Positions 1 through 64,000 of a stretch of 64,000 nt of DNA are shown here, piece after piece; positions within the stretch are counted from its first letter, which is position 1, and each line of letters starts with the position of its first letter. The DNA is from Alphaproteobacteria bacterium (lineage in GTDB: Bacteria; Pseudomonadota; Alphaproteobacteria; Caulobacterales; Maricaulaceae): the NCBI GenBank assembly GCA_024742735.1, contig JANSXV010000003.1, positions 248,001 to 312,000 of the forward strand. The letters are read 5' to 3'. Below the pieces are notes generated by a model that worked only from the letters and a program-made list of their open reading frames with translations, did no database searches and was not told the origin of the DNA. Both the position numbers and the translations under genes were made by a program.

Positions 1-911
1 ATCAGTGGCGGGGCGATCAGGCGGATGGATTGCACCTCTTCGGCGCGCACCCCCAGCTCACGCAGGCGCTGCATCAGCACGATGCCGCCCTGGGCCGCGC
101 GGCCGGTCGGGAAGGGCTTGTAGCTGACCTCGCCGATGCGCTTGCCCGGCGACAGATCGCGGCGGAACGCCTCGGAGTCGGCGCACTCTTCAAACAGGGG
201 CAGATACCCGTAAGGCCCGTCAAACACGTGGTGCGGTCCCGGCAGACCCGCTTCGGCCAGATCGCAGGCGACGATCGCCGCCCTCGCCGCGCTGGCGATC
301 TGGACCGGGAGCGCAGGCTTGCCTTCCACATGGGCCTGCATGGTTCCTGCGGCCTGAGCGAGCGCATAGCCCAGCGCGTCCAGGCTCTGCTGGACGTCCA
401 GCCCGCGCAGGCGCGCAACGCCCAGCGTCGCGCCGAAAAGGCCCGCCGTGGCGGGACGGAAGAAGCGGATGGCGCTTTGCGTCGCCGCGCCCAGACCTGC
501 AGCGACATCCACCGCGCCGGTCAGCGCGGCCAGATAGTCCGCCCCGGTGGCGTCGCGCGCCTCGGCCTCCGCGCTCACCGCCGCGCCGATCACCGCCATG
601 GGATGGACGACGGCGGGCTCGTGCACGCAGTCATATTCCTGGCAGTGGATCTGGAAGCCGTTGACGAAGGCCGCCGATGCGACCGGCAGGACCGGCCCGC
701 CGCCCCAGACCGCCGCTTTGGGACCGTCCCCGGCGTCACCCCAGCTGCGCGCCACATGCAGAATTGGATCGGCCAGCCAGGCGCGGCGCCCCGCGACGCC
801 GACCGCCAGCGTGTCCAGCAGGAACGCCTTCATCGCCGCCTGTGAGACCGGCGGCACGTCGTCCCAGCTCATGCGCAGGACATGACAGGCGATATCGGTA
901 GGAATGCTCAC
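1..911 (-). CDS. MmgE/PrpD family protein, C-terminus cut by window edge
   Basis: I translated this reverse-strand frame by hand from a GTG at 909-911. It stays open to the window edge, giving about 303 residues. It reads as an MmgE/PrpD protein (fold of 2-methylcitrate dehydratase and cis-aconitate decarboxylase): an early DTLAVGVAG segment, then EYDCVHEPAVVHPMAVIGAA and a later SYKPFPTGRAAQGG stretch. GTG is chosen because it overlaps the stop of the upstream MmgE/PrpD gene as GTGA, the usual sign of translational coupling. The two neighbours are paralogues of one fold and probably work together or as a heteromer (inference). Substrate unknown. The missing C-terminus cannot be judged. Confidence 0.85.
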   Translation of the reverse strand, partial: MSIPTDIACHVLRMSWDDVPPVSQAAMKAFLLDTLAVGVAGRRAWLADPILHVARSWGDAGDGPKAAVWGGGPVLPVASAAFVNGFQIHCQEYDCVHEPAVVHPMAVIGAAVSAEAEARDATGADYLAALTGAVDVAAGLGAATQSAIRFFRPATAGLFGATLGVARLRGLDVQQSLDALGYALAQAAGTMQAHVEGKPALPVQIASAARAAIVACDLAEAGLPGPHHVFDGPYGYLPLFEECADSEAFRRDLSPGKRIGEVSYKPFPTGRAAQGGIVLMQRLRELGVRAEEVQSIRLIAPPL

Positions 912-2275
912 GCCGCCCTCCCTGGCCGGGCGAGCGTCGACGCGAAGCGCGCAACGGGCCCGCCCTCGCTCAGGTCCAACGCCGCGACGACCAGCGCGTC
1001 CGCGTCTTCAGGCGCAAACCCGCCATGGACCGACAGCGTGCGCGCCTTCTCCGCGACCTTCGAGGCCGGGATCGGGTTTTCAGGATCGCCCAGCGCATCG
1101 GGCGCGTCGAAGTCTTGCGTCCCGCCATTGACCGTCACGGCGAGCCCGGCGCCATAGCGGGCCGGGTAGCGTTCCGAATAAGGGGCGCCGGCCTTCACGG
1201 TGACCTTCGCGGCCAGGGCGCGGACCTCATCGCGTTCGAATACGCCGGGCTCGAAATGCTCCAGCTGGGGCGGACCGTAGAGCAGCGTCACAGCAATGGA
1301 ATGCTGCAAGGAGAATTTGGCCTGGATCACCGTCTCCGGGCGGGGCTGGTCGCAGAAGGTCAGCGCGTCGCCATAGGTGGTCAGCTCCAGCGCCTCGATC
1401 TCGTCCGCGCGCACGCCGGCCTCCAGCGCCTGCAACGCGGCGTCGATGGCCGCATGGGCGTGGCGGCAGGCGGGCCAGGGCTTGAAGCTGACATCCTCGA
1501 TCAGCCAGCGCTCGCCATGGCCGGCGAGCACGTCCTCAGGGTCCGCGCCCGGACAGGTCGCCGCGAAGAAGCCCTGGGCGCCTTCCAGAATGGAGAGCGG
1601 CCCTTTCATGCCGGCGCCAGCGAGCATGGCGGCGCTGAGCCCGGCATGGGCGGCGCGCGCGGTGTGCAGCTGCTTGGCCATGGAGGCGGGCTCATGGCGG
1701 GTCTGCCAGAAGCCCGAGGCCTGCGTTCCGGCAAGGCTCAGCGCGTGGGCGGTCGTCTCCAGGTCCAGCCGGAACGCGCTCGCCGCCGCCGCCGCGGCCC
1801 CGAACGGGCCGCACGTGCCGGTATTGTGCCAGAAGGCGTAATGGCCCGGCCCGACCGCGCGCCCGACACCGATCACGGCTTCGTAGCCGCGCACCACCGC
1901 GGCCAGGAAGTCCTGCGCGTCCAGATCGGCGGTCTGGGCGGCAGCCAGCGCTGCGGGAATGACGGTCGGCCCAGGGTGCAGGATGGCGCGCTTGTCCACG
2001 TCATCCATCTCCAGAACATTGCCCACCGCCCCGTTCAATAGCGCAGCGGTGAGCGGCGAGGCGCCCCGGCTGGTCCCGGCGACAGCGCACCGGCCCTGCC
2101 CCTCGGCCATCAGACCGGCTGCCATCGCGCGCCCCGCCGGGCTCGCCGCGCCCGCGATCGCGCAGCCCGCCCAGTCCAGCACATGCAGCGCTGCGCGCGC
2201 CTTGGCGGCGGCGGGAACAGGGCGGGCGAGACGGTCGGCGAGGCGCTGGGTGAGCGCGAGACTTTGTCCGGACAT
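908..2275 (-). CDS. MmgE/PrpD family protein
   Basis: A complete 455-residue protein, the normal size for MmgE/PrpD. The family includes 2-methylcitrate dehydratase and cis-aconitate decarboxylase, and most members have no known substrate. Visible family features are the helical N-terminal domain with HVLDWAGCAIAG near residue 31, ALLNGAVGNVLEMDD near 79, and SFKPWPACRHAHAAIDA near 260. It starts with ATG at 2275, divergent from a CoA-transferase, and overlaps the next MmgE/PrpD gene by four bases (GTGA). The neighbouring CoA-transferase and GntR regulator suggest breakdown of a short-chain hydroxy or dicarboxylic acid. Family assignment is secure; the reaction is not. Confidence 0.9.
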   Translation of the reverse strand: MSGQSLALTQRLADRLARPVPAAAKARAALHVLDWAGCAIAGAASPAGRAMAAGLMAEGQGRCAVAGTSRGASPLTAALLNGAVGNVLEMDDVDKRAILHPGPTVIPAALAAAQTADLDAQDFLAAVVRGYEAVIGVGRAVGPGHYAFWHNTGTCGPFGAAAAAASAFRLDLETTAHALSLAGTQASGFWQTRHEPASMAKQLHTARAAHAGLSAAMLAGAGMKGPLSILEGAQGFFAATCPGADPEDVLAGHGERWLIEDVSFKPWPACRHAHAAIDAALQALEAGVRADEIEALELTTYGDALTFCDQPRPETVIQAKFSLQHSIAVTLLYGPPQLEHFEPGVFERDEVRALAAKVTVKAGAPYSERYPARYGAGLAVTVNGGTQDFDAPDALGDPENPIPASKVAEKARTLSVHGGFAPEDADALVVAALDLSEGGPVARFASTLARPGRAA

Positions 2276-2276
2276 G
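2263..2276. promoter_or_regulatory. candidate GntR operator, TGTCCGGACA palindrome
   Basis: TTTGTCCGGACATG contains the perfect 10-bp palindrome TGTCCGGACA at the start codon of the reverse-strand MmgE/PrpD gene, in the divergent gap facing the CoA-transferase. The same core recurs at 3562-3573, just before the GntR gene. Binding by that regulator is inference. Both copies also encode Ser-Gly-Gln, so coincidence is possible. Confidence 0.35.
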
Positions 2277-2337
2277 TTTGTCTCGTAGCATGGCCGCGCG
2301 CCCGGCGGGAAGCCCGGCTGACTGACAAAGGTGGATC

Positions 2338-3600
2338 ATGAACGCCACGCCGCCCGTCCTCTCGCCCGAAGGCCTTGTAAAGGGCCTGCGCGACAGCCTT
2401 CCACGGAGTGCGCGCGTCTACGTGCCGGGCGTCGCGGCGGAACCCTATGCGCTGGCCGAGGCGTTCCGGACACAGGCGGGGCTTGCCGACGGGCTGACCT
2501 TCTTCGGGATCTGGATCCCCGGCGTGAACCGGACCGACTGGAGCGATATCGGAGGCGAGAGCCGGTTCGAGACGATCTTTCTGGGCCCGGAGCTGCGCGC
2601 CGGATTCGAAGCGGGGCGCATCGACGTCCTGCCCCTGACCTACACCAAGGCGTGGGACTGGCTGGAGACCACGCCCGTGGACGCCGCCCTGCTTCAGGTC
2701 AGCCCGCCGGACGCGGCGGGGAATTGCTCGCTGTCGCTGGCCAGCGATTTCACGCCGGCGATCTGGCGGCGTGCGAAAGCGCGCGTCGCGCAGATCAACC
2801 CCGCCCTGCCCATCATCCCGGGCGCGCCAGCCATTCCGCTCTCCGCCTTCGACGCCGTCACCGAGCTGGAGACCGCGCCACGCGGCTATGACGCCGGGCG
2901 GCTGCCCCCGGCGTTCGAACAGATCGCCAGCCACATCGCGGGGCTGGTCCCAGACGGGGCGGCGGTGCAGTTCGGGCTCGGCAAGGTCCAGCTCGCCGTC
3001 CTGCCGGCCCTGAAACAGCATAAGGGCCTGACCATCCATTCCGGCATGGTCTCCGATCCGCTGCTGGAGATTCTGAGCGGCGAAACCGTCGCCGCCATTC
3101 GCACCGGCGCGGTGCTCGGCTCTGCGGCGCTGGCGGACGCGCTGAAGGACGATCCGCGCCTGACCCTGACGCCGGTCAACCAGACCCACGCCCTGTCGGT
3201 CCTGTCGAACCTGCAGGACTTCATCGCCATCAATTCCGCGGTCGAGGTCGATCTGTTCGGTCAGGTGGGCGCGGAATGGGTGGACGGCCGGCTTGCGTCG
3301 GGCGCAGGCGGACTGGCCGATTTCGCGCGCGGCGCGCAGGGCTCGCCCGGCGGAAAGTCCATCGTCGCGCTGGCCTCGGCGGCGAAGGGCGGGACGCTCA
3401 GCCGCATCGTGCCGGTGCTGAAGGACCGCCCGGCGGCGCTGTCGCGCTCGGAGGTGGACATCATTGTCACCGAGTACGGCGCGGCCGATCTGCGAGGCCT
3501 TGATCTCGACGCGCGCGCGGCGGCGATAACGGGAATCGCCCATCCCGACTTCCGTGATATGTTGTCCGGACAATGGTCTGAGATGCGGAGAGAGTTTTGA
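2338..3600 (+). CDS. acetyl-CoA hydrolase/transferase family protein (CoA-transferase)
   Basis: A 420-residue protein of the acetyl-CoA hydrolase / 4-hydroxybutyrate CoA-transferase family, which moves CoA between acyl-CoA and a free acid through a glutamyl-CoA thioester. Family marks are QVSPPDAAGNCSLS near residue 120, VQFGLGKVQLAVLPAL near 215, INSAVEVDLFGQVGAEW near 300 and the C-terminal VTEYGAADLRGLDL. The ATG follows an AGGTGG ribosome site. Its stop overlaps the following GntR gene (TTGA), so enzyme and regulator are probably co-transcribed. The divergent MmgE/PrpD genes suggest that it activates the acid those proteins handle (inference). The acyl donor and acceptor cannot be read from the sequence. 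Confidence 0.88.
   Translation: MNATPPVLSPEGLVKGLRDSLPRSARVYVPGVAAEPYALAEAFRTQAGLADGLTFFGIWIPGVNRTDWSDIGGESRFETIFLGPELRAGFEAGRIDVLPLTYTKAWDWLETTPVDAALLQVSPPDAAGNCSLSLASDFTPAIWRRAKARVAQINPALPIIPGAPAIPLSAFDAVTELETAPRGYDAGRLPPAFEQIASHIAGLVPDGAAVQFGLGKVQLAVLPALKQHKGLTIHSGMVSDPLLEILSGETVAAIRTGAVLGSAALADALKDDPRLTLTPVNQTHALSVLSNLQDFIAINSAVEVDLFGQVGAEWVDGRLASGAGGLADFARGAQGSPGGKSIVALASAAKGGTLSRIVPVLKDRPAALSRSEVDIIVTEYGAADLRGLDLDARAAAITGIAHPDFRDMLSGQWSEMRREF
3562..3573. promoter_or_regulatory. candidate GntR operator, second copy
   Basis: TTGTCCGGACAA is a perfect 12-bp palindrome inside the last codons of the CoA-transferase, 24 bases before the GntR start. It matches the core at 2265-2274. Autoregulation by the GntR protein is possible but unproven. 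Confidence 0.35.
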
Positions 3601-4349
3601 CCGATCTGGACATGGCGTCGACCTCGACCGCCCCGCGCTATATGGCGCTCGCCGAGGCCCTGCGCAGCCGCATCGCCCAGGGCGACCCGGATGTGGGCCA
3701 GCTCCTGCCCACCGAGCATGCCCTGTGCGAGACCTATTCGGTATCCCGCCACACCGTGCGCGAAGCTTTGCGCATGCTCGCCGAAGCCGGACTGATCGCC
3801 CGGCGGCGCGGGGCGGGCACGGTCGTCGTGGCGCGTGAAAGCCGCCAGCGCTTCGCCCAGCATCTGGGCGGGGTGGACGATCTGATGCAGTACGCGCGCG
3901 ACGCCCAGCTCACCCCGCTGGCTCAGGACACCGGCCCGCTGGACCCGGCGGTCGCGAGGGCGCTGGGCGTCAATGTCTCCGGCGTGTTCCTGCACGTTCA
4001 CGGCCTGCGCGGCCGGGTTGGGGAACCGGCCATCGCGCTGACCGACATGTATATCCGCGCCGACCTGGCCCCTGAGGTTCAGGCCTTTGTGGACCTGAAC
4101 GGGGCGGTGACCGAGTGGATCGCCCAGCAGCGCGGCGTTCCCACAGCGCGCATCGAACAGTCCATCTCCGCCGGCGCCCTGACCGAGCGCGAGGCGAGCG
4201 CCCTGAAGGCCAGCCCCGGCGAAGCGGCCCTGCGCACCCGGCGGCGCTATTTCGACAAGGGCGGGCGCATCATCGCCCTGTCCGACAGCGTCCACCCCGC
4301 CCAGCGCTTCACCTACGAAATGGTGCTCCAGCGCGAGGCCGAGGATTAG
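3597..4349 (+). CDS. GntR family regulator, HutC/UTRA type
   Basis: A 250-residue regulator. The N-terminal winged helix-turn-helix (about residues 14-80) shows the family pattern LLPTEHALCETYSVSRHTVREAL. A UTRA ligand-binding domain follows (about 95-245), typical of the HutC subfamily, whose members sense small metabolites and release DNA. The likely start is TTG at 3597, overlapping the CoA-transferase stop and preceded by GGAGAG at good spacing. An ATG at 3612 is the alternative and is poorly spaced. Translational coupling argues that it controls the CoA-transferase and probably the divergent MmgE/PrpD genes. Confidence 0.9.
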   Translation: MTDLDMASTSTAPRYMALAEALRSRIAQGDPDVGQLLPTEHALCETYSVSRHTVREALRMLAEAGLIARRRGAGTVVVARESRQRFAQHLGGVDDLMQYARDAQLTPLAQDTGPLDPAVARALGVNVSGVFLHVHGLRGRVGEPAIALTDMYIRADLAPEVQAFVDLNGAVTEWIAQQRGVPTARIEQSISAGALTEREASALKASPGEAALRTRRRYFDKGGRIIALSDSVHPAQRFTYEMVLQREAED

Positions 4350-4352
4350 GGC

Positions 4353-5264
4353 CTATTTGCGCAGCAGGGTCACGTGGACATAGCCGCGGTTCGACCCCGT
4401 CAGGTCGTCGGCTTCAACCGCGGCCCAGCGCTGGTCTGCAGACAGGCCGAGCACGGTCACCGGGCGATCGGCCCGCAAGACCCTCAATTGGTCGGCGTTC
4501 AGGTTCGGATCAGCGCGCAGACGGGCGTTCGTCGTGGTGTAGAAGCGCCCCGTGGCGAGTTCATTGCCGATATAGCCCTGAATGAGGGCGTCGCCGGTGA
4601 GCGGGTCATCGGGCGACCCAGCGACGACCGTACGGCCGACTGCCGGAAGCCCGGCCTCTGTCAGAATCTCTTCTGCGAAGGTGTCGAGGGCCCGGTCCGC
4701 TCCGACCAGGATGCCTCCGGCGATCACCGCGGACAGCAGGATGCGTGGGAAGTAGAAGAGCAGCAAGAAGCAGACCGAGACGATCGCGAGGGCGGCCAGC
4801 GTTATCAGTACGCGCTCTAGCGTGATCGCGGCTGGATCAGTCAGCCCGGCCTCGATCCCGGCCCCACGCCAGATTTGCTCGGAGACATAGAAGAACACGA
4901 CGACCAGCATGGCCACGAAGCACGCCAGCGTGATGCGAAAATTGCGCTCGTCATGACGGGTCGGCAGGTGGCTGATCCACTTGGTAGCAGAATCGGCCTT
5001 GGCGAACAGGCCGCGCAGAAACAGGAAGACCGACAGCACCAGGATCGTCAGGTATTCGGCGATCAGGTTCGGGATGTCGATGTTGAGCAGACGTATCCAG
5101 ATGAATTCTGAAAGCTGGCTTAGCCGAGTGGCCAGCTGCAAGAAGTAGTCGAATTCATAGACGTGATTGAACGCTGACAGGAAGCCGAACGCCCCCAGGA
5201 TCGACAGCACCCAAAGCCAAGCGCTGGTGACCGATTCACGCACCTCGTTGAAATAATATTGCAT
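4353..5264 (-). CDS. multi-pass membrane protein with C-terminal SH3-like domain
   Basis: A 303-residue protein I do not recognise by name. The N-terminal two thirds hold about five hydrophobic segments (near residues 15-35, 65-85, 112-130, 155-178 and 180-195). The soluble C-terminus carries a bacterial SH3-like pattern: TTTNARLRADPNLNADQLRVL, then VTVLGLSADQRWAAVEADD and a final GYVHVTLL. Such domains often bind peptidoglycan or peptides at the cell surface. It is convergent with the GntR gene, with three bases between stops. Somewhat lower GC than its neighbours is visible. Function unknown; the domain call is by eye. Confidence 0.75.
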   Translation of the reverse strand: MQYYFNEVRESVTSAWLWVLSILGAFGFLSAFNHVYEFDYFLQLATRLSQLSEFIWIRLLNIDIPNLIAEYLTILVLSVFLFLRGLFAKADSATKWISHLPTRHDERNFRITLACFVAMLVVVFFYVSEQIWRGAGIEAGLTDPAAITLERVLITLAALAIVSVCFLLLFYFPRILLSAVIAGGILVGADRALDTFAEEILTEAGLPAVGRTVVAGSPDDPLTGDALIQGYIGNELATGRFYTTTNARLRADPNLNADQLRVLRADRPVTVLGLSADQRWAAVEADDLTGSNRGYVHVTLLRK

Positions 5265-5316
5265 TGTTTTGATCCCCCCAGACCACCAGCGGGGAGTATA
5301 TCGGGCGGCGCGGCGC

Positions 5317-6567
5317 TCAGGGAGTCGAAACTACCCGCTTGCGCCCCAGGAACAGCAGCAGCGCCATGGCGCTCATGCCCGCCGACACCAGGAAGGGGGC
5401 GCCCGCGAATTCAACGCCCGCCGCCCCGCTTTCAAACAGGAAGAAGAGCTGGGTGTACATGAGCGGCGCGATGGCGAGGATCACCCCGCCCAGCGCGGCG
5501 AGCCCGCCCTGAAGTTCGCCCTGCGCATCCTTGCCGACCCGCTCCGTCATGATCGACATGAGGGCGGGGTCCTGCATCCCGGTGAACAGGGCCAGCAGCA
5601 GGATCGCGTAGACGAAGTGGCCCGACGGCGCGAAGGCCAGCACGATGAGGGCGAAGACTTCGAGGCTCAGCGCGATCCAGATCGCCCGGCGCTGGCCCAG
5701 GCGCGGCAGCACATAGGGCACCATCACCGCCTGGCAGATCACGTAGATGACGCCGTAATAGGCCAGCGACGCGCCGATCTGGCCCTCGCTCCACCCGAAC
5801 TTGCCGATGGCCACATAGGACCACACCGCCGGATAGACGAAGCCGGACAGGCCCATGAACAGATAGACCCAGACCAGCACGCCGACGCCCTCCACCTGGC
5901 GCAGCTTCATCAGCGTGCCCACAGGGTTGGCGCGCGACCAGCTGAACGGCCGGCGGTTCTCCTTCGCTAGTGACTCCGGCACCACGAAGAAGCCGTAGAC
6001 CACGTTGATCCCGGCCAGCGCCGCAGCCGCAAAGAAGGGCGCGCGAGGGCTCAATTCGCCCAGCAGGCCGCCCAGCGCCGGGCCCAGAATGAACCCCGCG
6101 CCCATGGCGGCGCCCAGCCAGCCATAGCGCCTGGCGCGGTCGGCCGGTTCGGTGATGTCGGCGATATAGGCGTTCGCCGTGGAGTGCGTCGCGGCAAAAA
6201 TCCCTGAGATCAGCCGCGCAAAGAAGAATACCCACAATGCATGGGCCAGCCCCATCAGCAGAAAGTCCAGCGCCAGCGCGGCGAGTGACGCCAGAAGGAC
6301 CGGGCGCCGCCCGAACCGGTCGGACAGCCCGCCGATCACCGGCGAGCACACGAACTGGGCCAGCGCGAAGCCAAACGTCGCCAACCCGCCCCAGAACGCG
6401 GCTCCGCCCACGCCCTCACCCGTCAGATCCATCAGAAGCGACGGCAGGACCGGCAGGATCAGCGCAAAGGCCAGCGCATCGATGAGCACAGTGCCCACCA
6501 CGAAGATCGTCGCGGCGGCGCGGGGCTGGCGCTTGATCGGCTCGGCGGAGGCGGCGGGGTCGGTCAT
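5317..6567 (-). CDS. MFS transporter, TetA/TCR-like drug exporter family
   Basis: A 416-residue, 12-helix major facilitator protein. The loop 2-3 motif A is present as GGLSDRFGRRPVLL (near residue 79), followed by the TCR-type stretch RLISGIFAATHSTANAYIADI and the helix 5 antiporter motif GAAMGAGFILGPALGG. This set is typical of the tetracycline-resistance-protein subfamily of proton-coupled exporters. Chromosomal members in environmental bacteria are mostly uncharacterised, so a resistance role should not be assumed. No regulator gene sits beside it. The ATG start gives a normal-length N-terminus. Confidence 0.88.
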   Translation of the reverse strand: MTDPAASAEPIKRQPRAAATIFVVGTVLIDALAFALILPVLPSLLMDLTGEGVGGAAFWGGLATFGFALAQFVCSPVIGGLSDRFGRRPVLLASLAALALDFLLMGLAHALWVFFFARLISGIFAATHSTANAYIADITEPADRARRYGWLGAAMGAGFILGPALGGLLGELSPRAPFFAAAALAGINVVYGFFVVPESLAKENRRPFSWSRANPVGTLMKLRQVEGVGVLVWVYLFMGLSGFVYPAVWSYVAIGKFGWSEGQIGASLAYYGVIYVICQAVMVPYVLPRLGQRRAIWIALSLEVFALIVLAFAPSGHFVYAILLLALFTGMQDPALMSIMTERVGKDAQGELQGGLAALGGVILAIAPLMYTQLFFLFESGAAGVEFAGAPFLVSAGMSAMALLLFLGRKRVVSTP

Positions 6568-6609
6568 CCCCGCTCTATGCGCCTCAGCACATAGGGCGGC
6601 AAGGCCAGA

Positions 6610-7443
6610 TCACGGGGCCGCGTCCCCGGCCGCCGCCTCGGCCGTGTCCGCGAGGTCGCGCTGGCGGCGGGCTTCCAGGTCCAGCTCAATATCGGCCATG
6701 CGGGCGATGACCCGGTCTGTCATGTCCTGGCCTGCCGGGAGGGTCAGCGCCTCGAGATCGGCGAGTGAGGCGATCGCCCGCTCCTCCGCCTCACCGACGC
6801 GGCCCATGGCGTTGCGGGCGAGAGACCGGGCGATCCCCCAGTAATAGTCGCGCGCCTGGGCCTGCTCCTCCGCAGGCAGGGCGTCCAGTTCCGCCATGGC
6901 GTCCTGATAGGGCGGCCAGGCCTGCGCGGCGGCATAAACGTCCGCCGAGGCATCGGCCGCCGCAGCCGGCGCCGCCCCGGCGAACCGGGCGAAATAGGTC
7001 GCCAGATCGGCGTCGGACGCGTTGTAGACCGCGCGCCAGTCATGAACGGTCGACCCATTCTCCGCGAGCCCGGGGCCATATGCGATCACAAGGGTCGGCG
7101 TGCCGTGGACCGCGTTCACTCCGAACCGGGCGGCCTGATCCAGATTGCGGTGGCGGGTCCCGATATCCACGAAGGCGATGGCGTAATGGTCCGCCATGAA
7201 TGATCCCAGCGCGGTGTCGGCCGAGACCCGCTCCGCAAAGCCGCGGCTGTCATGACACCAGTTCGCTCCGAACACGATGAGCGCCGCCGTCCCCTGCGCT
7301 GACGCCTGGGTCAGCGCTGCGTCGATCTGCGCGGCCGCATCGGCGTTCCGGTCATACACCGCACCGGCGCGGTCATCCGCGCAGGCGGGTGCGGCGAGCA
7401 GCGCGAGGGCGAGGACGAGCGGCAGCAAGCGAACTGTCATCAA
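6610..7443 (-). CDS. exported thioredoxin-fold protein with CxxS active site
   Basis: A 277-residue protein with a signal peptide (MTVRLLPLVLALALLAAPACA). A thioredoxin-like domain follows: ALIVFGANWCHDSRGF near residue 54, then GTPTLVIAYG with the cis-proline. The active site is CHDS, so the second cysteine of the classic CxxC is replaced by serine. That is a monothiol type, better suited to isomerase, glutathione-linked or binding roles than to disulfide oxidation (family knowledge). The last 120 residues are helical and unassigned. It should act in the periplasm. The start may be either of the two adjacent ATG codons at 7443 and 7440. Confidence 0.8.
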   Translation of the reverse strand: MMTVRLLPLVLALALLAAPACADDRAGAVYDRNADAAAQIDAALTQASAQGTAALIVFGANWCHDSRGFAERVSADTALGSFMADHYAIAFVDIGTRHRNLDQAARFGVNAVHGTPTLVIAYGPGLAENGSTVHDWRAVYNASDADLATYFARFAGAAPAAAADASADVYAAAQAWPPYQDAMAELDALPAEEQAQARDYYWGIARSLARNAMGRVGEAEERAIASLADLEALTLPAGQDMTDRVIARMADIELDLEARRQRDLADTAEAAAGDAAP

Positions 7444-7629
7444 TCAGAATCCCTGTCAGTCCAGACGGCGAGAGCCTAGACCTCGGCGGAGCGCCGGCAA
7501 ACCGGCGTCGAACGGGCCATTGTCCTGGCCTCGCGCGGCGTTGAACAATAGCTTGGAATGCAGATGAAGGCCTCGTTTGCTCCGACGGGCGCGCAGGCCT
7601 AGCCTTTCCGCATGACACACGGGGAGACC

Positions 7630-8937
7630 ATGATGCGCATGCTCGTCACCACCGCCGCATCCGTGCTGGCGCTGAGCGCTTGCCAGACGCTGGACCAGAG
7701 CGACGCCGCGCCCGCCGCCGAGCGCGAAGTGCGCATCGAGCGTGAGGTCATCCTCCGCGACGAGGCCCCGCGCGGCGACGACGCCCTGCCGGCGGACACG
7801 ACCGCTCTGCACGACCGGGTGCTGACTCTGGACACCCATATCGACATCGACCCGGGCTACGCCAGCTACCGGCTGGATCCTGGCGTGTTCAACCGGGCCC
7901 AGGTCGACCTTCCCAGCATGCGGGCAGGCGGGCTCGATGCGGGGTTCTTCATAGTCTATGTCGGTCAGGGCGCGATCAGCCCCATCGGCTATGACGAGGC
8001 TGCCGCCATCGCCGAGGACAAGTACCAGGCGATCCTGCGCATGATCCGCGCCTATCCCGACCAGATTGCGCTCGCCGTCACCGCCGATCAGGTGGAGGCG
8101 ATCCACGCGTCAGGCCGCCTCGTCGCCCTGATCGGCATGGAGAATTCCTGGCCGCTGGGCGAGGACCTGTCCAATGTCGAGCTGTGGGCGGACCGGGGCG
8201 TGCGCTATGTCTCAATTACTCACTTCGGCAACAACCAGTTCGGCGGCAGCTCCAATCCCAACATGGCCCAGGGCGATCCGCCCGAGGATCCCGGCCTGAC
8301 CGAGCTCGGGCGCGGGCTGGTGGCGGAGCTGAACCGGCTGGGCGTGATGGTCGACGTCTCTCACGTGGGCAAGCGCACCATGCTGGAGGCGATCGCGCTG
8401 TCCACCGCCCCGGTCATCGCCAGCCATTCCGGCGCGAGGGCGGTGTATGACCATCCGCGCAATCTGGACGATGAGCAGCTGCGCGCGATCCGCGATAATG
8501 GCGGGGTGGCGCAGATGGTCGCCTTCCGGCGCTATATCGCCGATATCGATCCCGAGCTGGCCGCCGCCGAGCAGGCGCTGGCCGCGGAGTTCGGCCTGAC
8601 CTCCCGCGCCGCCTTCGCCGAGGCCGATCAGGCGACGATCGACCGCTTCCGCGACGAAATCGCCGCGCTGCGCGCTTCCATGAACGACGTCACCATCGAG
8701 CATCTCGCTGACCATATCGACCACGCCGTGGCCGTGGCCGGGATCGACCATGTCGGCATCGCCTCGGACTTCGACGGCGGCGGCGGGGTCGGCGGATGGG
8801 ACGACGCCAGCCAGACCCCGGCGGTCACCGCAGAACTGATCGAACGCGGTTATTCCGAGGAGGACATCACCAAGATCTGGGGCGGCAACGTGCTGCGCGT
8901 CATGCGCGCGGTGGAGGCGGCGGCGGAGGCCGGATAG
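7630..8937 (+). CDS. membrane dipeptidase (peptidase M19), lipoprotein
   Basis: A zinc dipeptidase of the M19 (renal dipeptidase) family, about 435 residues. Metal-site motifs are visible: the HxD in LDTHIDID, the bridging Glu in IGMENSW, the His in SITHFGNNQF, VDVSHVG with ASHSGARAVYDHPRNL, and DHVGIASDFDGGGG near the end. An N-terminal lipobox (LALSAC) follows a short hydrophobic stretch, so it is probably a lipid-anchored periplasmic enzyme that cleaves dipeptides. I chose ATG 7630 (or 7633) because GGGGAG lies just upstream. An in-frame ATG at 7612 would precede that site and lengthen the n-region. Confidence 0.88.
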   Translation: MMRMLVTTAASVLALSACQTLDQSDAAPAAEREVRIEREVILRDEAPRGDDALPADTTALHDRVLTLDTHIDIDPGYASYRLDPGVFNRAQVDLPSMRAGGLDAGFFIVYVGQGAISPIGYDEAAAIAEDKYQAILRMIRAYPDQIALAVTADQVEAIHASGRLVALIGMENSWPLGEDLSNVELWADRGVRYVSITHFGNNQFGGSSNPNMAQGDPPEDPGLTELGRGLVAELNRLGVMVDVSHVGKRTMLEAIALSTAPVIASHSGARAVYDHPRNLDDEQLRAIRDNGGVAQMVAFRRYIADIDPELAAAEQALAAEFGLTSRAAFAEADQATIDRFRDEIAALRASMNDVTIEHLADHIDHAVAVAGIDHVGIASDFDGGGGVGGWDDASQTPAVTAELIERGYSEEDITKIWGGNVLRVMRAVEAAAEAG

Positions 8938-8941
8938 CAAA

Positions 8942-8968
8942 GCGCCGCCTGGCGGAACCAGGCGGTGC
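8942..8968. terminator. hairpin between convergent genes
   Basis: Arms GCGCCGCCTGG and CCAGGCGGTGC around the loop CGGAA form an 11-bp stem with one mismatch, four bases after the dipeptidase stop. There is no T-run, so it may end transcription weakly or protect the 3' end. Confidence 0.5.
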
Positions 8969-8992
8969 TCACGGCACATTCACGCAGGCTGA

Positions 8993-9745
8993 CTAGCGGC
9001 TGACCGGCTCGCCGCCTTCAGCGTCTTCGTCGTCCTGCCGAGCAGAAGCGGCGCTCACCGGACCATGGACCTCGATTTTGTCCACGTCGCTTTCATAGAT
9101 CATGCCGCCGCCCAGAATGGCCGCCAGCTCCTGAGCCGTAGCGTTGGCCATGTTTTCAAGATCCAGCAGGTGGCGGTTCTCTCCGCCGCCACGCAGGGCC
9201 AGACCCAGCAGTCCGCCGCCGGCGCCGGCGCTACGATCCACGATCGGCGCGATGGGCTCCACGCTCTCCACGACGATTTCACCTGTCTCCACGTCAACGA
9301 GCTCGAACTCGTACTGGAGGCCGATAACCTCGCCGACCAGCATCATGGTCGCCGTGTTGGGAAAAGTGGTCGACACGACTTCAACGTTCAGACGCGCCGG
9401 ACGCTCGCCGGTGAAATTCCGGGTCAGACGCGCCGACGTTTCTTCGTTGATGAGCATGGCCAGAAGAGTCTCCCCTCCATTGTCTTCGCTTAGCCCGCCC
9501 TCGGCATAGGCGTCCATGCGCGCGACATAGTCTTCGGAGAAGCCCTCCGGATCGTCGATCAGGCTGGCGACCGAGCGGTCATAGCGATCGGGAACCTGGC
9601 GGCCTTCAGCAAGGTCGGTACGTGTATCCACCAGCGCATAGGCGCTGCGGATGTCCGAGCCCACAGGCGTCTCCACCTGCGAGACGCACGCGGTCGTCCC
9701 GACAGCGGCCAGGCAGGCTGCAGCGAGTTTGAATAGCGATGTCAT
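8993..9745 (-). CDS. uncharacterised lipoprotein
   Basis: A 250-residue protein starting at ATG 9745, where GGGGAC precedes the start. The upstream in-frame extension to 9895 lacks coding character and would bury the signal. The N-terminus MTSLFKLAAACLAAVGTTAC is a lipoprotein signal with lipobox TTAC. The mature part has no motif I can name. It contains a beta-rich middle (RLNVEVVSTTFPNTATMMLV, then YEFELVDVETGEIVVE) and a glycine-rich stretch GAGGGLLGLALRGGG. Probable periplasmic or outer-membrane location. It is convergent with the dipeptidase. Function unknown. Confidence 0.75.
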   Translation of the reverse strand: MTSLFKLAAACLAAVGTTACVSQVETPVGSDIRSAYALVDTRTDLAEGRQVPDRYDRSVASLIDDPEGFSEDYVARMDAYAEGGLSEDNGGETLLAMLINEETSARLTRNFTGERPARLNVEVVSTTFPNTATMMLVGEVIGLQYEFELVDVETGEIVVESVEPIAPIVDRSAGAGGGLLGLALRGGGENRHLLDLENMANATAQELAAILGGGMIYESDVDKIEVHGPVSAASARQDDEDAEGGEPVSR

Positions 9746-9892
9746 GATGTCCCCTTCGCCGGAATCGGCAGTCTTCTGATAATCGTACGAAGAGTTTATG
9801 ATCAAAGTCTCTCTCGTGAAAAGCGATAATGGCTGCGCGGCCATCGAGGCGCACGCTTGCGTGCGGGACGGAGCTCGGTCATGGTCGCACAA

Positions 9893-9983
9893 CACGTTCC
9901 AAGGGGTGTCCGGCGGTGAGAGCCGGGCTGAGAGCTTACCCTTAGAACCGGATCCGGGTCATGCCGGCGTCGGGATGGAATGG
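9893..9983 (+). promoter_or_regulatory. TPP riboswitch (THI element)
   Basis: The conserved THI-box parts appear in order: AAGGGGTGTCC, the GGCTGAGAG pyrimidine-sensing loop, CCCTTAGAACCGGATC, CGGGTCATGCCGGCG and TCGGGAT. It sits directly upstream of thiC, the classic target. Binding of thiamine diphosphate represses the gene. The downstream hairpin GCGGG-GGCTTT-CCCGC (9990-10005) could be part of the expression platform. This explains most of the 312-bp gap before thiC. Confidence 0.95.
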
Positions 9984-10045
9984 CTTGATGCGGGGGCTTT
10001 CCCGCGCCCGCCCTCTTTCACGCTCCGCGCGCCGGCCAGCAGTGA

Positions 10046-11917
<1,872 letters not shown>

Positions 11918-12037
11918 GAAATTCTCGTATTGGTTGCCTTGCGGCGTAGTGTGTAGTATTGAAATTTCTCAAATATGCCAGAAGTGTGCGCACCTCGGTC
12001 GTAATGCGTTCCAGCTCGATCGACCTTCGGGACTCAA

Positions 12038-12829
12038 TTGATTAACTTAGAAGAAGTATTCCGACTCTCCGGGGTGCCAACCCACACGTTTGTCGCGCCA
12101 CAGCAATTTCGCGCGATTAAAGTCGCGCTTCGCACCCCTGGGCGATGTTTGGTGCTAGAGGGTCCATCCGGGATCGGGAAGACGAGTACAATTGTTAAGG
12201 GCCTCGAAGCAATTGGTGCGCAAGCAGATGCCCTGAATTTATCTGCTCGAAAGCAAAGAGACGTTGAGATAATCGCTTCGCTTCCCGAGATGGATTCGAT
12301 TGGAACAGTGGTGATCGACGACTTCCATAGACTCGATATCGATGTTAAAAATAAAATTTCTGATTTCATGAAGGTGCTTGCAGATTCGGAAGATGAAAGC
12401 TCAAAACTGATATTAGTAGGAATCAATAAAGCCGGAAATCAGCTAATCGACTATGCAACAGACCTCGGTCTTCGTGTCGATTTCTTTAAGCTAGAGTCAA
12501 ATTCAGAAGAAAAAATATTAGATTTAATAGATCTTGGAGAGTCTGCGCTAAACATTAGCATAAATTCGAAAAATGATATCGCAAGAAGGTCTCATGGTAG
12601 CTTTCATATAGCGCAGCTGTTGTGTCATTATGCCTGTTTAGAGGCTGATATCACTGAGACTTCTGAGCAGAAGCATTCAGTTGAAGCATCGGTCGATCTT
12701 GTCGTTGATCGAGTAATGGACACATTCTCACGACAGTTCATGACGCCATCCTTAGAGTTTGCCAGAGGCTCGAAGATCCGTCGAGAAGGCAGAGCACCTT
12801 ATCTTCACGTTCTTAAATGGTTAGCCTAA
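12038..12829 (+). CDS. ATPase half of the broken ATPase-TIR gene
   Basis: A 263-residue open part with complete Walker A and B motifs and a sensor-like LILVGINKAGN strand, as in AAA/STAND ATPases. It stops at TAA after HVLKWLA. The downstream sequence continues in the same frame (SEDWSLDLREAI), so the stop looks like a nonsense change in a longer protein; GAA to TAA would explain it. TTG 12038 is the first usable start after an in-frame TAA at 12002. If translated alone it would be an ATPase without effector. Confidence 0.7.
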   Translation: MINLEEVFRLSGVPTHTFVAPQQFRAIKVALRTPGRCLVLEGPSGIGKTSTIVKGLEAIGAQADALNLSARKQRDVEIIASLPEMDSIGTVVIDDFHRLDIDVKNKISDFMKVLADSEDESSKLILVGINKAGNQLIDYATDLGLRVDFFKLESNSEEKILDLIDLGESALNISINSKNDIARRSHGSFHIAQLLCHYACLEADITETSEQKHSVEASVDLVVDRVMDTFSRQFMTPSLEFARGSKIRREGRAPYLHVLKWLA

Positions 12830-12844
12830 AGTGAAGATTGGTCT

Positions 12845-13402
12845 TTGGATCTCCGTGAAGCAATTCGAACGAATCCAGATCATAAAGGTAGCGTTGGTCA
12901 GATTGTTGAAAAGGGTCACCTTCAGGGCATGTTGGCTGAGAAAGATGCTCTAATTGGTGCCCATTTTCACTATGAGACTTCAACAGCGATACTTAGTGTT
13001 GAGGATCCAAAGCTAATCTTCTTCCTAAGGAATATTGGATGGAGAAATTTTGCGAAACGTGTCGGATACACTACTGACTACTTTAAGGGACAACACGATA
13101 TCGCACTCTCTTTTGCTGGAGCCAATCGCGATATTGCGAGTAAATTTTTCGATTTCTTGATGGAAAGAGAAGTTACGGTATTTTATGATGAGAATGAACA
13201 GCACAGAATAGTTTCGGTTAGCGTCGAGGACTATCTCGCACCTATCTACAAGACTGAAGCACAGTTTGTTGTTGCGCTTCTTTCTCCGGAATACCCAACA
13301 CGCATATGGACCAAGTTTGAAAGCGATATATTTCGCCAGAGATTTGGGGAGGGCGCTGTAATACCTGTGAAGTTTTCGAATTTAGTGCCTGGATTTTTTT
13401 AA
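12845..13402 (+). CDS. TIR-domain half of the broken ATPase-TIR gene
   Basis: 185 residues from TTG 12845. Residues 1-80 look like the end of an ATPase or winged-helix linker. From about residue 85 the TIR fold is clear: DIALSFAGANRDIA (first strand and BB-loop region), VTVFYDENEQHRI, YLAPIYKTEAQFVVALLS, and IWTKFESDIFRQRFG, whose Glu is at the usual NADase position. No convincing ribosome site precedes it, favouring a fragment over a separate gene. The reading ends early at GFF* because of a seven-T run; the next frame supplies a plausible TIR C-terminus. Confidence 0.7.
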   Translation: MDLREAIRTNPDHKGSVGQIVEKGHLQGMLAEKDALIGAHFHYETSTAILSVEDPKLIFFLRNIGWRNFAKRVGYTTDYFKGQHDIALSFAGANRDIASKFFDFLMEREVTVFYDENEQHRIVSVSVEDYLAPIYKTEAQFVVALLSPEYPTRIWTKFESDIFRQRFGEGAVIPVKFSNLVPGFF

Positions 13403-13513
13403 TGATGTCGATAATTATGGCGCGCTAATTTTTGATCCCGACGCTGACATTGATGATCAGGTTCGGAGTTGCGTTGAGATCATTTGCAGAAAGCTGATCG
13501 AAGACCGCGCCGC

Positions 13514-13627
13514 TTAGCCTCCTGAACCTCCTACGGCCTCCTTTTGCACAATGATTGCCCCCAATTGTGGCACTGTCGGCAACTGGTTATGTGCCTCGTC
13601 ATAGACGAGCTGTGCCGCAACAAGCTC
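13514..13627 (-). pseudogene. short reverse-strand coding remnant
   Basis: A 37-codon open stretch (includes QLVYDEAHNQLPTVPQLGAI) ends at TAA 13514-13516, overlapping the TAG of the TIR gene tail in convergent fashion. It is closed upstream by TGA and has no start codon. A neighbouring frame (VMSIAASAANES) may be its continuation across a frameshift. It reads like the C-terminus of a decayed gene, which I cannot identify. Low confidence. Confidence 0.25.
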
Positions 13628-13706
13628 TCATTTGCGGCTGAGGCTGCAATTGACATGACCTTGATGAAAAACCTCTGCGTGGACCCTGCCTTTTCAAGCG
13701 CTTGAG

Positions 13707-13736
13707 ATCCCGGACACCGCTTCGCGGTTCCGGGAT
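13707..13736. repeat. REP-like hairpin
   Basis: ATCCCGGA-c-ACCGC-TTC-GCGGT-TCCGGGAT, followed by GACA, is a 13-bp hairpin with one bulge. The same outer arms recur in the intergenic element at 26108-26252, so this is probably a dispersed palindromic repeat. Confidence 0.55.
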
Positions 13737-14200
13737 GACAGGGAGGGGAAACTCACCACTTATCCCCGCCCCCTCATACCGCCCCTACACTCCCACCCCT
13801 TCCACCTCGCCAAGGCGGCGGTCGCGACGCGTCATGATCGGGGGTGGGGGCGGTGTCTGTCCGGTGCGCCGCTTCAGCGTGGGAAATCCCGTGCTGGATG
13901 CGGGGCGGCGGCCGGGCGGAGATGTGTGAGGTCGAAATCCTGGCGAAGCAAGCCCAAACCGGCCGATGGCTCGATCCCTTGGTAACGGGGGGAGCTGAGG
14001 GCGGCGAAGCGCGCCATACCCGTCAGGCTATAGTGACCGTAAGGTATCGGCCCTCATGTCAGCACCGGGTGCGGGCGGCCTGTCCGGCCACTTGAACTTT
14101 CGCAATTGCGTTCGGCCCAAGGGCCGCCCGCGCCGACCGTCCGTTTCAACCGCTCGTGCTCCGGCGCAGGGCGGGGTTTTGGCGTGCGTGTTGGATGTCT
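13737..14200. other. gene-free stretch with a long inverted repeat
   Basis: No open frame here looks coding. GCGGGCGGCC (14071-14080) pairs perfectly with GGCCGCCCGC (14122-14131). The 41-nt interior has its own palindrome CGCAATTGCG and a second GGCC pair. It could be a structured RNA, a recombination remnant or a repeat element. I found no match to tmRNA, RNase P, SRP or 6S RNA signatures. Confidence 0.35.
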
Positions 14201-14287
14201 TCTCTTTCCCAGCGAAAGCTGGGAGCCAGATCATCGGGGGTCGGCGGCTTGTGATCCACTTGGCCCCAACTTTCGTTGGGGAAGAGA
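14201..14287. repeat. hairpin-pair repeat unit A (upstream of GIY-YIG gene)
   Basis: The left hairpin CCCAGC-GAAA-GCTGGG and right hairpin CCCCAAC-TTTC-GTTGGGG face each other across about 35 nt, bounded by TCTCTTTCC and GGGAAGAGA. The ends are inverted copies, so the unit resembles a paired REP/BIME-like element. Confidence 0.8.
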
Positions 14288-14317
14288 CGGGTTGGAGTTC
14301 GGCTTCAGTCCTTCTCC

Positions 14318-14402
14318 TTCTCTTCCCAGCGAAAGCTGGGAGCCAGAGAGGCGGACGTCAGGGCGTGAGATGCCTGGGCCCCAGCTTTCGCTGGGGAAGA
14401 GA
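14318..14402. repeat. hairpin-pair repeat unit B (upstream of GIY-YIG gene)
   Basis: Same design as unit A: CCCAGC-GAAA-GCTGGG on the left and CCCCAGC-TTTC-GCTGGGG on the right, bounded by TTCTCTTCC and GGGGAAGAGA. Only the interior spacer differs from unit A. It ends 41 bases before the likely GIY-YIG start. Confidence 0.8.
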
Positions 14403-14443
14403 AAAAGATTGCATTGTTCGTCATAAATCCCCTGAATGGGGAA

Positions 14444-14743
14444 ATGCGTGAGCGTCCGTTTCAGCCTGCCGTGTATATCCTCGCCAGCCGGCGGAACGGG
14501 ACGCTGTATTGCGGCTCCACCGGCGATCTGATCCGGCGGGTGTGGGAGCATCGCGAGGGTGTGGGTTCGCCCTTCACCGCAAAGTACGGCTTGCGCCTTC
14601 TGGTCTGGTACGAGTTCCACGGCGAGATGGGCGGCGCGATCCAGCGTGAGTATCGCATCAAGGCGTGGCGGCGCGCCTGGAAGCTCCATCTGATCGAGGC
14701 GGAGAATCCCCGCTGGCGCGATCTGTATGAGGATTTGCTTTAG
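14444..14743 (+). CDS. small GIY-YIG nuclease family protein
   Basis: A 99-residue single-domain GIY-YIG protein from ATG 14444. A TTG at 14414 would add ten residues, but partly from repeat-adjacent DNA. The signature reads VYILASRRNGTLYCGSTGDL (GIY as VYI, YIG as YCG), then RRVWEHREG with the conserved Arg and a later Glu in IQREYRIKAWRR. The fold cleaves DNA; standalone bacterial members of this size mostly lack a known role. It lies between two upstream and two downstream copies of one hairpin-pair repeat, an arrangement reminiscent of REP elements with their RAYT transposase. A role in spreading the repeats is inference. Confidence 0.85.
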   Translation: MRERPFQPAVYILASRRNGTLYCGSTGDLIRRVWEHREGVGSPFTAKYGLRLLVWYEFHGEMGGAIQREYRIKAWRRAWKLHLIEAENPRWRDLYEDLL

Positions 14744-14756
14744 GGGTCGTCATTCC

Positions 14757-14841
14757 TCTCTTTCCCAGCGGAAGCTGGGACCCAGATCGTCAGACGCAGG
14801 TGTTCGAAATCTCTGGGCCCCAACCTGCGTTGGGGAAGAAA
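14757..14841. repeat. hairpin-pair repeat unit C (downstream of GIY-YIG gene)
   Basis: Left hairpin CCCAGC-GGAA-GCTGGG and right hairpin CCCCAAC-CTGC-GTTGGGG. It is nearly identical along its length to unit D, including the interior GTCAGACGCAGGTGTTCG, so C and D are a recent duplication. It begins 13 bases after the GIY-YIG stop. Confidence 0.85.
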
Positions 14842-14861
14842 AAGAACCCGACGAACCACCC

Positions 14862-14946
14862 CTCTTTCCCAGCGGAAGCTGGGACCCAGATCGTCAGACG
14901 CAGGTGTTCGAAATCTCTGGGCCCCAACTTTCGTTGGGGAAGAGAG
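14862..14946. repeat. hairpin-pair repeat unit D
   Basis: An 85-nt near-copy of unit C after a 20-nt spacer, with right hairpin CCCCAAC-TTTC-GTTGGGG. It ends 12 bases before the stop of the convergent amidohydrolase gene and could also act as its terminator. Confidence 0.85.
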
Positions 14947-14958
14947 AAGGGGGAGCCC

Positions 14959-17073
14959 CTACCCCTCCCGCACCGCCGGCGCTTCGATGAACGGCCGGAT
15001 CCCGAACTCGGGATAGATCTCCTCGGGGAAGTAAACCACGCCGTTCGCGACCACCATGGCGATGGTCTTGATGGCTTTCAGGTCCGCCGTGGGATCGCCG
15101 GGGATCAGGAAGAAGTCGGCGTATTTGCCCGGATCAATGGAGCCCAGCTCATCGCCCGCGCCAAGATAATCGGCCATGCCCAGGCTCGCCCAGGCGAGGA
15201 TCTCGGCCGGTTCCATGCCGATGATCTGATACAGCTCCAGCTCGCGGTGATAGGTCAGGCCGCCGCCCAGATCGGTGCCGGGCACCATGAAGATCCCGCG
15301 CTCGCGCAGCATGGCCAGCGCGGCGGTGATCTGCTCGAACGCGCCGCGATAGGCGATATCGTCGGCCTCGCTCTCGATCGCGGCCCAGGCCGAGCGCGCA
15401 CTGCGCTGGGAGCTGACCGGCAGATGGTCGATATAATCCACGCTTCCGGGGCTCACCTCGCCGTTGCGCGACAGCAGCAGGGCTTCATGGATGGCGAAGG
15501 TGGGATCGATGGCGACGCCGCGCTCCACCATGGCGTCGATGGTGGACTGGACCGCCTCGCTCTCAAGGTTCAGCTCCGGCAGGCGCTTCAGGGCGGTCAG
15601 GCGCAGCAGCGTGCGGGTGTCCTCGCCCTCCTCCAGCACCCAGCCCAGCATGAGCTGGTTGATGTGAGTCAGCTCGTCATAGCCCGCAGCGATCATGGCG
15701 TCGGCATCGGTGAAAGCGGGGATGTGGCCGGACACGCGCAGACCCAGGCGATGGGCCTCCTCGATCAGGGCCGGCGCCCAGTCCGGGCTGGTGGAGTTGT
15801 AAATCTTGATCTGGTGGAAATCGCCGGCCTCGGCATAGGTGCGCACGGCCGCCACGGCCTCTTCGACAGTCCCGACCAGGATGCCGTTGTTGGAATTGTA
15901 CGGGCTGCGCCCCTCGATGAAGCCGGAAGGGAAGACGCGCGGCCCCGCGACGTCACCCGCCTCCATGCGCTCGATCAGAGCGGACAGCACCTCGTTGTTA
16001 TTGCCCATGTCGCGCACGCTGGTGACGCCGGCGGCGATGTTCAGCGCGGCGGAGCTTTCACCGAGGTGTGCATGCATCTCAAACAGGCCGGGGACCAGCA
16101 CGCCGCCAGCGCCGTCGATCACGGTTTCACTGTCAGCGGTCGCGTCGGCGGCCTTGATGGCGGTGATGCGCTCGCCCTCGAATACGACCGAGACCGGGTC
16201 GGTCAGGGCCTCGGTTTGCGGATCAAAGACGCGCACATTCGCCACGCGCACCGGCCCGTCATAGCGGTGGGCCGTGCGCGCCTGGATGTCCTCATAGCGC
16301 CGCGCGCCATATTCGGCGGCCAGCGCCCGCAACTCGGCGTCCTGGCTTTCCAGGCCTTCGGCGAGCACCGCGAATCCCGGCGAAACCACGCCCATGAAGG
16401 CGGCGCCGTCGGTCAGGATGTAGGACGGGTTCTGGCTCGCGCCGGACAGGGCCCAGCTGGTCAGCTGGACCGGCTCGCCGTCGATCGCCACGCCGAAGTC
16501 CTCGATCTGGGTCAGGCGCAGCTCGCCGCCGGGAAGCGCGTCGATCACGCCGTCCGCGTCCGCCATCAGCACGCGCGCCGCGATGGCGGCCTGATAGGGC
16601 GAGGCGTTCTGGGGCACGTACATGGCCGGACCGGTCAGCTCGGCCTCACCCTCGCCGGTGGAATCGCGCCAGCGCGCGACGCCGTCCTCGATGGCGAAGG
16701 CCTCGTCCACGGCGTTGCCGAACGTCGTCGCTCCTTCAATCGTCCAGCTGACCGGATAGCCGTACGGGTCCAGCGCGATCTCTTCATTATAGGTCGGCCC
16801 GCGCCCGTTATTGCGGAACTCGTGGAAGATCGACAGCGTGCCGTCTTCATTCCAGGTCAGCTCCGTCGCGCCGATGGCTGTGCCGCCGACCAGCACGACA
16901 TAGCGGGTCGCTTCGCCCTCGGGCGCGGACACCTCGACGCGCTGCGGCGGCAGGCTTCGCACGTCACCGTCTGCGCCGCGAGAGCCCGGCGCACCGCCGC
17001 TGTCGCAGGCGGCGAGGCTAAATGCGGCAAGGCTCATCAGTGCGGCGCGCACGCTCATCAAGTTCCGGTCCAT
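14959..17073 (-). CDS. amidohydrolase family lipoprotein
   Basis: About 704 residues. A lipoprotein signal ends in SLAAC near residue 22. Residues 40-270 form a beta-rich domain of unknown role. The C-terminal amidohydrolase barrel shows GLFEMHAHLG (HxH metal site), GVTSVRDMGNN, HQIKIYN (candidate bridging Lys), VSGHIP and ELTHIN (metal His), VPGTDLGGG (catalytic Asp) and the closing DFFLIPGDPTADL. It likely hydrolyses an amide, peptide or imide in the periplasm. I chose ATG 17073, with GGGG eight bases upstream; ATG codons at 17082 and 17124 are also in frame. Standalone gene; substrate unknown. Confidence 0.85.
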   Translation of the reverse strand: MDRNLMSVRAALMSLAAFSLAACDSGGAPGSRGADGDVRSLPPQRVEVSAPEGEATRYVVLVGGTAIGATELTWNEDGTLSIFHEFRNNGRGPTYNEEIALDPYGYPVSWTIEGATTFGNAVDEAFAIEDGVARWRDSTGEGEAELTGPAMYVPQNASPYQAAIAARVLMADADGVIDALPGGELRLTQIEDFGVAIDGEPVQLTSWALSGASQNPSYILTDGAAFMGVVSPGFAVLAEGLESQDAELRALAAEYGARRYEDIQARTAHRYDGPVRVANVRVFDPQTEALTDPVSVVFEGERITAIKAADATADSETVIDGAGGVLVPGLFEMHAHLGESSAALNIAAGVTSVRDMGNNNEVLSALIERMEAGDVAGPRVFPSGFIEGRSPYNSNNGILVGTVEEAVAAVRTYAEAGDFHQIKIYNSTSPDWAPALIEEAHRLGLRVSGHIPAFTDADAMIAAGYDELTHINQLMLGWVLEEGEDTRTLLRLTALKRLPELNLESEAVQSTIDAMVERGVAIDPTFAIHEALLLSRNGEVSPGSVDYIDHLPVSSQRSARSAWAAIESEADDIAYRGAFEQITAALAMLRERGIFMVPGTDLGGGLTYHRELELYQIIGMEPAEILAWASLGMADYLGAGDELGSIDPGKYADFFLIPGDPTADLKAIKTIAMVVANGVVYFPEEIYPEFGIRPFIEAPAVREG

Positions 17074-17216
17074 GGTCGTCATCCCCGCATGCACGCCACC
17101 CCATGCAAGGCGGCCATTGGTCAAAGGGTTAGCATGGGCCAGACAGCTTGTCCCGCCGGGGTTTGGCCGCCAGGCCGGCGCGCGCGGCGGCGGCGGCCGT
17201 GAGACCGGTCAGTTGC

Positions 17217-18935
17217 TCAGGCCGCTCGGGCGCCGTCATCGCCTTGTTCAACCCCGATCAGGAAGGCGTCGATGGTGTCCTGCAGCCGCCGTCTGGCCCC
17301 GGACAGCTCAGCCGCCGCATCCCGAGCTTCAGAAGCCTTGGACCGGGTCCGATCGATGGCGGTAGAGACCCGCCGGGACCGCTCGGCTGCGTCTTCGGCG
17401 CTGCCGGCGGCGGTGTTGGCCGAGGCCGAAATGTCTCCCGTCACGGCGGATTGCTCCTCAATGGCGGTCGCAATGGCGTTGCTGACTTCCTGGACCCGCG
17501 AAACGGTCGTCACGATGCCGCGCAATGCTTCGGAGGTGGCGCGGGTTCTCTGCTGAACAGCACCGATCTGGTTGGAGATTTCGCCGGTCGCCTTCGCTGT
17601 CTGCTCGGCCAGCGTTTTCACCTCACTCGCTACAACCGCGAAGCCTTTACCGGCCTCGCCCGCGCGCGCCGCTTCAATCGTGGCGTTGAGCGCAAGAAGA
17701 TTGGTCTGCTCGGCGATTTCATTGATCAGGCCGACAATATCCCCGATCCGCGAGGCTGCGGATTCCAGCGAGTCCACTTCTTCACCCGCTCGGCTTCCCC
17801 CTTCGACGGCTTCGCGTACGGCGTCCGTCGCCGTTTCGGTTTGCCGGGCGATCTCATTGATCGAGCTGGCCAGCTGTTCAGCCGCCGCGGAGACCGACGT
17901 AACGGCGCCGGAGGCGGACTCCACGGCCATGTTGGTCTCCTGCGACCCGGCGTCGGCTTCCGCGACGGCGGCGCTGACGGCTTCCGCGGTTTCAGTCATG
18001 CGTCCCACTTCGGCATCGACGACGGACATCACCGCCGACACGGCTTCGCGGAAGTCCGCAATCTGGCGCTCGAGACGCGCCTTGCGCTGCAATTCGCGTT
18101 CCGCCTCGCCGCGCTGCTCGGCCTGCAAGCGCTCTTGCGCCGCCAGCGCTTCTTTGAATACGCCGAGCGTGCGCGCCATGTCGCCAAGCTCATCAGCACG
18201 TTCAGTATCGGGCGTTTCGGCGGCAAGATCGCCCTGAGAGAGCTTGCTCATGGCGGCGCTAAGCCGGCGCGTCGGTCCGGCGATCGAGCGCGCCACCAAG
18301 AAGCCGACCCCGGCTGCAAGGACAAGCGCAAGGGCCAGGGCGCCGAGCGCGGTCAGCGTGAAGCCGGTGACTTCGGCGTTCAGGGTTTCGCCAACCTCCT
18401 GGTTCAAGGCCTCCTGGTGATCAATGAACCGGTTGATCGCCGCCAGCCAGTCCGTGAACAGCGGGCTGGCCTGATCGATCAGAAGCGTCTGCGCCTGTGT
18501 CAGATCGCCCTGAGCGCGAAGGGCGATGATCCTGTCGACCAATGGATTCGTCCGCGCCTCGATGACATCGATATCAGCGAGGATCGAGCTCTGCTCGGCG
18601 CTTGCGCCGATATTGGCGATCATCCGGCCCATGGACGCATGGTTCTGCGCGTAGGAATTCGCCAGCATTTCGATCAATTCAACCTGTTCGGCTCGCCCGG
18701 CTGCGTCCGGCAGCAGGACGACGTCCCTCAGCGCGATCGCGCGATCATGGACGCTGCCTCGATAGTTGATGGCGTAGCGCTGGAGAACGCTGTTCACATC
18801 ATTGATCTGCTCCAGGTCCCGCCTCATGCCGTCGACCCGTTGGATCGACAGCGCGGCAAGCGCTCCCATGATGACAAGCATGGCGCTGAACCCAGCCACC
18901 AGACGCAAGGTGACGCCGAACCGAATGGCTTTCAT
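17217..18935 (-). CDS. methyl-accepting chemotaxis protein
   Basis: A 572-residue chemoreceptor. One TM helix lies near residues 12-32, a periplasmic four-helix-bundle sensor occupies about 35-190, and a second TM ([21 protein letters not shown]) leads into a HAMP domain (STAGPTRRL-like segment, then [20 protein letters not shown]). The cytoplasmic signalling coil has the conserved hairpin tip [20 protein letters not shown] and [19 protein letters not shown]. It would report ligand binding to CheA/CheW, which are not in this window. ATG 18935 is preferred because GGGGTC precedes it; an in-frame ATG lies five codons upstream. Confidence 0.93.
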
Positions 18936-19073
18936 TTTGACCCCCGACACAGGTTGAAGCGGGTCGCTTTTCGGCGGACTCGGTTAAAAATATCTGAAAT
19001 AGAACAGGATGTTAGGGCCGAAAAACCTGACTTCGTTCAGTGACCGAAAGCACTCTGTTTGCATTGGGCAGAT

Positions 19074-19553
19074 TCAAAAGCCTACGGGTCCGCCGCCGTC
19101 GCCGCCGACCTGAACATTCTTCGGCGGACGGATCATGAAGGCCGCGCCCATGGCCATCCACAGCGCGCCGAACACCATCAAAAAGTGCGCTCCGGTGAAA
19201 CCCGCGTCCCAGTTCTCCATCGTGATGCGGCAAGCTCCAGTGCGAGTACCGTTCTCGACCCAGAGCGTCACCTCATCACCCACTGCGCCAGCCTCGTTCG
19301 GGCTGCCCGTGACCGGACACCAGGCCGTCTCACCGCCCGGCATCTCGATGCTGTAGAGCTGGACGACCCGGTTTTCGTATTGTGGGTGTGGCTCGACTTC
19401 GATGATCTGCGCGGTCCGCTCCCGCCAGGGGCTCTCGGGCCCGCCCATGCGCCCGGCGTGCTCGTCCAGACCCATGCCGCCGATCCAGGCGCCCACCGCG
19501 AACACGCCCGCGCCAAGCAGACGCAGCAACAGCGTGTTGGGCGGTCTGGCCAT
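19074..19553 (-). CDS. small membrane protein, DUF3592-like
   Basis: 159 residues with an N-terminal TM (LLLRLLGAGVFAVGAWIGGM) and a C-terminal TM (FLMVFGALWMAMGAAFMI). Between them lies a beta-rich extracytoplasmic domain (TAQIIEVEPHPQYENRVVQL, then VGDEVTLWVENGTRTGACRI). This TM-beta-TM plan resembles the DUF3592 family, whose function is unknown. The glycine-rich tail is probably cytoplasmic. It is followed by another small envelope protein in the same direction upstream. Confidence 0.7.
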   Translation of the reverse strand: MARPPNTLLLRLLGAGVFAVGAWIGGMGLDEHAGRMGGPESPWRERTAQIIEVEPHPQYENRVVQLYSIEMPGGETAWCPVTGSPNEAGAVGDEVTLWVENGTRTGACRITMENWDAGFTGAHFLMVFGALWMAMGAAFMIRPPKNVQVGGDGGGPVGF

Positions 19554-19582
19554 AGTCCCTCCGCTGCGCCGATCCGCGTGCG

Positions 19583-20071
19583 CTACTGGCTGTCCAGCGC
19601 GCCCAGCACCGCGGCGCAGTCATTGTCGGTGTAAATGAAGTACCCCGCCCAGGGCCGCGCCTCGAAGAAGTCCGAATAGAGCTCCGGATCCAGCTCGGCG
19701 AGCTCGGCCGCGTCGGTGTTCACGTCACGCAGGGCGAAGGCATGGGCCTGCCCCAGCAGAAAACCTGTGGTCAGATCCAGCGGATGAGCGGCGAAGAAGG
19801 CGTCGCGCGGGCTCTCGTCCTCGGCCGCCTGGGCCAGCTCCCCGCGAAGCGCCTGCACCGCCTGCGCCATCAGACCGCGCGCCCGCTCATAGGCCGCACG
19901 CTCCAGCTCCGGCGCGATGACGATTTCGGTCTCCGCATCGTCCTGGGCGGCGATGGCGGCCACGGTGCAGTCCATCAGAGCGCCCGCCTCCTCCGCAAGC
20001 GCGCGCCCGTCGGCCTGCGCGGCCGCCATGGATGCGGCGGCTGCGCTGATCAGAAGAAGAGAGATGTCCAC
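19583..20071 (-). CDS. exported protein of unknown function
   Basis: 162 residues with a short signal peptide (MDISLLLISAAAASMAAAQA). The rest is mostly helical and acidic, with two cysteines (DCTVAAI near residue 34, NDCAAVLG near the end) that could form a disulfide. I recognise no family. It lies 29 bases upstream of the DUF3592-like gene in the same direction, so the two may be co-transcribed. Confidence 0.65.
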   Translation of the reverse strand: MDISLLLISAAAASMAAAQADGRALAEEAGALMDCTVAAIAAQDDAETEIVIAPELERAAYERARGLMAQAVQALRGELAQAAEDESPRDAFFAAHPLDLTTGFLLGQAHAFALRDVNTDAAELAELDPELYSDFFEARPWAGYFIYTDNDCAAVLGALDSQ

Positions 20072-20151
20072 AGGCGCCTCCGCTCAGGCCATGATGTGCG
20101 GCAGTGTGCGGGCCCTGCGAACGGGGTCAAGCTGACAGCGGATAATCGCCC

Positions 20152-21039
20152 CTACTCCGCCGCCTCTTTGCCCTCCGCGTCATAGCGGTCCCCGTCCGCC
20201 TTCATCTCGTCGATGCCGAGCAGGGCGTTCAATTGGCCGAAGTCGAGCATGCGGTTGCGGTAGTTCGCTGTCGCGCCGTCGGTTTTCAGGGTGGTGAGGA
20301 ACTCCTCGGCCATGAAGGCGAGCGCGCGGACAAACGCGCCCGGCGTGATGACCAGCTGGAAGCCGGCTTCGCCGAGGTCCGAAGCGGTGCGCAGCGGCGT
20401 GCGGCCGCCTTCGACCATGTTGGCCAGCAACGGCACGCGGCCTTTGAAGCGGTTGGCGATGGCGCTCATCTGATCGAGATCCTGGGGCGCTTCGATGAAG
20501 AGCACGTCGGCGCCCGCCTCCAGATATCGCTCGGCGCGCTCCATGGCCGCCTCGAACCCCTCCACGGCGATGGCGTCGGTGCGCGCGATGATGAGGGTAT
20601 CTTCAGATGTGCGCGCATCCACGGCCGCCTTGACCTTGCCGGTCATCTCCTCGCGGCTGACGAGGGCCTTGCCGGAGAGGTGACCGCAGCGCTTGGGCAG
20701 GGACTGGTCCTCCAGCTGGATCGCGGCGGCGCCGGCGGCCTCGAAGGTTTTGACAGTTCGAATGACATTCAGCGCATTGCCGAAGCCGGTGTCGGCGTCG
20801 ACGATCAGGGGCAGGCTCACCCGCTCCGCCATGCGCGCGACGGTGTCGGCGATCTCCTTGGCGCTCATCAGCCCCAGATCGGGCCGGCCAAGCTGGGTGT
20901 AAGCCAGCGACGCGCCGGAGACATAGGCGGCCTCGAACCCGGCGCGCTCCACCATCAAAGCGGAGAAGGCGTCATACACCCCCGGCGCCAGGAGCGGCCC
21001 GGCGGATGTGTCGGCGAGGCGGGCTCGGAGCGTGGTCAT
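20152..21039 (-). CDS. isocitrate lyase/PEP mutase family lyase
   Basis: A 295-residue barrel enzyme of the isocitrate lyase/PEP mutase superfamily. Hallmarks are SGASLAYTQLGRPDLGL, the Mg-binding VDADTGFGNALNV, QLEDQSLPKRCGHLSGK (the KxCGH loop with catalytic Cys) and IIARTDAIAVEGF. This motif set fits carbon-carbon lyases such as 2-methylisocitrate or 2,3-dimethylmalate lyase better than phosphonomutases. It overlaps the LeuD-like subunit gene by four bases (ATGA), directly after a LeuC-like gene. A dehydratase plus lyase is the organisation of 2,3-dimethylmalate dehydratase/lyase in nicotinate fermentation; the actual substrate is inference. 2-Methylisocitrate lyase is the main alternative. 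Confidence 0.88.
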   Translation of the reverse strand: MTTLRARLADTSAGPLLAPGVYDAFSALMVERAGFEAAYVSGASLAYTQLGRPDLGLMSAKEIADTVARMAERVSLPLIVDADTGFGNALNVIRTVKTFEAAGAAAIQLEDQSLPKRCGHLSGKALVSREEMTGKVKAAVDARTSEDTLIIARTDAIAVEGFEAAMERAERYLEAGADVLFIEAPQDLDQMSAIANRFKGRVPLLANMVEGGRTPLRTASDLGEAGFQLVITPGAFVRALAFMAEEFLTTLKTDGATANYRNRMLDFGQLNALLGIDEMKADGDRYDAEGKEAAE

Positions 21040-21554
21040 GAAGAAATCTCATTGGTGGAAGGGGCGCTGAAGCGCTGTTTCAGGCTCGCCATGAGGCCGC
21101 CTTGCTCGATCATGGCCATCAGGTGCGGGGGAATCGCCGGAACATCAAAGCTCCGGCCGGTCGTGAGATTCTCCAGCCGGCCGGCGCTTAAGTCCAGGCT
21201 CAGCCGGTCGCCGGGCTGGACCTTGCCGGCCGCGTCGAACATCAGGGCGGGCAGGCCGATATTGATGCAGTTGCGATAGAAGATGCGCGCAAAGCTGGTC
21301 GCGAACACCGCGCCGACGCCCAGCGTCTTCAAACTGATCGCCGCCTGCTCCCGGCTGGAGCCGATGCCGAAGTCTTCTCCGCCGAACACCATGTCGCCGG
21401 GCCTCACGAAGCTTGCGAAGTCCGGATCAATGGCCTCCAGCGTGTGCTTGGCGAGTTCCTCCGGGCCCTTCTTCATGGCGTAGCCGGGCGCCAGCAGGTC
21501 GGTATCGATCCTGTCGCCGAAGACCCAGGCCTTGCCGGTGATCGCTTGCGTCAT
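21036..21554 (-). CDS. LeuD-like aconitase-family dehydratase, small subunit
   Basis: 172 residues: the swivel domain of the two-subunit aconitase/isopropylmalate isomerase family. The pattern is clear: GDRIDTDLLAPGYAMK, MVFGGEDFGIGSSREQAA (substrate-binding loop), GVGAVFATSFARIFYRNCIN and IGLPAL. The start at ATG 21554 shares one base with the large-subunit stop (TGATG), and the stop overlaps the lyase start (ATGA), so all three genes are coupled. The longer upstream frame lies inside the LeuC-like gene and is not used. Leucine synthesis is less likely than a catabolic dehydratase because a lyase gene follows. Confidence 0.9.
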   Translation of the reverse strand: MTQAITGKAWVFGDRIDTDLLAPGYAMKKGPEELAKHTLEAIDPDFASFVRPGDMVFGGEDFGIGSSREQAAISLKTLGVGAVFATSFARIFYRNCINIGLPALMFDAAGKVQPGDRLSLDLSAGRLENLTTGRSFDVPAIPPHLMAMIEQGGLMASLKQRFSAPSTNEISS

Positions 21555-22840
21555 CACGCCGCCTCCCGCGCTTTGGCCAGATAGGGGCGCGGATCGGCGA
21601 TGCGGCCCTCCACGGCGCTGGCCGCCACGGTCCAGGGCGAGCCGAGCCAGACCGAGGCGTCCTTGTGGCCCATGCGGCCCTTGAAATTGCGGTTGGTCGA
21701 CGAGATGCACACCTCCCCTTCCGCCAGCAGCCCGGCGCCCAGCCCGGCGCACGCCCCGCAGCCCGAGGGCAGAATCACGGCGCCGGCTTCGGTCAGGGCG
21801 GCGAGCGTGCCGTCTTTCGCGGCCGCTTCAGTGACCTTGCCTGACGCCGGGGCGATCAGCAGGCGCTTGCCCGCCGCGACCTGACGGCCGCGCAGCACCT
21901 GCGCGGCCATGTGCAGGTCGGTGAGCTTCGCGCCCACGCAGGCGCCGATATAGGCCTGGTCGATCTCAACGCCGAGGTGGTCGGTCACGTCCGCCGCGTT
22001 GGCCGGGCTGTGGGGCGCGGCGACCTGGGGCGCGAGCGTCGAGGCGTCGAGATGATGGATGTGCGCGTAGGTGCACTCCGGGTCAGAGCGCCAGCGCGTG
22101 AGCGCGTCGTCGTCCACCTCGCCGCCATGGGCGCGAATATAGGCCAGCGTGGTCTCGTCCGGCTCGATGATGCCGGTCTCACCGCCCAGCTCCGCGGCCA
22201 TGTTGGACAGCACCGTGCGCTGCTCCATGTCCATGGCGGTGACGGCCGCGCCGCCATACTCGATGGCCTTGAAGTGATTGCCCATGCCCAGATCCCGGCA
22301 CAGGGCGAGCATGATGTCCTTGGCCGCCACGCCCGTCGGCAGCGCGCCGTCGATCTCTACGCGGATCGTCTCCGGCACGACAGTCCAGGTCTCGCCCGTA
22401 GCGACGATGGCGGTCATGTCCGTCGCGCCGAACCCGGCGGCATAGCAGCCGAAGGCGCCGGCGTTGGTGGAGTGGCTGTCCCCGCCTGCGATCACGAGGC
22501 CGGGACGGGCGTGGCCGTGCTGGGCCAGGATCACGTGGCAGATGCCCTTCATGTCGTAGAAATTCTTCACGCCGTAATCGCGTGCAAACTCCCGGGTCAG
22601 CTTCAGGATCGCGGCGGAGTCCGCGTCCACCGCCGGGACATAGTGATCGGACACGATCACGACCCGGTCCGGATCCCACAGGCCGGTCCCCAGCGCTTCC
22701 AGCCGGGCCTTCCAGCGGCGCGGGCCGGAGCTGTCATGGGCCATCGCGAGGTCGACGCGCACCGTGACGATCTCACCGGGCGACACACGGTCGCGGCCTG
22801 CAGCCCGGGCCAATATCTTTTCCGTCAGGGTTGCGGGCAT
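21554..22840 (-). CDS. LeuC-like aconitase-family dehydratase, large subunit
   Basis: A 428-residue Fe-S dehydratase of the LeuC/HacA/DmdA group. It shows VIAGGDSHSTNAGAFGCYAA and GATDMTAIVATGETW. Candidate cluster cysteines are in IGACVGAKLTDL (about residue 305) and the CxxC of SGCGACAG (about 390), followed by ISSTNRNFKGRMGH and ASAVEGRIADPRPYL. With the small subunit it would interconvert a hydroxy-diacid and its unsaturated form by dehydration and hydration. It is the first gene of the operon. Its promoter faces gcdH and contains the motif noted at 22907-22922. Family certain; substrate inferred only from the adjacent lyase. Confidence 0.92.
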   Translation of the reverse strand: MPATLTEKILARAAGRDRVSPGEIVTVRVDLAMAHDSSGPRRWKARLEALGTGLWDPDRVVIVSDHYVPAVDADSAAILKLTREFARDYGVKNFYDMKGICHVILAQHGHARPGLVIAGGDSHSTNAGAFGCYAAGFGATDMTAIVATGETWTVVPETIRVEIDGALPTGVAAKDIMLALCRDLGMGNHFKAIEYGGAAVTAMDMEQRTVLSNMAAELGGETGIIEPDETTLAYIRAHGGEVDDDALTRWRSDPECTYAHIHHLDASTLAPQVAAPHSPANAADVTDHLGVEIDQAYIGACVGAKLTDLHMAAQVLRGRQVAAGKRLLIAPASGKVTEAAAKDGTLAALTEAGAVILPSGCGACAGLGAGLLAEGEVCISSTNRNFKGRMGHKDASVWLGSPWTVAASAVEGRIADPRPYLAKAREAA

Positions 22841-22906
22841 ATCTGACCCTCCGCTAACACGGCTTCTGATCGCCAGCCTACAGGACTGGGCGGTTTCCGA
22901 TCAAAG

Positions 22907-22922
22907 GATATATCTTTATAAC
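22907..22922. promoter_or_regulatory. candidate operator GnTATA-N4-TATAnC (copy 1)
   Basis: GATATATCTTTATAAC has TATA half-sites four bases apart and outer G/C, forming an imperfect palindrome in the divergent gap between the LeuC-like gene and gcdH. The reverse complement matches the site at 32782-32797 in 12 of 16 positions, in otherwise GC-rich DNA. A GntR target is inferred. Confidence 0.4.
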
Positions 22923-22978
22923 ATTTCCCGTGAAGCCCGAACCGGCGCCGAAAACGCCGACCGAGAACGAGGATGACC

Positions 22979-24178
22979 ATGGCCGCGCTTGATGCTGCGA
23001 ACGAGACCACGCTGAGCTTTTCCTGGGAGGACCCGCTCCACCTGAGCCATCAGCTCAGCGAAGAGGAGCGGATGATCTCTGATTCCGCGCGCCAGTATTG
23101 CCGCGAAAAGCTGCTGCCGCGCGTCATCGACGCCTACCGCGAGGAAAGCTTCGACCGCTCCATCATGACAGAGATGGGCGAGCTGGGCCTGTTGGGCGCG
23201 ACCGTGGCCGAAGAGTATGGCGGGGCCGGCCTGTCCCACGTGGCCTACGGCCTGATCGCGCGGGAAGTCGAGGCGGTGGATTCGGGATACCGTTCGGCCA
23301 TGAGCGTGCAGAGCTCGCTGGTCATGTATCCCATCGAGGCCTTCGGGACCGAAGCGCAGAAGAAGAAGTATCTGCCCAAGCTCGCCACCGGCGAATGGGT
23401 GGGCTGTTTCGGTCTGACCGAGCCTGACGGCGGGTCCGATCCCGGCGCCATGCGCACCAACGCGAAGAAGGTCGATGGCGGCTACATCCTCAACGGCTCT
23501 AAGATGTGGATCACCAACTCGCCGATCAGCGATCTAGCGGTGGTCTGGGCCAAGCTCGACGGCAAGATCCGCGGCTTCATCGTGGACAAGGGGACCGAGG
23601 GCTTCGACTGCCCCAAGATCGAAGGCAAGATGAGCCTTCGCGCCTCCATCACCGGTTCGATTTCTCTGAATGACGCCTTCGTGCCGGAAGAGAACCTGCT
23701 GCCCAACGTGTCAGGCCTGCGCGGCCCGTTCTCCTGCCTGAACAAGGCGCGCTACGGCATCAGCTGGGGCGCCATGGGCGCGGCGGAGTTCTGCTGGCTG
23801 GCCGCGCGCGACTACGCCATGGAGCGCGTCGTGTTCGGAAAGCCCATCGCCGGCACCCAGCTGGTGCAGAAGAAGCTCGCCGACATGCAGACCGAAATCG
23901 CGCTGGGCTATCAGGGCGCGCTGCAGCTGGGCCGCCTTCTGGATGAAGGCGCCTATGTGCCCGAGGCCATCTCCCTGATGAAGCGGAACAATTGCGGCAA
24001 GGCCCTGGCCATCGCGCGCGAAGCCCGCGACATCCACGGCGGCAACGGCATCGCGGAAGAGTATCACATCCTGCGCCACGCGGTGAATCTGGAGACGGTG
24101 AACACCTATGAAGGCACCCACGACGTGCACGCCCTGATCCTGGGCCGCGCGCAGACGGGCCTGCAGGCGTTCAGCTAA
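22979..24178 (+). CDS. gcdH: glutaryl-CoA dehydrogenase (acyl-CoA dehydrogenase family)
   Basis: About 399 residues. The enzyme oxidises and decarboxylates glutaryl-CoA to crotonyl-CoA in lysine and tryptophan breakdown, using FAD. Family marks are [37 protein letters not shown] (FAD and substrate loop), [40 protein letters not shown] and the closing [20 protein letters not shown], whose Glu is the catalytic base. Start ATG 22979 has GAGGA at good spacing; ATG 22973 overlaps that site. It is divergent from the dehydratase-lyase operon with a shared regulatory gap. Tryptophan catabolism would also involve the kynureninase gene 3 kb downstream. Confidence 0.92.
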
Positions 24179-24196
24179 CCAATTGAGAGCCTGAAT

Positions 24197-24291
24197 TCCC
24201 GGCCGGGCGCGAAGCGCGCCGAGCCGGGACCTTATGAAGGGTCGGCAGCAGGCCCCGGCTCCGCGCCGCGCTGCGCGCGGCGTGGCCGGGG
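24197..24291. repeat. paired GC-rich hairpins after gcdH
   Basis: Hairpin 1 (24197-24229) has TCCCGGC/GCCGGGA arms around GGGCGC-GAA-GCGCGCC. Hairpin 2 (24253-24291) has CCCCGGC/GCCGGGG arms. The pair resembles the element at 26108-26252, so it is probably a member of the same dispersed repeat family. It may also end gcdH transcription. Confidence 0.55.
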
Positions 24292-24367
24292 TTGCACCTC
24301 GCCGTCAAGCTTGACCCGCCGCCCCGCTCGGTAAACGCTGAAACCCTTGCTCAACACGGGGGATTCC

Positions 24368-25336
24368 ATGCGGGCTCTACTGGTCATCGCCATGCTGGCC
24401 TTCGCCGGCGCAGCTCAGGCACAGGACGCGGCGGGAACAGCCGACCATCCAGCGGTCACACGCTTTCCCGGCTCGGTGATCATCTGGCAGGACGAGCAGG
24501 CCTACGAGCCCTACGCCATCGCCACGGGTCCGGTGACCGGCTATCGGCAAATCGACGACTGGCGCGAGACCCAGGGGCGCACCAGCCGGACCTACTATGA
24601 GCTCACCGGCGACTTCACCCATGGCGAGGTGCACGCCAACTATCTCATGGCGCTCCGGGCCGAGGGCTTCGAGATCCTGGCCGAGGGCCTGCTCTCCCAG
24701 TCCAGCCAGGCCAATGAGATCGGCAGCCGCAAATGGCTGGATGTCTATTTCCGGCGCAACACCCTGCCGCCCAATGGCATCCGCCTCATGCAGGGTTCCT
24801 CGACCAGCGGCGGATCAGGCTTTGTCGCCGGGGTGAAGGCGCGCGCCGGCGGGGACATCTATATCGCGGTGGCCACGACCCAGTACGCCCAGGACACGGT
24901 AGCCATCCTGATCGACGTCATCGAAGTCGCCGAGCTTGAAGGCGGCCGGGTCGCCATCGACGCCGACGCCATCGGCGAAGGCATTGATGAGGAAGGCCGA
25001 GTGGTGCTGGACGGGCTGTTCTTCGACCACGACGCGGCCACGCTCACCGCTGAGTCCGATGCCGCGCTGGAGCAGATCGCCGCCTTCCTCAACGCGCGGC
25101 CGGACATGCGCTTCCACGTGGTCGGCCATACCGACGCCACCGGAACGCTGAGTTATAACCAGACTCTATCCGGCCGCCGCGCTGAAGCGGTGATCCACGC
25201 GCTCGTCTCGCGCTACGGGATCGACGGATCGCGCCTGGAAGGTCACGGCGTGGGACCGCTTTCGCCGGTCTTCTCCAACCGCACCGAAGCCGGCCGGGCC
25301 GAGAACCGCCGCGTGGAGCTCGTGGAATGGCCGTAG
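24368..25336 (+). CDS. OmpA-family outer-membrane protein
   Basis: 322 residues from ATG 24368, where GGGGGA precedes the start; an earlier in-frame ATG at 24347 would extend beyond the signal. A signal peptide ends in AGAAQAQ. Residues 25-200 form a domain I cannot name. The C-terminal third is a peptidoglycan-binding OmpA/MotB domain: LFFDHDAATLTAESDAALEQ, HVVGHTDATGTLSYNQTLSG, RRAEAV and the closing GRAENRRVELVEW. It likely links the outer membrane to the cell wall. The stop overlaps the next gene by ten bases, so the two are co-translated. Confidence 0.87.
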   Translation: MRALLVIAMLAFAGAAQAQDAAGTADHPAVTRFPGSVIIWQDEQAYEPYAIATGPVTGYRQIDDWRETQGRTSRTYYELTGDFTHGEVHANYLMALRAEGFEILAEGLLSQSSQANEIGSRKWLDVYFRRNTLPPNGIRLMQGSSTSGGSGFVAGVKARAGGDIYIAVATTQYAQDTVAILIDVIEVAELEGGRVAIDADAIGEGIDEEGRVVLDGLFFDHDAATLTAESDAALEQIAAFLNARPDMRFHVVGHTDATGTLSYNQTLSGRRAEAVIHALVSRYGIDGSRLEGHGVGPLSPVFSNRTEAGRAENRRVELVEWP

Positions 25337-25725
25337 ACCCGGCGCCCTGCCCCACCGTCCCGCGCGCCGATCAGCCCTGCTTCCTGGTCATCGCCCGCGA
25401 CATCGCCGACGCTGAGCGCGCCGCTCAGCTGCGCGCGGAGCATCTGGACGGTCATCTGGCCCATGTAGAGACCCACTGGCGGCGCTATCTCAACGCCGGG
25501 CCGATCCGCGAACCAGGGCAGACGCGGCTGATCGGCTCGACCTTCCTGGTCTTCGCTGACGACGCAGCTGGCGCCCGAACGCTCATGCAGGGGGATCCCT
25601 ACTTCACGTGCGGGCTGTACGGCGCGGTCGAGGTTTTCGAACAGACGGTCTCGATCGGCCGGTATCTGGGCGGCAAGATCTGGGAGAGCGCTGACGCGAT
25701 CCGGGCGAAGGCCGCGGGCGGCTAA
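25327..25725 (+). CDS. YciI-like protein
   Basis: 132 residues with the YCII-related dimeric alpha-beta fold: CFLVIARDIADAERAAQLRA, HLDGHLAHVETHWRRYLNAG (family His/Asp region), GSTFLVFADDAAGARTLMQG-type strand and helix, and DPYFTCGLYGAVEVF. Members include small enzymes and binding proteins, mostly of unknown function. The ATG at 25327 lies within the end of the OmpA-family gene. It ends seven bases before a convergent small membrane gene. Confidence 0.85.
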   Translation: MAVDPAPCPTVPRADQPCFLVIARDIADAERAAQLRAEHLDGHLAHVETHWRRYLNAGPIREPGQTRLIGSTFLVFADDAAGARTLMQGDPYFTCGLYGAVEVFEQTVSIGRYLGGKIWESADAIRAKAAGG

Positions 25726-25732
25726 ATCCGCC

Positions 25733-25948
25733 CTAGCGCATCTCCCACCAGGGGCGGCGCCCAGTCAGGTTCAGCGACAGCGGGTCCGGCCGGGATACGT
25801 GTCCGGTCGCCGCGAGCACGGCGACGGTCGCGGCCATGCCGGCGAGCGTCAGGCCGATGACCCAGTCTTCACTGAGCAGGCGCGGCGCGGCGTACACGAA
25901 CGCCAGCCACACCGCGATCAGGGTTGAGGCGAAAACAATCTTCTTCAT
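25733..25948 (-). CDS. small two-helix membrane protein
   Basis: 71 residues with two hydrophobic helices (KIVFASTLIAVWLAFVYAAP and WVIGLTLAGMAATVAVLAATG) and a short basic tail. No family recognised. A strong ribosome site (AAGGAGGG) stands just upstream of ATG 25948, which supports it being a real gene despite its size. Confidence 0.65.
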   Translation of the reverse strand: MKKIVFASTLIAVWLAFVYAAPRLLSEDWVIGLTLAGMAATVAVLAATGHVSRPDPLSLNLTGRRPWWEMR

Positions 25949-26107
25949 GGCGCCCTCCTTAAGGGGCTGCTTCTATATGTCATAAAACATACACAAAACG
26001 TGCGGAGATTCAAGAGAATTTGTCAGTGTCCGGAGCTTATAGACACCTCACATACTTCTTTTTCAAAGCATTTTCAGATGCTTGAGACGGGCCTGATTGT
26101 TCTTGAG
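25949..26107. other. intergenic, nothing recognised beyond a promoter region
   Basis: AT-richer DNA upstream of the small membrane protein gene. I see no open frame, hairpin or RNA signature. It presumably holds the promoter for the 71-residue gene. Confidence 0.4.
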
Positions 26108-26252
26108 TTGTCATCCCGGAGCCGCGAAGCGGCGTCCGGGACCTGGCGAAGGCGGCGCAGGCGTCCCGTTCCATCATAAATCGCGCCCGGTCGCTCAGCG
26201 CGGAACCGCGGCGAGACCCCGGCTCTGCGCTACGCTCCGGCCGGGGTGACAA
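26108..26252. repeat. 145-bp REP/MITE-like element with inverted ends
   Basis: It begins TTGTCATCCCGGA and ends CCGGCCGGGGTGACAA, which are inverted copies of each other. Each end is itself a hairpin: CCGGAGCCGC-GAA-GCGGCGTCCGG on the left and CCCCGGCTC...CCGGCCGGGG on the right. The left arm matches the hairpin at 13707-13736. It has no coding capacity, so any mobility would need an enzyme encoded elsewhere. Confidence 0.65.
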
Positions 26253-26273
26253 AGGGGGGGTGAGTGAGGGACG

Positions 26274-26720
26274 CTACGCCCCCGCCCGCTCCTCATAGAG
26301 CTTTCGCACATAGGTGATCGCGGCGAGCGGGGCTTCGATCCAGGCCGCGAACCGCCAACTGTCCGGAAACTGACGGTAGACGGCGGCGACCCGGTTCCAT
26401 CCGGACATGGCCGGCCTGTCAGTGAACTGGATCGTCCAGTCCATGCGCCAGGCGCCGAGCAACAGCCCGTCGGCCAGATCGGTGAAAACCGGCTGGGAGA
26501 AGGTCAGCTCCACATCGGCGTGGAGGCCCTCATTCATGGCCCAGTAGCGCTCGATCGCCTGCCAGCCTTCAAGCGTCTCCTCGATCTCCTCGGCGAGGTA
26601 GAGCGGCTTGCAGGCCGGGTCCCAGCAGGCCTTCAGCGCTGCTGGGTCATTGGCCTTCCAGGCGGCGCGGTAGCGGTCCATGAGGGCGCTGATGGCGCCG
26701 GCGGCGGGGTGGTTGCCCAT
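26274..26720 (-). CDS. NTF2/SnoaL-like protein
   Basis: 148 residues with the cone-shaped NTF2-like fold pattern: an N-terminal helix pair (ISALMDRYRAAWKANDPAAL), CWDPACKPLYLAEEIEETLE, WQAIERYWAMNEG and a WRMDWTIQFTDRPAMSGWNR strand region. Members are isomerases, cyclases or simple ligand binders. It follows kynureninase with only three bases between, so a role in the same pathway is likely (inference). Substrate unknown. Confidence 0.78.
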   Translation of the reverse strand: MGNHPAAGAISALMDRYRAAWKANDPAALKACWDPACKPLYLAEEIEETLEGWQAIERYWAMNEGLHADVELTFSQPVFTDLADGLLLGAWRMDWTIQFTDRPAMSGWNRVAAVYRQFPDSWRFAAWIEAPLAAITYVRKLYEERAGA

Positions 26721-26723
26721 GGC

Positions 26724-27935
26724 CTACGTCACGGCCTTCTTCGCCAGAAATTGCGGCTGGTCCCACTCTTGGGTCTCGATGACTTCGGCCAGCGCCTCGC
26801 CGGCCTCGAACACGTCTTCGTAAGTGTTGTAGAGCGGGTTGAATCCGAAGCGCATCAGATCCGGCGCGCGGAAATCTCCGATGATGCCACGCGCGATCAG
26901 AGCCTGGACGATGGCGTAACCCTGCTCATGGCGGATCACCACATGGCCGCCGCGCCGCTTGCCCTTTGGCGGACAGGCGGCTTCAAGTCCCAGCACCCCG
27001 GCGCGTTCCAGCAAGACATCGCCCAGCCGCCCGGCCTTGGCCTCCACCTCGGCCATGTCCACGCCCTCATAGGCGTCGACCGCCCCGTCCAGCGCCGACA
27101 ACGCCAGGATGGACGGCGAGGAGGTGCGCCAGCGCGTGATCCCCGGATCGGGCTCATAGGCGTCTTCAAATCCGAAGGGCCGGGCATGGCCGAGCCAGCC
27201 GCTGATCGGGTGCTCCAGCCTGGGCGTCTCCTCGCGGGCGCAATACAGGAAGGCGGGCGCGCCGGGACCTCCTGACAGAAATTTATAACCGCAGCCCACG
27301 GCGTACTTCGCGCCGTCGTCCTTCAGCTTCAGATCCACCAGGCCGGTGGCGTGGGACAGGTCCCAGACGATGGCGAGGCCCCGGTCTTTCGCTTCGGCCT
27401 CATAACCGGCGAAATCGGCGATCTCGGCGGACTTGTAGTGGACCGCGCTCTTGATGAAGACGGTGACGTCTTCAGGCAGCTCCTTCGGCCGCGTGTTCGG
27501 CGCGACCCGGTGCATGGGCGCACCCGTGATCCGGGACAGCCCCTCCATGACGTGATTGTCCGTCGGAAATTCGCCAGCTTCCGCGGCGATGGCGCCGGGC
27601 CGGTCGGCGAGCAGGGCGGCGGCGAGCTTGAACAGGTTGATCGTCACCGTGTCGATGGCGATCACCTCGTCCTCATCCACGCCGATGAGCCGGGAGAGCT
27701 TGGCCCCCAGCGTCAGCGGCAGATCCATCCAGCCCGCATCGTTCCAGGACCGGATCAGGCCTGCCGCCCACTCGGTCTCGGCGGCCTTTTTCAGACGCTC
27801 CAGCGCCTTGATCGGCGGCACGCCGAGCGAGTTGCCGTCGAGATAGATCTCGCCTTCCGGCATGGCGAACAGGGCGCGGCGCGTGCGTAACGGATCGGCC
27901 GCGTCCAGCGCCTTGCAATCGTCCCGGCTCAGCAT
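26724..27935 (-). CDS. kynU: kynureninase
   Basis: A 403-residue PLP enzyme that cleaves kynurenine to anthranilate and alanine (or 3-hydroxykynurenine to 3-hydroxyanthranilate). Family marks are EIYLDGNSLGVPPIKAL, the ITGAPMHRVAP and VHYKSAEIAD regions, WDLSHATGLVDLKLKDDGA, the PLP lysine in GCGYKFLSGGPGAPAF, HPISGWLGHARPFGF and FRAPDLMRFGFNPLYNTYED. It lies four bases after an SDR gene and before an NTF2-like gene, forming a three-gene unit. No tryptophan dioxygenase or formamidase is in this window, so the pathway is incomplete here. Confidence 0.95.
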   Translation of the reverse strand: MLSRDDCKALDAADPLRTRRALFAMPEGEIYLDGNSLGVPPIKALERLKKAAETEWAAGLIRSWNDAGWMDLPLTLGAKLSRLIGVDEDEVIAIDTVTINLFKLAAALLADRPGAIAAEAGEFPTDNHVMEGLSRITGAPMHRVAPNTRPKELPEDVTVFIKSAVHYKSAEIADFAGYEAEAKDRGLAIVWDLSHATGLVDLKLKDDGAKYAVGCGYKFLSGGPGAPAFLYCAREETPRLEHPISGWLGHARPFGFEDAYEPDPGITRWRTSSPSILALSALDGAVDAYEGVDMAEVEAKAGRLGDVLLERAGVLGLEAACPPKGKRRGGHVVIRHEQGYAIVQALIARGIIGDFRAPDLMRFGFNPLYNTYEDVFEAGEALAEVIETQEWDQPQFLAKKAVT

Positions 27936-27939
27936 GGGC

Positions 27940-28719
27940 TCAAAGCGGCCCGCGCGCGGTGATGCCGCCGTCCACGATGTGGCACTGGCCGGTCATGTAG
28001 CTGGAGGCATCGCTGGCGAGATAGTGGATCGCCGCGGCCATGTCCTCGGGCTGACCCACGCGCTGGATGGAGAAGTTGCGCTTCATCATGTCCTCCAGCT
28101 CTGGGTTGGAGGTCAGCGCGGAGGCAAGCTTGGTCTCGGTCAGACCGGGGCAGAGCGCGTTCACGCGCACGCCGAAGGCGCCGCATTCCTGGGCCAGCAC
28201 TTGGGTGACCGAAATCACCGAGGCCTTGGTGATGGAATACACGCCCTGGAAGAAGCCGGGCCGCATGCCGTTGATAGAGGCCACATTGACGATGGAGCCG
28301 GACATTTGCGGCTTCATGAAGGTCTGGATCGCCAGCGAAGACAGGTAGAACACGCCCTTCACATTGACGTCGAACGTCTTGTCCCAGGCCGATTCCGGAC
28401 ACTCGATCGCTTCGCCGAAATGCGGCGAGGTCGCGCCGTTGTTCACAAGGATGTCCAGGCGGCCCTCGGTCTCCTTGATATTGGCGATGGCCGCTTCGCG
28501 GTGCTCGGATTCGCCCAGGTGCAGCACCATGGCGCGCGCCTTGCCGCCTTCGGCCTCGATTTCCTTGGCGACACGGTCGCAGTCGGCGATCTTGCGGCTG
28601 GAGCAGATGACCGTCGCGCCATTGCGCGCCAGGCGCTTGGCGGTCGCTTCCCCGATGCCCCGGCTGGCGCCGGCGACCAGCGCGACCTTGCCTTCCAGCG
28701 ACAGATCCTGTTCGGCCAT
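27940..28719 (-). CDS. SDR family oxidoreductase
   Basis: 259 residues, classical short-chain dehydrogenase. The NAD(P) site is VAGASRGIGEATA near residue 15, then NNGATSPH, the catalytic Ser in VASINGMRPGFFQG, YSITKAS (YxxxK) and CPGLTETKLASAL. The Arg in SSRKIADCDR after strand 2 hints at NADP preference. It is first in a unit with kynureninase and the NTF2-like protein. The substrate may be a pathway intermediate, but many SDRs next to catabolic genes act elsewhere. Confidence 0.9.
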   Translation of the reverse strand: MAEQDLSLEGKVALVAGASRGIGEATAKRLARNGATVICSSRKIADCDRVAKEIEAEGGKARAMVLHLGESEHREAAIANIKETEGRLDILVNNGATSPHFGEAIECPESAWDKTFDVNVKGVFYLSSLAIQTFMKPQMSGSIVNVASINGMRPGFFQGVYSITKASVISVTQVLAQECGAFGVRVNALCPGLTETKLASALTSNPELEDMMKRNFSIQRVGQPEDMAAAIHYLASDASSYMTGQCHIVDGGITARGPL

Positions 28720-28820
28720 GGTTGTTCCTCCCCTTCATGGCGTGATTTTCGTTGGACGGGACCCTAGCGGCGAGGCGCGGCGAAGGCGAGAGGGGAGGTG
28801 TGGTCGAGGGGCGTCATCGA

Positions 28821-28931
28821 CACCCTCACCCTTACCCTCTCCTCTTTGTCCAAGGGGGAGAGGGGGCGGAGACGCCGTACACTTCAAATCCCCCTCTCCC
28901 CTCTTAGAGGGGAGAGGGCCGGGGTGAGGGG
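28821..28931. repeat. CT/GA-rich inverted repeats
   Basis: A near-perfect hairpin CCCTCTCCCCTCT-T-AGAGGGGAGAGGG at 28892-28918 and a weaker one at 28836-28864 are framed by CACCCTCACCC and GGGGTGAGGGGTG. This is a common type of proteobacterial intergenic repeat. It fills most of the 305-bp gap between the SDR and aldehyde dehydrogenase genes; the rest shows nothing coding. Confidence 0.65.
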
Positions 28932-28981
28932 TGAGGCGCCATACGGCTACTCCGCGGCCTGCCGGCCCGTTCGCTGCTTTC

Positions 28982-29002
28982 AATCGACCCACCGGGTCGA
29001 TT
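28982..29002 (-). terminator. hairpin after aldehyde dehydrogenase
   Basis: AATCGACCC-ACC-GGGTCGATT is a perfect 9-bp stem, 23 bases past the ALDH stop on the reverse strand. No clear T-run follows, so it is a possible rather than certain terminator of the GntR-linked operon. Confidence 0.45.
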
Positions 29003-29024
29003 GATCGGCTGCGCCGACCAGCGC

Positions 29025-30446
29025 TCACCCCTCCTCCCGAAAAGCCTCCAGTCCCAAAGGCGCGCCGGTGTTGGCGATCAGCGCCTTGCGGCGGAAGAAG
29101 CGGGTGAGCCCCGCCGCGCCCATGCGCGACGGGCCGAGGCCAGAGGCCTTGAAGCTCTGCTTCTCCGCTTCGTAGAACAGCGCCGTCAGCGCGGCGTCGT
29201 TCAAGGACACCGCGCCGGCGTCGAGCTGGCGGGCGACGCTTTCAGCCTCCTCCAATGTTCCGGCGAACACCGCAGCGGACAGGCCGTAAAGCGTGTCGTT
29301 GGCGAGGCGCACCGCCTCCTCGATCCCGTCATAGGCCATGACCGGCAGGACCGGACCGAAGGTCTCCTCGGTCATGACGGTCATGGAGTGATCGACGCCG
29401 GAAATCACAGTGGGCTTGAGCCACTTGCCGCCGCCATGGGTTTCCACCGTCCCGCCGGTGTGGACCGTCGCGCCCTTGGCCCGCGCGTCTTCGATCTGAC
29501 CGGCGATGATGTCGGCCTGTTTGGCGAAGATGAGCGGTCCGATCTCGCCAGCTTCAATGTCCGGCCAGTTCAGACGCACGGCCTCAGCGGCCGGAACGAG
29601 CTTCTCGAGAAACGCATCGTGGAGGCTGGCGGGCACGTAGATCCGCTCGATGGACTGGCAGGCCTGGCCCGTGGACAGGACCGAGCCGCGCAGGGCCGCC
29701 GTGACGGCGAGATCCAGATCGGCGCTCTCGGTGATGATCAGCGGGTCCTTGCCGCCCAGCTCCAGGAAGGCCGGGATGAGATTGGCCGCCGCCGAGGCCG
29801 CGACCTTCTTGCCGGTCGGGACCGAGCCGGTGAAGCAGACCAGGTCAGAGCGTTCGATGATCGCCTGGCCGGTTTCCCCGCCGCCGGGCGTGAACACCAG
29901 AAGGTCGGACAGGCCGGCCTGATCGATCGTGCGCATGAGCGGCTCGACGAAGCGGGGCGTCACCTCGCTGGGCTTCACGATCACCGCGCAGCCCGCCGCG
30001 AGAGCTGGAATGGCGTCGATCAGCGACAGGGTGAGCGGGAAGTTCCAGGGGCTGATCACGCCGACCACCGGATAGGGCACGTACTGGCCGGTGTGTTTCA
30101 GCTGCGCGTTGGAGCGGCCCTGCATCCAGTCGGCCTTCGGCGCGAGCTGGGGCGCGGACACCGCCCAGCCCCGGATCGACGCGATCGCGCCCTGCACTTC
30201 CAGCATGGCGACGCGCCGACGCCCGGTATCGGCCTCCAGCGCCTTGGCGATGGCGTACTGGTCCGCCTCGATGGCGTCGGCCCAGCGCTTCAGGCGCTCC
30301 ATGCGCGCTTCGATGCTCTCCGCCGCCCAGGCAGGTTGCGCGGCGCGAAGGCGCGCGGCGATCTCGTCCAGCTCGGCCATTGTGGGCGGGGTGATCCAGG
30401 CGTCGGTTTCGCCGGTGCGCGGATTGCGGACGGGAAGGGTCGTCAT
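29025..30446 (-). CDS. NAD(P)-dependent aldehyde dehydrogenase (coniferyl-aldehyde type)
   Basis: About 473 residues. ALDH hallmarks are GVISPWNFPLTLSLIDAIPA (cofactor site), FTGSVPTGKKVA, LELGGKDPLIITESADLDLA (catalytic Glu), STGQACQSIERIYVP (catalytic Cys near 278) and EETFGPVLPVMAY. The shorter N-terminus and C-terminal YEAEKQSFKASGLGPSRMG resemble the coniferyl/fatty aldehyde group. ATG 30446 follows GGAGG at eight bases; the upstream ATG at 30461 overlaps the preceding gene. It is last in an operon after an FAD oxidase and a membrane protein, suggesting alcohol or hydroxy-acid to aldehyde to acid conversion (inference). Confidence 0.9.
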   Translation of the reverse strand: MTTLPVRNPRTGETDAWITPPTMAELDEIAARLRAAQPAWAAESIEARMERLKRWADAIEADQYAIAKALEADTGRRRVAMLEVQGAIASIRGWAVSAPQLAPKADWMQGRSNAQLKHTGQYVPYPVVGVISPWNFPLTLSLIDAIPALAAGCAVIVKPSEVTPRFVEPLMRTIDQAGLSDLLVFTPGGGETGQAIIERSDLVCFTGSVPTGKKVAASAAANLIPAFLELGGKDPLIITESADLDLAVTAALRGSVLSTGQACQSIERIYVPASLHDAFLEKLVPAAEAVRLNWPDIEAGEIGPLIFAKQADIIAGQIEDARAKGATVHTGGTVETHGGGKWLKPTVISGVDHSMTVMTEETFGPVLPVMAYDGIEEAVRLANDTLYGLSAAVFAGTLEEAESVARQLDAGAVSLNDAALTALFYEAEKQSFKASGLGPSRMGAAGLTRFFRRKALIANTGAPLGLEAFREEG

Positions 30447-30450
30447 CAGG

Positions 30451-32049
30451 TCAGCCTCCAAGGCCCAGCGCGCCGGGATTGATCACGCCATGCGGGTCCA
30501 GCGCCGCCTTCACCGATCTTAGCAAGGCCAGCGCCGGCGCGGAGCGGGTTTCACTCAGCGGATAGGTCCGGCCCACCTGGAAGTGCGCCGCGCCATAGCG
30601 GGTGAACACGTCCACGACGGCCTTGCGCGCCTCGGCGACCAGCTGGGTCGCCGCCGGGTCGGCGGGCTTGGGCTTGAGGCCCTTGAGATAGCCGCGCTCC
30701 ACGCTCTCCTCGTGCAGGGCGAACAATTCGTCCGGCCACAGAAAGACCGGCTCGATAAGATAGCCGGTGGTCCCCAGCGTGGTGATGAGGGTCCCCGTGG
30801 TCACGTCGTGGGCCTTGAAGCGATCGGCGTAGGTTTCAAGCAGCGCCTCGATCCCCGCCCAGCAGGCCGGACCGTCGGACATGGCGACGATGCCGTGGAC
30901 CGGGACCCAGCGCTCGGCGTTCGGCCCGATCATGTTGTTGAGCGGGGTGAACGGATTGGCGCGGATGACCTTGGGAATGGTCGGCTCCACGCTCCTGCCG
31001 CCTTCAGCCTCGGCGAGCCTGCGCAGTTTCGCATAGGCCTCGTCCACGCCCGCTTTCGAATGGCCTTCTGTGACGAAGTGCAGGTTGAAGTCGGCGTGAT
31101 CCAGGAAGGACCGGCCGGCCAGCGCCATCTTCGCGCCCTCGGTCACGCCCTTGATCAAATTCTTCTGGCCGGTGACCACCTTGGCCAGCATCCCGGCGTC
31201 GCTCATGAGCGAGGCGCGCTTCATGCGCACGGCGGTGAGACCGGGATCAAAGCCGAACAGCTCGCAGGCGAGATTGCTCCGGCCCATGGCCGCCATGGCG
31301 CGCGCGCAGGCGTCCCGGTCGGAGAAGGAAAAGCTGCCCCAGCGCTCGTAATCGGGCGCGGGGATCAGCTTCAAAGTGACCTCCAGCTTGACCCCCAGCG
31401 CCCCCGCGTCGCCGCAGAAAAGGCCGGTCAGGTCCGGCCCGTAATGGCGGAAGAAGGGCTTGGCGGGACCATTCGGCGTCTCACCGCCCGCCGTTCCGGT
31501 GCGCAGGATCGAGCCGTCCGGCAGCACAACGGCGACGGACAGAACGCTGTCCGCCGTCGGTCCATGGGTTCCCGCGCCGAAGAAGGCATTGTTCTGGCTG
31601 ACCCCGCCGCCGATGGTGGAGGAAATGCCCGACAGCGGCCCCCAGAAGGGCGGCCGCAGGCCGGTTCCAGCCAGCGCCTCATGCAGGGTCTTCCAGGTGC
31701 ACCCGGCTTCTACGCGCACATACATGTCGGCGGCGTTGATCTCGATGACCTTGTCCAGGCGGGCGGTGTCCAGGCACACCCCGCCGGGGGTCTCGGCCAA
31801 ATAACCGGCCGTGTAGCTCATCCCACCGCCGCGCGGGTAGATCGGCGTTCGCGCATCAGCGCAAAGACGCACCGCTTCAGCCGCGCTTTCCAGCGTCACC
31901 GGGCTGATGACGGCGTCGATCTCCGCGCCCTTCATCCAGACGTCCTGGCTGTACAGCGCGCGGGCGTCCGCGCCATCGGCGACGTTGTCGCGGCCGAGCG
32001 CCTGGATGAGACGGTCGAGCAGGTCCGGAGCGAGGGCGGCGTCGGCCAT
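30451..32049 (-). CDS. FAD-linked oxidase (GlcD/VAO-type)
   Basis: A 532-residue flavoprotein of the PCMH/VAO family. The FAD-binding N-terminal half shows PIYPRGGGMSYTAGY, CLDTARLDKVIEIN, VRVEAGCTWKTLHEAL and GISSTIGGGVSQNNAFFGAG. The substrate domain covers about residues 240-500, and the C-terminus LDPHGVINPGALGLGG has the typical LDPxGxxNPG motif. Such enzymes oxidise hydroxy acids or phenolic alcohols. It sits between a membrane protein (upstream, nine bases) and an aldehyde dehydrogenase (downstream), so its electrons may enter the membrane chain through that partner (inference). Substrate unknown. Confidence 0.9.
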   Translation of the reverse strand: MADAALAPDLLDRLIQALGRDNVADGADARALYSQDVWMKGAEIDAVISPVTLESAAEAVRLCADARTPIYPRGGGMSYTAGYLAETPGGVCLDTARLDKVIEINAADMYVRVEAGCTWKTLHEALAGTGLRPPFWGPLSGISSTIGGGVSQNNAFFGAGTHGPTADSVLSVAVVLPDGSILRTGTAGGETPNGPAKPFFRHYGPDLTGLFCGDAGALGVKLEVTLKLIPAPDYERWGSFSFSDRDACARAMAAMGRSNLACELFGFDPGLTAVRMKRASLMSDAGMLAKVVTGQKNLIKGVTEGAKMALAGRSFLDHADFNLHFVTEGHSKAGVDEAYAKLRRLAEAEGGRSVEPTIPKVIRANPFTPLNNMIGPNAERWVPVHGIVAMSDGPACWAGIEALLETYADRFKAHDVTTGTLITTLGTTGYLIEPVFLWPDELFALHEESVERGYLKGLKPKPADPAATQLVAEARKAVVDVFTRYGAAHFQVGRTYPLSETRSAPALALLRSVKAALDPHGVINPGALGLGG

Positions 32050-32058
32050 GAAGGTCTC

Positions 32059-32715
32059 CTAGAAGCTTGCCGGCGTCCACACGCCGAGGGCCGCGGCAGC
32101 CAGCAGCGCCGCCCAGATCGCGATGACATAGCGCTTGGCGTGGGCCAGCGTGCCCGCGATCACGATGTTCACCTCCACTGTCTCCTGGCCCACCCGCAGC
32201 TTGGCGAAGGCCGGGCCGAAGGGTTTCAGCGCCCGGCGGATCATCAGGCCGCAGGCGATGGCGAAGGCCAGGAGCAGCAGCTTCAGAACGATGAAGAGCG
32301 GCAAATCCCAGTCACCGCGCAGACCGGTCAGTCCAGCAGCGACCAGCGCACCCATGGCCAGCCAGCGCACGCCGGTATCGAACCGTCCCGCCAGGGCATG
32401 CGGCCCGGCCTTCAGGTGCACCAGCCAGGCGGCCAGCGCCCAGAGCGCCGCGAACGCGAAGGCCGGCGCGGCCCAGATCGGGTCGACGGCCAGCCATCCG
32501 CGCGAGATCGCCAGGGCGAAGCCGGTGGGGAAGGCGAAGATCAGGCCCATGCGCGGGGCCATGTCCACAGTCATCAGAATATTCGCAGCCGTCGCGCGGG
32601 CGGTCGGGCCGCGCCGGGAATCGGCGAGCAGGCGGCTGGCGTAGAACGCCCCCAGATCTCCGCCCAGCCAGTAGACGAAGACCAGGAGATGCAGCAGCAG
32701 AAACAGACCGTCCAA
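32059..32715 (-). CDS. multi-pass membrane protein, possible electron-transfer partner
   Basis: About 218 residues with six hydrophobic segments. TM1 (LLLHLLVFVYWLGGDLGAF) carries a conserved-looking His, and other His residues occur at WLVHLKAGPHAL and LAHAKRY. No named family recognised; the layout recalls small heme or copper membrane proteins such as CopD-like or b561-like ones. TTG 32715 is the likely start because AGGGAGG precedes it by seven bases; ATG 32748 has no comparable site. It is first in the operon with FAD oxidase and ALDH, downstream of the GntR gene. A role in passing electrons to the respiratory chain is inference. Confidence 0.7.
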   Translation of the reverse strand: MDGLFLLLHLLVFVYWLGGDLGAFYASRLLADSRRGPTARATAANILMTVDMAPRMGLIFAFPTGFALAISRGWLAVDPIWAAPAFAFAALWALAAWLVHLKAGPHALAGRFDTGVRWLAMGALVAAGLTGLRGDWDLPLFIVLKLLLLAFAIACGLMIRRALKPFGPAFAKLRVGQETVEVNIVIAGTLAHAKRYVIAIWAALLAAAALGVWTPASF

Positions 32716-32781
32716 ACCCGACCCTCCCTGGACCGATCCGATCCACAAGACCTTGCCCGCAAAGCCTTACGGGCTACAAAT

Positions 32782-32797
32782 GGTATAGTTATATATC
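32782..32797. promoter_or_regulatory. candidate operator GnTATA-N4-TATAnC (copy 2)
   Basis: GGTATAGTTATATATC lies between the GntR gene and the membrane protein-FAD oxidase-ALDH operon, about 67 bases before the first start. It matches copy 1 at 22907-22922 on the opposite strand. HutC-type GntR proteins often bind AT-rich palindromes like this, so binding by the adjacent GntR is inferred. Confidence 0.45.
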
Positions 32798-32846
32798 TTT
32801 TGTTCGGGAAGGAAGGGCTATGGCCGCGACGCAAGGCCCCGGCCGG

Positions 32847-33689
32847 TCAGGCGAGATCAGCGGCCCCCCAGGCGCCGCCCTCGCTGTCCTTACGCACCAT
32901 GCGCATCTGGTAGCGGAAACGCTCGGGCCGGTAGAAGGCGATGATATGCTGCACGGCGCGTCCGTCCGGGCCACGCATGATGCGCTTGATCTTCAAGAGC
33001 GGCGAGCCGGGCGAAACCTTCAGGGCGGCGGCCACTTGAGGATCGGCGGCGACGGCGGTCAGCGTCTGGTCGGCCTCAACCGCTTCGGCCCCGGCTCGGC
33101 GCAGCAGTTCCAGCATGGGCTGGGTCTGCAGGTCCTCACGGGTGTAGCGCGCGGCGATCTCTCCAGGCACGTGGGTGATGAGGTAGGAGAAGGTGTCGCC
33201 TTCAAGACTGCGCAGTCGGATCGCCTTCTGCAGCGGCGCGCCGGGTTCGATGGCCATGTCCACGGCGATGTCCTCGTCCGCCTCCAGATCCTCGACTTCC
33301 AGAAGCTGGACGTCGGTGGCGAGCCCCATGCGTTTGAGCGCATCGAACAGCGTGTCGAAGCGGCCCTCCACGATGGGCACGCCGGTATTGTGGGTGACGA
33401 CCGTGCCGCGCCCGCGATGACGGGTGACGAAGCCGTGGGCGGCGAGCTCGTTCATGGCCCGCTTCACGGTGATGCGCGAGACGTCGAACAGGCGCGTCAG
33501 CTCCTGCTCGCCGGGCAGGATGGCGCCGGCGGGAAAGGCGCCGTCGCGGATCCGGTCTCTGAGCACCAGGAAGATCTGGTGATAGAGCGGCGTCGGCAGC
33601 GTTTCATCGATAAGGTCCGGCGAAAGCTTCGCTCCGCTGGACGCTTCGCCAGTCTTGGGCCGGGTCATGGGCGTCTTCAATTCGTTCAT
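32847..33689 (-). CDS. GntR family regulator, HutC/UTRA type
   Basis: 280 residues. After a 30-residue variable tail comes the winged helix (PLYHQIFLVLRDRIRDGAF, LPGEQELTRLFDVSRITVKR) with HRGRGTVV at its end. A UTRA effector domain follows (about 120-265): FDTLFDALKRMGLA, AIRLRSLEGDTFSYLITHV and RIMRGPDGRAVQHIIAFYRP. It is upstream of the FAD oxidase operon in the same direction and divergent from the nitrilase-fold gene, so it may control both. The candidate operator lies just past its stop. Acyl or hydroxy-acid effectors are typical for the subfamily; here unknown. Confidence 0.9.
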   Translation of the reverse strand: MNELKTPMTRPKTGEASSGAKLSPDLIDETLPTPLYHQIFLVLRDRIRDGAFPAGAILPGEQELTRLFDVSRITVKRAMNELAAHGFVTRHRGRGTVVTHNTGVPIVEGRFDTLFDALKRMGLATDVQLLEVEDLEADEDIAVDMAIEPGAPLQKAIRLRSLEGDTFSYLITHVPGEIAARYTREDLQTQPMLELLRRAGAEAVEADQTLTAVAADPQVAAALKVSPGSPLLKIKRIMRGPDGRAVQHIIAFYRPERFRYQMRMVRKDSEGGAWGAADLA

Positions 33690-33754
33690 GCGAGCCCGTC
33701 CTGTTTAGCCTAATTCGTTTCCATGACCAGCATTGCGTCGAACGGAGCCCGACC

Positions 33755-34804
33755 ATGACCGACACGCCCGCGCCCGCCTACACCGCCCTCGCCCTGCAAT
33801 CGCTCTGCGAGGCGGTGAACCCCTGCAAGAGCCCTGAGGAGGCGCGTGCGAAGATGATGGCCGGAATTGCGCGCATCCGCGCGGAGATCGCCAGCTCCAT
33901 CGCCTTCATCGGGCCGGAGGTGAAGCTGGTCGTCCTGCCTGAATATGCGCTGACCGGCTTTCCCATGGGTGAAAGCGCGCAGGAGTGGAAAGCCAAGGCC
34001 GCCATCGACGCCGACGGGCCGGAGTTCGAGGCGCTGGCGAAGATCGCGTCTGACTTCGGCGTTCACCTGGCCTGGAACGGCTATGAGACCGATCCGCACT
34101 TTCCCGAGCTGTACTTCCAGGGCTGCGTGGTGATCGATCCGTCCGGCAAGCAGGTTCTGCGCTACCGCCGGCTCATCTCCATGTATGCGCCCAGCCCCTA
34201 CGATGTGCTGGACCGGTATCTCGACGCCTATGGCGAGGACGCGCTGTTCCCGGTGGCCGACACCGCTGTCGGGCGGCTCTCCGCCATCGCGAGCGAGGAG
34301 ATTCTCTACCCCGAGATCGCCCGCCTCCACGCGGTGAAGGGCGCGGAGGTGTTCGTCCACTCCAGCTCGGAAGTCTCAAGCCCGCTGGCGACGCCGAAAA
34401 ACATCGCCAAGCAGGCCCGCGCCATCGAGAATCTGGCCTATGTGGTCTCGGCCAATACCGGCGGCATGACCGGAACGCCCATCCCTCAGGCCAGCGCCGA
34501 CCGGGGCTCCAAGATCGTCGATCCGCGCGGGATCATCCTGGCCGAGGCCGCCAGCGGTCCGTCCATGTGCGCGTTCGCCGAGGTCGATATCGCCCAGGTC
34601 CGTCGGCTGCGCCGCAAGACCGCCATGGGCAATCTGCTCGCCCGCCAGCCCATGGCGCTCTACGCCCGCGAGTACGCCAGAGCCGACATCCACCCCGAAG
34701 GCAGCCTTATGAAGGACGGCGAAGTCCAGACACCGGCCAAAAGCTTCTATCGCGACCGGCAGACCGCCGTGATCGAGGCGCTGGCCAAGCGCGGCGTGAT
34801 CTAG
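33755..34804 (+). CDS. nitrilase-fold protein with replaced catalytic residues
   Basis: A 349-residue carbon-nitrogen hydrolase-superfamily protein. The fold is clear: LVVLPEYALTGFPMGES with the first catalytic Glu (about residue 63), GCVVIDPSGKQVLRYRRL, then ASEEILYPEIARLHAVKGAE and ENLAYVVSANTGG. The Lys of the usual YRK motif is Arg (about 139). The nucleophile Cys six residues before the conserved Pro-Glu is Ser (about 180, codon AGC). The classic Glu-Lys-Cys triad is therefore incomplete, so it may be inactive, use Ser, or bind a ligand. It is divergent from the GntR regulator. Substrate unknown. Confidence 0.85.
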   Translation: MTDTPAPAYTALALQSLCEAVNPCKSPEEARAKMMAGIARIRAEIASSIAFIGPEVKLVVLPEYALTGFPMGESAQEWKAKAAIDADGPEFEALAKIASDFGVHLAWNGYETDPHFPELYFQGCVVIDPSGKQVLRYRRLISMYAPSPYDVLDRYLDAYGEDALFPVADTAVGRLSAIASEEILYPEIARLHAVKGAEVFVHSSSEVSSPLATPKNIAKQARAIENLAYVVSANTGGMTGTPIPQASADRGSKIVDPRGIILAEAASGPSMCAFAEVDIAQVRRLRRKTAMGNLLARQPMALYAREYARADIHPEGSLMKDGEVQTPAKSFYRDRQTAVIEALAKRGVI

Positions 34805-35241
34805 GGTTCCCACACGGCGTGCTGCACGCCGCCGAGGATGTAAATCGCGAACTCGCCCTGCCCTGCGATTTCAGTCGCGTTCATCGCGACCTCTGCGCCG
34901 GCGCTTTCGGCGGCGGCGATGGCGGCCGCGATATCATCGACCCTCATATATGGCCGCACGATGGGCTGTTCCTGATCGCTGAGAGGGCCGCGAACACCGA
35001 TCCGACCGCCATTATCAAGGGTCGTCGTCCTGGCGCCGCCGAGCTCGGGCTGAGGCTCGGTGAAGCTGACGCCATGCTGGGCCGCCAGCGCCGCGCAGGT
35101 CGCCTCAACGTCGCTCGTAACGATCTCAAGATAGTAGATCGACGCGCCCGGCGGACCGGCTGGCGCATCGTCTTGCGCGGTGGCCGGGTGGGTGATCGCC
35201 AGCGCGGCGATGGTTGCGCCAAGGACGAGCAGCAGTCTCAT
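34801..35241 (-). CDS. exported VOC/glyoxalase-fold protein
   Basis: 146 residues. The signal peptide MRLLLVLGATIAALAITHPA ends near Ala-Gln. The mature part has the paired beta-alpha-beta units of the VOC fold: IYYLEIVTSDVEATCAALAA, the glycine-rich GGARTTTLDNGGRIGVRGPL, then MRVDDIAAAIAAAESAGAEV and GEFAIYILGGVQHAVWE. VOC proteins are mostly cytoplasmic, so export is unusual. It is divergent from the ArsR-VOC pair across a 20-bp palindrome and overlaps the nitrilase-fold stop by four bases (convergent). Confidence 0.8.
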   Translation of the reverse strand: MRLLLVLGATIAALAITHPATAQDDAPAGPPGASIYYLEIVTSDVEATCAALAAQHGVSFTEPQPELGGARTTTLDNGGRIGVRGPLSDQEQPIVRPYMRVDDIAAAIAAAESAGAEVAMNATEIAGQGEFAIYILGGVQHAVWEP

Positions 35242-35315
35242 GGGAGTCTCCTCTCAGGGTTCAGCGAATGCGCGGACATCAGGCACGCTTAAGTCCTAAG
35301 AGCTCGCCGCTTTAC

Positions 35316-35335
35316 ATGCAACAATATTGTTGCAT
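35316..35335. promoter_or_regulatory. 20-bp perfect palindrome, probable ArsR operator
   Basis: ATGCAACAATATTGTTGCAT is perfectly self-complementary and lies ten bases before the ArsR start codon, facing the divergent VOC gene. Size, symmetry and place fit a dimeric ArsR-family repressor covering its own promoter. Confidence 0.7.
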
Positions 35336-35344
35336 GATGACGGC

Positions 35345-35662
35345 ATGGGACTTCCGTTCGATCCTCAGCTCAGCACGCTGTTCCGCGCCCTTGGCGACGA
35401 CACCCGCCTGCTCATCCTGGAGCAGCTGAAAGCGCGCGATGATCAGACCCTGTTCGAGCTTTATGGCCGCGTCTTCAACGAGCACGGCTTCTGCCTGACG
35501 CGTCAGGCCTTCTCGCGCCATCTCAACACGCTGGAGGAGGCCGGGCTGATCCGCACCGCCTGGCGCGGGCGCACCAAGGTTCACTCCCTCACCGCAGCAG
35601 CGTCCTTCAGAGAGACGCTCGCCCCGTTTCTCACGGGCTACATCAAAGGAGACCGGCCATGA
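35345..35662 (+). CDS. ArsR family transcriptional regulator
   Basis: 105 residues from ATG 35345; an in-frame TTG at 35327 lies inside the palindrome and is rejected. It is a compact winged helix: LFRALGDDTRLLILEQL is the classic ArsR N-terminus, CLTRQAFSRHLNTLEEAGLI the recognition helix, and WRGRTKVHSLTA the wing. There is no CxC metal site, so it is unlikely to sense arsenic or cadmium; such members often pair with VOC or other small enzymes. The stop overlaps the downstream VOC gene (ATGA). Confidence 0.9.
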   Translation: MGLPFDPQLSTLFRALGDDTRLLILEQLKARDDQTLFELYGRVFNEHGFCLTRQAFSRHLNTLEEAGLIRTAWRGRTKVHSLTAAASFRETLAPFLTGYIKGDRP

Positions 35663-36054
35663 AGATGTACATCAAGAGCGTGGTCGTCGACGACCAGGCC
35701 AAAGCGCGGACTTTCTACACCGAGACGCTCGGATTCCAGATCAAGCATGACATTCCCATGGGCGAATTCAGCTGGCTGACCCTGGTCTCGCCGGAGGAGC
35801 CGGACGGGGTTGAGCTGGCGCTGGAGCCGGGCGCCCACGAGGCCACGAACACGTTCCGCGCAGCCCTCATGGCCGACGGCATCCCGTTCACGGCTTTCAG
35901 CGTGGACGATCTCGACGCGGAATACGAACGCCTGACCGCCGCCGGGGTCGAGTTCACCAACCCGCCCATGACGGCCGGCGGCGCGAAGATGGCGGTATTC
36001 AACGATACCTGCGGGAACCTGATCCAGCTGATCGAGCTGCTGGATCAGGCCTGA
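35659..36054 (+). CDS. VOC family protein (glyoxalase-like)
   Basis: 131 residues with the glyoxalase/bleomycin-resistance fold: YIKSVVVDDQAKARTFYTET, LGFQIKHDIPMGEFSWLTLV, VELALEPGAHEAT, then SVDDLDAEYERLTAAGVEFT and NDTCGNLIQLIELLDQ with the usual metal or substrate Glu at the C-terminal strand. It is co-translated with the ArsR regulator, which probably represses it in the absence of a ligand. Its end overlaps the convergent RND pump gene by ten bases. Confidence 0.88.
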   Translation: MKMYIKSVVVDDQAKARTFYTETLGFQIKHDIPMGEFSWLTLVSPEEPDGVELALEPGAHEATNTFRAALMADGIPFTAFSVDDLDAEYERLTAAGVEFTNPPMTAGGAKMAVFNDTCGNLIQLIELLDQA

Positions 36055-39000
36055 GCGTCAGCCCTCACCCTGAAGAACAGCGCATAGATCACCGGCGTGG
36101 CGACAAGCGTCAGGATCGTCGCGAAGGCGAGCCCTGAGATGATCGTGACGGCCATGCCCTGGAAGAAGGCGTCGAAGATGAGCGGCGTCATGCCCAGGAT
36201 CGTGGTGCCCGCGGCCAGCATGACAGGCCGGAGGCGGCTGACCGACCCGTCGCGCACGGCTTCGAACGGGTCATGGCCCGCCCTGATTCTTTGATCGATC
36301 TCGTCCACGAGCACGATGGCGTTCTTGATCAGCATGCCCGACAGGGACAACAGCCCCAGCAGCGCCGTGAAGGAGAAGGCGACATTGGTGGCCAAGAGCC
36401 CGATGGTCACGCCGATCACGCTCATGGGCACCACCAGCCAGATGATCAAAGGCTGGCGCACGGTCTGGAACAGCAGCACCGAGGTCACGATCATCACCAG
36501 CAGGGAAAAGGGCAGCACGCCGCCGAGGGATTCATTAGCTTCCTGGCTCGCCTCATGCTCGCCGCCCCACTCCAGCGCATAGCCGCGCGGCAGGTCGATC
36601 TCTGACACGATGGCAGAGAAGCGCACGAACGCGCTCGCCGCGGTTTCCTCGCCCGGCGGATTGGCCTGAACGGTCAGGGTGCGGATGCGGTCCATGCGCT
36701 GGATCAGCGTGTCCTGGGCGTCCAGCTCGAACCCGTCGACGACCTGGCTGATGGGCACATAGGCGTTCTGGGCCGGGCTCCAGATCAGGCGATCGGACAG
36801 ATTGTCCGGCGCGGCCCGCTCGCTCATGGGCGCGCGCGCCACGATAGGGATCAGCTCCTCCTGCTCGCGATAGACGCCAACATTCAACCCGTCGGTGGAG
36901 AAGCGCAGGGCTTCGCCGATATCGGCGCGGGTCAGGCCGATGGTGCGGGCCCGCTCATCGATCAGGCGGGGGGCGAGCACCAGCTCGCGATTACGCCAGT
37001 CGGTGCGCAGGTCGCGCACATTCCCCTCCTGGCGCAGCCGCGCCATGGCTTCGTCGCCAAGACGGCGCAGCACATCGGCGTCGGGCCCGGAGAAGCGCGC
37101 CTCCAGCTGGGCCCCCGACGGCGGGCCGAACACGATGCGTTCCGACCGCGCCGTCACGTCAGGATGGGTTTCGCTGATATAGGCCAGAATCCGGTCTGCG
37201 AGCGGCGGGATGTCGTCCAGGCTCTCGGTGCGGATCACAAGCTGACCATAGGCCGGATTGGGCTGCTCGCTGACATAGGTCAGCATGAAGCGCGTGGCGC
37301 CGCGGCCGATGAAGGCGTTCACGGTCACCGCCTCGGGCTGTGCGCCGGCGAAGTTCGCGATGTCGCGCACGGTCTGGTCGGTGACGAGAATGTCCGAGCC
37401 CTGGGGCTCTGAGATGTTGACGTAGAAGATCGGCGTGTTGGAGGGCGGGAAGAAGGCGTTCTTCACAAAACCGAAGCCCCAATAGCTCGTCACCGTGATG
37501 ACGATCAGCGCCGCCACGGTCAGCCAGCGCGCCTTCAGCGCCGTGACCAGCATCGTGCGATAGGTCCCGTAGATCGGACCCTTGTAGGGATCCTCGCCCG
37601 CCTTGCCCTGTTCGGACTTGAACAGGTGGTAGGCGATGAGCGGGGCCACCGTGATCGCCAGCAGCCAGCTGAGCAGAAGCGAAACCCCGATCACGGCGAA
37701 CAGGGAGAACAGGAATTCCCCTGTGGAGTCCGGCGACAGGCCGATGCCGGAAAACGCCATGATGCCGATGATGGTCGCTCCCAGGAGCGGCCACTGGGTC
37801 GAGCGCACGGCGTCTTCGGCGGCTTTCAGGCGGCGCTCGCCGCGCTGGACGGCGATCTGCATGCCCTCGGTCACGACGATGGCGTTGTCCACCAGCATCC
37901 CCATGGCGATGATCAGCGCGCCCAGCGAGATGCGCTGCATGGTCAGGTCGAAAGCGCTCATGAAAAACAGCGTGCCCGACACGGTCAGCAGCAGCACCAC
38001 GCCCACGGTCACGCCCGCGCGCCAGCCCATGAAGACGCACAGAACCCCGATCACGATGGCCAGCGACAGGGCCAGATTGATCAGGAACCCATTGACGGAC
38101 TCCTCTACCACGACATGCTGTTCGTAGATCGGCTGAAGCTCCACGCCCACGGGAAGCTCGGCCGTCAGCACGCTCAGGCGCGCCTCCACCGCAGCGCCCA
38201 CATCCACGATATTGGCGTCGGCCAGGCCTGATATGCCCAGCGTGAAGGCCCGCTCGCCATTGTGGTAGATGTACTGGTCGGCCCGCTCCACGGGCGCACG
38301 GCGCACCTCGGCGATGTCGGACAGGCGCAGCGTGCCGCCGGCGTCATCGGGATTGATCAGCAGATTCTGGATCGAGGCGACGCCGCCGATGGACTGGGGC
38401 AGGTCAATGCGCAGGAGCCGCCCGCCGGCTGGAGTCTGACCGGCGTCCACGACCGCATTCTCATTCGAAAGCGCCGACAGCACCGCCTGCACCGGCAGGC
38501 CGAGCCGCGCCAGAGTCTCCTGGGGTATCTCGATATAGATCCGCTCTTCAGGCACCCCCGATGTCTCCACCCGGGAGACCCCGTCGACCAGAAGCAGCTC
38601 GCGGCGCAGATAGTTGGAGATGTCGCGCACCTCGGCGTCGGAATAGCCCGGCGCGGTGACGGCATAGAGGATGCCGTACACATCCCCGTAATCGTCCAGC
38701 ACGCGCGGCGGACCGGCGCCGGGCGGCAGGAACGCCTCCACATCGTTCATGCGCTTGCGCAGCTCGTCCCAGACCTGGGGCAGTTCGGGGCCGTTGATTG
38801 TGTCGCGCACCAGCATGCGCACTTCGCTGACGCCCGGCGCGCTCTCCGAACGCACCTCGCGCAGCTGGCTCATCTGCTGGATCGCGGTCTCGATCCGTTC
38901 GGTGACCTCGGCTTCGACTTCCTCCGCTGTCGCGCCGGGATAAGGCGTGACGACGATGGCTTCCTTGATGGTGAAGGCGGGATCTTCCAGCCGGCCCACC

Positions 39001-39128
39001 GTGTTGAAGCCCCACAGCCCGCCGAACAGGCAGAACAGGATGATCAGCCAGGTGATGACCGGTTTTTCAATGGACAGCCGGGCAAGATTGTCCGGGCCGC
39101 GTGGGGCGTCAGCGCGCGTCTCGCTCAT
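36045..39128 (-). CDS. RND efflux transporter, inner-membrane permease
   Basis: A 1027-residue RND permease, expected to export toxic compounds by proton exchange. TM1 follows LSIEKPVITWLIILFCLFGG, and the periplasmic pore domains begin at EAIVVTPYPGATAEEVEAEV. The TM4 proton-relay motif is GMLVDNAIVV (Asp-Asn near 413, where AcrB has Asp-Asp), and TM10 keeps the Lys in SGMLIKNAIVLVDEID near 934. It is last in the order TetR, adaptor, permease, 15 bases after the adaptor. No outer-membrane channel gene is adjacent. Confidence 0.93.
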   Translation of the reverse strand: MSETRADAPRGPDNLARLSIEKPVITWLIILFCLFGGLWGFNTVGRLEDPAFTIKEAIVVTPYPGATAEEVEAEVTERIETAIQQMSQLREVRSESAPGVSEVRMLVRDTINGPELPQVWDELRKRMNDVEAFLPPGAGPPRVLDDYGDVYGILYAVTAPGYSDAEVRDISNYLRRELLLVDGVSRVETSGVPEERIYIEIPQETLARLGLPVQAVLSALSNENAVVDAGQTPAGGRLLRIDLPQSIGGVASIQNLLINPDDAGGTLRLSDIAEVRRAPVERADQYIYHNGERAFTLGISGLADANIVDVGAAVEARLSVLTAELPVGVELQPIYEQHVVVEESVNGFLINLALSLAIVIGVLCVFMGWRAGVTVGVVLLLTVSGTLFFMSAFDLTMQRISLGALIIAMGMLVDNAIVVTEGMQIAVQRGERRLKAAEDAVRSTQWPLLGATIIGIMAFSGIGLSPDSTGEFLFSLFAVIGVSLLLSWLLAITVAPLIAYHLFKSEQGKAGEDPYKGPIYGTYRTMLVTALKARWLTVAALIVITVTSYWGFGFVKNAFFPPSNTPIFYVNISEPQGSDILVTDQTVRDIANFAGAQPEAVTVNAFIGRGATRFMLTYVSEQPNPAYGQLVIRTESLDDIPPLADRILAYISETHPDVTARSERIVFGPPSGAQLEARFSGPDADVLRRLGDEAMARLRQEGNVRDLRTDWRNRELVLAPRLIDERARTIGLTRADIGEALRFSTDGLNVGVYREQEELIPIVARAPMSERAAPDNLSDRLIWSPAQNAYVPISQVVDGFELDAQDTLIQRMDRIRTLTVQANPPGEETAASAFVRFSAIVSEIDLPRGYALEWGGEHEASQEANESLGGVLPFSLLVMIVTSVLLFQTVRQPLIIWLVVPMSVIGVTIGLLATNVAFSFTALLGLLSLSGMLIKNAIVLVDEIDQRIRAGHDPFEAVRDGSVSRLRPVMLAAGTTILGMTPLIFDAFFQGMAVTIISGLAFATILTLVATPVIYALFFRVRADAQA

Positions 39129-39143
39129 GGAAGAAGTCCTGGA

Positions 39144-40244
39144 CTAGAAGCGGCCGGGTCCGGTGATGACGGCGCTGGCCTCGGACGTACCCTGAAGCGG
39201 CCGCACCGCCATGCCCTCGTAGAGCGCATTGACGCCGGCAGTGACGACCTGCTCGCCGGGGCGCAGGCCTTCATCCACGCGCACGGTCTCCCCGGTCACG
39301 GGTCCCAGCGCGACACGGCGCGAGGTGACGGCGCCCTGGCGCGGATCGAAAACCCAGACCACGAACCCGCCCTCCGGCGTCGGTGACAGGGCGCTGACCG
39401 GAATGATCGCGCTGGTGCGCTCCTCTGCGGGGGCGTCCGGTTCAACGATAATCCGTACGCTCGACGTCATGCCCGGCAGGATGTTGGCGGGGATATCGTT
39501 CGGCAGGGCGAACAACGCCGTGTAGGTCTGGCTCGCCCGGTCCGGCTCGGCGACCAGCTCGCGGAATTCCAGCGGGAAGGTCTGGTCGGGCAGGAAGGGA
39601 AAGCGCGCCGTCATTTCGCGCGGATCGGTCTCGTCGACCATGGCCAGCACGCTTTCGGGCACCTGGATGGCCACGCGCAGCTCGCTGACATCCTGTAGGC
39701 GGGCTACCGGTTGGCCGGCGGCGACAGTGGTGAAATTGTCCACCAGGCGGCGGCTGACCAGGCCTTCAAACGGCGCGTCTATGGTGGCGTACTCCAGATT
39801 CTGCCGCGCATTGTCCAGCGCCACGAGGCGCAGGTCATGGGCGGTCCGTGCTTCGTCCAGCGCGGCGTCAGCCGCGATGCCGCGATCATGCAGGGTGCGG
39901 ACCCGGTCCAGATTCTGGCGCGCCTGCTGGAGCTGGACTTCGGCGGTGCGCACGGCGCGTTCGAAATCCTGGGTCTGAAGCGCGGCGACCGGGGCGCCCT
40001 CAGCGATGATCTGGCCTTCACTGACCGGGAAGTCCGCCAGGCGCCCGCCGACCTGGAAGGCGAGATCGACGGTCAGCCGGGCTTCGACCCGGCCGACGAA
40101 TTCGCGCACCGAGGCGGCCTCGGCGGGACGCGCGGCTTCAATGCGCGCAGCGCGGACCGGTTCGGCGGCGGGCGGCTCCGGTGCGCCGCAGGCGGCGGCG
40201 AGCGCAGCCAGGGCGGCGGCGCCCAGGGATCGAAGGGACGTCAT
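39144..40244 (-). CDS. RND efflux periplasmic adaptor, lipoprotein
   Basis: A 366-residue membrane-fusion protein. The lipobox ALAAAC lies near residue 19. It has half-lipoyl strands at LTVDLAFQVGGRLADFPVSE and VPVAALQTQDFERAVRTAE. A coiled-coil hairpin (about 95-150, TAEVQLQQARQNLDRVRTLH) precedes a beta-barrel and a C-terminal domain (VRVDEGLRPGEQVVTAGVNA). It bridges the permease to an outer-membrane channel. The start overlaps the TetR stop (ATGA), indicating coupled expression. Confidence 0.92.
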   Translation of the reverse strand: MTSLRSLGAAALAALAAACGAPEPPAAEPVRAARIEAARPAEAASVREFVGRVEARLTVDLAFQVGGRLADFPVSEGQIIAEGAPVAALQTQDFERAVRTAEVQLQQARQNLDRVRTLHDRGIAADAALDEARTAHDLRLVALDNARQNLEYATIDAPFEGLVSRRLVDNFTTVAAGQPVARLQDVSELRVAIQVPESVLAMVDETDPREMTARFPFLPDQTFPLEFRELVAEPDRASQTYTALFALPNDIPANILPGMTSSVRIIVEPDAPAEERTSAIIPVSALSPTPEGGFVVWVFDPRQGAVTSRRVALGPVTGETVRVDEGLRPGEQVVTAGVNALYEGMAVRPLQGTSEASAVITGPGRF

Positions 40245-40816
40245 GAGCGGGGCTCCGAGGCGAGCGCGACCAGGCGGGCTTCTACGGCCTCACGCTGATC
40301 GTCGGGGAGGATGTCGAGACCAAGAATGTCGGAGAAATGCAGGCCGTCGGCGGCCAGCACGATGATGGAGGCGAGCTCGGGATCAGCCGAGCGCGCAATC
40401 ATCTCATCGCGCATCTCCGCAATGGCGGCCCGGATCGGGATGATCAGATCGGGATGCTCGGCCAGCGCGGCGAGCAATCCCATGGAGACCGCCCGGTCCA
40501 TCTCCTTCTGCTGCAGGAGCGAGCGCACCATGGCGGGCATCGGGTCTTCGCCGGCGGCTTCGGCCTGGCTCAGCGCGGCGTCGTGGCGCGCGCGGGTCTG
40601 GGCGATCATGCGCGCGACCATGCCCTCGATCAGGGCCTGCTTGGAGGGGAAGTTGTACAGGACACCGCCCTTGGAGAAGCCGCTCTCCTGAACCACCGCG
40701 TCGATGGTCAGCCGGCGTGAACCGTCACGCGCGACGACCCGCTCGGCCGCGTCGAGGATCACCTCGCGCGTGCTCGGCTTTTCGCCGCGATCCTCGGTTT
40801 CGTCATGAAGAGCCAT
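40241..40816 (-). CDS. TetR family regulator of the RND operon
   Basis: 191 residues from ATG 40816, with AGGA upstream; an ATG at 40852 would add an unlikely tail. The N-terminal helix-turn-helix is REVILDAAERVVARDGSRRL followed by TIDAVVQESGFSKGGVLYNF, the usual TetR pattern. The helical C-terminus is the ligand and dimer domain. It is first in the TetR-adaptor-permease operon, with two tandem ACCGTCTGGACGGT sites just upstream. It is probably an autorepressor released by a pump substrate. Confidence 0.92.
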   Translation of the reverse strand: MALHDETEDRGEKPSTREVILDAAERVVARDGSRRLTIDAVVQESGFSKGGVLYNFPSKQALIEGMVARMIAQTRARHDAALSQAEAAGEDPMPAMVRSLLQQKEMDRAVSMGLLAALAEHPDLIIPIRAAIAEMRDEMIARSADPELASIIVLAADGLHFSDILGLDILPDDQREAVEARLVALASEPRS

Positions 40817-40856
40817 ATCCTGATGCACCGTACCTAACTTGCTGCACTGCATCTAT

Positions 40857-40893
40857 ACCGTCTGGACGGTTTTTTCAAGACCGTCTGGACGGT
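40857..40893. promoter_or_regulatory. two tandem TetR operator candidates
   Basis: ACCGTCTGGACGGT occurs at 40857-40870 and again identically at 40880-40893. Each is an inverted repeat ACCGTC-TG-GACGGT, and the starts are 23 bases apart. They lie 41 bases upstream of the TetR start, in the gap to the divergent membrane gene. Confidence 0.7.
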
Positions 40894-40956
40894 TTGGTCA
40901 GGAAGCGGCGCCCAGGGGTGAACGCCGCGTGACAGTTCTGTAAAATCAGCACGGGC

Positions 40957-40982
40957 CCGACCGGTTTTTCTTGACCGGTCGG
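40957..40982. promoter_or_regulatory. 9-bp inverted repeat upstream of the PiT-like gene
   Basis: CCGACCGGT and ACCGGTCGG are perfect complements separated by eight bases (TTTTCTTG). Located 53 bases before the membrane gene start, it may be an operator or a leader hairpin. Confidence 0.45.
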
Positions 40983-41034
40983 ACCTGCTTGCTATCCGGG
41001 CGGCCACGTACGAGGGGTGTTTCTGGAGGATTTG

Positions 41035-42315
41035 ATGGCCGACCTAGCGATTATGGGCGTTCCGCTGCTTGCGCTGATCGGCTTCTGCTTTGCGGCCTAC
41101 GCCATCGTCGCCAACGACGTCATCCAGACGCTGGGCACCTTCCTGGCCTCCAACGCCAAACGGCCGTGGGTCGTGCTGTGGGCCTTCGCCAGCACGATCA
41201 TTATTGGCGTCATGCTCTACGGGTATTTCGGCTATGACGGCGATATCGCGTTCGACCGCCTGAACTCGATTCCGTTCCCTGAGGACGGCGTCCAGTGGTA
41301 CCACGTGCTGCCCCCGCTGGTTCTGCTGATCCTGACTCGGTTCGGCATTCCGGTGTCCACGACTTTCCTGGTCCTGACCATCTTCACCCTGACCGGCGGT
41401 GCGGCCACGGCGGGCGTCCTGGGCAGCATGCTGGTGAAAAGCCTTCTGGGCTATCTGGTCGCCTTCGGCGCGGGCGCAGTGCTGTTCTTCATCATCGCGC
41501 GCATGTTCGAGCGCTGGGTGGCGAAGACCGATGTGGACACCGAGCACTCGCCGCCCTGGGCGATCCCGGGCGTCGCGGCGCTGACCGGTCTTCTGGTCTA
41601 TCTGCTGGTGGCCGGCCCGACCCTGCCGGACATCGAAAACGCCAACTGGACGGCTGTGGCCATCACGGCTGTGGCGTCAATCGCGATCGCCTTCATCACC
41701 AACCGCTTCAACACCTGGTACGTGCTGCAATGGCTGTCGACCGGCTTTCTGTGGTCGCAATGGCTGATGCAGGACCTGGCCAACATCTTCGTCTACCTGC
41801 CGCGCGAAACGGCCGTGGTGAACGGGGAGATCCAGGTCACCTTCTCCATCGGCCTTCTGATCTTCGCCACCCTGCTCATGGTCGGCCTTCACGCGATCAT
41901 CTTCGCAATCCGCGGCGGTGAAATTCAGAAGATCGTCCTGTCCAAGACCAATACGACCGATGTGCGCGCGGCGACCGTCGTCGACTTCGTGTTCGGGATC
42001 ATCCTGATGTACTTCAAGGAGATCAACGACATCCCCATGAGCACGACCTGGGTCTTCCTGGGACTGCTGGCCGGACGTGAGCTGGCGATCTCGTTCATCT
42101 CGGGTCTGCGTCAGAAGGGCGAGGCGATCTTCGACGTGGTTACAGACGCAGTGCGCGCCGGGATCGGCCTGATCGTGTCGGTGACCATGGCGCTGGTGCT
42201 GCCCTTCTTCGCCTATGGCGAGTTCCCTGATCTGGGTCAGGCCCTGTTCGGCGGCGGCGACACAGCCGCCATCGAGCAACCGGTTGACGCAGGCCGGAGC
42301 GGGCTCGGGCGCTAG
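41035..42315 (+). CDS. multi-pass membrane protein, distant PiT phosphate-transporter-like
   Basis: 426 residues from ATG 41035, with TGGAGGA upstream. It has around ten to twelve TM segments in two halves. The first half contains AYAIVANDVIQTLGTFLA and RFGIPVSTTFLVLTIF; the second contains KEINDIPMSTTWVFLGLLAG. These recall the paired GANDVANAFG and PxSTTH motifs of PiT (Pho4) transporters, but diverged, with Phe or Trp where PiT has His. Substrate could be phosphate, another anion or a cation. It stands alone between the RND operon and tamB. Relation to PiT is my inference from motifs. Confidence 0.7.
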   Translation: MADLAIMGVPLLALIGFCFAAYAIVANDVIQTLGTFLASNAKRPWVVLWAFASTIIIGVMLYGYFGYDGDIAFDRLNSIPFPEDGVQWYHVLPPLVLLILTRFGIPVSTTFLVLTIFTLTGGAATAGVLGSMLVKSLLGYLVAFGAGAVLFFIIARMFERWVAKTDVDTEHSPPWAIPGVAALTGLLVYLLVAGPTLPDIENANWTAVAITAVASIAIAFITNRFNTWYVLQWLSTGFLWSQWLMQDLANIFVYLPRETAVVNGEIQVTFSIGLLIFATLLMVGLHAIIFAIRGGEIQKIVLSKTNTTDVRAATVVDFVFGIILMYFKEINDIPMSTTWVFLGLLAGRELAISFISGLRQKGEAIFDVVTDAVRAGIGLIVSVTMALVLPFFAYGEFPDLGQALFGGGDTAAIEQPVDAGRSGLGR

Positions 42316-42356
42316 AACGAAGGCTTGGACCGCCGGCCTGCCGCCCGAGCGAGATA

Positions 42357-45300
42357 TCAGGGCCTATCTCCAGCGCCATCGCCAAGACTTCCGGCCCCGG
42401 CATCATCAAGCTCCGCTTCACCCTCGGAGCGCAGGCCCAGCCGGTCGCGGAAGCCCCGGAACAGCTCGACCTCGCCGAACAGGTCGTCGTCATATTCCAC
42501 CCGCCAGCTCAGCGCGAGACCGGCCCGGCCCTGCGCGTCGAGGCTGGAGGTCAGGGTGAAGCGCGGCGTCAGCGTCCAGTCGATGCGTGTGGCCGGCGCA
42601 GCACCCACGCTGGCGCCTTCCAGCTGCAGGAAGACATCGTCGGTCAGATAGCGCCCGCCCGACACGACCGTCTCACCAGCCGCGTTGCGGCGCACGCCCA
42701 GCAGGTCCAGACCCGCCGCCTGGCGCAGCGCCCCCAGCGGATCAAGGCCTGACCCGCCGGAGAGGCTGGCCAGCGCGCCAGCCAGCTGCGCCGCCTGCAG
42801 GGCGGTCAGGTTCGCGGCGCTTTCGCCGAACAGGATGCGGCTCGCCACCTCGTCCTCGGGCAGGGCGGGCTGGGAGGTCAGGCGGATCTCCGGCGCGGTC
42901 ACGGTCCCGTCCACCTCGACGCGGGCGGTCAGGTCATCGCGCTGGTTGATGGCGGCGACATTGAGCCGGGCCTGGGCCGGGTCGCCGTCCAGGATCACCT
43001 GCCCGCGCTCCAGCTCGAAATTGCGGCCCAGCAGCGCCGCGCGCCCGCGCACCAGCCGGGCCTCGCCTTGCAGGACCGGATCGTTGCTCGCGCCGCTTAT
43101 CGCCAGGTCAAAGGACCACTCGGTGTCGTAGTTCGGACCGCGCACGAACACCCGGCGCGGCGCGCTGACCTGATAGTCCAGCGTGACCGGCGGACCGGAC
43201 CTCGCCTCCGGCGCCGGATCGAGACCGGCAGGCCGATTGATCTCGACCACCTCGATCTGGCGCACCGGCGCGCGGCCGCGGCCATTGGGGCTGATGTCGG
43301 CCCGGTCGATCACGGCTGAGCCGGACAGCCGTCCCTGCCCGTCCTCCAGCACAAAGCGCACGTCGCCAGTCCCGATGGCTTCCGCGTCATTGCGGTCGAT
43401 CAGGCGGAAGTCATCGAAGCTCACCGCCGCCTCAAGGGCGAGTGGCGTCGCGAGGTCGAGCGTGCCGGTCCCGCTCAAGGACCCGCCCTGCCCGTCCGTG
43501 GCCGACAGTCGGGTCAGCCGCGCCCCGGTCCGGGTCATGTCTAACTCGGCCTGAAGGTCGCGCAGGTCCAGCCCGGCGCGCGCATCGCTGAAGCGTGCAT
43601 CGCTCAAAGTGGCCGAGCCCACCAGAACCGGGTCGGCGACGACGCCTGAAATTTCAGCCTGAAGATCGATCCGGCCGGTCAGTCTCTGGGCCGGATCGAT
43701 ATGGAAGGCGGCGAAGTCACCGATCCGCCCCTCCGCGCTCGCCCGCCCCTCGATGGGGACGGTCCGGTCGAACAGCTGACCCAGCGTGGCGACCGGCCCG
43801 GTCTCGACGGTAAGGCCTGCGTCGGCGCTCAGCTCGACGCCTGAGGCCCGGGCGCTCAGATTGAGCCGCTCGCGGTCCAGCCTCGCCGTCACCCCGCCTG
43901 ACAGCGTCCGGTCTTCCGATGTACGCGCGGGGCGCAGGCCATCGCCGCTCAGGGATACTTGCCCGGTCCAGACGCTCTCGGTTCGCGACAGGGACGCCTC
44001 CCCCGACAGAACGCCTTCGACCGGTTCGCGCGCCCGGCGCAGGGACAGCAAGGCCGCCGGCGCATCCTCAAGGCTCGCTTCAACCCGTGGCGCATCGCCG
44101 CCGGCATAGCTGAACACGCCGCGCCCTTCGCCCAGGTCCAGGTCGGCGGATGCCGTCAGCTCCGGCGTGATCTGAACCTCGATCGGCGCACGCGTCGCGA
44201 GCGAGACCGCGCCGTACTGTCCCTGCAGCGACGTTGTCAGAGTCTGGCCATCGTCCCTGACGGAGAACGCGCCCTCGCCTGCCAGGTCGAACGCCGCGCC
44301 GTACGCGCCGTCGGCAGTGAACGACAGGGCGACCTGCTCCAGAGGACCGGTCAAGGTGAGCCGGCCCTCGTCGATATAGCGGAGGTCACCGAAGACGAGA
44401 TCCTCCCCGGCGAGCTCGGCTTGCACCGCACCGCCCTGCAGACTGGCGTCGAGCTGAAGCCGTCCAAAGCCTGCCTCGGGCTGGAGCCGGGCGGACAGGC
44501 TCAGCGCGTCCGGGCCGGCCTCAGCGGAGCCGTCGATGGTGAATCCGGCGGCCCGGCCCGACAGCGTGTCCAGCCGAACGCGATCGCCCGTCCGCGCAAA
44601 GCGGGCGTTGAGGTCCACCGGACCGCGTCCGCCCTCACCGGTCAGCCGGGCTTCGCCGCTCAGGGCCTCCAGCGCGCCGGAGACTTCAACGCGAAGGCGG
44701 GGATCGGTCAGGGTTTCAGGTCCGATGGTCAGGGCCGGGGTCCGCGCCTCGACCCGGGCGTCGACGCCGTCGGCGCCGACCGAAGCGTCGAACCGCGCGC
44801 TCAGCGCACCGTCGAGCGTCAGGGCGGAGACCGGCGCAGCGCCGGACCAGATCGCGTCGCCGTCCACGCGCCAGGCTTCGCCTTGTTGCGAAGCGGCGCC
44901 GACCAGCTCCAGCTCCGGGCTGGCCAGTGCGATTTCGCTGAGGCTCAGCCCTCCCTCTGCGGTGCGCTCAAGAACGCCGGACCCGGACAGCGGCGCCGAC
45001 AGCTGTTCGGCCAGCGCCCCGGCCGGCCTGAATTGAGAGAACCGGAATTCGGCGCGCAACGCGCCGTCAAACCCGCCTTCGGCGTCAATGGATAAAGGAC
45101 CGGCGCCGCCGAGAAGATCGGTCGCCGCCTCCGGCGACAGCGCGTCAGAGCGCGCCTCGACCCGCCAGCGCCGGGCGCCGAACTCCACCGCGCCTTGCGC
45201 CGAGACATCCCCGGCGGCGGTGGTCAATGCAAGCTGAGAGATGTCGAACCGCTCCGCGTCGCGGCGCCAGACGGCCTGCCCTTGGGCGCCCAGCGTCTCG

Positions 45301-46595
45301 CCCATGAGACTGGCCAGCAGCTGCGAGCCTGCGATATCGATTTCAGTAAGCTGCAGGTCCCAGCGCGCGGCGGGCTCGCTCAAGGGGCCGGCTAGACCAA
45401 CCGGCCCGCTGACCGCCACGACCGACACATCGCCCGGCGCGGTGAAGCCCTCGGCCTCGATCCGGCCGTCAAAGGACCGGTCCCCGGACAGGTCCAGCCG
45501 CCCCTCGACCCGCGCACTTCGCGCCGTGAGCTGTTCACCCGTCAGAAGCGCCAGGGCGCCGTCGCCGAGCCGGGCGTCGAGGTCCAGCGTGCGGTCCGGG
45601 CCGGGCCTGATGTCGATGCTGAGGGCTCCAGATTCGATATCAAGGACCGCGCTCCCGAAATCAAGATCGCTCACCCCGGCATCGCCGAACGGCGCTCCGG
45701 CACGCAGGCGCACCGGGCCGGACACGCGCTGCGCGACGCCTTCAAGACCCGGCAAGGTCGACAGATCCGCCTCGCCGGACACCTCCAGACGCCCCTCGCC
45801 CCAGCCGGCCTCCAGCTGCAGCGCACGGGCGCCGTCGACGCTGATCTCCGCATCGCCCCGGCCGCTTGAAAGGTCGCCGGTCAACGCGCCGGCGCCGGAG
45901 AGGCTCGAGCCGGGTACACGCAGCAGGGCCGTCAGAGTCCCGTCGGGCGCGGCGGCGAACTCGTATGTCGCGTCAAGAGTTTGTGCGAAGCTGAATGCGA
46001 GATCGACCCGGTCGCCTGGCGCATCGAGACGCTCGGCGGACACCGCGCCCGACCAGGCGCCGCCTTCCCGGGTCAGGCGCGCCGACAGGGTCAGGGACGC
46101 CTGCGGTCCGGCCAGGCCGTCGGCGAGATACAGCTCTCGCACGCCTGCCTCGTCCAGGTTCAGCCGCCAGCGCGTGATGTCGAAATCCCCGCCGCCGCCG
46201 ACATCACGCTCGACCCTGTCAGGCCGTCTCAGCACCCGAACCGTTTCGGCTTCGGCGAGCTCGACATCCAGGACCCAGCCGGTCAACGCCCAGGGATTCC
46301 AGGCGATGTCCACGCCCTCAACCTCCAGCCAGACGCCGTCTTCGTCGCGGACCGACACCGAGTCGATGCGGAAGCGTCCCAGCACATCCCCGCGCACGCG
46401 CCCGATTTCCAGAAGGCCATAGCCGCCGACCTCACGCCCGTCGGCGAAGTCTCTCACCAGCGCGGCGCCGTACTGGCCTTTCAGCATCACCACGCCAACG
46501 CCGGCCGCCAGCAGGACAAGCGTGACCAGCCCTACCACCGCCCACAGGCCGCGCCAGATCCAGCGCCTTGGTGACTTGATCCGTTCAGCCGCCAT
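42357..46595 (-). CDS. tamB: translocation and assembly module protein TamB
   Basis: 1412 residues. The N-terminal inner-membrane anchor is IWRGLWAVVGLVTLVLLAAG. A very long repetitive beta-rich region follows (LxLxGxLxxxxGxAxAxxLxVxxL pattern), ending in the conserved TamB C-terminal domain with PVRQIEVVEINRP, RVFVRGPNYDTEWSFDLAI, ASRILFGESAANLTALQAAQ and RIDWTLTPRFTLTSSLD. TamB spans the periplasm as a hydrophobic groove and works with TamA in outer-membrane protein insertion or phospholipid traffic. The start shares a base with the tamA stop (TGATG). Length and context match the family. Confidence 0.95.
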   Translation of the reverse strand: MAAERIKSPRRWIWRGLWAVVGLVTLVLLAAGVGVVMLKGQYGAALVRDFADGREVGGYGLLEIGRVRGDVLGRFRIDSVSVRDEDGVWLEVEGVDIAWNPWALTGWVLDVELAEAETVRVLRRPDRVERDVGGGGDFDITRWRLNLDEAGVRELYLADGLAGPQASLTLSARLTREGGAWSGAVSAERLDAPGDRVDLAFSFAQTLDATYEFAAAPDGTLTALLRVPGSSLSGAGALTGDLSSGRGDAEISVDGARALQLEAGWGEGRLEVSGEADLSTLPGLEGVAQRVSGPVRLRAGAPFGDAGVSDLDFGSAVLDIESGALSIDIRPGPDRTLDLDARLGDGALALLTGEQLTARSARVEGRLDLSGDRSFDGRIEAEGFTAPGDVSVVAVSGPVGLAGPLSEPAARWDLQLTEIDIAGSQLLASLMGETLGAQGQAVWRRDAERFDISQLALTTAAGDVSAQGAVEFGARRWRVEARSDALSPEAATDLLGGAGPLSIDAEGGFDGALRAEFRFSQFRPAGALAEQLSAPLSGSGVLERTAEGGLSLSEIALASPELELVGAASQQGEAWRVDGDAIWSGAAPVSALTLDGALSARFDASVGADGVDARVEARTPALTIGPETLTDPRLRVEVSGALEALSGEARLTGEGGRGPVDLNARFARTGDRVRLDTLSGRAAGFTIDGSAEAGPDALSLSARLQPEAGFGRLQLDASLQGGAVQAELAGEDLVFGDLRYIDEGRLTLTGPLEQVALSFTADGAYGAAFDLAGEGAFSVRDDGQTLTTSLQGQYGAVSLATRAPIEVQITPELTASADLDLGEGRGVFSYAGGDAPRVEASLEDAPAALLSLRRAREPVEGVLSGEASLSRTESVWTGQVSLSGDGLRPARTSEDRTLSGGVTARLDRERLNLSARASGVELSADAGLTVETGPVATLGQLFDRTVPIEGRASAEGRIGDFAAFHIDPAQRLTGRIDLQAEISGVVADPVLVGSATLSDARFSDARAGLDLRDLQAELDMTRTGARLTRLSATDGQGGSLSGTGTLDLATPLALEAAVSFDDFRLIDRNDAEAIGTGDVRFVLEDGQGRLSGSAVIDRADISPNGRGRAPVRQIEVVEINRPAGLDPAPEARSGPPVTLDYQVSAPRRVFVRGPNYDTEWSFDLAISGASNDPVLQGEARLVRGRAALLGRNFELERGQVILDGDPAQARLNVAAINQRDDLTARVEVDGTVTAPEIRLTSQPALPEDEVASRILFGESAANLTALQAAQLAGALASLSGGSGLDPLGALRQAAGLDLLGVRRNAAGETVVSGGRYLTDDVFLQLEGASVGAAPATRIDWTLTPRFTLTSSLDAQGRAGLALSWRVEYDDDLFGEVELFRGFRDRLGLRSEGEAELDDAGAGSLGDGAGDRP

Positions 46596-48427
46596 CAGAA
46601 CGCCTGCCCGATGGAAATGTAGAGCTGAAACGAGTCGTCCTGCGGGCGCGGATCAATGGGCGTCGCGATGTCCAGCCGGATCGGTCCGAAGCCTGGATAG
46701 TAGCGCACGCCGACCCCCGCCCCGTAGCGCACCTCGCCGAAAGCCGGGTCGATGTCCGGGCCGGCCGCTCCGCCGTCCACGAAGGCTGCAAAGCCCAGCC
46801 GTTCGGACCGGCGCCAGCGCAACTCCGCCGAGCCTTCAATCAGCGAGCGCCCGCCGAACGGCTCCAGCGCGCCCGTACGCGGCGAGACCTGCAGCGGGGT
46901 CAGTTCCTGGTAGCCGTAGCCGCGCACCGATCCGCCGCCGCCGGCATAGAAGCGCAGGTCCGCGGGAATGCTGTCCGCCGACGCGCCCCAGACGGCCCCG
47001 GTCTTCGCGCGCAGCGCCAGGGTCAGCTCTGATCCCAGCGCCTGGTAGAAGCGCGCGCCGGCAGCCGTTCGCACGAAGCGCACATCCGCGTCCCCGACCG
47101 ACCAGCCGGGCACGGCTTCCAGATCGACATACAGCCCCTCGCGCGGGTCCAGCACGTCGTCGCGGCCGTCATAGACCGCGCCGACCGGCACGGTGAGCGT
47201 CGTCAGGGTGCGGGTCCCTTGCGCGTCGGTGATCTCACCGGTCTGCAGCCCGGCGCCCAGCGAGGCGCTCCACTTGCGTGAGAAGCGCCGTGTGAGTTCG
47301 GCATCCAGGCGGATCACGTCCTGATCAAAGGCGTCGGTACGCTCCTGGGCAAGCTCCGCCGCAAGCCTCAGGTCCTGGCCATAGGCCGCCCAGTGGGGTG
47401 CGAAGAACTGAACCGACGCCAGGCGCTCCAGCTGGGCGATCTGGCCGGACACGGTGACCCGCTCCGCCCCGCCGAACAGGTTGCGCCGCGCCCAGGAGCC
47501 GCGCGCGCCGGCGCCCTCGTCGGTGGACCAGGACACAGCGCCGGTCAGGCGGTGACGCGGCGCCGGCTCGGCGCGCACATCGACCGGACGCAAGCCATCC
47601 GGCCCTTCCTCGTCGACCGGAGCCAGGCGTGCATCGGCGACCGCCACGGCATCCAGCGCCGCCAGCCGGGCGGCATAGGCGTTCAGGGCCGACACGCTCG
47701 CCGGATCGCCGAGTTCATAGGGCGCAAGCCGGTCGATATAATCCTCGCGCAGCTCAGCAAGCCCGCCGGCGAAGCGCCCATCGCCCAGGCGTATGAACGG
47801 GCCTGTCGGGGCGGTGAACACGGCGTCGGCTTTCGTGTAGGCATGGTCGACCGTGACGGCGTACTCCGCTGTCTGCGCCTCGGGGAATCCGTTCTCCTGC
47901 AGCGCCGCGGTCAGGCGCGCCCTTGCATCCAGCACGCTGCGCGCCGTCACCGGATCCCCTGCGGACAGCGCCAAAGCGTCCCGAACGGCGTCCACGGGCT
48001 CAGGCGCGCCGTCCGGCTGATCGAACGCGACACTCACCGCATCGAACAGGAACCGCTCGCCGGTGCGCACCCGGATCAGCGCCCGCCCATCAGCGTCCAG
48101 ACGGGCATCAATGCGCGCGGCGTAATAGCCCTGGCTGCGCAGGAAGGCGCGCGCGCGGTCCGCCGCCGTCTCGGCGCGCTCACGCGCCCGCCAGCGGTCT
48201 TCAGCCGGGCCGTCCGCTTCGCCGAGCGCCGCCGCCAGATCCGCACGCAGGCGCGCGTTCTCGATCCCGTCGACACGCGCCAGCGGCTCGGCGAGCGCCG
48301 TCCCGCAGAGGCAGGCGGCAAGACCAGCCGTCGAAAGCAAGAGGCGCGCGAAACCGGTCAATGAAACGGATCTTCCCTTGGTGGCGGCGGGCCTGGCGTG
48401 ACCTTTATGCGGCGCTGCACCGTCCAT
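46595..48427 (-). CDS. tamA: translocation and assembly module outer-membrane protein TamA
   Basis: A 610-residue Omp85-family protein. The signal sequence FARLLLSTAGLAACLCGTAL is preceded by a long n-region, so the true start may be the TTG at 48361, which has GGGAAG upstream. POTRA domains occupy about 50-280 (LRSQGYYAARIDARLDADGR is a POTRA pattern). The C-terminal 16-strand barrel carries the hallmark AGGGGSVRGYGYQELTP (VRGY loop), DGGAAG and the final GPIRLDIATPIDP. It pairs with TamB in the outer membrane. The promoter region faces the second RND system. Confidence 0.93.
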   Translation of the reverse strand: MDGAAPHKGHARPAATKGRSVSLTGFARLLLSTAGLAACLCGTALAEPLARVDGIENARLRADLAAALGEADGPAEDRWRARERAETAADRARAFLRSQGYYAARIDARLDADGRALIRVRTGERFLFDAVSVAFDQPDGAPEPVDAVRDALALSAGDPVTARSVLDARARLTAALQENGFPEAQTAEYAVTVDHAYTKADAVFTAPTGPFIRLGDGRFAGGLAELREDYIDRLAPYELGDPASVSALNAYAARLAALDAVAVADARLAPVDEEGPDGLRPVDVRAEPAPRHRLTGAVSWSTDEGAGARGSWARRNLFGGAERVTVSGQIAQLERLASVQFFAPHWAAYGQDLRLAAELAQERTDAFDQDVIRLDAELTRRFSRKWSASLGAGLQTGEITDAQGTRTLTTLTVPVGAVYDGRDDVLDPREGLYVDLEAVPGWSVGDADVRFVRTAAGARFYQALGSELTLALRAKTGAVWGASADSIPADLRFYAGGGGSVRGYGYQELTPLQVSPRTGALEPFGGRSLIEGSAELRWRRSERLGFAAFVDGGAAGPDIDPAFGEVRYGAGVGVRYYPGFGPIRLDIATPIDPRPQDDSFQLYISIGQAF

Positions 48428-48500
48428 AACAATTCAGCGCGGTTTTGCATGCTGGTCACAACAGTATGGCACGCTAAATTCGCCTCGTGCCCATTTTGCG

Positions 48501-48518
48501 GCGCAACTGTAATTGCGC
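48501..48518. promoter_or_regulatory. GCGCAA-N6-TTGCGC inverted repeat
   Basis: GCGCAA and TTGCGC flank six bases, 20 nt before the adaptor start, in the 110-bp divergent gap between tamA and the second RND operon. It may be a repressor site; no regulator gene adjoins it. Confidence 0.4.
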
Positions 48519-48537
48519 TGTGACAGGAATTTGATTG

Positions 48538-49701
48538 ATGGATCGACAGGACAACACCACTGGGGCTGCGCCTGAGCCCGGCGCCGGGGATAACGGCTGG
48601 ATCGGCTGGCTGCAGATCGCCGGGGTCGTCGCTCTGATCCTGGTGGCCGGCGCCATCACGCTGTGGCTGTCGTCAAGTTCGGACGAAGGCCCGGCGGCGG
48701 CGCCCGAACAACCGCCTGCGCCCGTCCGCGTGGTGCAGCCGGACACTGGCGACCATCCGATCCGTATCGAGGCGACGGGGACGGTCACCGTGACCGCGCT
48801 GGTGGAGCTGGCGCCCCAGGTCGGCGGCCGGATCATCGAGGTTTCCGGCGCCGCGCGCGCCGGATCAGCCTTCGAGGCCGGGGAGGTGCTGTTCCGCATC
48901 GATCCCCGCGACTTCGAGGTGGCGGTCAGCCGTGCGCGCGCCGCCCTGGCCGATGCGCGCGCCGCCCTGCAGAACGAGCAAGCCCAGGCCGCCATTGCGC
49001 GCACCGAGTGGGAAAGCCTGTATCCGGACCGTGAGATCACCCCGCTGGCCGCGCGCGAGCCCCAGCTGGAAGCGGCCCGCGCACGCCTCCTGGCGGCGCA
49101 GGCTGATCTGGACCAGGCGCGGCTCAATCTGGAGCGCACCGCGTTCAGCCTGCCCTTCGCAGGACGCATTGCGGAAAGCCGGATCGAGGCCGGGCGCCTG
49201 GCCGGCGCCGGTCAGTCCCTCGGCTCGGCCTATGACACCGCGTCTATCGAAATCGTAGCCCCGCTGGCGCCCGAAGAGATCACCCGGCTGAACGAGGCGG
49301 TGGGCCGAACCGTCGAGATCACCATCGAGGGGACCGAGGCGAGCCTGCAGGGCCGCGTGGCGCGCATCGGCGCGCGCCTGGATGACCGCACGCGCTTCGT
49401 CGATCTGTATATCCAGACCGACGATGTGGCCGCCCTGCAGCCGGGTCTGTTCGCCGATCTGAGCATTTCCGGCCCGACGCTTGGCGATGTGATGGTCCTG
49501 CCAGCTGCGGCTCTGCCGGGGCTGGACACCGTGCGCGTGCTCGAGAACGGCGTGATCGCCGAGCGCGCCGTCACCGTGCTGGACCGCCCGCGCGGGCAGG
49601 TGGTCGTTGGACGGTTTGACGCCGCTGACGGCGTCATCGTCTCCGCCCTGCCCGAGGGCGCCATGGGCCGCGAAGCCGAGATCGTGGACGGCGACCGGTG
49701 A
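48538..49701 (+). CDS. RND efflux periplasmic adaptor, membrane-anchored
   Basis: 387 residues from ATG 48538, with AGGAA upstream. An N-terminal TM anchor (WLQIAGVVALILVAGAITLW) replaces a lipobox. The lipoyl domain starts at TVTVTALVELAPQVGGRIIE, a helical hairpin runs through SRARAALADARAALQNEQAQ, and the beta-barrel section includes DRTRFVDLYIQTDDVAALQP. It is the partner of the permease downstream, whose GTG overlaps its stop (GTGA). This is a second pump, distinct from the TetR-controlled one. Confidence 0.92.
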   Translation: MDRQDNTTGAAPEPGAGDNGWIGWLQIAGVVALILVAGAITLWLSSSSDEGPAAAPEQPPAPVRVVQPDTGDHPIRIEATGTVTVTALVELAPQVGGRIIEVSGAARAGSAFEAGEVLFRIDPRDFEVAVSRARAALADARAALQNEQAQAAIARTEWESLYPDREITPLAAREPQLEAARARLLAAQADLDQARLNLERTAFSLPFAGRIAESRIEAGRLAGAGQSLGSAYDTASIEIVAPLAPEEITRLNEAVGRTVEITIEGTEASLQGRVARIGARLDDRTRFVDLYIQTDDVAALQPGLFADLSISGPTLGDVMVLPAAALPGLDTVRVLENGVIAERAVTVLDRPRGQVVVGRFDAADGVIVSALPEGAMGREAEIVDGDR

Positions 49702-52700
49702 GCGAATCCGGCGACATCCCGCCCAGCGCAAACGCCAGCTGGCCCGGCCGGGGTCTGGTCGCCTGGTTTGCGGGCAATCCGGTGGCCGCCAACCTGTTGA
49801 TGGTGCTGTTCATCGTGGGCGGCGGCCTGACGGCGGCCCTGATGCCGACGGAGGTCTTCCCGACCCTCTCGCCGCGCTCCATCCAGGTCTCCACCTTCTA
49901 TCCCGGCGCGACGCCCGGCGACGTGGAGGAGAGCATCACACGGCGCGTTGAGGAGGCCGTGCTGGGCCTGGACGGGGTGGAGCGCGTCCGCTCGGTCGCC
50001 AGCGAGGGACGCGGCACGGTCACGGTGGAGCTGACCGACTTCGCCGACGCCCAGGTGGTCAAGGATGATGTCGAAACTGCGGTCGAGAGCCTGATCGACT
50101 TTCCGCCCGAGAACGCCGAGCAGCCCCAGATCCGCGTGCCCCAACCGGCCACGACGGTCCTGTCCATCGCCCTCACCGGTCCGGTGTCCGAGCAGACCCT
50201 GCGCGAGGCCGGTGAGCGCGCCGAGCGCGAGCTTTTGTCCCGGGACGGGATCTCCACGGTCAATCTGCGCGGCGTGCGCCAGTACGAAATCTCCATCTCC
50301 GTCGATGAGGCGGCCCTGCGCCGCTATCAGCTGAGCTTTGACGAGGTCGCCCGGGCGGTGCGCAATTCCTCCCTCGACCTGTCAGGCGGGGAGATCCGCA
50401 CCGCCGGCGGCGACATTCTGTTGCGCACCGACGCGCGCGCGGAGACCGGGGAGGCGTTCGCGGGCATCATCGTGCGCGCCTCGGCCACCGGAGCGCGGGT
50501 GCGCCTCGATCAGGTCGCCGAGATCCGCGACGGGTTCCAGGACGAGAACCTGATCTCCACCTTCAACGGCGAGCCGGCGGTCTTCGTCGATGTCCAGACG
50601 CGCGAGGGCGAGGACCTGCTGGGCGTGCGCGAAGCGGCGCGCACCTGGCTGGACGAGGCCGAATTTCCGCCCGGTGTCGGGGCGATCATCTCCGTCGACC
50701 AGAGCACGGTGTTCCGCGACCGCATCGCGCTGCTGGCGCGCAACGCCATCATCGGCTTCACCCTGGTCTTCCTGCTGCTGGTTCTGATGCTGGATCTGCG
50801 CCTGGCGTTCTGGGTGGCCATGGGCGTGCCGATCAGCTTCCTGGGCGGCTTCGCCTTGTTCGGCGCAGCCGGCGTCACGCTGAACTTCATCACCACGTTC
50901 GGCCTGATCGTCGTGCTGGGCATCGTGGTCGATGACGCCATCGTGGTGGGGGAGAACACCGACCGGGAGCGGACAAAGGGCCGAAACGGGACCGAAGCGG
51001 CCATCGCCGGGGTGACCGGCGTCGCCGCGCCGGTTCTGGTCGGCGTGCTGACCACCATGGCCGCGTTCGGGCCGCTGATCTTTTCCGGCGGCACGTTCGG
51101 CGAGATCACGCGGCCCATCCCCATCGTCGTGATCGCCATCCTGGCGGTCTCGCTGATCGAGGCCTTTTTCATCCTGCCGGCGCACCTGGCCCATGGCGGG
51201 ACCTGGTCGCGCGGTCCGCTGGCGCGCATCCAGGAAGGCGTTGCGGCGGGGCTGCAGACCTTCGCCAAAGGCTACGTGGCGGGCTGGGCGCGCTTCGCGG
51301 CGAAGCGGCGCTTCCTCATGGCGGCGGCGGGGTTCGCCATCCTGATCGCGGTGTTCGCCCTGCCCGCCAACGGGGTCGTGCGCTTTGTCTTCTTCCCCAG
51401 CATCGAAGCCGAACAGATCACCGCCGACATGATCCTGCCCGAAGGCGCTCCGTTCGAGGAGACCCGACGGGCGGCCGAGCGCATGATCGCGGCGGCCGAG
51501 GCGCTGGACGCCGAATACGAGGCGCGCGGCGAGCCGGCGATCGAGTCCATCACCGCGACCATCGGCGGGCGCACCAGCCTGTTCGGCGGGCCGGGGTCCC
51601 AGCAAACCACCAGCGTGGCGCCCAATGTCGCCCAGGTGGAGCTGCAGCTCGACCCCGCCTCGGTGCGCACCGTCACCTCGTCCCAGCTGGAGACCGAATG
51701 GCGCGAACGCATGGGCGCCCTGCCCGGCGTGGAGCGGCTGACCATCGTGTCGTCGGCTGGACCGCAGGACGCCGACATCGCCTACGAGCTGGTGCATCCC
51801 GACGACGCCACGCTGGAGCAGGCCGTGCGCGATCTGGCCGAGGGGCTGGCCGGCATCGAGGGCGTGACCGAGATCAATGACGGCTTCGATCTGGGCAAGC
51901 GGCAGCTGAATTTCTCGCTCACCCCGGCGGGCGAGGCGGCGGGCCTGACCCCGTCGGATATCGCCCGGCAGGTCCGCCAGGCCTTCTTCGGCGAGGAAGT
52001 GCAGCGCATCCAGCGCGGGCGCGAGGAAGTGCGGGTCTTCGTGCGCTATCCTGAGCGCCTGCGCGATGATCTGTCCGCGCTTTATCAGCTGCGCATCCGA
52101 ACGCCGGACGGCGCGTCGCTGCCCCTGTCAGTCGCGGCGGATATCACCGAGACGCGCAGCTACACTCAGATCGAGCGCATCGACGGGCGGCGCATCATCG
52201 AGGTGACCGCCGATGTGGATGCAAGCGAGATCACGCCCGGCGCGGCGCGCGAGCGGGTGGAGACCGAGCTGCTGGCCCAGCTGACCGAGCGCTATCCCGG
52301 CCTGTCAGCGACGCTCGCCGGCGCAGGCCGGGAGCAGTCGGAGGATTTCGCGAGCCTTGGACGGGGTTTGATGATCGCGCTGATCATCATGTACGCCCTG
52401 CTCGCCACGCAGATGCGAAGCTATGTCCAGCCGCTGATCATCCTGATCGCCATCCCCTTCGGCATCGGCGGTGCGATCCTGGGCCATCTGATCCTGGGTT
52501 ATGACCTGTCCTTCCCGTCCATCTTCGGGACGGTCGCCCTGTCCGGGGTGGTGGTGAACGCCTCCATCGTGCTGATCGACCGGTTCAACATCAATGTGAA
52601 CGAGCGCGGGATGAGTCCCGTCGATGCGATCGCCGAGGCGGCCGAGCGGCGGTTCCGGCCGGTGCTGATCACGACATTGACGACGGCGCTCGGCCTGTTG

Positions 52701-52853
52701 CCGATCATCACCGAGCAGAGCCCGCAGGCCCAGTTCCTGGTGCCCATGGCGGTGTCGCTGGGCGCCGGGCTGCTGTTCGCGTCCATCGCCGTGCTGATGC
52801 TGCTGCCGGCCTATGTGATGATCGTGGAGGCGCTGCGCGGGCGGCCGAGCTGA
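49698..52853 (+). CDS. RND efflux transporter, inner-membrane permease (second system)
   Basis: 1051 residues from GTG 49698. TM1 is AANLLMVLFIVGGGLTAALM, followed by a porter domain (IQVSTFYPGATPGDVEESIT). The TM4 motif is GIVVDDAIVVGEN (Asp-Asp near 411), and TM10 has SGVVVNASIVLIDRF with Asn where AcrB has Lys (near 952), typical of a separate RND branch. No regulator or outer-membrane channel adjoins it. It likely exports hydrophobic compounds; specificity unknown. Confidence 0.93.
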   Translation: MSESGDIPPSANASWPGRGLVAWFAGNPVAANLLMVLFIVGGGLTAALMPTEVFPTLSPRSIQVSTFYPGATPGDVEESITRRVEEAVLGLDGVERVRSVASEGRGTVTVELTDFADAQVVKDDVETAVESLIDFPPENAEQPQIRVPQPATTVLSIALTGPVSEQTLREAGERAERELLSRDGISTVNLRGVRQYEISISVDEAALRRYQLSFDEVARAVRNSSLDLSGGEIRTAGGDILLRTDARAETGEAFAGIIVRASATGARVRLDQVAEIRDGFQDENLISTFNGEPAVFVDVQTREGEDLLGVREAARTWLDEAEFPPGVGAIISVDQSTVFRDRIALLARNAIIGFTLVFLLLVLMLDLRLAFWVAMGVPISFLGGFALFGAAGVTLNFITTFGLIVVLGIVVDDAIVVGENTDRERTKGRNGTEAAIAGVTGVAAPVLVGVLTTMAAFGPLIFSGGTFGEITRPIPIVVIAILAVSLIEAFFILPAHLAHGGTWSRGPLARIQEGVAAGLQTFAKGYVAGWARFAAKRRFLMAAAGFAILIAVFALPANGVVRFVFFPSIEAEQITADMILPEGAPFEETRRAAERMIAAAEALDAEYEARGEPAIESITATIGGRTSLFGGPGSQQTTSVAPNVAQVELQLDPASVRTVTSSQLETEWRERMGALPGVERLTIVSSAGPQDADIAYELVHPDDATLEQAVRDLAEGLAGIEGVTEINDGFDLGKRQLNFSLTPAGEAAGLTPSDIARQVRQAFFGEEVQRIQRGREEVRVFVRYPERLRDDLSALYQLRIRTPDGASLPLSVAADITETRSYTQIERIDGRRIIEVTADVDASEITPGAARERVETELLAQLTERYPGLSATLAGAGREQSEDFASLGRGLMIALIIMYALLATQMRSYVQPLIILIAIPFGIGGAILGHLILGYDLSFPSIFGTVALSGVVVNASIVLIDRFNINVNERGMSPVDAIAEAAERRFRPVLITTLTTALGLLPIITEQSPQAQFLVPMAVSLGAGLLFASIAVLMLLPAYVMIVEALRGRPS

Positions 52854-52862
52854 GGTCCTGCG

Positions 52863-53699
52863 TCAGAATTTGCGTGGCTCGTCCCAGCCCTGGGCGAAGG
52901 GGATCAGATCCTCCGGCAACACCGGATCGTAAGGCGCATCGAAATCGAACGGCGCATCACCGTCGCTCCACACATTGACATGCCGGCCTCCGACAAAACG
53001 GATCAGCATGACGCAGCCCCAGCGCGTCCCGAACGGGCCGTGGGCGATCTCCGGCGGCCGCCAGAAATAGGCCCCCGGCCCCATGGTTCCATGCGGCCCG
53101 GTCAGAGAGCCGTTGATCACATACGCCTCCTCGACCACAGGATGGCGCTCCGTCGGCCCTTTGCGACCGGGCGGCTCGGAGTGAGGCAAAACCATCGACA
53201 GGAAGGTGCGCTCGCCGGTTTCCGGGTCGAGGCGCAAGTCCTTCCGGCTGATCCCCAGATGGGCCAGCCTGGGATCATTCAGGCTCATGTCCCAGGGCGT
53301 ATGGAGGACATCAAGACGGGTGATTTCACCGTCCTCCCCCTCCCCGCCGGTCAGCTCGGGCTCGGCGTCGAGGAACGTCAACACGACGGCGCCGTCCGGC
53401 GCGCTCATTGAAGTTCGGGTCGTGCGCGCAGGAATGTGTCCGTAATAATCGGGACCGAAACGGCATCCATTGATCTCGAGCGCGCCGTCCAGAACGTAGA
53501 ACTCTTCAGCGGCTGCAATGTGTTCGGGACCTTCGCGCCGCCACCCCGGCGGATACCGGATCAGGATCGAACACGCGCCATCGTCAAGGTCACGGCTGAG
53601 GAATTTGAACTCTGCGTCAGGCCGGGCGAGCCCCGGCGCGATGCGCCTCCAGGGCAGCACCTGAGCCTGAATGAACTCGATATGAGGCCGGTTGAGCAT
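52863..53699 (-). CDS. bicupin protein, DUF4437-like
   Basis: 278 residues with two cupin barrels. The first has GPEHIAAAEEFYVLDGALEI and FGPDYYGHIPARTTRTSMSA; the second has HPVVEEAYVINGSLTGPHGT and MGPGAYFWRPPEIAHGPFGT. Both keep likely metal-binding His and Glu residues. Such bicupins may be dioxygenases, isomerases or sugar or amine binders; this one is uncharacterised. It is convergent with the RND permease and upstream of nothing co-directional except purEK on the same strand. Confidence 0.75.
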   Translation of the reverse strand: MLNRPHIEFIQAQVLPWRRIAPGLARPDAEFKFLSRDLDDGACSILIRYPPGWRREGPEHIAAAEEFYVLDGALEINGCRFGPDYYGHIPARTTRTSMSAPDGAVVLTFLDAEPELTGGEGEDGEITRLDVLHTPWDMSLNDPRLAHLGISRKDLRLDPETGERTFLSMVLPHSEPPGRKGPTERHPVVEEAYVINGSLTGPHGTMGPGAYFWRPPEIAHGPFGTRWGCVMLIRFVGGRHVNVWSDGDAPFDFDAPYDPVLPEDLIPFAQGWDEPRKF

Positions 53700-53758
53700 C
53701 GCGGCAGTCTACGAGCTTGGCCGGCCTGCGTGATGCGGCGCGTGGAAGCAGGCGCGGT

Positions 53759-54826
53759 TCAGCGCAGCAGGATGTTCACATGGCCCATCTTGCGGCCCTC
53801 TCGGGTCTCGCGCTTGCCGTAGAGGTGGAGCACGGCGCCGGGCTCTTTCAGCCAGCGCTCCCAGTCATCGGCGTCTGAACCGATCAGATTGATCATGCGC
53901 GCCGGGACCAGCGGTTCGGGATCGCCCAGCGGCCAGCCGGCGACGGCGCGGACATGCTGCTCGAACTGATCACAGGCGCAGGCGTCCATGGTCCAGTGGC
54001 CGGTATTGTGAACACGCGGGGCGATCTCGTTGACCAGAAGCGAGCCGTCTTCCAGCTCGAACAGCTCCACCCCGATTACGCCCACATAGTCCAGCGCGGT
54101 GAGGATCGTCTCAGCAATGCGCAGGGCTTCGGCGCGGGTCGCGTCCGACAGCTGCGCAGGCGCGCGGGTTTCGCGCAGGATCCCGCCCTCGTGGGTGTTC
54201 TCCCCGGCCGGATAGGCGCGCACCGTCCCGTCCACGGCGCGCGCGGCGATGACGGACAGCTCGCGTACGAATGGGGCGAAGGCCTCAAGGATCGCGGGGC
54301 GTTCGCCGATGGCGGTGAAGGCGGCGCCGGCGTCCTCTACGCTGCGCACCACGGCCTGACCCTTGCCGTCATAGCCGAAGCGGCGGGTCTTCAGGATGGC
54401 GGGAACGCCGAGCGCCTCGGCGGCGGCCCTCGCCTCGTCCGCGCTGGCGACAGCGCGGAACGCCACGGTCGGAGCGCCGTGATCATTCAGGAAGGTTTTT
54501 TCCGTCACCCGGTCCTGGGCGATGTCGAGCGCCTTCACGCCGGGACGCAGAACCGCGTGCGCGGCGGCGGTCTTGGCGGCCTCGACCGGCACATTCTCAA
54601 ACTCGTAGGTGACCGCATCGACGCTGGCGGCGAAGCGGGCCACCGCGTCCAGATCCTCATAGGCCGCCGTAACGGTCTGCGCCGCGACGCGGCTCGCCGG
54701 GCAGTCCGGTTCGGGATCGAAGATGACCGTGTCCAGGCCCAGCCGGGCAGCAGCCATGGCGAGCATCCGGCCCAGCTGACCGCCGCCAAGGACGCCGATG
54801 CGGCCGGTCGGCGACAGCTGCGTCAT
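53759..54826 (-). CDS. purK: N5-carboxyaminoimidazole ribonucleotide synthase PurK
   Basis: A 355-residue ATP-grasp enzyme of purine synthesis that carboxylates AIR at N5 with ATP and bicarbonate. Marks are IGVLGGGQLGRMLAMAAARL at the N-terminus, YEFENVPVEA, LKTRRFGYDGKGQAVV (ATP-grasp loop), AFVPFVRELSV-type strands and VNEIAPRVHNTGHWTMDACA (metal site). The gene starts three bases after the purE stop, the standard order in many bacteria. Length is normal. Confidence 0.97.
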   Translation of the reverse strand: MTQLSPTGRIGVLGGGQLGRMLAMAAARLGLDTVIFDPEPDCPASRVAAQTVTAAYEDLDAVARFAASVDAVTYEFENVPVEAAKTAAAHAVLRPGVKALDIAQDRVTEKTFLNDHGAPTVAFRAVASADEARAAAEALGVPAILKTRRFGYDGKGQAVVRSVEDAGAAFTAIGERPAILEAFAPFVRELSVIAARAVDGTVRAYPAGENTHEGGILRETRAPAQLSDATRAEALRIAETILTALDYVGVIGVELFELEDGSLLVNEIAPRVHNTGHWTMDACACDQFEQHVRAVAGWPLGDPEPLVPARMINLIGSDADDWERWLKEPGAVLHLYGKRETREGRKMGHVNILLR

Positions 54827-54829
54827 GGC

Positions 54830-55333
54830 CTAGTCCTCGACGCTCTCCGGCACGGAAGCGGTCAGCGCCTCGCGCCAGGCGGTCAGTCGGGCGTCCAGAC
54901 CGGCATCGCTCTGGGCCACGATGGAGGCGGCCAGCAGCGCGGCGTTCTTCGCGCCGGGCTTGCCGATGGCCAGCGTGCCGACCGGAACGCCGCCGGGCAT
55001 CTGAACGATGGACAACAGGCTGTCGAGGCCTGACAGGGCCTTGCTCTCCACCGGGACGCCCAGCACCGGCAACGTCGTCATGGACGCGACCATGCCGGGC
55101 AGGTGCGCGGCTCCGCCGGCGCCGGCGATGATCACCTTCACGCCGCGCGCCTTGGCGGTCTTGGAGAAGTCCACCAGCCGGTCCGGCGTGCGGTGGGCGC
55201 TGACGACCTTCGCCTCATAGGCCGCGCCCAGCTCGTCGAGCAGGTCGGCGCCGGCCTTCAGGGTCGGCCAGTCGGACCGCGAGCCCATGACGATGGCGAT
55301 GGGGGCGGCGGTGTCGCTTTTTGAAGCGCTCAT
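54830..55333 (-). CDS. purE: N5-carboxyaminoimidazole ribonucleotide mutase PurE
   Basis: 167 residues, class I PurE, which converts N5-CAIR to CAIR in purine synthesis. Hallmarks are [12 protein letters not shown] near residue 13, [12 protein letters not shown] (catalytic His region), [19 protein letters not shown] and [20 protein letters not shown] with [15 protein letters not shown]. First in the purE-purK unit. Confidence 0.98.
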
Positions 55334-55498
55334 GGCGGGCTTTCAGCTTCCGGGCGTTCAGGAAAGCGCGCGACATTACTCAGCCGCGCCGCGCGGTCAA
55401 GAAAAAGCGGATGGAGGGTGCGACGGTGTTTATCATCGCTCCGTCACATGGCTTGGGTAAAGATGGCGCAGAGCTGACCCCCAGCCGGAGATTCGACC

Positions 55499-57409
55499 AT
55501 GATCGACCGCAGCGAAGACCAGTCCGTCAACCCGCGCGCCCTGACCGCGCCGACCATCGGTGATCTGATCGAGGCCCGCCTGTCGCGCCGGGTGTTTCTG
55601 ACCGGCGCGGCGGCAAGCGCGGGCGCGGCCGGCCTTGCAGCCTGCGCCGCTCCGGTTTCTGGCGACACGCTGGCGCCCGGCGTCGATTTCGCCGAGATCG
55701 AGCGGGCCGTGACCGAGGATATCGCGGTCCCTGAAGGCTATGACGCCGATCTCCTGATCCGCTGGGGCGATGCGCTGTTCGCGGATTCGCCGGCCTTCGA
55801 TCCCATGAACCAGAGCGCCGCCGCGCAGGCGCGCCAGTTCGGATACAACAATGACTATATCGGCTTCATCCCCATGGAGACGCGCGAGGGCGAGGTCGTG
55901 CGCGGCATCCTTTGCGTGAACCATGAATACGTCTCGACGGCCCTGATGTTCCCCGGCGTCGCCTCCGGCTATCCCGGCTCCATGACCGCAGAGCTGTGCG
56001 CGACGGAGCAGGCCGCCCATGGCGGCACGGTCGTGGAGATCGCGCGCGAGCCGGGCGGGTCCTGGCGTCCGGTGGTGGGCTCGGCCGTGAACCGGCGCAT
56101 CACGGCGCGCACGCCCATGGTGTTGACCGGACCGGCGGCCGGTCATGAACGCCTTCAGACCAGCGCGGACCCGACGGGGCGCGAAGTCTTCGGAACCTTC
56201 AACAACTGCGCCGGCGGCATCACGCCCTGGGGCACCTATCTGATGGCGGAAGAGAATTTCAACGGCTACTTCCTGGGCGAGCTGCCCGAGGGCCACCCCG
56301 AAGCGCAGAACCATGCCCGCTATGGCGTGCCCGGAGGCTGGTATCAGTGGGGCCGGTTCGAGGACCGCTTCAACCTTTCCGCCGAGCCGCGCGAGCCGAA
56401 CCGCTTCGGCTGGGTCGTCGAGGTCGATCCGCGCGACCCGGCCTCCACCCCGAGAAAGCGCACGGCGCTTGGCCGGTTCAAGCATGAAGGGGCGGAAAGC
56501 GTCGTCGCCCCGGACGGGCGGGTCGTGCTCTATATGGGCGATGATCAGCGCTTTGATTATGTGTACAAATTCGTCACGCGCCGCGCCTACGACCCGTCGG
56601 ACCGGGCCGCCAACATGGACCTGCTCGATGACGGCGTGCTCCATGTCGCCCGCTTCAACGCCGACGGGTCTCTGGACTGGCTGCCGCTCCTCTTCGGCGA
56701 AGGCCCGCTGACTGAAGCCAACGGATTCGACAGCCAGGGCGAAGTATTGATCGAGGCGCGCCGCGCCGCCGATCTTCTGGGCGCCACGCCCATGGACCGG
56801 CCCGAGGATGTGGAGCCTGATCCGGCGTCGGGCCGCGCCTATGTCATGCTGACCAACAACTCGCGCCGCACAGCCGACCAGGTCGACGCCGCCAATCCGC
56901 GCGCCAACAACAATAACGGCCACATCATCGAGATCATCGAGCCGGATGGCGACTTCACCGCCCGCCAGTCGCGCTGGGAGATCATCGTACGCTGCGGCGA
57001 CCCGAACGACGCCGAAGAGGGCGCGGTCTGGAACCCGGCCACGTCTGAGAATGGCTGGTTCGGCTCGCCGGATAATTGCGCGGTGGATCCTCAAGGGCGC
57101 CTCTGGGTCTCCACCGACGGCAATCCGCGCACCGGCGCCAATGACGGCATATGGGCGCTGGTCACCGACGGAGAAGCGCGCGGGACCGGGCGGGCCTTCT
57201 TCCGCGCCCCGGTGGGCGCTGAGGTCTGCGGACCGAAATTCACCCCGGACGGGCGCACCCTGTTCGCGGCGGTCCAGCATCCCGGTGAAACCGACGACGC
57301 CACGTTCGAACAGCCCGGCACGCGCTGGCCGGACTTCTCCGACGCAATGCCGCCACGTCCCAGCGTGGTCGCCCTGCGGCGCACAGACGGCGGCCCGGTG
57401 GGCGGCTGA
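55499..57409 (+). CDS. PhoX family (DUF839) protein with Tat signal
   Basis: 636 residues. The twin-arginine signal LSRRVFLTGAAASAGAAGLA directs export of the folded protein. The body is the PhoX/DUF839 propeller: LILCVNHE-type segment (GILCVNHEYVSTALMF), GGTVVEIAREPGG, TFNNCAGGITPWGTYLMAEE (Cys and Glu of the metal site), YVYKFVTRRAYDP, AYVMLTNNSRR and GSPDNCAVDPQGRLWVSTDG. PhoX members are Ca/Fe alkaline phosphatases; many family members are uncharacterised. It is periplasmic. No Pho-box was identified upstream, so phosphate control is open. Confidence 0.88.
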   Translation: MIDRSEDQSVNPRALTAPTIGDLIEARLSRRVFLTGAAASAGAAGLAACAAPVSGDTLAPGVDFAEIERAVTEDIAVPEGYDADLLIRWGDALFADSPAFDPMNQSAAAQARQFGYNNDYIGFIPMETREGEVVRGILCVNHEYVSTALMFPGVASGYPGSMTAELCATEQAAHGGTVVEIAREPGGSWRPVVGSAVNRRITARTPMVLTGPAAGHERLQTSADPTGREVFGTFNNCAGGITPWGTYLMAEENFNGYFLGELPEGHPEAQNHARYGVPGGWYQWGRFEDRFNLSAEPREPNRFGWVVEVDPRDPASTPRKRTALGRFKHEGAESVVAPDGRVVLYMGDDQRFDYVYKFVTRRAYDPSDRAANMDLLDDGVLHVARFNADGSLDWLPLLFGEGPLTEANGFDSQGEVLIEARRAADLLGATPMDRPEDVEPDPASGRAYVMLTNNSRRTADQVDAANPRANNNNGHIIEIIEPDGDFTARQSRWEIIVRCGDPNDAEEGAVWNPATSENGWFGSPDNCAVDPQGRLWVSTDGNPRTGANDGIWALVTDGEARGTGRAFFRAPVGAEVCGPKFTPDGRTLFAAVQHPGETDDATFEQPGTRWPDFSDAMPPRPSVVALRRTDGGPVGG

Positions 57410-57489
57410 GGCCTGATCAGAACAGGGTGAACGCTTCTTTAACCGCATGCTGCAAGGCTTGGGCCTGATCAAGCTCAAGGGAGTTCGCC

Positions 57490-58212
57490 ATGCGCATCCG
57501 TCCCGGAGACCCCGCCGGCGCCGTGGCCCGCCGCGAGCCCGCCGGCAAGGCGTCGAGTTCGGCGTCCGGCGGCGCAGCGCAAGGCGCAGGCGCAGCCCGT
57601 GACACCGCGTCCATCATGGGCGTGCCGGAAGCGGAGCTGACTCCCAATGTCCAGCGCGCGCTGCTGACCCTCATGGGCGAAGTCGACCAGCTGCGCCGGG
57701 AGACCGAGGCCCTGCGCGCCAAGATCCGCGATCTGGAGAGCCTGGCGGACCGGGACGTGTTCCTGCCGGTCCTGAACCGGCGCGCCTTCCTGCGGGAAGT
57801 GTCCAAGGCCCTGGCCCTGGCCGAGCGTCACGATGCGCCGAGCGCCCTGATCTACATGGACCTCAACGGCTTCAAGAAGATCAACGACACCCACGGCCAC
57901 GCCGCCGGAGACACCGCCCTGGCTCAGGTCGCCGAGCTGATCGCGGCCCATGTGCGCGAGACCGACGCGGTCGGGCGCCTGGGCGGCGACGAATTCGGCG
58001 TGGTGCTGACCCTGACCCCGGCCGCGTCTGCTGAAGCCAAGGCGGCCGAGCTGGCGGAAACCATCGCGACGACACCGATCCTTCACGAGGGCGTGGAGCT
58101 GACCCTGGGCGCGGCCTGGGGCGTGCGGGCGCTGGAGCGCGGCGTGGATGTGGAGACCGCCATGGCCGAAGCCGATGCGGCCATGTACGCGCGCAAGACG
58201 GCTGCGGCGTGA
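57490..58212 (+). CDS. diguanylate cyclase (GGDEF domain)
   Basis: 240 residues. A short N-terminal tail and a coiled coil (LMGEVDQLRRETEALRAKIR) lead to a GGDEF domain: FLPVLNRRAFLREV, YMDLNGFKKINDTHGHAAGD and DAVGRLGGDEFGVVL with an intact GGDEF. RETD five residues before it is the RxxD inhibitory site for product feedback. It should make c-di-GMP, and the coiled coil suggests dimer-dependent activity. No receiver domain or TM segment is visible. A start ATG with GGGAG upstream is clear. Confidence 0.93.
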   Translation: MRIRPGDPAGAVARREPAGKASSSASGGAAQGAGAARDTASIMGVPEAELTPNVQRALLTLMGEVDQLRRETEALRAKIRDLESLADRDVFLPVLNRRAFLREVSKALALAERHDAPSALIYMDLNGFKKINDTHGHAAGDTALAQVAELIAAHVRETDAVGRLGGDEFGVVLTLTPAASAEAKAAELAETIATTPILHEGVELTLGAAWGVRALERGVDVETAMAEADAAMYARKTAAA

Positions 58213-58220
58213 AGCCTCGC

Positions 58221-58430
58221 TTACGCGATGATGTCCGGGTTCAGTATGTCTGCAACGCGGAAGATCTCGTCCTTCAGGGCCAGTTTGCGGCGCTTTAAAC
58301 GCATCACCTTGAGCTGATCGACCACCCCGCACATGGTCAGGGCCTTGACCTCTTCATCGAGGGCGCGGTGTTCGTTCTCCAGCTCCGCGAGCCGGAGGCG
58401 CAAAGCGGCTTCGTCGAATTCACCATCCAT
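58221..58430 (-). CDS. YdcH/DUF465 family small protein
   Basis: 69 residues, helical coiled coil: LRLRLAELENEHRALDEEVK then LKVMRLKRRKLALKDEIFRV. This is the DUF465/YdcH pattern, a small cytoplasmic family of unknown function found in most alphaproteobacteria. It is convergent with the GGDEF gene. A second member lies at 59782. Confidence 0.85.
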   Translation of the reverse strand: MDGEFDEAALRLRLAELENEHRALDEEVKALTMCGVVDQLKVMRLKRRKLALKDEIFRVADILNPDIIA

Positions 58431-58562
58431 CGTGCTGATCGACTCCTCCAGTCGCCGGTCGCTTGGGTCGTGGCCTCGCGCCGGCGGGATTATCAGATGG
58501 GGGCCGGAGCCCGCACCGCGCGCTCCCGCTCGTGATCGCGAGGCGCGCTTATGATCTGGATA

Positions 58563-59066
58563 TTACACGTTTTCAAGCCTTGAGAAAACGATCTCGATAA
58601 AGTGCGCGATCACCATCTCCGCCTGGGGCCCGGCGCCGGCGCCGTGAGCGGCTTCGACCAGATGCTCCGTGGCGGCCGCCCTGCGCCCCGGCCCCGAGCG
58701 TGGCGGACACAACGCAGCCAGCGGCTCAAGCGCGGCCTGCTGGAGCCGCTCGGCCTCAAGCTCTGACTTCAGGATCGCCTTGCGCAGGGCCGCCGCCGCT
58801 TCCGCATCAACGAAGTCCGGCGCCGGTTTCAGCTGGTCACGCGCCTCGCGCAAGGGCTGAACGACACTGGAGCGCCAGAGCGCGGACCGGGCCAGCACAT
58901 CACCCATGACCGGCCCCGGATCGCGCCCGGTCGCAATCGCCCAGACAATGAACAGGGCCACATTCACATCAAGGCCTGCAGCCTGAAGATCCAGACAGGC
59001 CTCTTTGACGCCCTCCTGGGCATAGACCGCCTTGGAGAACGGCCAGAAGCCCGGTGCGGCGGTCAT
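58563..59066 (-). CDS. TIGR02444 (DUF2390) family protein
   Basis: 167 residues. The N-terminus FWPFSKAVYAQEGVKEACLD, followed by LQAAGLDVNVALFIVWAIAT, is the TIGR02444 signature; function unknown. The rest is helical. The start overlaps the ubiX stop (ATGA), so the two are co-expressed. Confidence 0.87.
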   Translation of the reverse strand: MTAAPGFWPFSKAVYAQEGVKEACLDLQAAGLDVNVALFIVWAIATGRDPGPVMGDVLARSALWRSSVVQPLREARDQLKPAPDFVDAEAAAALRKAILKSELEAERLQQAALEPLAALCPPRSGPGRRAAATEHLVEAAHGAGAGPQAEMVIAHFIEIVFSRLENV

Positions 59067-59683
59067 GCGTCCTTACCTGTCGCCGCGGCAGGGCGCCGGC
59101 CAAGGGCGAGATCCTCGCCCCAACGCTTCGTGGAGCGCCAGTTCAGGTCAAACAGGTCCAGCGCACGCCCCACGGACTGGTCGACGATGTCCTCCACGCT
59201 CTTCGGATCGGCGTAGAAGGCCGGCAGAGGCGGCATGATGATCGCGCCCATCTCGGTCAGCTGGGTCATGGTGCGCAGATGGCCCAGATGGAATGGAGTT
59301 TCGCGCACCATCAACACGAGCCTGCGGCGCTCCTTCAGCACCACGTCGGCGGCGCGGGTCAGCAGGGTGGAGGTCACGCCGGTGGCGATCTCGCTCATGG
59401 TGCGCACCGAACACGGGGCGATGAGCATGCCCAGCGTGCGGAACGAGCCCGAGGCGATGGGGGCGCCCACATCGGGCAGCTTGTAGAGATGATCGGTGCG
59501 CGATTTCAGCGCGCTGGGCTTCAGGCCGGTTTCATAGGACAGGGTCATTTCCGCCGCTTTGGTGGCCACCAGATGGCGCTCCACGCCAAGCTCGCCCAGC
59601 GCATCCAGCGCCCGCAGGCCATAGACCACGCCGGACGCGCCGGACATTCCAACAATCAATCGCTTAGGCTCGGCCATGGTCAT
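59063..59683 (-). CDS. ubiX: UbiX family flavin prenyltransferase
   Basis: 206 residues. UbiX makes prenylated FMN, the cofactor of UbiD decarboxylases, in ubiquinone synthesis and aromatic acid metabolism. Marks are IVGMSGASGVVYGLRALDAL (FMN binding), SGSFRTLGMLIAPCSVRTMS, EIATGVTSTLLTRAADVVLK (substrate and Lys) and RETPFHLGHLRTMTQLTEMG. ATG 59683 or 59677 may be the start. No ubiD lies in this window. Confidence 0.93.
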   Translation of the reverse strand: MTMAEPKRLIVGMSGASGVVYGLRALDALGELGVERHLVATKAAEMTLSYETGLKPSALKSRTDHLYKLPDVGAPIASGSFRTLGMLIAPCSVRTMSEIATGVTSTLLTRAADVVLKERRRLVLMVRETPFHLGHLRTMTQLTEMGAIIMPPLPAFYADPKSVEDIVDQSVGRALDLFDLNWRSTKRWGEDLALGRRPAAATGKDA

Positions 59684-59781
59684 CCTGCATCAATTTCGTC
59701 CGTGTTCCGGAGCGAATTACCCCTTGTCGCACGGCCATTTTCGGTGGTTCAATCTAGTCCTAATCAGCCAAGGAGGCACGC

Positions 59782-59952
59782 ATGGCCACTGAAGCCCGTA
59801 TCCGCGAGCTGGACGCCCGTCACCACCAACTGGACGCCCGCATTGAGGACGCTATGAAATCGCCCTCTTCCGATACGCTTCAAGTCGCCGCGCTCAAAAA
59901 AGAGAAGCTCAAGCTCAAGGAGGAGATTGAGCGACTTAGACGACGACAATAA
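59782..59952 (+). CDS. YdcH/DUF465 family small protein (second copy)
   Basis: A 56-residue gene, translated by hand: MATEARIRELDARHHQLDAR, then an acidic-basic helix LKKEKLKLKEEIERLRRRQ. The coiled-coil layout and length match DUF465/YdcH. A full AAGGAGG ribosome site precedes ATG 59782 and a strong terminator follows, both supporting a real gene. Function unknown. Confidence 0.85.
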   Translation: MATEARIRELDARHHQLDARIEDAMKSPSSDTLQVAALKKEKLKLKEEIERLRRRQ

Positions 59953-59980
59953 CGCTCTGAAAACCCTCTGACGTCGAGGT

Positions 59981-60016
59981 GGGCGGATGCGAGACACGCA
60001 TCCGCCCGTTTTCGTT
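59981..60016 (+). terminator. rho-independent terminator
   Basis: GGGCGGATGCG-AGACA-CGCATCCGCCC is a perfect 11-bp stem followed by GTTTTCGTTT, 28 bases after the DUF465 stop. It ends that short transcript before the TPR gene. Confidence 0.9.
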
Positions 60017-60107
60017 TCCGGCCCGCTTTCAGCGTCTGGCGCCAGGTGGAGTTGCCGGACACCGGCTCCAGCCCCATCCTTACGCCCACCAACGATCAGG
60101 AGCGACT

Positions 60108-60968
60108 ATGGCTGTTTATCTGCGCATGTTCGCCGCCGCCGCGTTCACCGCCGCGCTGACTGCGGCGGCCGCCGCGGCGCAGTCCGGCTCCCCCTGCCCG
60201 GCGGGATACCAGGCGCTGGAGGACAGCGATCCGCAAGCCGCGATCGAGGCGTTCGACGCCTGTCTGTCCCGCGAGCTTTACGAATGGCCGGTCGAGGCCG
60301 AGCTGCGCACCAGGCTCGGTGCCGCTCACCTGGCTCAGGGCGAGGGAGAAGCGGCGCTCCTGGCCTATAATCAGGTCTTCTCCCTGCTTGAGGCCAATGG
60401 CGGGAATACCGACCATCCTCTGATCCGGCGCAACCGGGCGGCGGCCTATCTGCAGACCGGCGCCTATGAGGCGGCCCTCGCCGATCTTGATCGTGCGCTG
60501 GCGGTCCTGCCCGATGACGCGTTCACGCGCGTCCTTCAGGGCTCGGCCTTCCTGGATCTGGAGCGGCCTGAAGAAGCCGTTGCCGCCTTCGACGCGGCGG
60601 TGCGGGCCGAACCGGACTATGTCTCGGCCTGGATTGGCCGCTCCGCCGCCTTCGTGGAGATGGATCTGGCTGAAAACGGCGTCTCCGACGCCCAAGAGGC
60701 CGTCGCGCTTGACCCCGAGGACGCCGGCGCCCTGAACGCGCTGTGCTGGGCGCTGGTGAACGCCGGGCGGGCCGCCGATGGGCTGGAGATCTGCGACGCG
60801 GCGGTGGAGGCTGATCCTGACAGCGGCGCCATCGTGCACTCGCGCGCCGCGGCCCTGGAGCAGGTGGGCCGCCTGGAGGAAGCCGCGCAGCTCTACGCCC
60901 GCGCCTATGAACTGGACCCCGACGATCCCGACCTCGCCGCCGATCACGAACGAGTCAATGGCGGCTGA
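60108..60968 (+). CDS. exported TPR-repeat protein
   Basis: 286 residues from ATG 60108, with AGGAG five bases upstream; an extension to 59979 would run through the terminator. The signal peptide MFAAAAFTAALTAAAAAAQS is followed by tetratricopeptide repeats, for example GAYEAALADLDRALAVLPDD, RPEEAVAAFDAAVRAEPDYV, AENGVSDAQEAVALDPEDAG and GRLEEAAQLYARAYELDPDD. It probably scaffolds protein complexes in the periplasm. A pair of cysteines near PCPAG and FDACLS may form a disulfide. Partner unknown. Confidence 0.87.
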   Translation: MAVYLRMFAAAAFTAALTAAAAAAQSGSPCPAGYQALEDSDPQAAIEAFDACLSRELYEWPVEAELRTRLGAAHLAQGEGEAALLAYNQVFSLLEANGGNTDHPLIRRNRAAAYLQTGAYEAALADLDRALAVLPDDAFTRVLQGSAFLDLERPEEAVAAFDAAVRAEPDYVSAWIGRSAAFVEMDLAENGVSDAQEAVALDPEDAGALNALCWALVNAGRAADGLEICDAAVEADPDSGAIVHSRAAALEQVGRLEEAAQLYARAYELDPDDPDLAADHERVNGG

Positions 60969-61038
60969 CCGCGATCAGACGTTTACACCGCCGGGCGGCG
61001 GCGCTTTGATCGCGCGATCAGTTTGAAGGGGATCAGAC

Positions 61039-61857
61039 ATGCCGTCATCGGATCGCGTCGCCGTCGTCACCGGCGGCGCCAAGGGCATCGGCGCAGCCTG
61101 TGCGCGCCGCTTCGTCCAGGAGGGCCTTCGGGTCGTCATCGCCGACAAGGACGAGGCGGCGGGCGAAGCGCTGGCCCGGGACCTGGACGGCGGCCGGGAC
61201 CGGGCGATCTTCGTCCACTGCGACGTCTCGGAAAAGCTGCAGGTCGCCAATCTCATGGCGGAGACGCGCTCGGCCTTCGAGCGGCTGGACGTGCTGGTCA
61301 ACAACGCGGCCATTCTGTCCACGGGAGACATTCTGGACCTCTCGGTCGATGATTTCGACAAGGTCATGGGCGTCAATCTGCGCGGCGCCTTTCTGGTCGC
61401 CCGCGTCGCCGCGAAACAGATGGTCGAGCAGATCGAGGCCGAGGACATGCGCGCAGAGGACTGCCGCAAGCGCTACGCCATCGTGAACATGAGCTCGGTC
61501 AACGCCCAGGTCGCCATCCCTGACCAGCTCGCCTACGTGACCAGCAAGGGCGCGCTGAACCAGATGACCAAGGCCATGGCCATTGCGCTCGCGCCGTGGG
61601 GCGTACGCGTGAACGCCGTGGGACCGGGGTCCATCAACACCGATATCCTCAAGCACATCGCCGACGACAAGGCGGCCCGCAATCGCATCCTGTCGCGCAC
61701 GCCGCTGGCGCGCCTCGGCGACCCGGACGAGATCGCCGGCGTGACCTGGTTCCTGACCTCCAAGGACGCCAGCTACGTCACCGGGGAATGCCTGTACGCC
61801 GACGGCGGCCGGCTGGCGCTGAACTACGTCATGAAGCCGGAAGACTACGAGGACTGA
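61039..61857 (+). CDS. SDR family oxidoreductase
   Basis: 272 residues, classical SDR. VVTGGAKGIGAACARRFVQE binds the nucleotide; an Asp after strand 2 (VVIADKDEAAG) hints at NAD preference. NNAAIL follows, then SSVNAQVAIPDQLAYVTSKG with the catalytic Ser, Tyr and Lys, and GPGSINTDILKHI. Glucose or 3-oxoacyl reductase-like members look similar, so the substrate is open. It starts after an AAGGGG ribosome site and ends at a two-way terminator. Confidence 0.9.
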   Translation: MPSSDRVAVVTGGAKGIGAACARRFVQEGLRVVIADKDEAAGEALARDLDGGRDRAIFVHCDVSEKLQVANLMAETRSAFERLDVLVNNAAILSTGDILDLSVDDFDKVMGVNLRGAFLVARVAAKQMVEQIEAEDMRAEDCRKRYAIVNMSSVNAQVAIPDQLAYVTSKGALNQMTKAMAIALAPWGVRVNAVGPGSINTDILKHIADDKAARNRILSRTPLARLGDPDEIAGVTWFLTSKDASYVTGECLYADGGRLALNYVMKPEDYED

Positions 61858-61860
61858 AAC

Positions 61861-61894
61861 GAAAACGGCCGCCGGAGACCGGCGGCCGTCTTGA
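61861..61894. terminator. bidirectional terminator between SDR and trcR
   Basis: ACGGCCGCCGG-AGA-CCGGCGGCCGT is a perfect 11-bp stem. CTTG follows on the forward strand and a TTTTC run lies on the reverse-strand exit, so it can serve both convergent genes. Confidence 0.88.
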
Positions 61895-61915
61895 TGCTTC
61901 AGTTCAGGGCGGGCC

Positions 61916-62578
61916 TCAGGCGTCGCCATCACCTTTGGGCTTGCCGAACAGCTCGTCGAGCGTCGTCGGGCCGGAGCTCGCCGGATCCTGTTCCTCGGCG
62001 GGCTTCAGGGTATCGGTCTGGACCTCGACCGTTCCGTCTTCTTCCATTTTCTTGCGCCGCTCGGAGGCCTTGTTGACCACCGCGTCCAGATCGATCTGGG
62101 TGCACAGGCCGAGGGAGACCGGGTCGGTCGGCTTGATGTTGGAGGAGTTCCAGTGGGTGCGGTCGCGCACGGCCTGGATCGTGGTCTTGGTGGTGCCGAT
62201 CAGCTTGCCGATCTGACCGTCGGTCAGCTCCGGATGGTTGCGCACCAGCCAGGCGATGGCGTCCGGACGGTTCTGGCGGCGCGACAGCGGCGTGTAGCGC
62301 GGACCCTTCTTGGTCTTTTCCTGAAACTCGGAATATTTCGGCTTGGAGGCCGTCATCCGGTAATCCGCGTCGGCTTCGGCCTTGGTCAGCTCTTCGCGCT
62401 CCAGCTGGCCGGCGGCGACCGGATCGGCGCCGCGCACGCCTGCCGCCACGTCGCCGTCGGCGATGCCCTTCACCTCGAGGCGGTGCAGGCCGGTGAAATC
62501 AGCGATTTGCTCGAAGGTCAGGCCGGTATTGTCCACCAGCCAGACAGCCGTCGCCTTGGGCATGAGAATGTCGGACAT
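61916..62578 (-). CDS. trcR: DUF1013 family cell-cycle transcriptional regulator TrcR
   Basis: 220 residues from ATG 62578, with GAGGAA upstream. The N-terminus MSDILMPKATAVWLVDNTGL, then TFEQIADFTGLHRLEVKGIA is the DUF1013 helix-turn-helix signature. A second HTH-like stretch (NHPELTDGQIGKLIGTTKTT) leads to a conserved RDRTHWNSSNIKPTDPVSLG. The acidic tail is variable. DUF1013 is near-universal in alphaproteobacteria, where it is called TrcR and acts with cell-cycle regulators. A terminator hairpin sits 16 bases before its start, an unusual position. Confidence 0.92.
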   Translation of the reverse strand: MSDILMPKATAVWLVDNTGLTFEQIADFTGLHRLEVKGIADGDVAAGVRGADPVAAGQLEREELTKAEADADYRMTASKPKYSEFQEKTKKGPRYTPLSRRQNRPDAIAWLVRNHPELTDGQIGKLIGTTKTTIQAVRDRTHWNSSNIKPTDPVSLGLCTQIDLDAVVNKASERRKKMEEDGTVEVQTDTLKPAEEQDPASSGPTTLDELFGKPKGDGDA

Positions 62579-62593
62579 GAATTCCTCATCAGT

Positions 62594-62626
62594 CAAAAAG
62601 AAAGCCCGGCGCGGACCGCCGGGCTT
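62594..62626 (-). terminator. terminator or attenuator just before trcR
   Basis: On the reverse strand AAGCCCGGCG-GTCCG-CGCCGGGCTT is a perfect 10-bp stem followed by TCTTTTTG. It lies 101 bases past the DUF6624 stop and only 16 bases before the trcR start, leaving no room for a promoter between. It may end the upstream transcript, regulate trcR by attenuation, or both. Confidence 0.8.
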
Positions 62627-62726
62627 GCCGTGGAGCCGACCCCGAAGCTGACACACGTTCGAACTTCGCAGGTTTGAGCCCCTTATACAGCGATGGTATG
62701 GCCCTGAAAACACCCGTAGAGCGGTT

Positions 62727-63647
62727 TCATCGGCAGCGATGGGCAGCCATGGCGTCCAGATCGACCTGGTACGGACCAAGACCCATCTGTGCCCGGCGTG
62801 CATCGAGACCTTCAAGATCCTCCACAGGCCGAAGGGCCAGCCCCCCGGCCTCGTCGCATTCGGCCTCCGGCTGGGTGCCGTAGCGCTGAAGCCGCCCGGT
62901 GTTCACCGCCACGCGATCATACAGATACGCATAGTCCCGCAACCTCACACCGCCCTCCCCCAGGTAAGCCTCCATACGCTCGAGGGCGAGGGCTTGAAAG
63001 TCCGGGTGACGGTCGGCGTGCTGCACCAGGATCCAGGCATGGGAGCCGACCCGCGTCCCAAAGCGGCGGCTATCGATCCAGTCATAGCGTTCCAGGAGAT
63101 CGCGCATCAGGCGGGTGGATTGCGCATCCGTGAGCACCGCATGGGCCGTGGAAAGGCGCTGCGCCCAGAACGCCGCGCCGCTTCGGTCTTCGGTCTGGAG
63201 CTGGACATAGGCCTGCCTCGCCGCTTGGTCAGCGGTCCATTGAGCAGCGATCAGGGCCTGGACGTCCGCGATCTCAGGGTCCGTGCTGCGGTCCTGAGCC
63301 GCCTGGCCGCGCAGCCGTCGGGAGTGGCGGGCGAGCGCCCGGTCAAATTGGCGGGCCCCATCTCGAAAAGCGCGCCCGCAGCGTCGCGCATCCGATTGAG
63401 CCCCGGAGATCATCAGGCCTGCTCTCACCAGCAGCGCCGCCGCCATGGCCTCCTCGTCCAGCGCCTCGGCTTGCGCGTCCATGGCCGCGTCGAGCTCCGC
63501 CTGGAGGGCGGGCGTTTCCGGCGGAGCGCTGCAATAATCAAACGCACGAGCGGCCCCGACGTCCCCGAGCGCTCCATGAGCCGGGTGTGGCGCCTCAGAG
63601 GTCTGGAGACCAAGCGAGAGGGCTAGAGCCAGGGCCAGGATCATCAT
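62727..63647 (-). CDS. exported DUF6624-like protein
   Basis: 306 residues with a signal peptide (MMILALALALSLGLQTSEA). The C-terminal half carries the pattern HADRHPDFQALALERMEAYL, then LYDRVAVNTGRLQRYGTQPE and LDARRAQMGLGPYQVDLDAM, matching DUF6624, which has no known function. The N-terminal half is helical and unassigned. Probably periplasmic. Its downstream terminator adjoins trcR. Confidence 0.72.
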   Translation of the reverse strand: MMILALALALSLGLQTSEAPHPAHGALGDVGAARAFDYCSAPPETPALQAELDAAMDAQAEALDEEAMAAALLVRAGLMISGAQSDARRCGRAFRDGARQFDRALARHSRRLRGQAAQDRSTDPEIADVQALIAAQWTADQAARQAYVQLQTEDRSGAAFWAQRLSTAHAVLTDAQSTRLMRDLLERYDWIDSRRFGTRVGSHAWILVQHADRHPDFQALALERMEAYLGEGGVRLRDYAYLYDRVAVNTGRLQRYGTQPEAECDEAGGLALRPVEDLEGLDARRAQMGLGPYQVDLDAMAAHRCR

Positions 63648-63708
63648 CAGCCTCCTTGATTAGGGGCCGCCACGATAGCACACCTTCGGCGAGTGGTGGT
63701 CCGTCCGG

Positions 63709-64000
63709 TTATGGGCGCAGCAGGATCTTCCCGGCATGGGCCATGGAGTCCATGCGCTCATGAGCCCTGGCGGCTTCGGTCAGCGAGAAGGTGGAATCGA
63801 TGACCGGCTTCACCTGTCCTGCGGCTAACCACGGCCACACCATCTCCTGAACGCCTTGAGCGATCGCCGCCTTCTCCGCTGCGGGACGCGCGCGCAGGGT
63901 CGAGCCGGTGATGGTCAGGCGCTTCAGCATCAGGCGCATGAAATCCACCTCTGCGCGCGCGCCCTTCAGGAAGGCGATGAAGATCAGGCGCCCGTCCAGG
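63709..64000 (-). CDS. zinc-type alcohol dehydrogenase/quinone oxidoreductase, cut by window end
   Basis: The C-terminal 96 residues of a PIG3/quinone oxidoreductase-like MDR protein; the start lies beyond the window. LMLKRLTITGSTLRARPAAE, the helix region EMVWPWLAAGQVKPVIDSTF and the ending AHERMDSMAHAGKILLRP are typical. These enzymes reduce quinones or other enones with NADPH. The Rossmann domain is not visible. Confidence 0.85.
   Translation of the reverse strand, partial: LDGRLIFIAFLKGARAEVDFMRLMLKRLTITGSTLRARPAAEKAAIAQGVQEMVWPWLAAGQVKPVIDSTFSLTEAARAHERMDSMAHAGKILLRP

Follow-up and report, generated by a model that had tools for sequence, protein, structure and literature searches.

The window, by which we mean the whole stretch of 64,000 nucleotides that was analysed, contains a small gene encoding a GIY-YIG nuclease, placed between hairpin-pair units. 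An earlier note on this DNA had described two such units 5' and two 3' of a 99-residue GIY-YIG gene, and this layout was confirmed by the open reading frame, by folding and by motif counts. The outer limits given there (14201-14946) were correct to within a few bases. The features are the following:

14202..14287, + strand: hairpin-pair unit 1, head-to-head (half-sites 14202-14229 and 14259-14286)
14319..14402, + strand: hairpin-pair unit 2 (half-sites about 14319-14346 and 14374-14401)
14444..14743, + strand: GIY-YIG nuclease gene, 99 aa (open reading frame and Pfam PF01541)
14758..14841, + strand: hairpin-pair unit 3 (half-sites 14758-14785 and 14813-14840)
14862..14945, + strand: hairpin-pair unit 4 (half-sites 14862-14889 and 14917-14944)

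The open reading frame begins with an ATG at 14444, its stop codon ends at 14743 and the 99 residues comprise one GIY-YIG domain. The assignment to the GIY-YIG superfamily is carried by the Pfam match (PF01541, E 3.6e-12, 46.9 bits with a cut-off of 22.6), by conserved residues and by the AF2 model and its Foldseek matches. Numbered as in P0001, without the start methionine, residues Y10, Y21 and E68 are present in 81/81 homologues, H35 in 80/81 and R31 in 79/81; the two tyrosines, the arginine and the glutamate are positions which we take to be catalytic in the GIY-YIG fold. The AF2 model has a pLDDT of 94.2, and Foldseek related it to UPF0213 (E 9e-4), Slx1 (E 0.01) and the UvrC N-domain (E 0.14). 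The UPF0213 proteins (PDB 1zg2 and 1ywl) are the nearest solved relatives by sequence or fold, the sequence match being weak (E 1.7e-5 and 0.14). NCBIfam gave 0 matches for the window protein. Two identities considered for the gene were rejected, namely an anti-phage defence gene, since PADLOC gave no match up to E 1, and a phage origin, since there were 0 matches in phage records and 0 in PHROGs. In IMG/VR contigs, which may be host DNA, 43 relatives were found.

Each unit is built of the tag CTCTT, a stem of 6-7 bp, a 4-nt loop, the returning stem, NCCAG, about 30 bases and an inverted partner, the stem of which differs from the first in at least one pair. Unit 4 is 96% identical to unit 3 over 85 nt, and the left half of unit 2 is one base short, so that the CTCTT half-site pattern missed it. 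When folded as single-stranded DNA each unit beat 200 of 200 shuffles (z -4.2 to -6.9). Allowing three mismatches, the stem motif has 19 matches in the window (5.3 expected; 11 at most in 100 shuffles), and allowing two it is found at seven places, all of them at the GIY-YIG gene. The searches of the whole genome used patterns that could miss more decayed copies: the CTCTT half-site with up to one mismatch gave 8 matches, seven at the gene and an eighth belonging to a fifth hairpin pair on another contig (L008), and a looser stem pattern gave 6, five of them at the gene.

The genome also encodes a paralogue, a second small GIY-YIG gene with a 132-codon open frame (L003, 1320-1900) which, as read by eye, is bracketed by a different hairpin family having CCCGG stems and AATTCCC tags. 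Stretches resembling this family also adjoin, again by eye, the fifth window-type unit (L008). Upstream of the cassette, at 12038-13402, an ORF with a TIR domain (PF13676, over the cut-off) and a second ORF with weak, sub-threshold AAA/P-loop matches are possibly a defence or signalling pair. A palindrome at 13707-13739 with a CCGGGATGAC end resembles a half-unit of another CGTC-type REP family.

Repeats bracketing the homologous genes

The flanking bias across homologues, on which the earlier note had staked its idea, is present. Bracketing was scored within flanks of 300 bases as an exact direct or inverted repeat of at least 15 nt across the gene, with positions of the same locus as controls. 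The first sample comprised the best 80 other matches to the window protein among 99 genomes of the same order (its own included); with L106 left out for its short flank and the window locus added, 54/80 loci share such a repeat between their flanks, against 1/400 control positions. The remaining 26/80 have no 15-nt repeat common to both flanks. A second, independent sample of named genomes, across phyla, was drawn from at least 473 relatives in GTDB genomes, of which the best 80 were taken (L382 left out), and here 42/79 loci share a flank repeat, against 1/395 controls. It is made up mostly of Pseudomonadota; Elusimicrobia, Chloroflexi, Hydrogenedentota, Planctomycetaceae and Desulfobacteraceae are among the titles of the other bins. 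Many of these genomes are metagenome bins, so that an individual phylum label could be in error. The IMG/VR contigs gave 25/38 against 2/190 controls, the viral loci L265, L270, L284, L285 and L293 being left out of this count.

In a plasmid collection, 12 of the 33 records were read by eye, and 10/12 have hairpins on both sides of the gene; the Photobacterium and Rhizobium tumorigenes records have them downstream only. Two records filed there as gonococcal plasmids, L250 and L251 (NZ_CP119140.1 and NZ_CP119142.1), are 2.17 Mb each and for that reason are probably mislabelled chromosomes. In the second sample, seven Pseudomonas homologues with 61-65% identity (L306, L307, L309, L314, L322, L327 and L328) share no flank repeat longer than 9 nt, and may represent a branch whose repeats were lost or which took another role. 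The family as a whole occurs in 76/99 genomes (own included), many of which encode several paralogues. At L141, downstream of an amidohydrolase, a putative and more distant GIY-YIG gene was seen by eye between CTCATCCTGAGG...CTTCGAGAC repeats, which are a different repeat.

Repeat type, protein clade and number of units

Loci were scored as sharing repeat words when they had at least three 11-mers in common; the pairs were taken between different genomes, and 66 pairs with shared outer context were removed. At 45-50% protein identity 113/1135 locus pairs (10%) share repeat words, and the share rises to 24/79 at 60-65%, 22/36 at 65-70% and 25/26 at 70% or more. For paralogues within one genome the corresponding counts are 7/37 (35-55% identity), 4/9 (55-70%) and 6/6 (above 70%). 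A Mantel test in which the shared-context pairs were still included gave a rho of 0.19 (null sd 0.027, 500 permutations). Moreover, most compared pairs of clade members do not share their outer neighbourhood. The repeat type follows the protein, and not the genome or the neighbourhood.

The tags sort by protein clade, and include CTCTT, CGTTT, CGTCA, TGTCA, CGCTCA, CGCCT and others; many clades have a CCA-type tail, and other tails occur at some loci. CTCTT belongs to clade 1, that of the window, with loci in G000, G003, G005 (two) and G026, CGTTT to clade 2, and CGTCA and TGTCA to clades 3 and 4. The hairpin finder reported no hairpin at 12/81 loci. Stem pairing was assessed with the tag and NCCAG as the only anchors. 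In clade 1 all 14/14 distinct stem-loops are paired over the full seven positions, four of which show changes on both sides; in clade 2, 15-16/16 stems are paired at each position in G052 and 15-17/18 in the other loci. In these best-sampled clades the tags are constant and the stems vary with compensatory substitution. Since pairing is kept despite the change of stem, it is the tag and the hairpin shape, and not the stem sequence, that stay with the protein. Across many bacteria a given version of the enzyme is found with a matching hairpin of its own, so that the two resemble a lock and its key.

Half-units were also counted over the 99 genomes, the clades being delimited by protein identity and nothing else (clade 1, at least 70% to the window protein; clade 2, at least 72% to L047; clade 4, at least 63% to L082). 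A reversed control pattern had 0 matches in any of the 99 genomes. Genomes with the clade 1 gene have 8, 258, 21 and 20 clade 1 half-units; among those without it 84/95 have none and 11/95 are positive, the maximum being 28 (G042), followed by G008 with 21, G072 with 11 (these carry CGCTT, one mismatch), G002 with 10 and G007 with 8. For clade 2 the genomes with the gene have 8, 57, 4, 89, 16 and 71 half-units, and without it 86/93 have none and 7/93 are positive, with a maximum of 16; a threshold of 70% adds one genome, G005, which has 0 half-units. The 16 clade 2 half-units of G001 are found in a genome with 0 matches to the window protein, and G026 has 9 without a clade 2 gene. Clade 4 units were found in 5/9 genomes with the gene (15, 10, 3, 7 and 4) and in 3/90 without; an equally similar clade 4 protein is encoded in G022, G026, G046 and G076, which have none of the clade 4 units.

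The earlier note had tied the abundance of the repeats to the gene. This stood in so far as units are more numerous where the clade gene is present, and gave way in that some gene-less genomes hold units. Within the genus, clade 1 units occur in 3/3 genomes with the gene and in 6/12 without it, for which a Fisher test was not significant (p 0.23) and a Mann-Whitney test gave a p of 0.015; the p-values of these presence tests ignore relatedness, the genomes not being independent. The gene-less genomes with units and the weak contrast within the genus tell most against units depending strictly on the gene. The units in gene-less genomes may be relics left after loss of the gene.

Genomic positions and the proposed function of the cassette

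The functional link proposed in the earlier note proved to be a real, general and protein-clade-specific pairing of gene and units; that the enzyme also spreads or copies the units, as the note further supposed, is conjecture. In the syntenic pairs compared, no empty site with a clean junction or a target duplication was seen. As for the window cassette, the amidohydrolase next to it is kept in several congeneric genomes, the neighbourhood of this amidohydrolase is not, and no empty site was found. The comparison of G027 with G052, the recR spacer and the other syntenic pairs showed presence and absence with no precise junction. Read by eye, the recR spacer contains the gene together with clade 2 units in G011 and G006, one unit alone in G009, a fragment of a half-unit in G001 and a REP of another type in G012. 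The clade 4 gene has the same neighbours in G008 (L081) as in G007 and G014 (L075 and L082), but in G008 the gene segment between the units is inverted.

Two further loci deserve mention. Beside the amidohydrolase stop codon, L148 has a fused palindrome in which the left half of a clade 2 hairpin is joined to the right half of the partner hairpin, as would result if the central part of a unit were lost. Between L171 (18560-18760) and L126 (G052/G027) a clade 2 unit and the stretch that follows it are near-identical over about 100 bp, in surroundings of 1.9 kb at 88% identity.

On contig C1 of G052, 70/71 clade 2 half-units lie within 0.04-1.91 Mb and the last one is in the other third, where the GC skew of 20 samples seems to place the origin. 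The binomial p for this clustering is about 6e-12, which refers to one genome only and is overstated because half-units come in pairs. A strand bias of these units was considered and rejected (35 forward and 36 reverse, mostly in head-to-head pairs).

We are inclined to suggest, with a probability of roughly 0.7, that gene and units form a two-part cassette, selfish or semi-domesticated and similar to a REPtron, in which the flanking hairpin is the substrate of the nuclease and the GIY-YIG enzyme would take the place of the transposase. The enzyme would read the unpaired tags (CTCTT at the 5' side, CCAG at the 3' side) of a hairpin whose stem has about 7 bp and whose loop has 4 nt, and would nick at this tagged hairpin, most likely in single-stranded form, such as could arise on the lagging strand, during repair or in incoming DNA. 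If cleavage drives their spread, units would multiply and scatter where the cognate enzyme is active and linger once the gene is lost, and the cassette itself would turn up at different places in related species.

A serious competitor, to which we give somewhat less than an even chance, is a domesticated role: the scattered hairpins would serve the nuclease in controlling recombination or transformation, no spreading being involved and the units having multiplied otherwise. Incoming or displaced single strands would then be cut, and the units kept as recombination arms. The Neisseria nuclease Ssn reportedly modulates natural transformation, and GIY-YIG enzymes are hydrolases that cut and are not known to have a strand-transfer step. 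The inversion in G008 is also what would be expected from recombination between bracketing inverted units. However, the clade-specific abundance of the units and their mostly non-syntenic positions fit a moving element, and a patchy presence (76 of the 99 genomes), with several paralogues in many of them, is unlike a core function.

It is improbable that mobilisation of the repeats is due to a different enzyme, RAYT or IS, with the GIY-YIG gene as a passenger in repeat-rich intergenic space. Units do lie far from the gene as well, and Y1 (PF01797) matches were found in 20/99 genomes overall and, for the control rings, in 5/14; among transposases the search covered the Y1 family. Nevertheless, neither the 15 genomes of the genus (0/15) nor G026, G027, G041 and G052 gave a match to the Y1 transposase, the repeat type tracks the GIY-YIG protein clade across genomes, and control positions at the same loci are almost never bracketed. 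RAYT as the mobiliser was not supported within the genus. A reading of the hairpins as plain terminators or mRNA stabilisers next to the gene is very hard to believe, as the gene is flanked on either side by head-to-head pairs whose unpaired tags are specific to the clade, and termination would leave the match to the protein clade unexplained.

Comparison with known repeat systems

The cassette which we favour resembles the REP/REPIN-RAYT (TnpA-REP) systems in that a small nuclease-type gene is bracketed by cognate hairpins in inverted pairs, and in the occurrence of several repeat types per genome and of scattered units. The comparison with REP elements and RAYT made in the earlier note was apt as regards layout. 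The differences are that the window enzyme is a GIY-YIG and not an HUH (Y1) protein, and that the tag is CTCTT and not GTAG.

One of the closest systems is that of Neisseria. The earlier note knew of no established description of such a pairing, and none of the papers listed for GIY-YIG genes with REPs or repeats gives one in its title or abstract start, but one probably exists: a 2025 paper in Nature Communications is said to describe Ssn, a single-strand-specific GIY-YIG nuclease of Neisseria acting on the NTS repeat, with thousands of homologues of matched specificities and hundreds of NTS copies. The gonococcal homologue of the window protein, which we take to be the published Ssn, shows 55% identity over 94 residues, and its gene is placed between hairpin pairs of the type GTCATTCCCGC...GCGGGAAT, with the layout of CGTC REPs. 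Like Ssn, the window protein is a GIY-YIG nuclease of the class of about 95-100 aa, homologous to it over nearly the full length, and it too has a cognate repeat in its genome, there in few copies. The window units differ from NTS in their tag (CTCTT and not CGTC), in their stem and in number, with five pairs found in the genome, four of them at the gene, against the hundreds reported for NTS. If the Ssn paper does describe this system, the pairing itself is already known. What the present analysis adds is that the unpaired tags, and not the stem, stay with the protein, that the repeat type follows the clade across genera, and that the GIY-YIG family can be tied to the CGTC REP superfamily.

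The CGTC REPs are described as having the tag CGTC, TGTC or CCTC, a stem of 8-9 bp, a 4-5 nt loop and a CCA tail, and as forming mostly head-to-head dimers; they occur mainly in alpha-Proteobacteria, include dRS3 of Neisseria and apparently have no dedicated transposase (Di Nocera et al. 2013, PMC3733652). The passages on CGTC REPs in that paper name no GIY-YIG gene. The window units share the CCA tail, the 4-nt loop, the head-to-head dimers and the unpaired tag, and the units of clades 3 and 4 carry CGTC/TGTC itself; the tags of the window clade, CTCT(T), and of clade 2, CGTT(T), and the stem of 7 bp are different.

It is tempting to go further and to see in the GIY-YIG nucleases the mobilisers that the CGTC-type REP superfamily as a whole has seemed to lack, with every clade recognising its own tag and hairpin, cutting it in single-stranded DNA and thereby causing unit spread and cassette movement. 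This extension is tentative, and we rather doubt that it holds in full. With an enzyme family that tracks CGTC-type repeats at the level of both clade and tag, the open question of their mobiliser can be put to a direct test, and the matched tags and enzymes, in all the variety that nature provides, may offer a specificity code for single-strand cutters. Should the extension be true, enzyme and repeat would form a partnership of a third kind, beside RAYT-REPIN, and the CTCTT and CGTTT classes would extend the CGTC superfamily past its published tag.
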